This document shows positions 1 through 43,522 of a stretch of 43,522 nucleotides of DNA, piece by piece. The position numbers and the translations under genes are program-made. The notes under the pieces were generated by a model. It worked only from the letters and a program-made list of their open reading frames with translations, searched no databases and had not been told where the DNA came from. Where the stretch lies: assembly GCA_016784305.1 (NCBI GenBank), contig JADHUY010000002.1:1-43522 (forward strand). Reading direction: 5' to 3'. Each line of letters opens with the position of its first letter. The first letter of the stretch is position 1. The DNA is from Parcubacteria group bacterium (GTDB lineage: Bacteria; Patescibacteriota; Minisyncoccia; Phycocordibacterales; JABMNX01).

Positions 1-1221
1 AACTAATACGAGTAGGTTTACAGGGAGCGCAACGAGAGAAAGCTCGCCCATTTTATAAAGTAGGAGCGGTAAAACAAAAATCTGTGTAGAAACTGTAGCA
101 ATAGCAAACTCTCTGAACTGAAATTTGCTCGGCACTAATTTAAAATAGCGTTCAATTTTTGGTGCAAGGTAAATTAAACCTAGTGTTGCCATAAAAGAAA
201 GCTGGAAAGACGAATCAAAAACTAAAATCTTTGGGTTATGAATTATCATTACGAAACCAGCTAAGAAAAGAGCGCGTGTAATCGCGTAAGTGCGTCCAGT
301 GTGCTTAGCAAGTATTACTAAAATAGCCATAATGCTCGCGCGAACTATAGTAGCCGACGCGCCAGTCATAAGTGCAAAGAGAACTATAGAACCCGCACCA
401 AGAGAGAGTCCAAAAGCACGCGGTAGAAATGAAAACGTCTTCATCAAAGCGTCTGCCACGATGGTCACGTTATATCCTGAGAGAACAACAATGTGGATTA
501 TTCCTGTGGCGCGAAAATCATCTTGTAGCTCCTCGCCAAGCGACTGTTTAGCGCCAACTACTAAGCCACCTAAAAGAGAGGCCTGCGGATCTGGCACAAC
601 TTTTTCAACACTTTCAAGAAACGTATTCTTAAGAGCAAATAAATTACGCCTTATGAAACTTCCGTGCCCACTTGATAAAAATTTCATATCTGGAAATACC
701 ATTTGATAATAAATATCGTCTTTTCCAAGAAATTTATCGTATGCAAAGTAGTCGCCATCATCAGCTACAAAGCCAGACGGTTTTAGTAGCTCTCCATTTA
801 TAGAAATACGGTCACCATATTTAAATTGTGGATGCGTTGCGCCATGAATAAGCACTTTGTCGTTAACAACTTCCCCATTAACGTCCTCTAGAAGAACCGT
901 GAGCTTTGTATTTCTCTCGCGAATGTCTGGCTCGTCTATTACTACACCAGTAGCTTCAATGTGCGTATCAATTTGTGCATCAAGCAAAGCATTTCCCTTA
1001 TTTAAATCGGCAACATCAAAACGAAGCACTCCAAGCCCAGCACCAAGCAAAATCACAGAGACAATTATTGATTTATTGTGGCGACTTAGAGCCGCGATTC
1101 CTAAAAGAATCGCGGCGAGTAGCAAAACAAAAAGCGAAAAGTAAAATCCTAAATCAAAAAAGGAGCGCCAAAGCACCCCAAGACCAAAAGCAACTATAAA
1201 AATATATGGAATGTGCTTCAT
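1..1221 (-). CDS. comEC: ComEC/Rec2-family DNA uptake channel protein (N-terminal part; continues past the left window edge)
   Basis: Reverse-strand reading frame is open from ATG at 1221 to position 1 (no stop, so absent from ORF track). Encodes multiple TM segments and ComEC-like competence motifs (LLGGLVVGAKQSLGEELQDDFRATGIIHIVVLSGYNVTIV...). SD-like GGAG upstream; TAATG overlap with rnhA stop. Confidence 0.85.
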   Translation of the reverse strand, partial: MKHIPYIFIVAFGLGVLWRSFFDLGFYFSLFVLLLAAILLGIAALSRHNKSIIVSVILLGAGLGVLRFDVADLNKGNALLDAQIDTHIEATGVVIDEPDIRERNTKLTVLLEDVNGEVVNDKVLIHGATHPQFKYGDRISINGELLKPSGFVADDGDYFAYDKFLGKDDIYYQMVFPDMKFLSSGHGSFIRRNLFALKNTFLESVEKVVPDPQASLLGGLVVGAKQSLGEELQDDFRATGIIHIVVLSGYNVTIVADALMKTFSFLPRAFGLSLGAGSIVLFALMTGASATIVRASIMAILVILAKHTGRTYAITRALFLAGFVMIIHNPKILVFDSSFQLSFMATLGLIYLAPKIERYFKLVPSKFQFREFAIATVSTQIFVLPLLLYKMGELSLVALPVNLLVLV

Positions 1222-1637
1222 TAACTCCCTTTATCCATCGCCTCGTTTGCTAGGCGATCTGCCTCGCCATTTTCAGCTCGTGGAATATGCGTAAACGTGA
1301 TGTTTGGAAAGTCACTCACCATTAAATTGTGCACTTTTATATACTGCTCGTAAAGAGTTTCCTTTTTTATCTGATAGTTTCCTTTTAACTGCTCGGCAAT
1401 GAGCTCACTGTCTAGTTTTACTTCAATCTTGCTTCCTTTTAGCCCTAATTTTTTGGCTTCAGAGAGCCCAAGATAAACAGCTTCATATTCTGCCCAATTG
1501 TTTGTACGCTCCCCAAGATATTTTGATGCCTCTTTAAGCACATTCTCGTTTTCGTCATAAATAATAGCACCAGCACCGGCTGGCCCTGGGTTTCCCCTCG
1601 CACCACCATCAGTATAAATTGTTATTTTCCTCTTCAT
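1221..1637 (-). CDS. rnhA: Ribonuclease HI family protein
   Basis: IYTDGGARGNPGPAGAGAIIY, WAEYEAV, LDSELIAEQLKG and ENGEADRLANEA motifs of RNase HI. Confidence 0.93.
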   Translation of the reverse strand: MKRKITIYTDGGARGNPGPAGAGAIIYDENENVLKEASKYLGERTNNWAEYEAVYLGLSEAKKLGLKGSKIEVKLDSELIAEQLKGNYQIKKETLYEQYIKVHNLMVSDFPNITFTHIPRAENGEADRLANEAMDKGS

Positions 1638-1676
1638 TTCACTTATATTTTGGTATTAGTATATCAGACTCTAAAA

Positions 1677-1696
1677 TAGTTCGGTTAACCGAACTA
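1677..1696. promoter_or_regulatory. 20-bp perfect palindrome TAGTTCGGTTAACCGAACTA upstream of rnhA (putative operator)
   Basis: Read directly; covers the expected -35 position of an rnhA promoter with -10 TATACT (minus strand 1658-1663). Confidence 0.7.
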
Positions 1697-1732
1697 AATT
1701 GCTCTTATTATACATGCCCTTACTTCACAAAA

Positions 1733-2146
1733 TCACTTTTCGTAAAGTTCATCGAGCCATTTCCACCTCCCCTTGCCAATTTCTGGCATTCCAGCTCTAA
1801 CTATAATCTCCAAATCAAACAACAGCTGCTTTCTATTACTCCTACTTTTACAAAATTTAGATACATCCTTATAAAGGCCCTGCTCCGACCTGATTGCGAT
1901 TTGTCTCACTGTCGAAGAACTCACCTTTAATAGATTCTTAATTTTATATTGAGAAATATTCTGACTAAGCAAAAATATAATCATCAACCTTTTTGAAAGC
2001 ATTACCTGTTCTGTAGGAGAAAGAAACTCGCTTAGAAACTTCTCGCCACTAGGAAAAGTCTTTAACGAAATAATGCTTTTTACGAACTTCTTCTCTATGC
2101 GATCCTCTACACTCTTTGGTAACAACTTTTTTGAGATGTTTGTCAT
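1733..2146 (-). CDS. TrpR/YerC/YecD-like helix-turn-helix regulator
   Basis: EFLSPTEQVMLSKRLMIIFLLSQNISQYKIKNLLKVSSSTVRQI matches the TrpR/YerC pattern (xLSPxExxxLxxRLxIxxLLxxxxSxxxIxxxLxVSxxTV). Confidence 0.8.
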   Translation of the reverse strand: MTNISKKLLPKSVEDRIEKKFVKSIISLKTFPSGEKFLSEFLSPTEQVMLSKRLMIIFLLSQNISQYKIKNLLKVSSSTVRQIAIRSEQGLYKDVSKFCKSRSNRKQLLFDLEIIVRAGMPEIGKGRWKWLDELYEK

Positions 2147-2156
2147 ACTATATATG

Positions 2157-2194
2157 TTACCAAAATAGTTCGGTTAACCGAACTATTTTGGTAA
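2157..2194. promoter_or_regulatory. 38-bp perfect palindrome TTACCAAAATAGTTCGGTTAACCGAACTATTTTGGTAA, putative autoregulatory operator
   Basis: Read directly; lies 10 nt upstream of the TrpR-like start codon and shares the 20-bp core with 1677-1696 and 19143-19162. Confidence 0.75.
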
Positions 2195-2209
2195 TCGTGT
2201 TAGTTATGA

Positions 2210-3919
2210 TTAGCAGATATCAATTATCCGTAGACGCAATTCTGGAAAATTTCTAAATGTGGATTTCTCCATTGAGGCGATTAAACTAATCTGCTTCCCT
2301 TCCTCTACTTTTTTTGTATAACTTTCCGAATTTGCAAAAAACCCAATCGCAATTACATTTTTATCTCCATTTTTAAATGTTATCTCAAGATGATTCTTCA
2401 CTTTTCCAAATTGTTTTAGTGAAAACGGCACAACATCTTCAAAAAGAAAGGTCGGCTTAGGATTTCCTACGCCATAGGGAGCTAGAGCCTTTACGTGTTT
2501 ATAGTTTTGCCAGTTAACATCATCCAGCCAAAGTTTTTTATCAACAATGAGACTCTCCGCGCCACATTCTAAACGAGTTTTCTCATATGCAGTGTTAAGC
2601 ACCTCCTGCAAATGATGAACATTTTCATTTGTCACAGAAAAACCTCCAGCGTGTTTATGTCCCCCAAAACCAAGTAATGTTTCTCCTGCTTCTTCCATCA
2701 TCAAAACTAGATTTACACTTCCATCAGAGCGGCACGATCCTTTCAAAACTCCCTCTGACTCACCACCCTCCCTTCCCCAAAGGAATGCTGGTCTTTTGTA
2801 AGTATCCATCAAGCTATTTGCGACGAGCCCCAAAAGTGCAGGCTTCCAGTCTGGGTTCCCCATCACAATAACGGAGCCTAGCCCATCTCCAATCTTCTCA
2901 ATCCGCTTTTTTATGTCTTTAACCATCGCGGCCACCACGCCCTTTCTTTCGTTGTTTATTTTATCTAAATGATCCGACAACATCCCCGCCTCAACTTCAT
3001 CTCGTGTACGAAGGAGGTTGAAAGCATCATCTGGCCTATCCATTCTTGAAGCCGCGTTTATGCGAGGAGCTATCATAAATCCAATATCATCTTCCGAAAG
3101 CTCGCTTTGCTTCATGCGCAGTTTCCTCAAAAGTTTCATTAGCCCAGGGCGAGGAGACTTCCTTAGAACCAGCAAACCATAGTGCGCAATAGTACGATTC
3201 TCTCCTACTAATGGCACCATGTCGGCAATTGTCGCAATGCCTGCAACATCAAGTAGCCACTTCTCCCAACCTTCTTTTAAATTAAAACCACCTTTAGCAA
3301 TTAGCGCCTGAACTAACTTAAACGCAACGCCCGAACCACATAAATCTTTAAACGGATATTCCTCTCCATCCTGCTTTGGATTGAGTATGGTAAAAGCGTT
3401 TGGAAGTTTTGGGCCTGGCAAATGATGGTCGGTGATAATAACGTCAATCTTTTTAGAATTTGCATAGTCAACTTCTTCTACACACGTTATGCCAACATCA
3501 ACGGTGATTATTAGTTTCACTTCATCGCTATAAAGCTTCTCAATTGCATTATTGTTTAACCCATAACCTTCCTCGTGCCTGTGTGGGATATAGTTTGTAA
3601 AATTCTCATACTCAATTTTTGCAAAAAAATCATGAAGGAGTGTCGCTCCTGGTATGCCATCGCAGTCATAGTCACTATAAATTGCAATGCGTTCATTCTT
3701 TTTAACAGCACTGAGCACTCTTTTAACTGCGCGCTCCATATTTTTCATTAAAAACGGATCGTGTGTATGCTTCTCATAGTTTGGATTTAAAAACTCCTCC
3801 GCATCCATACTATTTTTAATGTCACGATGCCACAATAAGTCTTGAAGAAACTCTGAATACGCCTCTAGCTCTTTTTTTGCATCTTCATCTATTGGGTCTC
3901 TTAGTGTGTAATGCTCCAT
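2210..3919 (-). CDS. recJ: Single-stranded-DNA-specific exonuclease RecJ (ATG at 3919; ORF track extends to a GTG at 3943)
   Basis: DHH family motifs: YSDYDCDGIPGATLL, IITVDVG, VIITDHHLPG, APRINAASRMD, GGHKHAGGFSV. Confidence 0.95.
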   Translation of the reverse strand: MEHYTLRDPIDEDAKKELEAYSEFLQDLLWHRDIKNSMDAEEFLNPNYEKHTHDPFLMKNMERAVKRVLSAVKKNERIAIYSDYDCDGIPGATLLHDFFAKIEYENFTNYIPHRHEEGYGLNNNAIEKLYSDEVKLIITVDVGITCVEEVDYANSKKIDVIITDHHLPGPKLPNAFTILNPKQDGEEYPFKDLCGSGVAFKLVQALIAKGGFNLKEGWEKWLLDVAGIATIADMVPLVGENRTIAHYGLLVLRKSPRPGLMKLLRKLRMKQSELSEDDIGFMIAPRINAASRMDRPDDAFNLLRTRDEVEAGMLSDHLDKINNERKGVVAAMVKDIKKRIEKIGDGLGSVIVMGNPDWKPALLGLVANSLMDTYKRPAFLWGREGGESEGVLKGSCRSDGSVNLVLMMEEAGETLLGFGGHKHAGGFSVTNENVHHLQEVLNTAYEKTRLECGAESLIVDKKLWLDDVNWQNYKHVKALAPYGVGNPKPTFLFEDVVPFSLKQFGKVKNHLEITFKNGDKNVIAIGFFANSESYTKKVEEGKQISLIASMEKSTFRNFPELRLRIIDIC

Positions 3920-3944
3920 ATTAGTTAATGTATAATAGCTCACA

Positions 3945-4355
3945 ATGGAGAAAGACCTATTTTTAAAAATTATCGCTGGAGAAGTTCCATCAGAAAAAGT
4001 CTACGAGGATGAGCATACTTTTGCATTTCTGGATATTAGGCCAAACAACCCTGGGCACGCTCTCGTCGTACCTAAAAAATATTCAAGGAACATATTAGAC
4101 ATTGAAGAGGAAGACTGGATTCACTTAATGAAAACAACAAGGAAGTTAGCGCCTAAAATTATGGAGGCGATGGACGCTACTGGAGTAAATGTATATATGA
4201 ACAACGAACATTCAGCTTTTCAGATGGTATTTCACACACATATCCACATCATTCCGAGGCACGATAATGACGGACTAGAAATATGGAAAGGGAAACCCTA
4301 TAAAAACAAAGAGGAGGAAAGAGAAACGGCGGACAAAATACGCGCCCTACTTTAG
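3945..4355 (+). CDS. HIT family protein (histidine triad)
   Basis: FLDIRPNNPGHALVVPKKY and FHTHIHIIPR histidine triad. Confidence 0.95.
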   Translation: MEKDLFLKIIAGEVPSEKVYEDEHTFAFLDIRPNNPGHALVVPKKYSRNILDIEEEDWIHLMKTTRKLAPKIMEAMDATGVNVYMNNEHSAFQMVFHTHIHIIPRHDNDGLEIWKGKPYKNKEEERETADKIRALL

Positions 4356-5432
4356 AGCCTCAATTCCTGGAAGTGTCCCCTCGCTTAGAAACTGCAGCAT
4401 TGCGCCACCTCCTGTTGATACAAAAGAAATCTTATCTTCAATATTTAGTTTTTGTATTGACGCAATGGTGTCTCCTCCTCCCACTACTGAATAGGCCAAA
4501 CTCTCTGTAATACTCTTAACCACTTCTTCGGTATAGAAATCAAAACCATCTTCATATGGGCCAAGTGGCCCATTTAATAAAATAAATCTAGCTTCACTTA
4601 TTATCTTCTTAAGTTCTCCTAGTGTTTTAGATCCAATATCAACTATTTTGTCACCCGCCAAAACATCTTCGGGCTTCTTTTCATTCTGCTGTCCGCCGTT
4701 AACGACCGTCACGTCACTTGGAAGCATCACTTTGTCTAGATATACATTTAGATTTGTTGCAGTCTCAGATATTTTTGACTTTCCAACCTCAAACCCTTTT
4801 GCTTTAAAAAAATCATTTACAATCGCTCCTCCGACAAACACTGTGTCGTATACATTTAAAAACTTCTCCATCAACGGCACCTTCGTTTGAAACTTTGCAC
4901 CACCAATAATAAAAAGTGACGGGCTTTGTGGCTCTCTTGCCTTATTTAGCTCCCTTATTTCTTGCTCAAACTGAAGTCCAGCATAGCTTGGCAGAAATTT
5001 TGGCACACCAACTATTGAAGCATGCTCTCTATGACTAGCAGAGAACGCATCATTCACATAAATGTCAGCAAGTGACGCTAACCTCTTTGCAAACTCCTCA
5101 TCATTTTCAACTTCTCCTACTTCTTGACGCAAATTTTCTAACAACACCACGTCTCCGTCGCCTATTTTACCTATTTCGTCCACACCAAACAAAACTTTTA
5201 GATATTTGTTTAGCTCCGTACAAACCGGAAGCATGGACTCTTTGCCTTCGCGCCCAATATGCCCTATTACGATCACCCTCGCACCAGCATTTGATAAATA
5301 CTCCAATGTTGGAAGCATCTTTCTTATACGAAAGTCGTTCACAACCTTCCCATCTTTAACCGGAACATTAAGACCTGCGCGCACGACGACTCTTTTACCT
5401 CTAATATCTCCTATTTCATTCAAGCCTTTCAT
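4347..5432 (-). CDS. pgk: Phosphoglycerate kinase
   Basis: VVVRAGLNVPVKDGKVVNDFRIRKMLPTLEYL, NDAFSASHREHAS, LNGPLGPYE, VVGGGDTIA, FVSTGGGAMLQFL. 361 aa. Confidence 0.97.
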   Translation of the reverse strand: MKGLNEIGDIRGKRVVVRAGLNVPVKDGKVVNDFRIRKMLPTLEYLSNAGARVIVIGHIGREGKESMLPVCTELNKYLKVLFGVDEIGKIGDGDVVLLENLRQEVGEVENDEEFAKRLASLADIYVNDAFSASHREHASIVGVPKFLPSYAGLQFEQEIRELNKAREPQSPSLFIIGGAKFQTKVPLMEKFLNVYDTVFVGGAIVNDFFKAKGFEVGKSKISETATNLNVYLDKVMLPSDVTVVNGGQQNEKKPEDVLAGDKIVDIGSKTLGELKKIISEARFILLNGPLGPYEDGFDFYTEEVVKSITESLAYSVVGGGDTIASIQKLNIEDKISFVSTGGGAMLQFLSEGTLPGIEALK

Positions 5433-6190
5433 GCTCTGTTCACTATCGTAAGAATCTCATTAAACTCGGTGACAGAAAGCGAAGCGTGCCCAACTAAAAA
5501 GCCGTCTACCTCGCCCCCTTCAAGAAGAGCTCTCGCATTATCTGGCTCAACAGAGCCTCCGTAAATAATCGGTACCTTTGAAACAACGCTTCTCTCATAC
5601 AACTCACTAAGAGTTTTTTGTATAAAAATTTTCATTTCATGCATCTCGTCTGGTTTCATTGCATCCCTTACTGATTTACCGATTGCCCAAATCGGCTCAT
5701 ACGCAATAACAACTCTTTTTATATCGTTTTTTGAAACGCTTTTTAATCCTTCTGTGATTTCCTTTTGAAGGAAATTTAAATATTCCCCGTGCTCATCTCT
5801 ACTGCTTTCTCCTATACAAAGAATTGGTGTGACTTTTTCTTTTATAAGTGCCAAAACTTTCTTATTTACGTCAACATCTGTCTCCCCGAGTGCCCTTCTC
5901 TCTGAATGGCCCACAATTCCATACGTGGCGCCTATACTTTTTATTTGTGAAACGCTTACCTCACCAGTGTATGAGCCACCCTCTTCCCAAAAAACGTCTT
6001 GAGAAGCAAAACTGACTTTGCTCCCAGAGTAATTACATGTAAGTTCACCCAAAAATGCAAACGGGGGTGCGAGAATTGTATCTACATTCTTTAATGTGGA
6101 AGCTTTTTTCTTAACTTTATCAAAAAGATCAAGTGCCTCCTTAACACTAGCGGGATTCATCTTCCAATTTGCAACAACAAGCTTTCTCAT
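5429..6190 (-). CDS. tpiA: Triosephosphate isomerase
   Basis: VVANWKMNP, GIVGHSERR, VIAYEPIWAIGKS, IIYGGSVEPDNA, GFLVGHASL. 4-nt ATGA-type overlap with pgk. Confidence 0.97.
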   Translation of the reverse strand: MRKLVVANWKMNPASVKEALDLFDKVKKKASTLKNVDTILAPPFAFLGELTCNYSGSKVSFASQDVFWEEGGSYTGEVSVSQIKSIGATYGIVGHSERRALGETDVDVNKKVLALIKEKVTPILCIGESSRDEHGEYLNFLQKEITEGLKSVSKNDIKRVVIAYEPIWAIGKSVRDAMKPDEMHEMKIFIQKTLSELYERSVVSKVPIIYGGSVEPDNARALLEGGEVDGFLVGHASLSVTEFNEILTIVNRA

Positions 6191-6217
6191 TAAGGTCATT
6201 CTACCACGTTAAAAATG

Positions 6218-7957
6218 CTATTCACCAAAATACCTAAACACGTCATCAATTGAAACAGCACCCGCAGCAGCCTTAAATATTGCGTCTTCAAGGAGTGTTA
6301 ACATACCCTCTTTTCTGGCTCTCTCTTCAATTTCTTCGGCTGATGCACCGCTTCTTATTAATTCCTTTATAGCAGGCGATACCCTTAACACTTCAAAGAT
6401 TCCAACATAGCCGGAAGTCACATTAGTTTCACTACTTTCAGTATAAAAACTAACATTGCTCCAAGTCATGTCTGACTTAATGACACCCTCTTCTTTTAGT
6501 GCTTTAAATATTTTATTCTCATCTACGTCTCCACTAAATGAATTCAGAATTTCTCGACTCAACTGTTTTTTCTCTCGTAAATTACTAAGACGAGGAAGTA
6601 GCCTTTGGGAAACAACCACATCAAGTGTGCTAGCTAGGCTATTTCCATCAACCCCAAAGGAAAGTAACTCCGAGATAGTTAAGGCGGCAGAGCTAGAATT
6701 AGTAGAAGACAAAATGCGTTTGCCTGAAAGCGCTGTATTAACGGCCGAAAGCGCTGTGTCAGCCTCGTTAACCTCACCTATCATTATTATGTCTGAATCC
6801 TGTCTTAAAAGAGCTCTCACACCAGATGCATACGTTATACCGAAATCAGGCTTCACCTGAACCTGGTTTATCCTCTCCATTTGGTACTCAATTGGATTTT
6901 CTATGGTCCCAATGTTTACATCTGGGCTATTTAACAAATCAATAATCGTATATAGCGTTGTTGTTTTTCCTGCTCCTATAGGGCCAGACGTAACCACCAC
7001 ACCTGAACGCTCTTTAAATCCATCATAAAGCTTCTCTAGCGCCTCGCCGTGAAGGCCAAGCCCTTCAAGTGTAAAACCGGCGACACTCTCTCTTAACATT
7101 CTTATTACAATTCTCTCCCCATAAGAAGTTGGAATAGTTGACACACGAAGTGCCAGCTCTTCAGAATGGATTTCAACTTTAAATCTTCCTTCTTGTGGAG
7201 CTGAAACTTCTGAAAGTACTAACCCCGCGAGAAGTTTTATCCTTGCGCTCATCATTGCAGCCGCGCGATGTGGCAGAACAACAGAATCGTAAAGTGCGCC
7301 GTTTATTCTATACCTCACCAAAACTTCAGCCTCTCTTGGTTCAATATGTATGTCCGTTGCCTTCTGAAGAAGCGCGTGTTGAAAGAGAGTATCTACAACT
7401 TTAACTATCGCCTCCTCTCTTGCGTGAAGTTTAAGTGCACGTATTGATAAACCACCACTTTCTCGCATGGTCGGCTCTGAAAGAGTCTTTGTTTCGCGAG
7501 AAATTATATCTCCAAACTCTAACCGCAAAGCCCTTTGATATTGCCTTAGAGCAAACTTCATTGAGTTTGTATCAGTGAGCCGTGGTAAAACACTCAACCC
7601 TTCTTTCCTCACCATAAAATAAATAGAGGACAAATCTTCAATGTTAAGTACTGCCACCTCCATGGCACTACCAACACTTCCATACGAAATTATGTTGTGC
7701 TTACGAGAAATTGGCTCTGGAATATGCGAAAGTGCGTCGCGACTAATATTTAGTTTTTCGAGATTTATATAAGGAATTCCTAAAACGTGTGCATACACTC
7801 GCCTCAAATCATCCTGCGTTATTTCCCCGCTTGAAACTAGAAAATCCCCCACAGAAGTTCCCGCGTCTTTACTGTTTTGCGCATTTTCAATTACTCCTCT
7901 GGAAACTATCCCCGAGTTAATTACAAAATCCTCAAACTGCTTCTCATCAATATGCAT
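6218..7957 (-). CDS. PilB/GspE-type type IV pilus/secretion ATPase (His box degenerate)
   Basis: T2SSE N-domain-like start, ATDIHIEPREAEVLVRYRINGALY, Walker A GPIGAGKTTTLY, Walker B-like DSDIIMIGEVNEADTA. Confidence 0.9.
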   Translation of the reverse strand: MHIDEKQFEDFVINSGIVSRGVIENAQNSKDAGTSVGDFLVSSGEITQDDLRRVYAHVLGIPYINLEKLNISRDALSHIPEPISRKHNIISYGSVGSAMEVAVLNIEDLSSIYFMVRKEGLSVLPRLTDTNSMKFALRQYQRALRLEFGDIISRETKTLSEPTMRESGGLSIRALKLHAREEAIVKVVDTLFQHALLQKATDIHIEPREAEVLVRYRINGALYDSVVLPHRAAAMMSARIKLLAGLVLSEVSAPQEGRFKVEIHSEELALRVSTIPTSYGERIVIRMLRESVAGFTLEGLGLHGEALEKLYDGFKERSGVVVTSGPIGAGKTTTLYTIIDLLNSPDVNIGTIENPIEYQMERINQVQVKPDFGITYASGVRALLRQDSDIIMIGEVNEADTALSAVNTALSGKRILSSTNSSSAALTISELLSFGVDGNSLASTLDVVVSQRLLPRLSNLREKKQLSREILNSFSGDVDENKIFKALKEEGVIKSDMTWSNVSFYTESSETNVTSGYVGIFEVLRVSPAIKELIRSGASAEEIEERARKEGMLTLLEDAIFKAAAGAVSIDDVFRYFGE

Positions 7958-8060
7958 AAAAATTAATAAAAAAGAAATACTTTCATATGGCTAAATTATA
8001 GCAAATATAGCGTACTTTATTGACAAAATGCCCACACTTTGATAATATTTTTTTGTGAAT

Positions 8061-8087
8061 GTCCGCTATGAAGCGGGCCATTTTTTT
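8061..8087 (+). terminator. Terminator-like hairpin plus T7 in the nusA leader (possible attenuator)
   Basis: GTCCGC-TATGAA-GCGGGC(C)A followed by TTTTTTT, 17 nt before the NusA ATG at 8104. Confidence 0.5.
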
Positions 8088-8103
8088 AAATAAAATTTCA
8101 AAT

Positions 8104-9429
8104 ATGTTTGACTTAAAGATAATAAACTCAGTACTTGACCAACTTGAGGACGAGCGAGGAATACCACGAGAAAAAGTAATTGATGCAATTGAAACATCGC
8201 TTGCAACGGCCTACAAAAGAGAATACGGGAAACGCGGACAAATTATCCGCGCTAAATTTGATATAGCAACTGGGTCTGTAGAGTTTTTCCAAGTCAAAAT
8301 AGTAGTTGATGAATCTCTCGTAAAAACTGAAGAAGAGCTGGCGAAAGATGTGCTTGGTAAAGACGCTAAGGACGACGCTGTTGAAGACGACAGAGCAAGA
8401 TTCAACCCCGAACATCACATAATGATTAATGACGCCAGACTTATAAAAAAAGATGCAGAGCTTGATAACGAAGTTACATTCCCGCTTGAGACAAAAGACG
8501 ACTTTGGTCGCATTGCCGCACAAACCGCAAAGCAAGTGATAATTCAGAAGATACGCGAAGCTGAAAAAGTTGCTATTCTTGATGAATACGGACAACGTGA
8601 AGGCGACATTGTAAACGGAACTGTGCAGAGAATAGAGCGTGGTAATATTTTTATAGAATTAGGAAGGACAACTGGAATACTTCCATACGACGAGCAAATT
8701 CCTGGAGAAAGGTACAGACAGGGAGAAAGAATTCGCGCACTTCTATATTCTGTTGAGGAAAGTCACCGCGGAACATTCCTAAGACTCTCTAGGTCAAACC
8801 CTGACTTCCTAAAGAAGCTATTCGAAATGGAAACCCCAGAACTTGCTTCTGGCTCTGTTGAAATAAAAGAGATAGCACGTGAAGCTGGCTCACGTTCAAA
8901 GATTGCAGTCATATCACACGATGAACACATTGATCCTGTTGGCTCTCTTGTCGGTCAACGTGGAGTAAGAGTGTCAACAGTAATGAGCGAACTGGGAGGC
9001 GAAAAGATCGATATAATTGAATGGTCAGAAGACCCAAAACAGTTTGTAGAAGACGCCCTTTCTCCTGCCAAAGTTGTAGGTGTAGACATTAAAGAAGGAG
9101 AGAACAGGGCAGTTGTAGAGGTTGCTGAAGACCAACAGTCCCTCGCTATCGGGAAAGGCGGACAAAACGTAAGACTCGCGGCGAAACTAACTGGCCTAAA
9201 GATTGATATTCAATCAATGAGAGGTGAGAATATAGAAGAAACAGAAAAAAATACCAAAGATGGGAAGGTTGTAGATGAAATACCAAAAGAAGAAGTAGGA
9301 GCAAAGAAGGAAGCCTCTGCTGAAGCAGTGGCGGACGATTCCACGAAAGGAATCTCTTCTAAAGACACTAAACAAGAAATCCCAAAAGTGGAGGATAAAG
9401 AAGAAGAGGGAAAAAAGGAAGATAAATAA
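8104..9429 (+). CDS. nusA: Transcription termination/antitermination factor NusA
   Basis: MFDLKIINSVLDQLEDERGIPREKVIDAIETSLATAYKREYG; S1 domain VNGTVQRIERGNIFIELG; KH domains SLVGQRGVRVSTVMSELGGEKIDII, AIGKGGQNVRLAAKLTG. Acidic E/K-rich tail. Confidence 0.96.
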   Translation: MFDLKIINSVLDQLEDERGIPREKVIDAIETSLATAYKREYGKRGQIIRAKFDIATGSVEFFQVKIVVDESLVKTEEELAKDVLGKDAKDDAVEDDRARFNPEHHIMINDARLIKKDAELDNEVTFPLETKDDFGRIAAQTAKQVIIQKIREAEKVAILDEYGQREGDIVNGTVQRIERGNIFIELGRTTGILPYDEQIPGERYRQGERIRALLYSVEESHRGTFLRLSRSNPDFLKKLFEMETPELASGSVEIKEIAREAGSRSKIAVISHDEHIDPVGSLVGQRGVRVSTVMSELGGEKIDIIEWSEDPKQFVEDALSPAKVVGVDIKEGENRAVVEVAEDQQSLAIGKGGQNVRLAAKLTGLKIDIQSMRGENIEETEKNTKDGKVVDEIPKEEVGAKKEASAEAVADDSTKGISSKDTKQEIPKVEDKEEEGKKEDK

Positions 9430-9444
9430 TTTAAAATATTGCTT

Positions 9445-9981
9445 ATGGATTTATGGCACGATGTAGAACTTGGTAAAGACGCCCCAAACATTTTCAACAC
9501 TATCGTTGAAATACCAAGAGGATCACACAACAAGTACGAGATTGATAAAGAAACAGGTCTGATAGCGCTAGATAGGGCAAACTACGGAGCTGCACCGTAT
9601 CCTTTTGACTACGGGTTTGCACCGCAAACACTATGGGATGATGATGACGCACTTGATGTGATACTCCTTACCACCCACCCACTTTTCCCAGGTATAGTAG
9701 TCAAGACGCGCCCAATTGCTGTGCTTGAAATGATTGATACTGGTGAATCCGATTTTAAAATTATTGGCGTACCAGCTGATGACAAGCGTTTTGACAACAT
9801 TCACGATTTAGAAGACATGAATGAGCACAACCTACTAGAATACAAAAACTTCTTTGAAACTTACAAAGACCTAGCAGGCAAAGACGCTAAAGTAGAAATA
9901 CAAGGTTTTAAAGGAAAAAGTGACGCAATTGCCGCGGTTGAAAGGTCAGTAAAGCTATATAAAGATAAATTCAAAAAATAA
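9445..9981 (+). CDS. ppa: Inorganic pyrophosphatase
   Basis: VEIPRGSHNKYEIDKETGLIALDR, YPFDYGFAPQTLWDDDDALDVILL, GVPADDKRFDNI. Confidence 0.97.
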   Translation: MDLWHDVELGKDAPNIFNTIVEIPRGSHNKYEIDKETGLIALDRANYGAAPYPFDYGFAPQTLWDDDDALDVILLTTHPLFPGIVVKTRPIAVLEMIDTGESDFKIIGVPADDKRFDNIHDLEDMNEHNLLEYKNFFETYKDLAGKDAKVEIQGFKGKSDAIAAVERSVKLYKDKFKK

Positions 9982-9995
9982 AGACGAAAACGCCT

Positions 9996-10040
9996 GTATA
10001 CAAAGACCGCGCTTCCAAAAGAAGCGCGGTCTTTGTATAC
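9996..10040. terminator. 20-bp perfect stem hairpin downstream of ppa (GTATACAAAGACCGCGCTTC / GAAGCGCGGTCTTTGTATAC)
   Basis: Read directly; 5-nt loop CAAAA; no clean T-run, so possibly an RNA processing or stability hairpin. Confidence 0.6.
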
Positions 10041-10108
10041 TTATGGCAGTTAGAACCTAACTATTATTAGTACAAACTTAAAAACTGCTAAAACCAGTAA
10101 AATTATTT

Positions 10109-11035
10109 ATGAGTACAACTAACTCAATAACCACTACCAAGATACTGCTTGCAGTCATAGCGATAGCATTTCTTATTAGTGCTAACAATGCGTTTGCATT
10201 AGACCATTTAAAAAAAGCTGAAAATACTGACAATACTACTACAGACGTAAGAAAAGTAGACGTGCAAAGGGTAGATATTAATAGCGACAAACCTCAACCT
10301 GTAAAAGCACTAGACAGAGTTAAATCCTTTAGCTCTGACCTCATTAAAAGTTCTGGGGAGAGAAAGGCTAACGAAGAAATAAGAAAAGAGGCAGCAGACC
10401 GAGCTTCTAACCTGAGAGCTAATATAGAAGAAAAAGAAAGTGACCTTAGAAGAGATGCCGAGAATAAGAAAACGCAAGCAAATACAAAACTCGACGAAAG
10501 GAGAGGAGACTTGGCAGAAAAGAAAGACGACCGAGCGGAGACTTTGGAAAGTAAGCGAGCTGAGCTTGAAAACAGGAAAGCTCAAAGGGAAGCTGAGATA
10601 GATGAGAGACGTCAAGAAAGACAAGAGCAGCTCAGTGAGAGATCTAAAAGGCGTGTAGAAGCCTATGTTTTAAGGCTTGTTAATAGAATGAATGCAGCAG
10701 TGGAGAGACTACGTGAACTTATGGTGAGAGTAGACTCACGGATAACTAAATTCGAAGAAAGAGGAGTGGACGTGAGTGAGGCGAAAAGGTTTTCAGCTGT
10801 GGCAAAAGAGGAAATCGCAAAAGCTGATTCTGCAGTAAAAGACGCTGCACAATCTGTAAGAGACGCGCTTGCGGGAAACGACCCTCAAAACCAGAGAGAT
10901 GTAATAAATTCAAAGTTTCGAGTCGCCAAAGATGCAATAGTTGAAGCTCACAAAGCAGTAATATCTGCTGTTCGTGCACTTAAAGCTTCGGTCGACACTA
11001 ACAGCGACACCGATGACTCTAACGTAGAAAATTAA
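10109..11035 (+). CDS. Secreted/anchored coiled-coil hypothetical protein
   Basis: N-terminal signal-peptide-like ILLAVIAIAFLISANNAFA; long charged K/E/R coiled-coil region. Confidence 0.75.
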   Translation: MSTTNSITTTKILLAVIAIAFLISANNAFALDHLKKAENTDNTTTDVRKVDVQRVDINSDKPQPVKALDRVKSFSSDLIKSSGERKANEEIRKEAADRASNLRANIEEKESDLRRDAENKKTQANTKLDERRGDLAEKKDDRAETLESKRAELENRKAQREAEIDERRQERQEQLSERSKRRVEAYVLRLVNRMNAAVERLRELMVRVDSRITKFEERGVDVSEAKRFSAVAKEEIAKADSAVKDAAQSVRDALAGNDPQNQRDVINSKFRVAKDAIVEAHKAVISAVRALKASVDTNSDTDDSNVEN

Positions 11036-11051
11036 AGATTAACTAAAGAGT

Positions 11052-11408
11052 ATGGAGGAAAATAATAAAACACCAGAACAAAATATACCCGACCAAGTAC
11101 CAAATGTTGAGACAGGTGGAGATATGTCCGAAGAAAAAAAGTCTTCTGGCCCATTTGTTGGAATCGTAATTATTGTACTTGTTCTTGTTGTGGGAGGTCT
11201 CTATTTCTGGGGTTCAAAATTATCCAAAGAAAGACAAGACTTAGTAACACCTGAAGAAATACAAGCCGAAGCTGACCCGTCGCTTGAAGCCCTCAGTACA
11301 CAAAGTACTTCAGACGCGGTTGCAGACATTGAAGCAGATCTAGATACAACAGACCTTGGAGGGCTAGATGCTGAACTTGCAGACATTGATACAGAGTTCA
11401 GTCTCTAA
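11052..11408 (+). CDS. Small single-TM acidic membrane protein, hypothetical
   Basis: One TM segment (FVGIVIIVLVLVVGGLYFW), acidic C-terminus; followed by a terminator. Confidence 0.7.
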   Translation: MEENNKTPEQNIPDQVPNVETGGDMSEEKKSSGPFVGIVIIVLVLVVGGLYFWGSKLSKERQDLVTPEEIQAEADPSLEALSTQSTSDAVADIEADLDTTDLGGLDAELADIDTEFSL

Positions 11409-11419
11409 CCAAATCTTCA

Positions 11420-11459
11420 CAAAACAAAATCCCCCACCCTCACGGGGGATTTTGTTTTG
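11420..11459 (+). terminator. Rho-independent terminator
   Basis: CAAAACAAAATCCCCC-ACCCTCAC-GGGGGATTTTGTTTTG. Confidence 0.85.
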
Positions 11460-11493
11460 ACATCCTCGACTAAAAGCTGTAATTTTGGTAGCT

Positions 11494-12639
11494 ATGTCAG
11501 AGTTATATAAAAATATAAAAATAAATAGAAAGGATGGGGAGGTTGAGATAGAGGGTGAGGTGCCAACCGATGTGGTAAGCGGATACAGGACTAATGCCAT
11601 AAAAAAGCTTGGAGCAACTGCTAATATCTCTGGGTTTAGAAAAGGGCACATCCCCGAAGATATTTTGGTATCAAATATCGGAGAGCAGGGAGTCATGGAA
11701 GAAGCTGCACAAAGTGCTCTTGCTGATGTTTACCCTCAATTAGTTATTGAATATAAGCTTAGAGTTCTTGGGTCACCTAAAATAGCTATCACAAAACTTG
11801 CATCTGGAAATCCAATTGGCTTTAAAATAACAACTGAAACTTTTCCAGAAATTGATCTACCTGGCTACAAAGAAATTGCTAAAGAGGTGTCATCAAAAAA
11901 AGAAGACGTTTTAGTAACAGAGGAAGATGTTGAGAAAATGCTTTTAGAAGTTCGCCGTGGTAAAGCACGCTTTGAGAAATCAGTCGCAACTGATTTCTCG
12001 CCCGAGGGCGTTAAACAAGAAACCACAGAATCTAAAGAAGTGGGAGAGCCTACAGAAATAAGTAGCAACAATGCCGCACCTGAAGCAGAAATAAAAGACG
12101 AAGATTTGCCAGAGCTTGATGACGAGTTTGTAAGTACAATTGGCAACTTTAAGACTGTTGACGAGTTTAAGGCACGAGTACGGGAAGATATTAAAAAGCA
12201 AAAGGAATTTCAAGTAAATGACAAAGCGCGAAGTGACCTAGCAGACCAACTTGTCGTAAAAACCAAAATAAATGTTCCTGAAATTCTAATAGAACATGAG
12301 GTTGACAGGATGATGGCGCAAATGAAAGAAGACGTAGCAAAGACAGGGAGCACACTTGATAAATATCTTGAGCAAATTAGTAAGACAGAAGAGGACTTAA
12401 GGAAGGACTGGCGCGAGAGTGGAGAAAAAAGAGCAAAACTCCAACTAATATTAAATGCCATCGGAGAGGTTGAGCACATTCATCCAGAGAAAGAGGATGT
12501 TGATAAACAAGTAGAGCTCATCATGAAAGACGTAAAAGGCGCAAAAGAAGAGAACGTACGTGCATATGTGGACATGACATTAACCAACCAAAAGGTATTT
12601 GAGTTTTTGGAAAACCAAACTCTTGCCAGCGATAAGTAA
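11494..12639 (+). CDS. tig: Trigger factor (apparently lacking the PPIase domain)
   Basis: N-terminal ribosome-binding signature ISGFRKGHIPEDIL; C-terminal domain VPEILIEHEVDRMMAQM...; followed by clpP. Confidence 0.92.
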   Translation: MSELYKNIKINRKDGEVEIEGEVPTDVVSGYRTNAIKKLGATANISGFRKGHIPEDILVSNIGEQGVMEEAAQSALADVYPQLVIEYKLRVLGSPKIAITKLASGNPIGFKITTETFPEIDLPGYKEIAKEVSSKKEDVLVTEEDVEKMLLEVRRGKARFEKSVATDFSPEGVKQETTESKEVGEPTEISSNNAAPEAEIKDEDLPELDDEFVSTIGNFKTVDEFKARVREDIKKQKEFQVNDKARSDLADQLVVKTKINVPEILIEHEVDRMMAQMKEDVAKTGSTLDKYLEQISKTEEDLRKDWRESGEKRAKLQLILNAIGEVEHIHPEKEDVDKQVELIMKDVKGAKEENVRAYVDMTLTNQKVFEFLENQTLASDK

Positions 12640-12651
12640 TGTGGTATAGTA

Positions 12652-13260
12652 ATGGACATGAATAAAGAAACAACTGAAATAAGAAACCAGCTCGTACCAA
12701 TGGTGGTTGAAAAAAGCCCATTTGGTGAAAGAGCATATGACATATATTCCCGCCTCTTAAAAGAGCGAATAATCTTCCTTGGCGGGCCGGTTGAGGACTA
12801 CACAGCAAACCTAATAATTGCTCAGCTACTCTTCCTTGAGTCAGAGGACCCAAAGAAAGATATCAGCTTCTACATTAACTCACCTGGGGGCTCTGTAACA
12901 GCGGGGCTTGCGATACTTGATACGATGAATCACATCAAGCCTGATGTATCAACGGTATGTGTTGGTATCGCAGCTAGCGCTGCGGCGGTTTTACTCTCTG
13001 CAGGAAAGAAAAAGAAGCGCTTTGTCCTACCAAATGCTGAAGTTATGATTCACCAGCCATGGGGAGGAGCGCAAGGACAAGCTACTGACATTGAAATCAC
13101 AGCGAGGCACATTCTTTCTGTAAGAGACAAATTAAATAAGATACTTGCAAAAAACACCGGACAAACTGTTGCTCAAATTGAAAAAGACGTAGACCGCGAC
13201 TACTTTATGAGCGCCGAAGAGTCTAAAAAGTACGGTCTCGTGGATGAAATCCTTAAATAG
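12652..13260 (+). CDS. clpP: ATP-dependent Clp protease proteolytic subunit (likely start 12658)
   Basis: [60 protein letters not shown]. Confidence 0.96.
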
Positions 13261-13614
13261 AGGTTCATCGCAACAAGCTGACGAGGTATTTGTCAAACTC
13301 GCTTCGCCGTGCAATCTCAGAGCTTGCTCCGATGTATTGAACCTATGTTAGCTCCTCGGCTCGGAAATGTGAAAGCTTCGCTTTCCCACTTCTCTCGCCC
13401 TACGTCGCTAATAAACGCATAACTCGACAAAATCAGTAAACTCTGGTATGGTGACCCCATACCAATTTTACATTTAACTTCTGAAATCCACCTTTCTAAC
13501 CGAACTGACTGACATTCTTGAAAAATTTTCACCGAATGAGTACAAGATTCTTAAAAAAAGACCGAATAGAAGCAAAAGTCACTTAGTCTGAAGGGCGAGA
13601 TTTCTATCTCGCAT

Positions 13615-15144
13615 ATGTCATTAAAAGTAATACTAGTCTTACTCATACTCTCTGGGTTAATAGGGATTGTTGTTGGGTATTTTCTGCGTTGGCTCGTCGC
13701 TCTTGGAAAGCGGGGTTCAATGGAACTTGAAATAAAGCAGAAGATGCTTGAAGCACGTGAGGAAGCAAAACAAATCACGCAGGAAGCGGAGGCAAAAGCA
13801 GTGTCTATAGTTGAATCTCTTAAAGTTGAACTCAAAGAAAAAGAGAGCGATCTTAAAAGAAACGAAGATAGGCTCATTAAAAAGGACGAAACGATTGAAA
13901 AGAGGAGATCTGACGTTGAAAAAGAAGCAGAAGATCTAAAGAAAAAGATTGAAGAAGTCCGCACAATCAAAGAAAATACAGAAGCATTGAACAAAAAAAG
14001 GAAGGAGGAACTTGAACGCGTCTCTTCTTTATCAGAGGATGACGCCAAGAAAGAACTCATGAGTCTAGTGGAGAAAGACAGCGAAGAAGACATAATGGTC
14101 CGCCTTCAAAAACTTGAAGTTGAAGGAAAAGAAAGACTTGATAGAAAAGCTAAAGACATACTTACATCTTCAATACACAGACTAGGTAACTCTGTTATTG
14201 ACGACATTATGTCCACTTCTGTTGCCATCCCGTCTGAAGAAATAAAGGGAAAAATCATTGGAAAAGAAGGTCGCAACATCAAGGCATTTGAAAGAGCTAC
14301 CGGAGTAGATGTGATAATAGACGACACACCTGGGGCAATAACTCTCTCTTCATATGACCCAATAAGGCGCCAAATAGCCCGTGTAGCGCTTGAAAACCTG
14401 ATAATTGACGGGCGTATTCAACCTGCAAAGATAGAAGACGTGGTTCAGAAGGCAAAAGATGAGATAAATAAAATAGTAAAAGAAAAAGGTGAACAAGCAT
14501 GTTACGAGTCAGGCGTACATGGGCTCGACCCACGGCTAATCCAAATTGTTGGACGCTTACATTTTAGAACTAGCTACGGACAAAACGTACTCTTTCATTC
14601 AATTGAGATGGCACACATTTCAGCAATTATGGCAGAGGAGCTTGGTGCAAACGTAGCTGTTGCTCGCGCTGGGGCACTCCTTCACGATATTGGGAAAGCA
14701 GTTGACCACGAAGTCCAAGGCACACACGTTGAAATTGGACGAAGAATACTCCAAAAGTTTGGAGTTGATGAAGAGGTAATAAAAGCTATGCAAGCTCACC
14801 ATGAAGAGTACCCGTATGAAACACCTGAATCAATAATAGTCCAAGTAGCCGATGCTATCTCTGGTGGACGCCCTGGAGCAAGACGGGACTCAGTAGAAAA
14901 CTATATAAAGCGTCTTGAAGATCTTGAAGCTATCGCAAACAACCACAAAGGAGTTGACAAAAGCTACGCAATCCAAGCAGGGCGTGAGATACGCGTATTT
15001 GTAAACCCAACAGAAGTGACAGACGTCGAGGCAAAGAAAATGGCCAGAGATATAGCACTCCAGATTGAAAGCGAACTTAAATATCCTGGAGAAATAAAGG
15101 TAAACGTTATTAGAGAAAACCGCGTTATTGAATTCGCGCGCTAA
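13615..15144 (+). CDS. rny: Ribonuclease Y
   Basis: N-terminal TM, long coiled coil, KH domain IIGKEGRNIKAFERATGVDVIIDDTPGAITLSSYDPIRR, HD domain GALLHDIGKAVDHE. Confidence 0.96.
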   Translation: MSLKVILVLLILSGLIGIVVGYFLRWLVALGKRGSMELEIKQKMLEAREEAKQITQEAEAKAVSIVESLKVELKEKESDLKRNEDRLIKKDETIEKRRSDVEKEAEDLKKKIEEVRTIKENTEALNKKRKEELERVSSLSEDDAKKELMSLVEKDSEEDIMVRLQKLEVEGKERLDRKAKDILTSSIHRLGNSVIDDIMSTSVAIPSEEIKGKIIGKEGRNIKAFERATGVDVIIDDTPGAITLSSYDPIRRQIARVALENLIIDGRIQPAKIEDVVQKAKDEINKIVKEKGEQACYESGVHGLDPRLIQIVGRLHFRTSYGQNVLFHSIEMAHISAIMAEELGANVAVARAGALLHDIGKAVDHEVQGTHVEIGRRILQKFGVDEEVIKAMQAHHEEYPYETPESIIVQVADAISGGRPGARRDSVENYIKRLEDLEAIANNHKGVDKSYAIQAGREIRVFVNPTEVTDVEAKKMARDIALQIESELKYPGEIKVNVIRENRVIEFAR

Positions 15145-15377
15145 AACTTATACTAGAGTTATTAAAATTTGGCTTTAGACCAAACAAAGCAGCATTTTTC
15201 CTATAAAAATAGCGCGGATAAATAGATAACTACAGAAACCTACCATTTATAGCTGTGCATTAGTACCTATTGCGCCATATACGGCTTTAGATATAATAAT
15301 CCCACAGTTTCTATTAGTATAAATGGTATGCTAGGAACACAGGGGTCGAATTACACGACACTTTTAGTAAACACACT

Positions 15378-15653
15378 ATGAACAAAGCAGCTATAGTAGA
15401 CAAAGTACACGAAGTACTAGGAACAACAAAGGCTGACGCAGAGCGCGCAGTTGAATGCGTTATTGACGCAATCGTTAATGGTCTTACAAGCGGTGACGAG
15501 GTATCAATCGCAGGTCTTGGTACATTTGAAGCCAAGATGCGAAGTGCACGAACTGGACGAAACCCACGAACTGGGGAGTCAATCCAAATTCCTGCAATGC
15601 GCGTGCCGAAGTTTAGGGCAGCAAAAGCACTAAAAGACGCTGTAAAGAAATAG
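15378..15653 (+). CDS. hup: HU-family DNA-binding protein
   Basis: MNKAAIVDKVHEVLGTTKADAERAVECVIDAIVNGLTSGDEVSIAGLGTFEAKMRSARTGRNPRTGESIQIPAMRVPKFRAAKALKDAV. Confidence 0.96.
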   Translation: MNKAAIVDKVHEVLGTTKADAERAVECVIDAIVNGLTSGDEVSIAGLGTFEAKMRSARTGRNPRTGESIQIPAMRVPKFRAAKALKDAVKK

Positions 15654-15681
15654 GCTAACCTTATTGAGGGTTCGCCCACTA

Positions 15682-15715
15682 CCCACAAAACCCGCCTTTA
15701 GGCGGGTTTTGTGGG
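15682..15715. terminator. Terminator downstream of hup
   Basis: CCCACAAAACCCGCC-TTTA-GGCGGGTTTTGTGGG. Confidence 0.85.
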
Positions 15716-15719
15716 TCTC

Positions 15720-15793
15720 TGGTGCGGGTAGAGAGAATCGAACTCTCGTCTACTGCTTGGAAGGCAGTCATTCTGCCACTAAACTATACCCGC
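15720..15793 (-). tRNA. tRNA-Gly (anticodon TCC)
   Basis: Reverse strand GCGGGTATAGTTTAGTGGCAGAATGACTGCCTTCCAAGCAGTAGACGAGAGTTCGATTCTCTCTACCCGCACCA; cloverleaf with loop CTTCCAA; CCA encoded. Confidence 0.93.
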
Positions 15794-15811
15794 TCTTATG
15801 ACTCAATGTAC

Positions 15812-15841
15812 GAAGGCAGTCATTGCACTTAACTATACCCG
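15812..15841 (-). pseudogene. tRNA-Gly 5'-half fragment (degenerate partial duplicate)
   Basis: gaaggcagtcattgcacttaactatacccg closely matches gaaggcagtcattctgccactaaactatacccg of the adjacent tRNA-Gly(TCC), with a small internal deletion. Confidence 0.7.
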
Positions 15842-15902
15842 TAAATCTGTACCCTACGTATCAAAGATACACTGGTAGTAGCCCAGATGCTACCAAAAAA
15901 CA

Positions 15903-15931
15903 AAAGCCCCTGCAATTGCAGGGGCCTTTGT
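15903..15931 (-). terminator. Terminator (stem GCCCCTGCAATTGCAGGGGC with T-run on minus strand)
   Basis: Minus strand AAAGGCCCCTGCAATTGCAGGGGCTTTTGTTTTTT, downstream of the small minus ORF. Confidence 0.75.
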
Positions 15932-15945
15932 ATTATTAGACTGAA

Positions 15946-16041
15946 TTACTCAGAAGACTCTTCTGTAGCCTCTTCAGCTGGTGCGGCAACCTCTTCAGTA
16001 GCGCCTTCAGCTGGTGCGTCAGTTGTTTCGTCGAAAAACAT
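15946..16041 (-). CDS. Small acidic Ala/Glu-rich peptide (31 aa, MFFDETTDAPAEGATEEVAAPAEEATEESSE)
   Basis: Short ORF inside the 15946..16161 track ORF; preceded by a near-consensus promoter and followed by a terminator. Confidence 0.45.
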   Translation of the reverse strand: MFFDETTDAPAEGATEEVAAPAEEATEESSE

Positions 16042-16114
16042 AACAATTTTATTTAGATCCGAAATGCAGATCGCTGTTAATAAAAAAGCTGGGCTAAACC
16101 CAAACTTATGTAGA

Positions 16115-16142
16115 AGTATACACGAATAAAGCAAGTTGTCAA
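16115..16142 (-). promoter_or_regulatory. Near-consensus sigma70-type promoter TTGACA-16 bp-TATACT driving the small minus-strand gene
   Basis: Reverse complement TTGACAACTTGCTTTATTCGTGTATACT. Confidence 0.65.
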
Positions 16143-16224
16143 CACTATGAAATAATTCCACATATATGTCAAATTACCTTCAGACCCTTATATAAAGCCC
16201 TGCTTGATGTATACTGCAGAGACT

Positions 16225-17403
16225 ATGCACATACTAAAAGCCCTAGGAGTCAAAAATATCCTCTTCTTCCTAACGGTAATCGCCGTAGTTACCGTAGGCT
16301 CTCTCATAGAAAGCCCTAAAGAGGTCGTAATCCATGAGCCAGTTATAAACGATGCGGAAATTCTTGAGATTCCTGCCACAAATATTGAGGAAGATGTCGT
16401 TATAGAGGAGGAGGTGGTGCTTGACACAGCACCAATTCCGGAGGAAACAACTCCTAAAGCTGTAGTGGTGCCAGAAACTCCAGAAGAGACTGTGGAGGCT
16501 AGCGAGGAGGAAGTGATAATAGTCCCAGCTACTCCTAAGGTTGAGACAAAATCCCTCAACAAGATAAATAGCGAGGTGGCCGAAGCCACAGTAAACATAC
16601 TTTGTAGCTCAAATGGCACAGGAGTGCTCCAATCAACGACTGGCTCTGGTGTAATTATAGATCCAAAGGGGGTTATTATTACAAATGCTCACATTGCGCA
16701 GTATCTACTACTCAAAGACTATCCCTCTCCTCGCTCTATAGAGTGCACAGGACGCACTGGAAGCCCTGCTAGAGCCAAGTACACTCTTGAACTACTCTAC
16801 ATCTCAAAAGAATGGGTAAAGGAACATGCAGGTGACATACGCACAGCAGAGCCAAAAGGCACCGGAGAACATGACTTTGCACTTCTGCGTGTAACAGGCC
16901 GCACTGATCCCAATGCATCACTTCCGAGTTCATTTCCATATGTTGAAGCAAGCACAGACGAAATAGATTTTGTGGTGGGAGAAGAAATGTTAGTGCGGAG
17001 CTACCCAGCTGGGCTCTTGGGTGGTATTTCAATACAAAAAGATCTCTACGCGGTGGCAACCATAGTAAACATTATGAAACTTTACACATTCTCTAGTACC
17101 AATATTGACCTAATATCAATAGGTGGTTCCATTGCAGCACAAGGTGGTTCATCAGGCGGTGCCGTAATTGACACAGACGGCAAATTAAGAGGCATCATAG
17201 TGACCTCAAGCCGTGAGGAAACTACTGGTGAGCGTGACCTACGTGCCATTACACTTGCCCACGTTGAGCGAGACCTAGAAGAGTATGAAAATACTACTTT
17301 AGGTGGGCTCCTCTCTGGAGACATATCTGCCAAAGCCGAAAACTTTGGCTTAAATAAAGCCCCTCAGCTTACCAAGCTCCTCACGGATGTACTTGAGAAA
17401 TAG
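16225..17403 (+). CDS. Membrane-anchored trypsin-like (S1/HtrA-type) serine protease without recognisable PDZ domain
   Basis: N-terminal TM, GSGVIIDPKGVIITNAHIAQ (His), DFALLRVTGR (Asp), QGGSSGGAVIDTDGKLRGII (Ser). Confidence 0.85.
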   Translation: MHILKALGVKNILFFLTVIAVVTVGSLIESPKEVVIHEPVINDAEILEIPATNIEEDVVIEEEVVLDTAPIPEETTPKAVVVPETPEETVEASEEEVIIVPATPKVETKSLNKINSEVAEATVNILCSSNGTGVLQSTTGSGVIIDPKGVIITNAHIAQYLLLKDYPSPRSIECTGRTGSPARAKYTLELLYISKEWVKEHAGDIRTAEPKGTGEHDFALLRVTGRTDPNASLPSSFPYVEASTDEIDFVVGEEMLVRSYPAGLLGGISIQKDLYAVATIVNIMKLYTFSSTNIDLISIGGSIAAQGGSSGGAVIDTDGKLRGIIVTSSREETTGERDLRAITLAHVERDLEEYENTTLGGLLSGDISAKAENFGLNKAPQLTKLLTDVLEK

Positions 17404-17510
17404 GAAAAGTAAGACGTCAATTGACTACTGACCACGAGAGGAGTACAACGGGTTTAGTAAACGAATAAAATATGTGACATTTTGTCGAACCGTCAATGTA
17501 GGAGGGTATC

Positions 17511-17957
17511 ATGACGCGACTTTTTAACTTAGCATTAAGTGCAGTCGCTGTGCTGCTCTTACTGACATCAAGCGCAGTATCTGCACAAACGCAAACCAGG
17601 GCGACTTATATTCTCGAGATTGTTCATTACTCAACCACTCTACCGGCATGCAAAGAAAAGTCGCAAGCCGATGCAATTCTCGAAGACTTTAAAAACGGAA
17701 GAGTATATAAGTCGCTTGCACGCTACGATCTTTACGCGCGACAAGGCAAATGTGTGCCACTTGGGAAGTTGGACGTCTACGTCTTTAAGGAGAGGTTCAA
17801 GCAAGTTGAAGGACCTAAGGGCACTTTGCTCACACCAGCAAAGGTCCTGAACTCCAAAGATGAAGAACTATTCGCATGGACAAACGGATGCGTCATCACA
17901 GTAGAAGAATTAGAGAAAGACCTAATATTCACCTGTGGAGTAAGAATAAATATCTGA
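17511..17957 (+). CDS. Secreted hypothetical protein (signal peptide, 148 aa)
   Basis: MTRLFNLALSAVAVLLLLTSSAVSAQ signal peptide; GGAGG SD just upstream; terminator downstream. Confidence 0.65.
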   Translation: MTRLFNLALSAVAVLLLLTSSAVSAQTQTRATYILEIVHYSTTLPACKEKSQADAILEDFKNGRVYKSLARYDLYARQGKCVPLGKLDVYVFKERFKQVEGPKGTLLTPAKVLNSKDEELFAWTNGCVITVEELEKDLIFTCGVRINI

Positions 17958-17976
17958 CCAAGTTGTACAAACGCCA

Positions 17977-18005
17977 GAAAGCCCGACCAGGAATGTCGGG
18001 CTTTC
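17977..18005. terminator. Bidirectional-type terminator between convergent genes
   Basis: GAAAGCCCGAC-CAGGAAT-GTCGGGCTTTC. Confidence 0.8.
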
Positions 18006-18016
18006 GCACTTCTAAC

Positions 18017-19054
18017 TCATTTGGCTGAATAAATAGTTCTCGTAGGATATGCAAAGTCTATCTTCTCCTTTTGGAATTTCTCAATTATATTTAGTGAAAT
18101 CCCCTCTTCTATGTCTCTAAACTCTTTGTAATCGGTGGTCTTTACATAATAAGAAACGTCATAATTTAATGACGAATCGGCAAAAGTTTTGAAATTAACA
18201 CGGTCAAATTTCGTACTTTTTTCTGCCTCAATAATCTCTTTTATCATCTCAGGAATAGCGCGAAGCTTTTCAACTGGTGTCTCATACGTCACCCCTATTG
18301 TAAATAGTGAACGACGCTCCTTAATGCGTTTGTAGTTTTTAATTCTTGCGGTAGTTAACTCTTTGTTTGAAATAACTATCTCTTCTCCTGTAATTGAGCG
18401 TATTCTAGTTGTCTTAATGCCAATTTTCTCTACAGTACCGGTACTATCCCCTGCTTGAATAAAGTCCCCTACCTCAAATGGCTTATCTAAATAAATGGCA
18501 AAAGAGCTAAATAGATCGGAGAGAATATTTTGAAGAGCAAGAGCAACCGCAATACCTCCAATACCAAGCCCTGCAATAAGGGACGTGACATTTATGCCAA
18601 GATTTGCAAGAACCATTAAAGCTGCAACTATCCAAAGAGCCCATTTAACAAAGTTGCTTAAAAACTTAAAAGCACCCTGCCCATCAATTCCCTCTTTTTC
18701 GGAACGCTTCTCTATTGTGTAATCAATTAGGACATGGAGTGCCATCACAGCTTGATACGCAAGCCAAGCAAGTAGTACACCATTTATAATTTGCTCCAGT
18801 GTCTCAAGAAAAGCTAACGATTGCACTGCAATATAAAATGCAAGAAAATAATAAAATGCTGGCTTTAGACTTCTTACAATCCTAATAAGCGTGTCGTCTA
18901 GATCAGTTTTCGTTTTCTTTGCAAGATCCTCTAGTCGCCTAAGCAATAGCCATTGAAGAAATTTAAAAGCAGCTGCCACTACAACAAAAATTGTAATTGC
19001 AAGCAAGTACTCGTCCGTAGTATTTCCTAGATATGTCATAGATATGTCAACCAT
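18017..19054 (-). CDS. mscS: MscS-family mechanosensitive ion channel
   Basis: VTSLIAGLGIGGIAVALALQNILSDLFSSFAIYLDKPFEVGDFIQAGDSTGTVEKIGIKTTRIRSITGEEIVISN. Confidence 0.95.
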   Translation of the reverse strand: MVDISMTYLGNTTDEYLLAITIFVVVAAAFKFLQWLLLRRLEDLAKKTKTDLDDTLIRIVRSLKPAFYYFLAFYIAVQSLAFLETLEQIINGVLLAWLAYQAVMALHVLIDYTIEKRSEKEGIDGQGAFKFLSNFVKWALWIVAALMVLANLGINVTSLIAGLGIGGIAVALALQNILSDLFSSFAIYLDKPFEVGDFIQAGDSTGTVEKIGIKTTRIRSITGEEIVISNKELTTARIKNYKRIKERRSLFTIGVTYETPVEKLRAIPEMIKEIIEAEKSTKFDRVNFKTFADSSLNYDVSYYVKTTDYKEFRDIEEGISLNIIEKFQKEKIDFAYPTRTIYSAK

Positions 19055-19138
19055 AGTATTACATGATATTAAGCAAAACTAACACATATGGCAAGAACAC
19101 CCGCAAAAACATCTAATAAATCTTGCACGAGTCAAACC

Positions 19139-19166
19139 AATTTAGTTCGGTTAACCGAACTAAATT
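19139..19166. promoter_or_regulatory. 28-bp perfect palindrome AATTTAGTTCGGTTAACCGAACTAAATT (third copy of the TrpR-like-associated operator)
   Basis: Shares the 20-bp core TAGTTCGGTTAACCGAACTA with sites at 1677 and 2166. Confidence 0.7.
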
Positions 19167-19185
19167 CATACGATGTATCGTATGA
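19166..19185. repeat. Inverted repeat TCATACGA-TGTA-TCGTATGA
   Basis: Read directly, immediately adjacent to the operator palindrome. Confidence 0.6.
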
Positions 19186-19222
19186 TTTCCAAGTCAAATG
19201 TTTTATTTTTACGCATCGGTAT

Positions 19223-19260
19223 TTTATACGATATCTGCCTGCCGGCAGATATCGTATAAA
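19223..19260. repeat. 17-bp-stem inverted repeat TTTATACGATATCTGCC-TGCC-GGCAGATATCGTATAAA
   Basis: Read directly. Confidence 0.7.
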
Positions 19261-19323
19261 CAAAAATTTAGACACCAAACTGTTGGTGAATCTGTTTAGT
19301 TAAAATCTCATTTCAGCTCTAAG

Positions 19324-19341
19324 TCGGGGCGCCGGGAATCG
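19324..19341. repeat. 18-bp exact duplicate of the tRNA-Pro 3' end (TCGGGGCGCCGGGAATCG)
   Basis: Identical to 19466-19483 within tRNA-Pro. Confidence 0.75.
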
Positions 19342-19465
19342 GCGTCAGGTCACTAGGCGCTTCGCGCTAAGTGCCTCCTGCCCGGACTCGGCGCTTCACC
19401 CTTCGGCGCGCCTCCGTCTTTCGATTCCCGACACGCCCTCAAGCACCTTGCTTCGCAAGTTACTT

Positions 19466-19536
19466 TCGGGGCGCCGGGAATCGAACCCGGGCCGCACGGT
19501 CCCAAACCGTGAACACTACCATTATGCTACGCCCCG
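19466..19536 (-). tRNA. tRNA-Pro (anticodon TGG)
   Basis: Reverse strand CGGGGCGTAGCATAATGGTAGTGTTCACGGTTTGGGACCGTGCGGCCCGGGTTCGATTCCCGGCGCCCCGA; CACGG-TTTGGGA-CCGTG anticodon arm. CCA not encoded. Confidence 0.93.
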
Positions 19537-19564
19537 TATAACCACAATATACTACCATGTTTTC

Positions 19565-19605
19565 TAAAAGACATGTAAAGGACAAGTAGAATAATCTAAA
19601 GGACA
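19565..19605 (+). repeat. TAAAGGACA motif cluster (19576-19584, 19597-19605; degenerate TAAAAGACA at 19565)
   Basis: Read directly; GACATGTAAAGGACA 15-mer shared with 24392-24406. Confidence 0.6.
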
Positions 19606-19985
19606 TTTTCTACAATCCTGCACTTTGCCTGCTTTCTTGCAATATCTAGGAACACTGCCACAACGTCTATACACCAATCCACGTCCTCATCAATCCCCTT
19701 TTCCAACATATATGTATCTGCCACTCTGGCTATTTTCTCAAGCTTTTTAGGATGAACCTTTTCTTCTGGCCTATAATCCGTTTCACGTGAAATATTGACT
19801 AAATTTTCACGTGTAACAGCCTTTACCTCTACGAAGTGTATACAATTCCCTTTTTGGGCAATTATATCTATTTCTCCCCATTTCTTAGTATAATTCCTGT
19901 CAATTATAGAAAGCCCCCGTTTCACGAGAAACTTACATGCCACATCTTCACCAATATCCCCTATTTCTTTAGTGTTTTTATTCAC
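19596..19985 (-). CDS. yraN: YraN/UPF0102 family endonuclease-like protein
   Basis: GDIGEDVACKFLVKRGLSIIDRNYTKKWGEIDIIAQKGNCIHFVEVKA. Confidence 0.93.
   Translation of the reverse strand: MNKNTKEIGDIGEDVACKFLVKRGLSIIDRNYTKKWGEIDIIAQKGNCIHFVEVKAVTRENLVNISRETDYRPEEKVHPKKLEKIARVADTYMLEKGIDEDVDWCIDVVAVFLDIARKQAKCRIVENVL
19779..19794. promoter_or_regulatory. parS-like site CGTTTCACGTGAAATA
   Basis: 14/16 match to parS TGTTTCACGTGAAACA. Confidence 0.6.
19803..19818. promoter_or_regulatory. parS-like site ATTTTCACGTGTAACA
   Basis: 13/16 match to parS TGTTTCACGTGAAACA. Confidence 0.45.
19918..19933. promoter_or_regulatory. parS-like site CGTTTCACGAGAAACT
   Basis: 13/16 match to parS. Confidence 0.4.
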
Positions 19986-20599
19986 TTTTCACGTGAAACT
20001 TGCTTTCTTAGCATTATTTCGAGCCAATCTACCTCATGAACAGTATTCCTACTATCTATAACCTTATAGCTATTTCCAACTATCTCTCTTATGTCATCAG
20101 CGGTGTATAAGTAAAAATAACGCTCCCCTATAGCATCCTCTTTGAGAACTTCACCATATTTCCCATATTTCAAGCAAAGAAAGATTAGACCGTCGTCACT
20201 TAGCCATTCATGTGCTTTTTTAAGTAAAATTTTATTTTCATCTTTGGTTGTATGAAGAAATGTCGCAAGTCCAAAAATTATATCGAATGAATTAGACTTG
20301 AAATCTAGTTCACGAATATCGGCAATACGAAAATCCGCCTCAGGCAAGCGCTTTCTTGCTATATTAATCATTTCCTTAGACGCATCAATACCAACATAAG
20401 ATCCGGCTCTTTTTAGTATCGTTTGAGCATCACGACCTCCCCCAACACCAAGCTCTAAACAGCGTGGCTTCTTTATATTGATAAAATCAAGGGCTCTGTT
20501 AACATTCTTCTCCCAATAAGAGGCCCCTTTGTCAAATTTATCAACATAGTGCTTAGCATCTTTGTTATAAGTTGCTACTGTTTGTGCATTCTTGTCCAT
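19982..20599 (-). CDS. Class I SAM-dependent methyltransferase
   Basis: CLELGVGGGRDAQTILKRAGSYVGIDASKEMINIARKRLPEADFRIADIRELDFKSNSFDIIFGLATFLH. Confidence 0.9.
   Translation of the reverse strand: MDKNAQTVATYNKDAKHYVDKFDKGASYWEKNVNRALDFINIKKPRCLELGVGGGRDAQTILKRAGSYVGIDASKEMINIARKRLPEADFRIADIRELDFKSNSFDIIFGLATFLHTTKDENKILLKKAHEWLSDDGLIFLCLKYGKYGEVLKEDAIGERYFYLYTADDIREIVGNSYKVIDSRNTVHEVDWLEIMLRKQVSREK
19985..20000. promoter_or_regulatory. parS-like site CTTTTCACGTGAAACT
   Basis: 13/16 match to parS; spans the methyltransferase stop and yraN start. Confidence 0.5.
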
Positions 20600-20610
20600 C
20601 TTACTTAAAA

Positions 20611-20626
20611 AGTGTCACGTGAAACA
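20611..20626. promoter_or_regulatory. parS-like site AGTGTCACGTGAAACA
   Basis: 14/16 match to parS; upstream of methyltransferase. Confidence 0.55.
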
Positions 20627-20717
20627 TTTATAGGACATTTTTGGTCGTTTTTAGGTAAAAGGACGTCTTTTATCCCCCTAATCCCCATAGTTTTCCCCAA
20701 CTTTGTGGAAAAATGAC

Positions 20718-20733
20718 CGTTTCAAGTGAAACT
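20718..20733. promoter_or_regulatory. parS-like site CGTTTCAAGTGAAACT
   Basis: 13/16 match to parS. Confidence 0.4.
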
Positions 20734-20759
20734 TTGTCCTTTTTGTCCTTTAATTTTGC

Positions 20760-20780
20760 GACCCAATCAGTGATTGGGTC
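20760..20780. repeat. Hairpin GACCCAATC-AGT-GATTGGGTC
   Basis: 9-bp perfect stem, 3-nt loop, next to two TTTGTCCTTT repeats. Confidence 0.65.
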
Positions 20781-20877
20781 ACAAAATATGGCTTATTCCC
20801 GTGCATTTAAGTATCTCATATATATACCGATTATGCACATGATAAAAAGTTGAACTGACGTGATATACTTGTTAAGT

Positions 20878-21567
20878 ATGCGAGACGATAAAAACTCTGC
20901 AGAAAAAATGCGCTCTAATGGTAGTAGTTACAAGGAAATATCACGAAAACTACGAATACCCATAAGCACTCTATCCACTTGGTTCAGTGATGAAAGTTGG
21001 TCTAAACAAGTTAAGAATAGGCTAACATTACAGGCGAACAAAGAGAACCGCGTTAAAATGCGTGGACTTAATAAAATTCGTGGAATAGCCCTTGAAGAGG
21101 CGTATAAAACAGCCAGTTTAGAAGCGGAGGCTGAATTTGAAGAACTTAAATACCACCCTTTATTCGTTTCTGGAATAATGCTGTATTGGGGAGAAGGTGA
21201 TAAGGTGACTAAATACGCGGTTAGGCTAGTAAACACAGACTATAAACTAGTAAAAGTATATGTGACCTTTTTAAAAGAAGTATGTAAAATTCCAGCCACA
21301 AAAATTAAATCCTCGTTGCTCTTGTATCCTGATTTGGAAAACGATGTTTGTCTTGCTTTTTGGTCATCAAATATTGACGTGGCCAGAGAGAATTTTACTA
21401 AAAGTACCGTAATTGAGGGCAGACATAAAAGTAGGAGGGTGACATATGGGATTTGCACTGTAACGGTTTCTAGCACATACTTCAAGGTCAAAATGCTTAG
21501 ATGGATGGAATTGATGCCTGCAGAACTGTTAAGAAAAGGGTATTATTATCCAGAAATCAAATCGTAA
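20878..21567 (+). CDS. HTH + LAGLIDADG-like domain protein (copy A), directly upstream of tRNA-Gly(GCC)
   Basis: N-terminal HTH (MRSNGSSYKEISRKLRIPISTLSTWF), central PLFVSGIMLYWGEGDK resembling a LAGLIDADG helix ending in EG; similar architecture to 21761..22441. Confidence 0.65.
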   Translation: MRDDKNSAEKMRSNGSSYKEISRKLRIPISTLSTWFSDESWSKQVKNRLTLQANKENRVKMRGLNKIRGIALEEAYKTASLEAEAEFEELKYHPLFVSGIMLYWGEGDKVTKYAVRLVNTDYKLVKVYVTFLKEVCKIPATKIKSSLLLYPDLENDVCLAFWSSNIDVARENFTKSTVIEGRHKSRRVTYGICTVTVSSTYFKVKMLRWMELMPAELLRKGYYYPEIKS

Positions 21568-21568
21568 A

Positions 21569-21639
21569 GCGGGTATAGTTTAGTGGTAGAACAGTTGCTT
21601 GCCAAGCAACAAATCCGGGTTCGATTCCCGGTATCCGCA
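21569..21639 (+). tRNA. tRNA-Gly (anticodon GCC)
   Basis: GCGGGTATAGTTTAGTGGTAGAACAGTTGCTTGCCAAGCAACAAATCCGGGTTCGATTCCCGGTATCCGCA; GTTGC-TTGCCAA-GCAAC. CCA not encoded. Confidence 0.93.
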
Positions 21640-21671
21640 CAAATTAGCTTTGGCTTAAGAGAAACTATGTT

Positions 21672-21747
21672 TGGTGCCCCCGCCAGGACTCGAACCTGGA
21701 ACAAATGCTTCGAAGGCATTCATGATATCCATTTCACCACAGGGGCA
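21672..21747 (-). tRNA. tRNA-Arg (anticodon TCG)
   Basis: Reverse strand TGCCCCTGTGGTGAAATGGATATCATGAATGCCTTCGAAGCATTTGTTCCAGGTTCGAGTCCTGGCGGGGGCACCA; AATGC-CTTCGAA-GCATT; CCA encoded. Confidence 0.92.
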
Positions 21748-21760
21748 TTAATGTTCTAGT

Positions 21761-22441
21761 CTACCCGTTGTGCTTATAATGTTCAACGAGTAGGTTTGAC
21801 CACATAATAGTCTTTCTGCGCAAGTTAGTACTCTTAGGAAGCTCTAGTCGCAAGCATCCTTTGTAATTTGGTCTTTTCTTTATTAGCAATCCTGTCGGTT
21901 TGTAGATTGTCTTTCTGAAATTCCTCTCTGGAACACTCAATTCTCTAGCCCAATACTTCTCCCAATTTTCATGTGCATATGGTCTGTGCATATACAACCG
22001 CGCAAAAACACTGTCCTTTTCAATTCCAAAGAATCTTTTTATCCAAAGCAACATCAGAACAACCATTTGAGGGTCAGAATTTGAAAACTGAAACATGTCT
22101 GACCGTTTTGCCCCCTCTGCCCAATAAAGTGCGATGCCAACTTGAAATAAAGGATCTTTTACAAATCGCTTAAATTCAGTTTTCGCTTCCTTAAATAACT
22201 CCGCCTCGCGATTTAAGCGACGCGCGCGGTTTGCGGTTGCGGCTTTAATCCTGCCACGAGAAATATTCGCATCTCGTCTTGAACGCAAATATCGCTTTTC
22301 TGACCAAGTTAAAGGCAAATCTTTAAGCCAGCTGGACAGTGTACTTTTTGAAACAGCAACTTCTTTGAGAATCTCGTTATAGCTAAGACCTTTTTTGCGT
22401 AGCCTTACAGCCGCATTTCGTTCGCGAACTTTAGTTTTCAT
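21761..22441 (-). CDS. HTH + LAGLIDADG-like domain protein (copy B), directly upstream of tRNA-Arg(TCG)
   Basis: HTH AAVRLRKKGLSYNEILKEVAVSKSTLSSWLKDLP; PLFQVGIALYWAEGAKR; same architecture as copy A. Confidence 0.65.
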   Translation of the reverse strand: MKTKVRERNAAVRLRKKGLSYNEILKEVAVSKSTLSSWLKDLPLTWSEKRYLRSRRDANISRGRIKAATANRARRLNREAELFKEAKTEFKRFVKDPLFQVGIALYWAEGAKRSDMFQFSNSDPQMVVLMLLWIKRFFGIEKDSVFARLYMHRPYAHENWEKYWARELSVPERNFRKTIYKPTGLLIKKRPNYKGCLRLELPKSTNLRRKTIMWSNLLVEHYKHNG

Positions 22442-22504
22442 AGCACATACCAGTATAACACAGTTCACATGTTCATATGTAGAGAAAAGGGTTAGAATAT
22501 TGTC

Positions 22505-23983
22505 ATGGCAAAAATTCCAGCAAGCAAAATTCCAGATGAAGTAAGGGCGGTATCGGAGACCATTGAGTCTGCTGGTTTTGAGGTGTATCTGGTGGGGGGG
22601 TGCGTGCGAGATTTGCTTCTTGAGAAAACTCCAAAGGACTGGGACATGACAACAAGTGCAAAGCCAGAAGAGATAGAGAAGCTTTTTGAAGATACTTTTT
22701 ACGAAAATGATTTTGGAACAGTCGGCATAGTAAACAAAGACACGCCAGAGGAGTCGGTACGAGTAATAGAAGTTACACCGTACAGACTTGAGTCAGAATA
22801 TTCAAATGCTAGGCACCCAGATAAAGTAGAGTTTTCAAAGAATCTAGAAGACGACCTTAAACGTCGCGACTTTACCATTAACGCAATGGCGTACAACCTA
22901 AAGAAAGGCGAGTTGGTAGACCTATACAAAGGTGAGGAGGATCTGAAAAGAGGGAGCCTCGTAGCCGTGGGGGACGCTGAAGAGCGCTTCTCTGAAGATG
23001 CTCTTCGCATGCTTCGCGCAGTGCGCCTTTCCGCGCAACTCTCTTTTACAATTGACCCAGATACAATGGGAGCCATCACAAAGCACATTGATTTACTTGC
23101 AAAGATTTCCAAAGAGCGCATTCGTGATGAACTCATTCGCACCATCATGACTACTAAACCAATTGAAGCATTCTTCTTAATGCAGAGACTTGGCATGCTT
23201 CCGTTTGTAGCACCAGACCTTGAGCGAGGAATTGGCGTTGAGCAAAACCAGGCGCACTCATTTGACGTGTTTGAACATTTGCTTCGCACCATGCAACACG
23301 GGGCCGACAAAGGCTGGTCTTTTGATATTAGAATCGCCGGGCTTTACCACGACATCTCAAAGCCTGAAACAAGGCGCTGGGGTAAAGAAAAAAACGATTG
23401 GACATTCCACGGCCATGAGGTAGTAGGCGCGCGTGTTGCCAAAAAGGCATTTGAAGAATTGCGCCTTCCTAAAAAGCAGGTGGAAAAACTCACAAAGCTT
23501 GTTCGCTGGCATATGTTCTTTTCTGACCCAGAGAAAATTACACTTTCAGCTGCAAGGCGAATGATACGAAACGTGGGAGAAGAGAATATTTGGGATTTAC
23601 TTAACCTTCGCATTTGCGACAGGATCGGTTCAGGACGACCAAAAGAGCAGCCATTTAGATTTAGGAAATATAAGTCAATGATAGAAGAGGCACTTCGCGA
23701 TCCTATATCAGTTGGTATGTTAAAAATTACAGGGGATAGAATTATGGAAATTACCAAGGAAAAACCAAGTAAAAAAATAGGCTTTGTCCTCCATGCTCTT
23801 CTTGAGGAAGTGCTTGATGACCCTAAATTAAATACAGAAGAATATCTAGAAAAGCGCGCAATAGAGCTCTTTAAGCTTCCTGAAAAAGAGCTACTAGAGC
23901 TAGGGGAAAAAGGAAAAGAGCGCCAAAAGGCAGAAGAGGAAGGGGCTGTGGAAGAGCTACGCAAAAAGTATTGGGTCTCATAG
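22505..23983 (+). CDS. cca: CCA tRNA nucleotidyltransferase / poly(A) polymerase family, with HD domain
   Basis: VYLVGGCVRDLLLEKTPKDWDMTTSA, RRDFTINAMAYNLKKGELVDLYKGEEDL, EDALRMLRAVRLSAQLSF, HD GLYHDISKPETRR. Confidence 0.95.
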   Translation: MAKIPASKIPDEVRAVSETIESAGFEVYLVGGCVRDLLLEKTPKDWDMTTSAKPEEIEKLFEDTFYENDFGTVGIVNKDTPEESVRVIEVTPYRLESEYSNARHPDKVEFSKNLEDDLKRRDFTINAMAYNLKKGELVDLYKGEEDLKRGSLVAVGDAEERFSEDALRMLRAVRLSAQLSFTIDPDTMGAITKHIDLLAKISKERIRDELIRTIMTTKPIEAFFLMQRLGMLPFVAPDLERGIGVEQNQAHSFDVFEHLLRTMQHGADKGWSFDIRIAGLYHDISKPETRRWGKEKNDWTFHGHEVVGARVAKKAFEELRLPKKQVEKLTKLVRWHMFFSDPEKITLSAARRMIRNVGEENIWDLLNLRICDRIGSGRPKEQPFRFRKYKSMIEEALRDPISVGMLKITGDRIMEITKEKPSKKIGFVLHALLEEVLDDPKLNTEEYLEKRAIELFKLPEKELLELGEKGKERQKAEEEGAVEELRKKYWVS

Positions 23984-24028
23984 CCCTACACTCCATTAAG
24001 TAACCGAAGATAGGATAAAGAATAATGC

Positions 24029-24073
24029 AAAAATAGGAATAACTATACGACCGTATAGTTATTCCTATTTTGT
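24029..24073. terminator. Terminator-like hairpin downstream of cca
   Basis: AAATAGGAATAACTATAC-GACC-GTATAGTTATTCCTATTTT. Confidence 0.7.
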
Positions 24074-24386
24074 CCTAACGTCAGCACTTGAGATTGAAAT
24101 GAAAATATACAAAAAGCCAATATAAAATACAAAAGAGCCGGCTAATCACAACGTCGACCGAGGTGGAGAAAAACATCCCCGACGACATCACAACTAAACG
24201 GCCCTATGATTGCTTCAATTATCTGCTTCGTACTTCTGCATGACACACAATACCTTGTTTAACAAAAATGTTTTAAAAATGTGGAAATGTGTATTGTCGA
24301 TCCAGCTACTTAGCGATTACTAAAGCTGAGCACTCGTACAACTAAGGTGCTATGACGAACTGCTCTGTACATAATATTATTCTCTT

Positions 24387-24433
24387 TAAAGGACATGTAA
24401 AGGACACTCTGTGGATAAGTAATGTCCTTTACA
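24387..24433. promoter_or_regulatory. Origin-like element: consensus DnaA box TGTGGATAA (24410-24418) inside an 11-bp inverted repeat TGTAAAGGACA/TGTCCTTTACA, plus an extra TAAAGGACA
   Basis: Read directly: TAAAGGACATGTAAAGGACACTCTGTGGATAAGTAATGTCCTTTACA. Confidence 0.55.
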
Positions 24434-24439
24434 AATCCT

Positions 24440-24470
24440 CAATATATGGGTTTCGTAAACCCATATATTG
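24440..24470. terminator. 14-bp stem hairpin CAATATATGGGTTT-CGT-AAACCCATATATTG
   Basis: Read directly; downstream of xth (minus), next to the DnaA-box element. Confidence 0.6.
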
Positions 24471-24480
24471 GTGAGCTTTG

Positions 24481-25257
24481 TTATCTTAATTCTATACCGA
24501 CAGGGCAGTGGTCGGAGCCGTATACGTCGTTTAAAATAAAGACATCTTTGACTCTGGGCATAGCAGACTGGCTTGCGAAGAAGTAGTCTATACGCCAGCC
24601 AACATTCCTATCTCTTGCTTTAGTCTTCATGTCCCAGTATGAATAAGCGCCAACTTTATTGGGATTAAAATGCCGATATGTATCAACGTAGCCGTGTCGA
24701 ATCACCTCGTCTAGCCATTCACGCTCTTCAGGTAAAAAGCCGGTATTTTTTTCATTTTCTTTTGGGCGAGCTAAATCTATTTCTTCATGCGCAGTATTTA
24801 CATCCCCACAAAAAATAACTGGTCCCACACCCTCCTTTGAAAGAGCGTCGGCGTACTCTAAAAATAAATCATAAAAATCTAATTTATACTTCAAGCGCTC
24901 CTCCCCGCCACCTCCATTTGGGAAGTACACACAAAGAAGTATAAAATCTTTGAAATATGCGGTAATGAGACGCCCTTCTTGGTTAAATTCTTCTTTATTC
25001 ATGCCATAAATCACCCTTTCTGGCTCTATTTTGCTGTAAATTGCAGTTCCGCTATAGCCTTTGCGAGTTTTAGATGAGGAAAAATATGAAAAATAACCCT
25101 TTAATTCACGCACTTCATCTGGTAGTTGCTCGGGCTCTGCTTTTGTCTCTTGAAGGCAAAAGATGTCTGCGTCTAATTTTAGAAATTCATCCCAATTGCC
25201 CTTTCTATGAGCTGCCCTTAAACCGTTTACATTCCAAGATAGTATTTTCATTCTCAT
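24481..25257 (-). CDS. xth: Exodeoxyribonuclease III (AP endonuclease)
   Basis: MKILSWNVNGLRAAHRKGNWDEFLKLDADIFCLQETKA, FCGDVNTAHEEIDLARP, WRIDYFFAS, SDHCPVGIEL. Confidence 0.97.
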   Translation of the reverse strand: MRMKILSWNVNGLRAAHRKGNWDEFLKLDADIFCLQETKAEPEQLPDEVRELKGYFSYFSSSKTRKGYSGTAIYSKIEPERVIYGMNKEEFNQEGRLITAYFKDFILLCVYFPNGGGGEERLKYKLDFYDLFLEYADALSKEGVGPVIFCGDVNTAHEEIDLARPKENEKNTGFLPEEREWLDEVIRHGYVDTYRHFNPNKVGAYSYWDMKTKARDRNVGWRIDYFFASQSAMPRVKDVFILNDVYGSDHCPVGIELR

Positions 25258-25318
25258 TATCCTAACACCTTTGTAACTAGATACTTAAAGAGGGATTTAT
25301 ATAAGAAGGAGATACGCA

Positions 25319-25558
25319 ATGATAAGTATGTCTAAAAAGGAAGAGTGCCTATTTGACAAAGAGCGGGCAGATATGGTGAATGCAATGTTTGATGCGGTTA
25401 TACACGAAACAGGCAAAAGGGAGCTGGAAATATTAAGAGAAATCTATGGAGATACCCAAGATGTCGTGGAGATGCTCTGGCATCTATTGCGAAACATCAG
25501 CGAGTGTCCAGAGAAAGTTATAATCCATTGTCAAAAGCTCCTAAACAGTCAAACGTAA
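25319..25558 (+). CDS. Hypothetical 79-aa protein
   Basis: Strong SD (AAGAAGGAGATACGCAATG) and a terminator hairpin downstream. Confidence 0.55.
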   Translation: MISMSKKEECLFDKERADMVNAMFDAVIHETGKRELEILREIYGDTQDVVEMLWHLLRNISECPEKVIIHCQKLLNSQT

Positions 25559-25588
25559 ACCACCGCAAGCTTTGCTTGCGGTGGTTTA
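25557..25588. terminator. Terminator between convergent genes
   Basis: AAACCACCGCAAGC-TTT-GCTTGCGGTGGTTT. Confidence 0.8.
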
Positions 25589-25609
25589 AACGTATTTTTC
25601 AAAAAATAT

Positions 25610-25996
25610 CTATGCGATAAATCCCATATATGTGAGATATGCTCCGGCGATAATTGCGATGGTACCAATAGTCGTCATAGCCTGCTTTGAGTTTATGCTC
25701 ATTATGAACGAAGAGATTGAAGACTGTGGCATCAACATCATGAGCACACCTTCAACAAGCGAGAGCCAACCTATAGCTGATACAACTGAAGTAAGAGGGT
25801 TCGTCCATGAGTTGTGTGTCAAAACCACAAGCAATCCGAAGATAAGGGCGAGAGCTCCATCAAAGTAGGGGAGTACGTAGCTTTTTCCAACCTCACTTAT
25901 CGCCTTTCTGGTTTTCTCTGGGTTTAGAAGTGCGCTAACACCGGTTACGAGAAAATATATTCCCATAACTTGAGCTAGAAATATTGTTAGATCCAT
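25610..25996 (-). CDS. Small multi-pass membrane protein, hypothetical
   Basis: About four hydrophobic segments in 128 aa. Confidence 0.7.
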   Translation of the reverse strand: MDLTIFLAQVMGIYFLVTGVSALLNPEKTRKAISEVGKSYVLPYFDGALALIFGLLVVLTHNSWTNPLTSVVSAIGWLSLVEGVLMMLMPQSSISSFIMSINSKQAMTTIGTIAIIAGAYLTYMGFIA

Positions 25997-26120
25997 AATG
26001 TTTTGTTATTTAAACCTTATAATTTTATATTTCGACCGTAAACCAAGCAGTAGTTTATATACATCGTAGCAATAAGACATATATAGAGAGAATAGTCACC
26101 GGGGGATAGCCAACTATCTC

Positions 26121-27035
26121 TCATTTGCGCCTTTTGCCGTGGAAGGCTTTATGCACTTCTTGTAAATGTTTATCAGTGACGTGCGTATAGACTTGCGTGG
26201 TCGCAATATTTGCGTGCCCTAAAAGTGCTTGGACACTCCTTAAGTCTGCACCGTTTTGAAGTAAGTCTGTCGCAAATGAATGCCGAATGATATGTGGAGT
26301 AACTTTTTTTGAAATACCAGCCTTTAGAGCATAGTGTTTCACTATTCTTTCAATTGAGCGAGGTGTGAGCCTCATGGACTCGGCACTTTTAGCACCTCGT
26401 CCAACTTGAATGAAAAGTGCGTCGTCCATATCCACTCTTTTTTCTAAATATTTCTTTACAAACTCTTTTGCTTCGTCTGATAGAAAGACAACGCGCACTT
26501 TATCGCCCTTCCCACGCACCGAAAACTCATCTCTCTTTAAATTAATATCGCGATTGAGCGCGACGAGCTCTGAAATTCTTAAGCCGGTTGAAAAAAGAAG
26601 CTCCAGCATTGCGCGGTCTCTTAAATCTTTTAACTCACTCCCATCTGGAGCCTTCATTAACCTCTCAAGCTCTTCAATAGAGATAAGGTCTAAATCGCGC
26701 TCGGAGGTTTTGGCAAGCTCAATGCTCTCTGGCGACATTACATTAACACCGCGCTTACCTATGTATTTAATAAAGGCGCGAAGCGCTATTAGATAATAGT
26801 TTTGTGTGTTTCGTTTTAAGGTATCATTTTCGCCTGAACTCTCTTGTCGGTTTAACCAAAGGCGATATTCCCGAATTAAGTCTTGATTTAAATCGCTTGG
26901 ATTTTTAGCTTTTGAGAAATCGATAAAACGAGAGAGATACCTGTCATAGTTTGAGATGGTGTTTAAAGAGCGCCCTTTTTCAATCTCCAAATGCTCTAGA
27001 AATTCACGTTTTAATTGCTCTATGTTGCTACTCAT
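26121..27035 (-). CDS. xerC: Tyrosine recombinase of the XerC/XerD family
   Basis: LELLFSTGLRISELVALNRDIN, HIIRHSFATDLLQNGADLRSVQALLGHANIATTQVYTHVTDKHL catalytic motifs. Confidence 0.93.
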   Translation of the reverse strand: MSSNIEQLKREFLEHLEIEKGRSLNTISNYDRYLSRFIDFSKAKNPSDLNQDLIREYRLWLNRQESSGENDTLKRNTQNYYLIALRAFIKYIGKRGVNVMSPESIELAKTSERDLDLISIEELERLMKAPDGSELKDLRDRAMLELLFSTGLRISELVALNRDINLKRDEFSVRGKGDKVRVVFLSDEAKEFVKKYLEKRVDMDDALFIQVGRGAKSAESMRLTPRSIERIVKHYALKAGISKKVTPHIIRHSFATDLLQNGADLRSVQALLGHANIATTQVYTHVTDKHLQEVHKAFHGKRRK

Positions 27036-27127
27036 AAAGACATTATACGTCGCACAATGTGTGTTACCAGCCAAATAGTAGCATTATATAGCTTGCAAAA
27101 TTAGACAATATGTGCTATGGTTTGGCA

Positions 27128-27394
27128 ATGCTAACCAAGCGTAAAAAAGCGAAAACGATTAAGGATTCAGCCAGGCACGAGTCAGATACTGGCTCCCCTG
27201 AAGTGCAGGTTTCAGTTCTCTCTAAGAGAATTAATGAGCTTGCCCTACACCTTAAGAAAAATCACAAAGACAAACATTCCCGAAGAGGACTTCTGGCTAT
27301 GGTTGCGGATCGCCGCAAGCACCTAAAGTACCTAGAAGGGAAGGACAAGCGAAAATATAATTCGCTCGTTAAAACTCTTGGGTTGAAGAAGTAA
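27128..27394 (+). CDS. rpsO: 30S ribosomal protein S15
   Basis: DTGSPEVQVSVLSKRINELALHLKKNHKDKHSRRGLLAMVADRRKHLKYL. Confidence 0.97.
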   Translation: MLTKRKKAKTIKDSARHESDTGSPEVQVSVLSKRINELALHLKKNHKDKHSRRGLLAMVADRRKHLKYLEGKDKRKYNSLVKTLGLKK

Positions 27395-27437
27395 TTCTTC
27401 ATTTAAAGCAGTTCTTTTATTAGTTACATAAGTTTTT

Positions 27438-28019
27438 ATGGCTGTTATTAAACATAAAGGCCAAAGGGTCGGAATTTTTATTGATACGCAGAACCTCTAC
27501 CACAGCGCAAAGCATTTATATAAATCTCGCGTTAATTTCGGAAATGTACTTAAAGAGGCTCTAGCAGGTCGCCAGCTCATACGAGCAATGGCGTACGTTG
27601 TTACGACTGAAAGCGGAGAAGAACAGAACTTCTTTGACGCTCTTCACAAACTTGGTATCGAACCAAAGACAAAGGATTTGCAAATCTTTTATGGGGGAGC
27701 GAAAAAAGCAGACTGGGATGTCGGGATGGCAATTGATGCTGTTGCGGCCGCTCCAAAGCTAGACGCAATTGTGCTTGCTACTGGAGATGGTGACTTCGTA
27801 CCACTAGTTCAGTACCTACAGCAACACGACGGTGTGCAAGTTGAAGTAATAACCTTCGGACGCTCTGCTTCAAGCAAGCTAAGAGAAGCGTGTGATGACT
27901 ACATTGACATGTGTGATGATCCCAAGAAATATCTAATCAACTATCGTGGTTGGAGACTAGGAGGATTTGGTGCAAAAGACGACAACATTGATAAAGACGA
28001 AGAGCCTGAAGAGGCCTAA
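27438..28019 (+). CDS. NYN domain (LabA/DUF88-like) protein, putative ribonuclease
   Basis: VGIFIDTQNLYHSAK, KKADWDVGMAIDAVAAAPKLDAIVLATGDGDFVPLVQYLQ. Confidence 0.88.
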   Translation: MAVIKHKGQRVGIFIDTQNLYHSAKHLYKSRVNFGNVLKEALAGRQLIRAMAYVVTTESGEEQNFFDALHKLGIEPKTKDLQIFYGGAKKADWDVGMAIDAVAAAPKLDAIVLATGDGDFVPLVQYLQQHDGVQVEVITFGRSASSKLREACDDYIDMCDDPKKYLINYRGWRLGGFGAKDDNIDKDEEPEEA

Positions 28020-28022
28020 AAG

Positions 28023-28060
28023 AAAAACCCCGCAAGACTAAAAACCTTGCGGGGTTTTTC
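28023..28060. terminator. Terminator downstream of NYN gene
   Basis: AAAAACCCCGCAAG-...-CTTGCGGGGTTTTT. Confidence 0.85.
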
Positions 28061-28110
28061 TTGCAAAATACTACCAATATATATAGAGTGTTTTTAGTTA
28101 CTAATTAACC

Positions 28111-28173
28111 GTGGCCACTGGATACTCAGCTTTGAACTTAAAGAATTGTTCAATCCTGTAATCTGAGGGCCAC
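28111..28173 (+). promoter_or_regulatory. Structured leader upstream of pnp (nested stems)
   Basis: GTGGCC/GGCCAC closing stem, CTCAG/CTGAG, TTGAAC/GTTCAA; 35 nt before pnp ATG. Confidence 0.55.
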
Positions 28174-28208
28174 AAACTCGTCACTATATTGAGGCGGGCA
28201 AGTACCAT

Positions 28209-30365
28209 ATGAAAACAAAGGAATACACCATAGAGATAGGGGGTCGTACGCTTACCGCAGAGTTTAGCGACTTAGCAGAGCAAGCCAGTGGGTCGGTACT
28301 CCTTCGCTACGGAAACTCCGCAGTCTTTGCGACAGCGGTTATGAGCCAATACGAAAAGGAAGGCCTAGACTATTTTCCTCTCTCGGTTGATTTTGAAGAG
28401 AAATTCTACGCCGCTGGAGCAATCCTCGGAAGCAGATTTATGCGACGGGAAGGTAGGCCTACAGAAGAAGCCGTCCTTTCCGGAAGAGTGGTAGACAGAA
28501 CCATAAGGCCCCTTTTTGAAAGTCACATTAGACGCGAAGTGCAAATAGTAGTAACGGTACTTTCAATTGACGAGGACGACCCGGACACTCTTGGAATAAT
28601 TGCTTCATCTTTGGCACTTGCCACTTCAGACATCCCATGGAAAGGGCCCGTGTCTGCCGTGCGTATCGGACAAGTAGAAGGTGGTGAGTTCATAATAAAT
28701 CCAACTTACAAAGAAAGGGGTGAGACTAGCACTCTTGACCTTCTGGCGTGTGGCAAAGATGGAAATATAAATATGATTGAAATTGCCTCTAAGGAAGCAA
28801 GTGAGGAGAACCTAAACAAAGCACTTGAGTTGGCAGCTGCTGAAAACGAAAAACTCCAAGACTTTCAGAAAAAAATAGTATCGGAAATTGGCAAGCAGAA
28901 ACAAACCCTGCAAAAACAAGAAATGCCAAACGAACTTACGGAGTTATTTAGAAAAGAAGTAGCGCCACGACTTGAAGAAGCGGTTTTCTCTGGGGCCGGC
29001 AAGGTTGGAATAGGGAATCTAAAGAATGAATGGAAAGAAAAAGTTAAAGAAGCACTTCTAGATGTGCCGAAAAGCTTTGTAGACGATATATTTGAAGAGA
29101 GAGTAAATGAAATTCTTCATAAAGAGGCCATAGAAAATGGGAGGCGCGCAGACGGAAGAGCAATGAACGAGGTGCGTGCTCTTTATGCTAAAGCAGGTGG
29201 CATATCCGAAGTAATTCATGGCTCTGGCGTGTTTTACAGAGGAGGAACTCATGTGCTCTCAGCACTTACTCTTGGTGGCCCGGGTGACTCGCAGCTGCTT
29301 GATTCTATTGAATCGCAAAACACACAAAAATACTTCATGCATCACTACAACTTTCCACCTTTTTCGGTTGGCGAGACTGGGAGAGTTGGAGGATTTAATA
29401 GAAGGATGATAGGCCACGGCGCTCTTGCTGAAAAAGCACTGATTCCAGTGCTTCCAGAAAAGATGGACTTTCCTTACACAATCAGAATAGTCTCTGAAGC
29501 AATGGCATCAAATGGCTCAACCTCTATGGGCTCTGTCTGTGGCTCCACTCTTGCCCTTATGGACGCGGGAGTACCAATAAAGCGCCCAGTTGCAGGCATT
29601 GCTATGGGTCTAATGATGGATGAGAAAGGTGAATACAAAGTGCTAACTGACATCCAAGGTCCGGAAGATCATCATGGAGACATGGACTTTAAAGTGGCTG
29701 GGACACGAACTGGAGTAACTGCGGTGCAAATGGATGTAAAGGTGGATGGTATTCCACTTTCCGTGCTTGCTGAAGCATTTGTTGACGCTAAAGTGGCAAG
29801 AGAGCACATTCTTGATGTGATAGAAAGTGAGATAAAAGAGCCAAGAGCAAAAATATCTCCAAGAGCACCAGAAATAATCACTCTTAAAATTGCAGAGGAA
29901 CAAATCGGTCTAGTAATAGGTCCTGGTGGAAAATCAATAAACGGTATAAAAGATGAAACTGGAGTAGAAGAGATAACAATAGAAGATGACGGGTCAGTAT
30001 TTATTACAGGAAAGAACGGTTCCGCAGAATTGGCTGCAAACAAAATTAAAGCAATGACAAGGGAGTACCTGAAAGGAGAACAATTTGACGGTGAAGTAGT
30101 GAGCATAACTGATTTTGGAGCATTCGTAAGAATAGCGGATGGCAAAGAAGGCCTAGTACATGTGTCTGAAATCGCACCATTTAGAATTAACAATGTGGAA
30201 GAAGTCCTTTCCGTTGGAGAGGTAGTACCAGTTATAATAAAAGAGGTGGATGAGCGCGATAGAATTAAACTTTCTATTAAAGACGTAGCGCCAACTTTTG
30301 CTGAAAAGAAAGGCATTAAACCTCCAGAAAATAGCAATGGACGAGATAACAAAGAACACAAATAA
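28209..30365 (+). CDS. pnp: Polyribonucleotide nucleotidyltransferase (PNPase)
   Basis: Tandem RNase PH domains, KH (IGLVIGPGGKSINGIKDETG) and S1 (FDGEVVSITDFGAFVRIADGKEGLVHVSEIA) domains. Confidence 0.97.
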   Translation: MKTKEYTIEIGGRTLTAEFSDLAEQASGSVLLRYGNSAVFATAVMSQYEKEGLDYFPLSVDFEEKFYAAGAILGSRFMRREGRPTEEAVLSGRVVDRTIRPLFESHIRREVQIVVTVLSIDEDDPDTLGIIASSLALATSDIPWKGPVSAVRIGQVEGGEFIINPTYKERGETSTLDLLACGKDGNINMIEIASKEASEENLNKALELAAAENEKLQDFQKKIVSEIGKQKQTLQKQEMPNELTELFRKEVAPRLEEAVFSGAGKVGIGNLKNEWKEKVKEALLDVPKSFVDDIFEERVNEILHKEAIENGRRADGRAMNEVRALYAKAGGISEVIHGSGVFYRGGTHVLSALTLGGPGDSQLLDSIESQNTQKYFMHHYNFPPFSVGETGRVGGFNRRMIGHGALAEKALIPVLPEKMDFPYTIRIVSEAMASNGSTSMGSVCGSTLALMDAGVPIKRPVAGIAMGLMMDEKGEYKVLTDIQGPEDHHGDMDFKVAGTRTGVTAVQMDVKVDGIPLSVLAEAFVDAKVAREHILDVIESEIKEPRAKISPRAPEIITLKIAEEQIGLVIGPGGKSINGIKDETGVEEITIEDDGSVFITGKNGSAELAANKIKAMTREYLKGEQFDGEVVSITDFGAFVRIADGKEGLVHVSEIAPFRINNVEEVLSVGEVVPVIIKEVDERDRIKLSIKDVAPTFAEKKGIKPPENSNGRDNKEHK

Positions 30366-32391
30366 CAACGAGGACAAAGCGGAAGAAGAGATTCCTTTGC
30401 CTCCGCTTTCGCCACCCTCACCCAGAAATGAGGACTCTTCTTTAAGCAAAAACAAAAAGCCGGAAGGAGGGAAGGAGGATGTCACAGAAGGTGAGACACC
30501 TGACGCTTCTTTGGATGTAGCAACACCTGCAATAAAGCAAGCAACAGACGATGCTCCAAGGCCTGCACCAGACACAGCCCCAAAAAATATTCCAGCAAAG
30601 CCAGTTGACACTATAAATAGCCCACAACCTAGCTCCACAACTCAAACGACAGACGCAAAAGCACTTGAAGAAAAGAAAGTGCCAGCTGTAAATGAGCCCT
30701 CTTTCCAAGATGAAGTAAACAAAATAGTGCCCGAGACACCAACGACAACCCCCACTACAACAGAAACGGCTCCTCAAAAATTGCAAAATACTACAACTTT
30801 GAGTACGCCTCCACTCTCTGCAGTAGCTCCTCTAAAAATGGAAGCTAAGACTACGCCTACCATAGTAATTCCAGATAGTTCACCAGCGACGGCTGCGTCC
30901 ACTCCTCCTAGAGTGGCGCCTGCCACAGAAGCTACAGTGCCCCCTGTTATTATTGGTGAACCAACTCCGACTACTGCGCCAACAGCACCTAAGCAAGCGC
31001 CAACCCCCCCACCTACTGCAAGCGCCACTTCTCCACAGCCACTTTCCCCAGAAGTGCTTATCCAAAATGCAAAAACTAGACTAGCAAACGAGGCCAATGC
31101 ATCGGCAGTGACCTCTAAACCAGCATCTGCTGTGGAACCAGCAAAACAACCTGCCCCTATGCCGACACCTAGCACACCAATACAACAGCCAGCTGTTGCG
31201 TCTGTCGCACCGCAAATACCAACTCCTACTACTGCACCAATAGCACCTAAGCAAACAGAAAGTCAAACAATACCTACTACTATCACCCCACAACCACTTG
31301 GAACACTAAATCCGCCTCAAGCACCGACTCCTACTGCAATGCCACAACCAGCACCAACAGCGCAAAGCACGCAAAAGTTGTCAGGAATTGGCAAAACCCC
31401 AAATACATCAGACACAGTAGCCCCGACACCGGCAGTTACCGTAAAGAAGAGTGCGCCGTTTCTCCCAAATCTTCGCACCTTTAAAGGAGACGTGAGTAAT
31501 GCAATGAAAACAAAGAAAACTTCTCTTATTTCTATTGCGGCGGCTGAACAAAACAAAATAACATCAAACCCCGTAGCCGAATCCAAAGAAGCTGGGTCAG
31601 GCAAAATGACGAAAATGCTTGTAGCGCTAGGTGGGGCCATACTTATTTTGGGCGGAATCTCTTTTGTTGCTTATACATTTTTCCTACGCATTCCTTCTGA
31701 CGATGTTTTGGTTGAAAGAGATATACCTTCTTTAATCTTTGTTAATAATACTCAAGCGCTAGATATTTCAAAGAAGAGCAGGAGAGAAATAATGAATGGA
31801 CTTACGTTCCTTAAAGACGAAGTAGGGATTGAACTTGGCCTACTTGAACAACTTGTACCAATTTTTAGAGATAGTTTTGATGCAGTAGAGGTAATTACAA
31901 CTAAAACATTTCTAGCTGCTATTGACGCACGCGTATCTGACGCATTAGTCCGCTCACTTGAACCAGAATTTACTCTTGGCGTACATTCCTTTGATGGCAA
32001 CCAACCATTTTTAATATTTAAAGTGAAGAGCTTCAGAACCGCATTTGCTGAAATGCTTTTCTGGGAAGAAAATATGAGTGACGATTTAGCTCCACTGTTT
32101 GGACTACCACTTTCTACTTTTGTAGCCAAACAAGAGGCAACGGAAGTTGTTGCAACCAGCACGGTAGCTACACCAACAGATGAGTCCAGTATAGAACTTC
32201 CGGAAATTCCAGAGAAAAGAATCTTCACTGATGTCATAATAAAAAATCAAGACGTGCGAGTGCTTAAAGATGACGACGGGAAAATAGCCATTCTCTATAC
32301 CTTCCCAAATGAAGAAACAATTGTGGTCACAACAAATGAAAATACCCTCAGTGAGATACTCACGCGCCTAGGTAGTAATAGAGTATTTTAG
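30337..32391 (+). CDS. Pro/Thr/Ala-rich single-TM protein, hypothetical
   Basis: Long P/T/A-rich low-complexity N-terminal region, TM MLVALGGAILILGGISFVAYTFFL, folded C-terminal region; overlaps pnp 3' end by 29 nt. Confidence 0.75.
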   Translation: MDEITKNTNNNEDKAEEEIPLPPLSPPSPRNEDSSLSKNKKPEGGKEDVTEGETPDASLDVATPAIKQATDDAPRPAPDTAPKNIPAKPVDTINSPQPSSTTQTTDAKALEEKKVPAVNEPSFQDEVNKIVPETPTTTPTTTETAPQKLQNTTTLSTPPLSAVAPLKMEAKTTPTIVIPDSSPATAASTPPRVAPATEATVPPVIIGEPTPTTAPTAPKQAPTPPPTASATSPQPLSPEVLIQNAKTRLANEANASAVTSKPASAVEPAKQPAPMPTPSTPIQQPAVASVAPQIPTPTTAPIAPKQTESQTIPTTITPQPLGTLNPPQAPTPTAMPQPAPTAQSTQKLSGIGKTPNTSDTVAPTPAVTVKKSAPFLPNLRTFKGDVSNAMKTKKTSLISIAAAEQNKITSNPVAESKEAGSGKMTKMLVALGGAILILGGISFVAYTFFLRIPSDDVLVERDIPSLIFVNNTQALDISKKSRREIMNGLTFLKDEVGIELGLLEQLVPIFRDSFDAVEVITTKTFLAAIDARVSDALVRSLEPEFTLGVHSFDGNQPFLIFKVKSFRTAFAEMLFWEENMSDDLAPLFGLPLSTFVAKQEATEVVATSTVATPTDESSIELPEIPEKRIFTDVIIKNQDVRVLKDDDGKIAILYTFPNEETIVVTTNENTLSEILTRLGSNRVF

Positions 32392-32428
32392 TGTTTGCTA
32401 TAGGACTAGTATCTAGTAAAATTAGTGC

Positions 32429-32803
32429 ATGATTAATACAGAAAAATACAAAGAGAGGCTTACGAATGAGTTGTCTGAACTTGAAGTTGAGCTAAAGACA
32501 GTTGGTCATATTAATCCTAAAAATAAAGAAGACTGGGAACCTACTGCGCCAGATCTTAACGTTGATCCATCAGACAGCAATGATAGAGCTGATTCCATTG
32601 AAGCGTATGAAACGAATACGGCAATATTAAAAGAACTTGAAATAAGATACAACAACGTAAAACGCGCCCTAAAAAAGATTGAGAATGGTACGTATGGAAT
32701 TTGTGAAATAAGTAAAGGTGAGATTGAAGAAGATAGGTTGGATGCAAATCCAGCTGCAAGGACTTGCAAAGAACATATTGACGAAGAGGATGACCTCCCT
32801 TAA
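32429..32803 (+). CDS. DksA/TraR-like protein with a degenerate zinc finger
   Basis: ENGTYGICEISKGEIEEDRLDANPAARTCKEH. Confidence 0.8.
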   Translation: MINTEKYKERLTNELSELEVELKTVGHINPKNKEDWEPTAPDLNVDPSDSNDRADSIEAYETNTAILKELEIRYNNVKRALKKIENGTYGICEISKGEIEEDRLDANPAARTCKEHIDEEDDLP

Positions 32804-34320
32804 TGGCAAACTTCGCTAAAGTCCACAGCGTACAAACAACACTTTTAAATGGGCACATTATTGATGTAGAAGTAGACCTCTCGCGAGGTCTTCATTCTTT
32901 TTCTGTCGTTGGTCTTCCTGGAAAAGCAGTGGAAGAGTCACGCGACAGAGTATCGGCTGCAATTAAAAATAGCGGTTATAAAGCACCTAAAAGCAATAAC
33001 AAAAAGATAGTGGTATCGCTTGCGCCCGCTGACCTTAAAAAAGAAGGGCCCGCCTTTGATTTACCTATTTCTCTTGCGTACCTGCTTGCCTCCAAAGAAA
33101 TCTCGTTTTCACCAAAAGATAAAGTCTTTCTTGGTGAGCTCTCGCTTGATGGAGAACTGCGTCCGATACACGGCACTTTGCCACTAGTCCTAGAAGCAAA
33201 AAGACAAGGCTTTAAAGAAGTGTACCTGCCAAAAGAAAATGAAATGGAAGGAGCTCTCGTCTCTGGAATAGATATCTATGGTGCTACCACACTTAAAGAT
33301 GTGATTGATCATATTGACGAGAGTAGTGAGACTCATAAAAAGATAGACGTTACACCACACACTAAAGTTATTCCTAAAGTCCCTAGCTACACTACTGACT
33401 TTGGAGACATACGCGGACAAGAGCAGGCAAAAAGAGGCCTCATGATAGCGGCTTCGGGCAGGCACAACATTGTACTTTTTGGCCCACCCGGTACCGGAAA
33501 GACTATGCTTGCTCGTGCGTTTGCTGGTATTCTTCCTCAATTAACATTTGATGAATCAATTGAAACAACAGCCATACACTCCGTTGCAGGCTCTCTCTCT
33601 GAAGAGCTCATCAGCTACCCGCCGTTTCGCTCACCTCATCATACGGCGTCGCATGTTTCACTCGTTGGAGGTGGTACATTTCCAAAACCTGGTGAGGTCA
33701 CACTGGCACATCGTGGTGTGCTTTTTCTAGATGAGTTTCCTGAATTTGAAAGACGCTCTATTGATGCGCTTCGCCAACCACTTGAAGAGCGAGAAGTGAC
33801 AGTGTCTCGTGTAAAAGGCACGGCAATATTTCCTGCAAATTTTATATTAGTTGCCGCGATGAACCCATACCCTGGAAGTGGCGACACCCACGACCCGGTT
33901 GAGCAAGCTCGTTATGATAAGAAAATATCTGGGCCAATAGTAGATAGGATAGATATGTGGATTGAAGTTGGACACGTTGAGCATAGTAAACTTGGTGGGG
34001 AAGGTAAGGAGCGCGAGTCACACAAATTGCGCGAGCTTGTTTCAACTGCGCGCAAGATACAGGAAAAGCGATTTAAGAAAGTAAGTGGAATGAGCACAAA
34101 TGCAGAAATGGGCGTTAAAGAACTTGATAAGTTTGTAAATCTTGATACAAAAGAGCGACAACTACTAAACGATGCTGCAACAAAACTTAACCTGTCACCT
34201 CGCTCATATCACAGGGTGATAAAACTTGCGAGAACAATCGCAGATTTATCAAAGAGTGAAAAAGTAGAAAGTGGACACCTCCTTGAAGCCATCCAATACC
34301 GCCCAAGAAAGCGCTATTAA
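32803..34320 (+). CDS. comM: YifB/ComM family Mg-chelatase-like ATPase
   Basis: HIIDVEVDLSRGLHSFSVVGLPGKAVEESRDRVSAAIKNSG, GPPGTGKTMLARAFAGILP, FRSPHHTAS, RGVLFLDEFPEF, VAAMNPYP. Confidence 0.96.
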   Translation: MANFAKVHSVQTTLLNGHIIDVEVDLSRGLHSFSVVGLPGKAVEESRDRVSAAIKNSGYKAPKSNNKKIVVSLAPADLKKEGPAFDLPISLAYLLASKEISFSPKDKVFLGELSLDGELRPIHGTLPLVLEAKRQGFKEVYLPKENEMEGALVSGIDIYGATTLKDVIDHIDESSETHKKIDVTPHTKVIPKVPSYTTDFGDIRGQEQAKRGLMIAASGRHNIVLFGPPGTGKTMLARAFAGILPQLTFDESIETTAIHSVAGSLSEELISYPPFRSPHHTASHVSLVGGGTFPKPGEVTLAHRGVLFLDEFPEFERRSIDALRQPLEEREVTVSRVKGTAIFPANFILVAAMNPYPGSGDTHDPVEQARYDKKISGPIVDRIDMWIEVGHVEHSKLGGEGKERESHKLRELVSTARKIQEKRFKKVSGMSTNAEMGVKELDKFVNLDTKERQLLNDAATKLNLSPRSYHRVIKLARTIADLSKSEKVESGHLLEAIQYRPRKRY

Positions 34321-34345
34321 ACACTGACCAGCACACTATAAAAAT

Positions 34346-34366
34346 GAGGGACGTCGGACGTCCCTC
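34346..34366. terminator. Terminator-like hairpin downstream of comM
   Basis: GAGGGACGTC-G-GACGTCCCTC. Confidence 0.6.
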
Positions 34367-34478
34367 AATATGCCATTTACAGAACAGCGTTTAAAACATT
34401 AACTTCGCCCACATAAACAACCCTATTTTGAAATACAGTGCGAGGCGTGGAGCAAAAAAGCCGCAAGTAATAACACCA

Positions 34479-34593
34479 CTCCCTAAAACAGATGGGGTTT
34501 CAAGGCGTGCGAGCGAAATTGAAAAAGCCGTACTAAAGGTACGGCGTTGAAATTTCTTGAAGCACAACGCAGAAAGCGCGCTGTTTTAGGGAG
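34479..34593 (-). ncRNA. Structured element bounded by a 13-bp perfect inverted repeat, with an internal minus-strand terminator-like hairpin; candidate 3'UTR or ncRNA
   Basis: CTCCCTAAAACAG (34479-34491) / CTGTTTTAGGGAG (34581-34593); internal GCCGTAC-TAAAG-GTACGGC followed by TTTTTC on minus strand; TTCAAG/CTTGAA and GAAATT/AATTTC nested pairings. Confidence 0.4.
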
Positions 34594-34599
34594 GGTTGC

Positions 34600-35544
34600 C
34601 TAGAAGGGGTTCTTGGCGCCTCTGATTTCAAAGTGAGTATGAGGTCCCGTAGAGCGCCCACTTGAGCCAACGTATCCTATTACTTGCCCTTGTACCACAG
34701 CTTGTCCCGAACTAACAATATTTCTAATGTTGTGTGCGTAGAGTGTTTGAGTGCCATTGGGGTGATCCACTACTATGTAGTTTCCGTATCCGCCATTCCA
34801 ACCATAGTCTTTACTTATTATTACGACACCACTTGCGGAAGCTACTATTGGAGAGCCAACCGTTGCTCCTATATCAACTGCATTATATCCGTGTAGTCCT
34901 TGTGAGCGTCTTCCGCCTGTGACCGGCATTATGTAGTAGCCAGAATATGTTGGCCCACCAGTTCCACGCACAACAGTCTTAACACTCTTACTGCTATACA
35001 CTGGTATTTCTTTTTCTCCTCCTGGAATCACCAAGACATCACCAACGGCGAGCGTTGCATTTTCAGCAAGGCCGTTAAACTGTTCAATCTCTTTAACGTC
35101 ACCTTTGTATTTCTTTGCAAGACTCTTAAGCGTGTCTCCCTTTTTAACCGTATAACTAAGACCAGAAACTGGGAGTATAACAAGAGTCTGTCCCTCATGA
35201 ATTACCGAACCTCTTTGTATATCATTTGCCCATATAATCGTATAAGTTGTGACTCCAAACATCTTTGCAATTTGTGAAAGAGAGTCACCTTCACGAACAA
35301 CATAAACACTAATTTGATCTGACTGGGGTCTATCTTCAATATCAGCAATAGAACCACTTGGACCTGTTTCAGAAAGAAGGGCACTTCCGCCAACTATTGA
35401 AATGTCACCACCACCTTTCCCTGGGTTTGGGTCTGTGTTTAGCGCGGCACGAAGAAGTGGCAATGTTTGCGAATTATGAACAGACAGGATATAGCCGTCA
35501 CCTGCACTCGTTGCTCCAAGCAATTTTGATACAAAAGCGAGCAC
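34600..35544 (-). CDS. M23 family metallopeptidase with two LysM domains (true N-terminus probably upstream of the track GTG)
   Basis: YVVREGDSLSQIAKMFGVTTYTIIWAND and YTVKKGDTLKSLAKKYKGD LysM; GLHGYNAVDIGATVGSPIVASASGVV, VDHPNGTQTLYAH, GRSTGPHTHFEIR M23 motifs. Confidence 0.92.
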   Translation of the reverse strand: MLAFVSKLLGATSAGDGYILSVHNSQTLPLLRAALNTDPNPGKGGGDISIVGGSALLSETGPSGSIADIEDRPQSDQISVYVVREGDSLSQIAKMFGVTTYTIIWANDIQRGSVIHEGQTLVILPVSGLSYTVKKGDTLKSLAKKYKGDVKEIEQFNGLAENATLAVGDVLVIPGGEKEIPVYSSKSVKTVVRGTGGPTYSGYYIMPVTGGRRSQGLHGYNAVDIGATVGSPIVASASGVVIISKDYGWNGGYGNYIVVDHPNGTQTLYAHNIRNIVSSGQAVVQGQVIGYVGSSGRSTGPHTHFEIRGAKNPF

Positions 35545-35883
35545 ACCAGCGCTCGCGGTAATCGGAAGTGTAAGCAGTATGGCAGACGCAATAAAACGCG
35601 CAGCGTACAGTCGCTTAATGCTTTTCTCTGTCTTCTGACCAGCAGACCTTATATTAAGGGGGTCAGAGTCCTGTTTAGATAAATTGATATAGACAAATTT
35701 TAGTGTCGTACGGACATCTATTCGTCTCCCGTGAGACCCTTTTAACGGCCACCAGAGAGAACCCCTATATGAATGTATAAACTATAGCGCGAGGGTTAGG
35801 TAAGTCAACAGGTCTAAATCCCCACCCAAACTAAAGCAATAAGACCTATTTTATATGGCTAAAACACAGTGTATTATAGGGGT

Positions 35884-36942
35884 ATGAATGATTCCCCACT
35901 AAAAAATGATAATGAAGGAAAATCAGAGGAAGATTTCTTCTCCTTTCCGTCTGTTATGCCAAGAAAAAGCGGCGTAACCGCGAAAATAGTGCCAGAAAGT
36001 GATACAAAAGAGAAAAAGGAGGATGTTGTGCATAGTCCTTCCAGCCCGACACAAAAAGTCCCTCACAAATCAGACCCACTAAAAACAAAGTCATCAGATG
36101 TTGACTCTCCTTTGCTTGATCTGTCAAAAAACAAATTCTCTAAACCAAATCCTACTCTACCGCTAATGATGCGTGCTGCGGATTCTCCGAAGATGAAGAG
36201 CGACACTATAGGTAATGTGACACCGTTTAAGGCATCTCAAAGACCAAAACAAAAATTTAAAAACACGCTAAAGACACAAAGTGTAGCTATCCCAGTTTCA
36301 CATGAGGTTGAAATTGAACAAAGAAAGACAGCGCCAGAGCGTATAGATAGATATCACGAACCTATAGAAGATGTCTCTAAAAACATAAACCCAAATTTAA
36401 CTGAAGATGAAACACAACAGCCAAAAACAGACGTGCCACACGCGGACGTTCCATCGCAACACGGTATCAAAGAGGAAAAAACCCGACCAGAGAGACCCGA
36501 CAAATACCATGAGCCGATAGAAGAACTGATTCCACCTGTAGTTGATAACAGTGAAAATGAAGAACTAGCAAAAAGACTCATGGCGGTCGGAGATAAGATA
36601 AGACAAATAGAAACTGCAATGCCAACTAGCTATCCTTCTGAAACTTCGCAAACAAGTGATGTTGTACCCATGGAAAAAGAAATCGTTGATGAAACTGGAC
36701 ACATGATGACTGTAAATAGAGACGAGGCCGAAAGAGCGGTGATAGAAATAAGCGGTTACATTGAGATGCTTGGAGGAGTAGAAAGTAGAGGAAAGCTTTT
36801 AGAGGCTGAAGAAATTGCAGACATTGCCCGTAATATATTTTTGGGCAAACATGACGCTAAGATTTCAGACATTCCAACCGATAGTGGGGTGCAGGCGCTA
36901 GTGATGAAGTTTGCAAATGAACTTGGGGCTACATTAAAATAG
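35884..36942 (+). CDS. Hypothetical charged protein without TM
   Basis: ATG 6 nt after TATTAT; repeated RPDKYHEPIEE / RIDRYHEPIED segments. Confidence 0.65.
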   Translation: MNDSPLKNDNEGKSEEDFFSFPSVMPRKSGVTAKIVPESDTKEKKEDVVHSPSSPTQKVPHKSDPLKTKSSDVDSPLLDLSKNKFSKPNPTLPLMMRAADSPKMKSDTIGNVTPFKASQRPKQKFKNTLKTQSVAIPVSHEVEIEQRKTAPERIDRYHEPIEDVSKNINPNLTEDETQQPKTDVPHADVPSQHGIKEEKTRPERPDKYHEPIEELIPPVVDNSENEELAKRLMAVGDKIRQIETAMPTSYPSETSQTSDVVPMEKEIVDETGHMMTVNRDEAERAVIEISGYIEMLGGVESRGKLLEAEEIADIARNIFLGKHDAKISDIPTDSGVQALVMKFANELGATLK

Positions 36943-36982
36943 CCCGCCATACAATTGCCTAGCGCCAGCTTAATGATAGAGT

Positions 36983-38917
36983 GTGTTGGTGAGTCATCTA
37001 GATGCACTAAACGAAAAACAAAAAGAAGCGGCAACACATATAAATGGCCCGCTTTTAATCCTTGCTGGTGCTGGAGCTGGAAAGACAAAAACTATCACAC
37101 ACAGAATAGTCAACATAATAAAAAGCGGTGTAGCGCCAGACAAAATCCTTGCCGTGACTTTCACCAACAAAGCAGCGGCTGAAATGAGGGAGCGTGTTAA
37201 AGATGCAATCCTTGCTGAAACAGATTTAAACAGACCAATCACAGCGTTTGCCGATAGATCTACTTTGCCGTTTGTCTCTACATTTCACTCTCTTGGTGTC
37301 CATATCCTTAGGGAAAATGCGAAATTAATCGGTGTAAATAGAAACTTTGCTATTTTTGACAGAAACGACTCAATAAGAGCTGTAAAAGAGGCCGCAAAAA
37401 GGGTTGACGTTGATATAAAGCGCTTTGAGCCTAGAAAACTACTTTCATCAATTTCAAAGCAAAAAGGAAATGGTGTGGATAGAGAAACTTATACGCTTGA
37501 TGCAAAAGACTACTACAGAAGTACAATTGCATCAGTTTGGGGAGCCTATGAAGAAATACTAAGGAGTGAACAGGCTTTTGACTTTGACGACTTACTCCTT
37601 AAAACATCACTACTTCTTGAAAAAAACGAAGCTGTAAGAAAACACTACCAAAGCATATGGGAATACATTCATGTTGATGAGTACCAAGATACAAACGCAA
37701 TACAATACGAGATGACACGAATGCTGGGAGGGGACAGACAAAATATTTGTGTGGTTGGTGATATTGACCAAACCATTTACAGCTGGAGGGGTGCTGATAT
37801 TGATAACCTGCTTCGTTTTGAAGAGCTATACAAAGACACAAAACTCGTTGTGCTTGAGGAAAATTATCGCTCCACCAAGACTATTCTTGATGCAGCAAAT
37901 GAGATAATTGAGAAGAACTGCAATAGAAAAGAGAAGAAGCTTTTTACAAATAACTCTAAAGGTGAAAACCTTCTTCTTCACGGAGCGTACGATGAGGAAG
38001 GCGAGGCTCACTTTATAACAGAAAAAGTGCGGTCGCTTTTAGCAGGTGGTGTATCACTAAACGAAATAGCTATACTTTATCGTGCAAACTTTCAGTCAAG
38101 GACTCTGGAAGAAGCATTCCTATACGCAGATATACCGTACCAAGTACTTGGAGTGAAATTTTTTGATAGAAAAGAGGTAAAGGATGTGCTTTCATTTTTG
38201 CGTTTCACACTAAACAGAGATAGCTCTACAGATTTAAAGAGAATAATTAATACTCCGCCACGCGGTATCGGAAAAGTTACACTTTTAAAAATGGTGAGCG
38301 GAAAAACTCACACACTAACTCCAGCGATGAAAAATAGGGTTAATGACTTCTATGCAATGCTTGATGAAATAAAAGAAAGTACAAGCACCAACAAACCGAG
38401 TAAGACTATTAAACTTATAATTTCAAAAAGTGGCATTGAGGAGCATCTTAAAGGGGGAGATGATGACGATTTAGAGAGACTAGAGAATGTAAAAGAACTC
38501 GTTAACCTTGCTGCGAAATACGACTCCTTTACTCCTATAGAGGGAGTAGAGAAGCTACTGGAAGATGCAGCACTTGCAACGGATCAAGACTCGTTGGAAG
38601 AGAGGAAAAACGCTGTGAAGTTAATGACAGTTCACGCTTCTAAGGGCCTTGAATTTGACTATGTTTTCATAACCGGCCTTGAAGAAGGGCTCTTCCCGCA
38701 CGAAGAGATGGACGAGAGTAAAGACCCCGAAGAAGAAAGGCGACTTTTCTATGTGGCCTTAACACGCGCGCGCAAACAAGCCATATTAACCTTTGCATCA
38801 ACAAGAATGAAATACGGGGAACGCACTGTAAATGTGCCGTCTGAATTTGTAACAGATATTAGTGAAGAGTATGTGAGTACAGTTGAGCTTGGAGAAAGCG
38901 TAGTAACTATTGAATAA
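36983..38917 (+). CDS. pcrA: UvrD/PcrA-like ATP-dependent DNA helicase
   Basis: LNEKQKEAATHINGPLLILAGAGAGKTKTITHRI, VTFTNKAAAEMRER, VDEYQDTNAIQYE, VVGDIDQTIYSWRGAD, LMTVHASKGLEFDYVFITGLEEGLFPH. Confidence 0.96.
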   Translation: MLVSHLDALNEKQKEAATHINGPLLILAGAGAGKTKTITHRIVNIIKSGVAPDKILAVTFTNKAAAEMRERVKDAILAETDLNRPITAFADRSTLPFVSTFHSLGVHILRENAKLIGVNRNFAIFDRNDSIRAVKEAAKRVDVDIKRFEPRKLLSSISKQKGNGVDRETYTLDAKDYYRSTIASVWGAYEEILRSEQAFDFDDLLLKTSLLLEKNEAVRKHYQSIWEYIHVDEYQDTNAIQYEMTRMLGGDRQNICVVGDIDQTIYSWRGADIDNLLRFEELYKDTKLVVLEENYRSTKTILDAANEIIEKNCNRKEKKLFTNNSKGENLLLHGAYDEEGEAHFITEKVRSLLAGGVSLNEIAILYRANFQSRTLEEAFLYADIPYQVLGVKFFDRKEVKDVLSFLRFTLNRDSSTDLKRIINTPPRGIGKVTLLKMVSGKTHTLTPAMKNRVNDFYAMLDEIKESTSTNKPSKTIKLIISKSGIEEHLKGGDDDDLERLENVKELVNLAAKYDSFTPIEGVEKLLEDAALATDQDSLEERKNAVKLMTVHASKGLEFDYVFITGLEEGLFPHEEMDESKDPEEERRLFYVALTRARKQAILTFASTRMKYGERTVNVPSEFVTDISEEYVSTVELGESVVTIE

Positions 38918-38946
38918 GACGTGCTCTGTTAGAAATTAAACCTACT

Positions 38947-39786
38947 GTGACTAAAAAAAATAAATCAGAAAAACCCCACACTTCCGCAAACATAGGCGGC
39001 CAAATTTCTAATAGGGTTGGAATAAAACTCGGGCAACATTTTTTAAAATCACAAAAAGCGCTGACAAAAATAATAAGTGCTGCAGAACTTACAGATAAAG
39101 ACGTGGTCCTTGAAATTGGGCCCGGCAAAGGAGTCTTAACAGAAAGACTCCTTAAGAATGCAAAGAAAATAATAGCGGTTGAACTTGATCCAAATTTAAT
39201 TTTCTATCTAAAAATGAAGTTTGAGAAAGAAATTGAAGCAAAAAAACTCATTCTAATAGAAGGTGACATCATTAAACTTAATATAGAAACCCTTCACCTT
39301 AAAAAATACAAAGTCGTGGCAAATATTCCATACTACATAACAGGAATTCTTCTTAGGAAATTACTTTCATCAAAAGTTCAACCCACAAAAGCAGTGCTTC
39401 TTATGCAAAAAGAGGTGGCAGAGCGCATAGCAACAGATAAAAAAGAGAGCATTCTCTCCTTAAGCATAAAAGCCTACGGGAAACCCAGGTATGTCGGAAC
39501 AGTCTCGGCTAAAAACTTCACACCAGCGCCAAGAGTAGATTCAGCAATACTACTTATTGAAAATATATCGCGAAATTTCTTTGAAGGTATTAATGAAGAG
39601 AGATTTTTTGAATTACTCCGTGCAGGATTTGGAAGTAAAAGAAAAATGCTTATAAATAACCTCTCTTCATTTGGAAATAAAGAAAAATTAGAAATTGCGC
39701 TTTATAAAAGTGATATTGACCTTGGTGAGAGGGCCGAAAATGTTGATATTTCAAAATGGAGAAAATTTCTTAAGAATTTAAGCTGA
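38947..39786 (+). CDS. rsmA: 16S rRNA (adenine(1518)-N(6)/adenine(1519)-N(6))-dimethyltransferase
   Basis: LGQHFLKSQKAL, VLEIGPGKGVLTERLL, VVANIPYYITGILLRKLL, FGSKRKMLINNL. GTG start. Confidence 0.96.
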   Translation: MTKKNKSEKPHTSANIGGQISNRVGIKLGQHFLKSQKALTKIISAAELTDKDVVLEIGPGKGVLTERLLKNAKKIIAVELDPNLIFYLKMKFEKEIEAKKLILIEGDIIKLNIETLHLKKYKVVANIPYYITGILLRKLLSSKVQPTKAVLLMQKEVAERIATDKKESILSLSIKAYGKPRYVGTVSAKNFTPAPRVDSAILLIENISRNFFEGINEERFFELLRAGFGSKRKMLINNLSSFGNKEKLEIALYKSDIDLGERAENVDISKWRKFLKNLS

Positions 39787-40128
39787 TGTCCCAAGTAATA
39801 TCATACGCAGCCCTGATATCGCAATAAATGGGACGTAGTTAAGAATGCATATGTCTGGTGGCAAAGATAACCCTAAAGCCGCCTGCCCAATATGAGATGG
39901 AGGTCCATAAAGAAAAGTCCAAGTAGTTGGAGCCCATATATGTACTCCACCAACCGGAGGGCCAATAACTGTATAGATAACACCGTTTAAGCACGGTGAT
40001 GGAGAAAATGCCAGTACTCTCCCACCAAAAGGAATTATCGCCTCTGCGGGAGCAACTGGAATAAGGAAAACCAAAATAGCTAAAAGAAATATAAGCGCAA
40101 GTACTTCTTTCTTTAGTGCAAATCTCAT
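39778..40128 (-). CDS. Secreted/membrane hypothetical protein
   Basis: N-terminal hydrophobic signal (VLALIFLLAILVFLIPVAPAEA); 9-bp tail-to-tail overlap with rsmA. Confidence 0.65.
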   Translation of the reverse strand: MRFALKKEVLALIFLLAILVFLIPVAPAEAIIPFGGRVLAFSPSPCLNGVIYTVIGPPVGGVHIWAPTTWTFLYGPPSHIGQAALGLSLPPDICILNYVPFIAISGLRMILLGTSA

Positions 40129-40167
40129 AGGAAAAGTATAGCAAATAATGAATGCTATACTTTTAAA

Positions 40168-40926
40168 ATGAATCGCGACATCTTTAAAATATTGTCTTTA
40201 TTCTTAGCTCTCTTTTTTATTTTTACCTTATTCTTAGTATTTAGCAACATTAACAAAGAAAAAGTAGCGAGTGTATCAGGAATTTATGTCTCAGAAAACA
40301 CTGATGCAAAAGAGGCGACAGGCGAGTATATAAAGGAGATTGTCAAAGACGCAAACAAGGAAGAAATAATATCCATTCCCGCTACAGAGCCAATGTCGTA
40401 TGCTGAATACCTAAGAAATATCGGTGAGGCTTTTAGCAAACCAACTCCAATTATACTTGCCGAGGACTCGCCTGATGAGTTTGATAAAATTACAGAGAAA
40501 TTGAAAGAATACGGTAACAATGCGGGTGAAGTGATTAAAAACGCTGCTCTTGATAGGACTCCGCAGGTGGAAATTTTTGACAATTTTATAAAAAACCCAA
40601 AAAACTCGGCGTTTCTTTCTAAAATGCGAGAACTGGCTCAGATATATAAAGACATTGGTGTGTCTCTCAGCAAAATAAGTGCCCCCGAGCAAATAAGCCT
40701 TGCGCACGACAGACTGTCTAATTCGTACAAAGAAATAGGTACGGCAATAGTAGTTTTTTCTGATGGTCTTTTTAATGATGAAGACACAAAACAAATAACT
40801 GACACTTACAGTGATGCAATTTACAAATTCCCAGACGCTTTCCTAAGTGTAGCAAGCACTCTTCGCGTCTACGGAGTTCAATTTAGAGAAAGTGAGGCAG
40901 GCTCCGTGTTCACATTACCTATATAA
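40168..40926 (+). CDS. Single-TM hypothetical protein
   Basis: N-terminal TM (LSLFLALFFIFTLFLVFS); similar to the C-terminal part of the next ORF (AxIYKxI...). Confidence 0.7.
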   Translation: MNRDIFKILSLFLALFFIFTLFLVFSNINKEKVASVSGIYVSENTDAKEATGEYIKEIVKDANKEEIISIPATEPMSYAEYLRNIGEAFSKPTPIILAEDSPDEFDKITEKLKEYGNNAGEVIKNAALDRTPQVEIFDNFIKNPKNSAFLSKMRELAQIYKDIGVSLSKISAPEQISLAHDRLSNSYKEIGTAIVVFSDGLFNDEDTKQITDTYSDAIYKFPDAFLSVASTLRVYGVQFRESEAGSVFTLPI

Positions 40927-40957
40927 GTACTTAAGCGCTCTCTGATATACTTAGGGC

Positions 40958-41881
40958 GTGAATTGGCTGAAAAAACCAAAGTTTTTAGCTGCGGCTTTTG
41001 TGATTTTATTAATCGTTGTTGTTTTTATGCTTAAAAAACCTAACGACACCAATAAAGACACACTTATAAACCAAGCAGATATTAATAACCCAGCGAAACT
41101 AGCACAAAAGGATTCAGACAACGACTCTCTTATGGATTGGGAAGAGTCGTTGATTGGAACCAACCCAAATAATAAAGACTCCGACGGCGACGGGACTAAT
41201 GATGGAGTGGAAGTGGAGTTAGGAAGAAACCCACTTCTCGCTGGCCCTAATGACGAAGTCTCACTACTAAGCATTGCCGATGGTCAAGAGATTGCGGGAG
41301 AGACTCCGAACTTTAATAAATTTTCAGAAGACTTTCTTAAAGGGTACATTGAACTTAAAAAGCAAGGGAAAATTGGCACAGACGCAGAAGGGACATTTGT
41401 TTCTGAACTTTTAGAGAAAAATATATCCAGCAATAGAGGCAAAGTCTACGAAGCAGCCGATGTAACTCTGACCATCGCCCCATCTAAAGAAAGTGTATCT
41501 GCTTATGCAAGTGACTTAGACTCTATCTTTTCGCAGATGTACAAAATAACGGAGTACGAATTACTAACATTCACTCGTGCCGTAGAAAACAGTGACAGCT
41601 TTGAGCTTAGGAAATTAAGAGAGCCTGCAAAAATTTATAAAGAGATTGTAGAAAATCTACTTACAACAGAAACACCAGAAAACGTGGTTGATATTCATGT
41701 AGAATTACTTAATGGTTTCAGCTTTCTCGCAAGTTCAATAGAAAAAATGATAGTAGTGGAGAATGACCCACTTGCGGCACTTGTTGCAGTAGATGGGTAC
41801 ACAAAAAGCGAGGAGGAGCTTGGAGTCACTTTTTCGAGATTAAATACATATTTCCTTACTAAAGGGGGAACGCAATCATGA
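40958..41881 (+). CDS. Single-TM protein with thrombospondin type 3-like Ca-binding repeats
   Basis: DSDNDSLMDWEESLIGTNPNNKDSDGDGTNDGVEVELGRNPL; GTG start. Confidence 0.75.
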   Translation: MNWLKKPKFLAAAFVILLIVVVFMLKKPNDTNKDTLINQADINNPAKLAQKDSDNDSLMDWEESLIGTNPNNKDSDGDGTNDGVEVELGRNPLLAGPNDEVSLLSIADGQEIAGETPNFNKFSEDFLKGYIELKKQGKIGTDAEGTFVSELLEKNISSNRGKVYEAADVTLTIAPSKESVSAYASDLDSIFSQMYKITEYELLTFTRAVENSDSFELRKLREPAKIYKEIVENLLTTETPENVVDIHVELLNGFSFLASSIEKMIVVENDPLAALVAVDGYTKSEEELGVTFSRLNTYFLTKGGTQS

Positions 41882-43522
41882 CGGTAAAACACCAAACAAG
41901 CAGGAAACTGGTATCGGCTTTAATGATAGTCGTTATTTTGGCTCCACTTACCTTTACAATTAACCCACCCGAAGCAAGGGCGCAGGCGGGTGCTGTGGGA
42001 TGTGCCACAGCAGCCCTCCTCGGAGCGGGTGCTGGGGTTGCGGCTGCTGCTGCAGGTCTTAACGTACCGACATTTGACCTTTCAACATTTACAGTACAGG
42101 CAACTGAAACACAAAAGGAGTGTCTCCTGGATGGAATAGTTGTGCTTCTGCGCGAAGTACTTATCTCTCAACTTGTGAAGAGTGTGGTCACATGGATTAA
42201 CTCTGGGTTTGACGGAAACCCAGCCTTTATCACTGACCTTAGAGGCTTTCTTACAGACGTAGTGGATGAAACAATAGGAACATACATTGATAGCTCCCAG
42301 CTTTCCTTCCTGTGTAGTCCGTTTCAGCTTGATATTAAAATTGCGATTCGCATAAACTTTGAATCAGTAGACAGGGAACCTGCCTGTACACTGACAGACG
42401 TGGTAGAAAATATTGATGACTTTTACAAAAGAGGTTTTGGAGGTGGGTGGAAGGGCTTTATAGACGCCAACACAATCACAGGGAATAATCCATTCTTCGC
42501 CTACCTTGATGCCGATGTAAGGATAAGAGGAAGGATTGATAAAAGCCTTGCAATAGAGTTAGAGAAACTGAAGTGGGGTGATGGGTTTCCAGGGTTTGAA
42601 ATATGTGACGAAGAAGTTCCCGGAGAAAGCAGCTGTCAGACCGTAACACCTGGAAGCTATGTTAACCATACTCTAAACAGATATGCTGCTGACTCTGGAA
42701 TAAACCAGCTTGAACTTGCTGATGAGATAGATGAAATAATAGGAGCGCTTGCGGCGCAACTCTCAAAGCAACTCTTAACCGGTGCTGGTGGACTTCTTGG
42801 CGCAAGCAGAAGCTCTGGTGGCAGAAACTCATATCTTTCAAGAACAGTTTCTGATACCGAAAGCCGCTCATTAAGTGCTTCAAGAAGAGCATTCTCCCTT
42901 AGTACAGAAGGTGGTGGAACCACGGAAGATGTCTACCTTGAGCAGAAAAACCTTTCTCTATCAGCTCTAGTTGTTGCCAGCTCTAGAATAGAAGACGTAA
43001 TCTCTTGTTATGAAGAGAAAATCATAGAATCAGACAAATCAGCACTTAGTAGCTTTGAAGAGTTAGGGAAGCTCACTCCAGCTGAAAGAGCCTTGGCGGT
43101 TAGCCGTATTGAACAAGCAAGCTCTACGATCTCAAGTAACATAAACCCATTAAGGTTTCAGATAGAAAGAGATATAGCGAATTCTGAAGACAATATAGTA
43201 ATACTTAGAGATATAGGCACAAGAATTGACGCGGCTACAACACAAAGGGAGATTGAGTTAATAAACGAAAACGAGTTAAACCCTTTGGTTGAAAGCGGAC
43301 TTCTTCACACGCTAGGAGACGTAAGCAAAGCAACTCAACAAAAGCTGGACGTGAACAATCTGACTGATGACATAAATAAGCAAACTACAGATAGACAGAG
43401 AGCGTGTGACAACTTCCCAAGAGCAATCGGAAGTGGTTCTGGTGTAAACGACGGTGGTGGAGGTAGTGACGCTGGTGACGGTGTCGGTGATGGCACCGGT
43501 AGTGGCTCCGGTGGAGGTAGTG
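41878..43522 (+). CDS. Large secreted hypothetical protein (3' end outside window), Gly/Ser/Asp-rich at window end
   Basis: Open frame from ATG 41878 (ATGA overlap with previous stop) to window end; signal peptide MTVKHQTSRKLVSALMIVVILAPLTFTINPPEARAQA. Absent from ORF track because no stop is in the window. Confidence 0.8.
   Translation, partial: MTVKHQTSRKLVSALMIVVILAPLTFTINPPEARAQAGAVGCATAALLGAGAGVAAAAAGLNVPTFDLSTFTVQATETQKECLLDGIVVLLREVLISQLVKSVVTWINSGFDGNPAFITDLRGFLTDVVDETIGTYIDSSQLSFLCSPFQLDIKIAIRINFESVDREPACTLTDVVENIDDFYKRGFGGGWKGFIDANTITGNNPFFAYLDADVRIRGRIDKSLAIELEKLKWGDGFPGFEICDEEVPGESSCQTVTPGSYVNHTLNRYAADSGINQLELADEIDEIIGALAAQLSKQLLTGAGGLLGASRSSGGRNSYLSRTVSDTESRSLSASRRAFSLSTEGGGTTEDVYLEQKNLSLSALVVASSRIEDVISCYEEKIIESDKSALSSFEELGKLTPAERALAVSRIEQASSTISSNINPLRFQIERDIANSEDNIVILRDIGTRIDAATTQREIELINENELNPLVESGLLHTLGDVSKATQQKLDVNNLTDDINKQTTDRQRACDNFPRAIGSGSGVNDGGGGSDAGDGVGDGTGSGSGGGS

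Follow-up and report, generated by a model that had tools for sequence, protein, structure and literature searches.

A conserved element of a DnaA box and repeated motif sites beside cca in Patescibacteria: a candidate regulated promoter for a non-coding RNA near the origin

How the Patescibacteria (CPR), most of which are uncultured, control replication and the cell cycle is essentially undescribed in the searchable literature, and no description of Parcubacteria, CPR or Patescibacteria origins was found in open-access literature. What, then, is the role of a DnaA box framed by perfect inverted repeats in a gap between two genes of such a bacterium? The gap (23984-24480) lies in a stretch of 43,522 nucleotides, here called the window, which is the entire contig C27 of an assembly of 563 kb in 34 contigs. 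It separates two convergent genes, cca (ending at 23983) and an exonuclease-III-type gene (ending at 24481). A preliminary description had taken the element at 24387-24470 for a replication-initiation or origin-control site, with a factor binding repeats on both sides of DnaA.

The letters, coordinates and repeats quoted for 24387-24470 proved exact when re-read in the window sequence (Table 1). Copies of the 9-bp motif TAAAGGACA (TGTCCTTTA on the minus strand) indeed flank the DnaA box on both sides, an arrangement conserved in relatives; 24423-24433 is a perfect 11-bp inverted repeat of 24396-24406, and the box is the sole exact TTATCCACA in the 43.5-kb window. The gap is free of open reading frames, as had been reported. 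The 14-bp-stem hairpin is present as quoted, but it is missing in the closest relative (L020, whose cca is 86% identical) and hence lies outside the conserved element. Motif copies at 19565-19605 and 20735-20752 had been missed.

Table 1. Coordinates of the features discussed, as positions in the window.
Feature	Position	Strand	Remarks
Motif TAAAGGACA, two copies	24387-24395 and 24398-24406		Read directly in the window
Motif copy 1, TGTCCTTTACA	24396-24406	-	Contains the -35 hexamer TTTACA
Motif copy 2, TGTCCTTTA	24387-24395	-	Within the -35/-10 spacer
Motif copy 3, inverted	24423-24433		Plus strand reads TGTCCTTTACA, minus strand TGTAAAGGACA; upstream of DnaA box
DnaA box TTATCCACA (plus strand, TGTGGATAA)	24410-24418	-	Just before the -35 on the minus strand; putative DnaA-binding site
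-35 hexamer TTTACA	24396-24401	-	Independent promoter scan
-10 hexamer TAATAT	24374-24379	-	Promoter scan; 16 bp from TTTACA
Predicted structured non-coding RNA, ~240 nt	24130-24366	-	Fold, terminator, no conserved ORF; approximate ends
Intrinsic terminator hairpin of predicted RNA	24137-24206	-	GGGCCG...GGCTC, then TTTTGTATTTT
Hairpin, 14-bp stem, CGT loop	24440-24453/24457-24470	.	Begins 6 nt after 24433
Perfect hairpin, T-rich flank on both sides	24030-24071	.	Probable cca terminator
cca, tRNA nucleotidyltransferase	22505-23983	+	Conserved neighbour
Exonuclease-III-type endonuclease	24481-25257	-	Neighbour on the other side
Second element: CGTCTTTTA, then tandem DnaA-like boxes (TCCCCCTAATCCCCATAGTTTTCCCCA)	20664-20699	+	26-27 bp geometry as in 25 relatives
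Further motif copies, TGTCCTTTTTGTCCTTTA on plus strand	20735-20752	-	Motif scan
parS-like cluster	19781-20731	.	Contains the genome's two perfect TTTCACGTGAAA sites, plus 4 of its 7 sites with one mismatch
TAAAAGACATGTAAAGGACA...TAAAGGACA	19565-19605	+	Directly upstream of tRNA-Pro (minus strand, 19466-19536)

Genome-wide counting and comparison with relatives, both proposed with that description, bore out the co-location. The 563 kb hold 13 exact copies of TAAAGGACA, six of them within 19576-24431 of the window, and four of TGTAAAGGACA, three of these in the window; of the remaining copies of TAAAGGACA, two stand in tandem where contig C21 begins and one lies inside a candidate regulator gene on contig C16. 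Relatives were found via cca (80 loci, mostly named Kaiser-, Adler- or Nomurabacteria, or plain Patescibacteria). The composite of DnaA box and TAAAGGACA adjoins cca in 69 of 81 loci. Exact 9-mers number 345 in the cca loci of the 80 relatives, against 6.9 expected from shuffles, and a strict DnaA-box/motif composite is present in 37 of these 80, against none in 20 shuffles, confirming that the observation is real and far above chance. The consensus of the composite, in the promoter sense, is TTATCCACA-n4-TGTCCTTTACA-n-TGTCCTTTA-naaGnn-TAttAT, with an inverted TAAAGGACA usually preceding the DnaA box. The box carries one mismatch in many relatives, which counts against the explanation preferred below.

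An independent promoter scan found, on the minus strand, a -35 hexamer inside motif copy 1 and a -10 hexamer beyond motif copy 2, their spacing falling within the 16-18 bp of a sigma-70-type promoter. This geometry is shared: TAnnnT lies 16 bp (46 elements) or 17 bp (11 elements) from TTTACA in 57 of the 69, and is rare at other spacings, the elements having been picked by DnaA box and motif alone, with no -10 criterion. Furthermore, the conserved DnaA box stands beside the core promoter, upstream of the -35, as it does in a DnaA-regulated promoter. Judged by its letters, the element carries a sigma-70-type promoter directed along the minus strand.

No conserved ORF was found downstream of this promoter. 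The predicted transcript of the window (~24366-24130) has a fold z-score of -4.3, and an intrinsic-terminator hairpin lies 174-386 nt downstream of the promoter in 63 of 65 cases. In clade A, compensatory changes were seen in 10 of 15 consensus pairs, spanning the terminator stem and one hairpin. The module points towards cca at 56 loci and away from it at 13, and its presence in both orientations suggests that the promoter and RNA region act as one unit. A known RNA family was considered and dropped, the Rfam 15 covariance models giving no credible match in the gap at the gathering or a relaxed threshold, and only tRNAs in 10 relatives. Using nhmmer, homology of the RNA was detectable only within clades A/D, B and C, and not between these clades and the window's own group; the notion of one RNA family thus rests on position, promoter and terminator. 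An anti-Shine-Dalgarno CUCC loop in the terminator was also set aside, occurring in 19 of 63 against 14 expected, which is not significant.

The inverted repeats in an intergenic gap, together with the opposite orientation of the module in 13 loci, might recall transposon ends, a MITE or another mobile element, or else a chance inverted repeat between terminators. Such an origin is highly improbable, however, given that the module keeps its chromosomal position beside cca in many families, is present in few copies per genome and conserves its promoter geometry; chance is likewise disfavoured by the conserved position and the shuffles.

Is the element nevertheless a replication origin? The bacterial oriC is found in the dnaA-dnaN region, with DnaA boxes and DnaA-trios. 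An origin-type layout of this kind exists here between dnaA and dnaN and is near the element in the chromosome: six relatives have dnaA at a distance of 16-37 kb, and in this genome it is carried by a separate contig, C33. The spacers read (G000:C33:3690-3915, that is L002 of this genome; L257-L261; L263) contain several DnaA-like boxes and, in most relatives read, a terminal TAATAA/TAGTAG DnaA-trio-like repeat before dnaN; that of this genome has weak boxes only. The element itself differs, with one exact box (24410), no three relaxed boxes within 120 bp (a test in which the dnaA-dnaN spacers also reach just two) and no DnaA-trio or unwinding element seen by eye in the gap. GC skew, another of the checks proposed, gave a divided answer: it flips at dnaA in G006, G010 and G011, whereas the change lies closer to cca in G008, is ambiguous in G007, where either end would fit, and gives no information in G009.

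As read from these sequences, the order probably has its oriC in the dnaA-dnaN spacer, in agreement with the use of dnaA as an origin marker in Patescibacteria (PMC12102498), and the element at 24387-24470 is probably not oriC itself. An origin at cca, suggested by the skew change and the parS cluster, was entertained and then dropped once dnaA had been located and the dnaN spacer read. A chromosomal origin or direct initiation site at the element, as first described, would fit the conserved DnaA box, the adjoining parS cluster, the phased DnaA-like boxes of the second element at 20664 and, in several relatives, a change of skew no more than 40 kb away, which in G008 is nearer to cca than to dnaA. 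We regard it as quite unlikely, since the element has a single box and bears a promoter with a predicted terminated transcript instead, the clustered boxes and trio-like repeats lie in the dnaA-dnaN spacer, and the skew flips at dnaA in the three genomes named. Hence the earlier claim survives in part: the motif behaves like a protein-binding site, is co-conserved with the DnaA box and lies at an origin-proximal, parS-rich locus, but replication initiation at 24387-24470 is not supported.

In the relatives, parS sites number 137 in 941 kb of cca loci and 0 in 618 kb of other sampled stretches. The window has the clustered TTYCACGTGRAA sites of a ParB/parS domain, and a ParB gene is present in the genome (G000:C15). 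The clustering is a property of the region and not of the repeat, TAAAGGACA being no parS sequence. The cca locus is origin-proximal and, by its site content, a parS-rich partition domain, and the map of the order would place this domain beside cca, tens of kb from the likely oriC in the dnaA-dnaN spacer. Two 235-aa proteins of the window (20860-21567 and 21761-22468) flank a tRNA-Gly/tRNA-Arg pair; the latter protein matches a homeodomain-like HTH model and the former has no Pfam match.

Upstream of cca, the second element (TGTCCTTTA followed at a fixed 26-27 bp by phased DnaA-like boxes) occurs at 26 loci, against 0.05 expected. In E. coli, datA, DARS1 and DARS2 are DnaA-control loci outside oriC. 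What the elements here share with them is shortness, a position outside the likely oriC and DnaA boxes set at a constant distance from the putative site of an accessory protein; they differ in having a promoter, a predicted RNA and a new accessory motif. A DnaA-titrating or -resetting locus, with the TAAAGGACA factor as accessory and the transcript incidental, would account for the presence of DnaA boxes at two places around cca, not in the likely oriC but within tens of kb of it, and for their fixed geometry to a second protein's putative site. The several spaced boxes of datA and DARS are seen at 20664, but the element at 24387-24470 has one, and neither the terminators nor the constancy of the 16-17 bp between the promoter hexamers would be explained; this alternative is unlikely.

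The other recurrent motif cluster genome-wide is one gene, encoding a predicted winged-helix protein. It adjoins an FtsK-like ORF in the five genomes whose neighbourhood was read (FtsK identity being Pfam-confirmed for G006, and judged by first residues and position in the other four). In these five genomes the product is 236-270 aa long; its N-terminal part is modelled as helical and its C-terminal part as a winged helix, the two being joined by a disordered linker. Foldseek placed winged-helix proteins and four-helix bundles of the S23 type nearest, with no hit reaching an E-value under 0.001. Of the 148 genomes of the order, 130 encode a detected family member, this one included (G000:C16:8538-9323), and matches outside the order are few and weak. 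Thirty loci of the gene with short flanks contain 76 exact motifs, against 0.54 expected. Within the gene, 23 motifs lie in one reading frame and 21 in another, encoding the unrelated peptides IKD and KGH/KGQ, and 15 lie upstream, which argues for selection on the DNA word itself. Strict co-occurrence of motif clusters and gene did not hold up cleanly, the agreement being partial: six of 12 genomes of the order without the detected protein keep motif pairs within 100 bp, which missing contigs or divergence could explain, and G013 has the protein and no close motif pair.

From sequence and structure model, the winged-helix protein beside ftsK is most likely the factor acting on TAAAGGACA. The promoter and RNA might be read correctly and the motif be bound by some other protein, the ftsK-adjacent gene being a mere target. 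Motif enrichment marks the gene as a target and not its product as the binder, and the six genomes that retain motif pairs point the same way. Nonetheless, autoregulation would suit the dense sites in the gene's own promoter and coding region, a DNA-binding winged helix is predicted for the product, and the family hardly extends beyond the order; we consider another binder somewhat unlikely.

The reading that we prefer, with a probability of roughly 0.62 as a whole, is that the element is the promoter of a non-coding RNA gene near the origin, regulated by DnaA and a winged-helix factor. RNA polymerase would read the minus strand from a start near 24367, producing a structured RNA that ends at the intrinsic terminator near 24130. 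The factor would occupy one TGTCCTTTA/TAAAGGACA copy across the -35, another in the spacer and the inverted copy upstream, with DnaA on the box between them. With both proteins on the promoter, output could follow the DnaA state and the factor level. Binding at the -35 and within the spacer typifies a repressor; the motif copies at both places suggest repression by the factor, tuned by DnaA. The winged-helix protein may autoregulate through the same sites in its own gene, and the module would operate within the parS-rich partition domain, alongside the second DnaA-box/TGTCCTTTA element at 20664.

Such an arrangement has a counterpart in Caulobacter crescentus, where, at Cori and CtrA-controlled promoters, a second regulator's repeated sites alternate with a DnaA box over a promoter in the origin region. 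Both systems place a DnaA box among repeated motif sites over a promoter, and in both the gene of the regulator, here a candidate, is itself a target. However, the element here is probably not at oriC, and its predicted transcript is a terminated non-coding RNA. CtrA is an OmpR-type response regulator, whereas the candidate, in which no receiver domain was found, is predicted to be a four-helix-bundle and winged-helix protein.

No description of the motif, the element or the RNA was found in open-access literature, the papers listed as matching the motif being unrelated. For the whole order, a large one of tiny uncultured bacteria, there is now a defined motif of 9 bp, together with two conserved elements linked to DnaA, a predicted RNA gene that is unclassified and a candidate regulator family. 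A motif shared by the RNA promoter and the ftsK-adjacent gene points to an undescribed cell-cycle control circuit. In a more tentative extension, which we hold to be possible at best, an order-specific cell-cycle regulator encoded beside ftsK would read TAAAGGACA at the partition domain and in its own gene and, with DnaA, drive the origin-proximal RNA; if true, initiation, segregation and division would be coupled by one dedicated regulator in minimal-genome bacteria.

The motif was also observed elsewhere. TAAAGGACA occurs at fixed places inside the cca coding region in many relatives (e.g. L026:6375 and 6399). Tandem TAAAGGACATCTAAAGGACA lies beside TTTATCCCCA (L003:36-55, G000:C21; L126:2490-2510), upstream of a gene with an N-terminal helix-turn-helix-like stretch, as read in G005. 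Contig C21 of this genome ends at the tandem. G116, two stretches of which are N, has a tandem motif at 736 kb that does not coincide with its skew minimum. A tandem motif also lies in the tRNA-Pro promoter region of the window (19466-19605), with a similar cluster before tRNA-Pro in G004 (L011), and partial repeats of the tRNA-Pro 3' end (GGGGCGCCGGGAATCG) stand beside the intact gene at 19325-19480.
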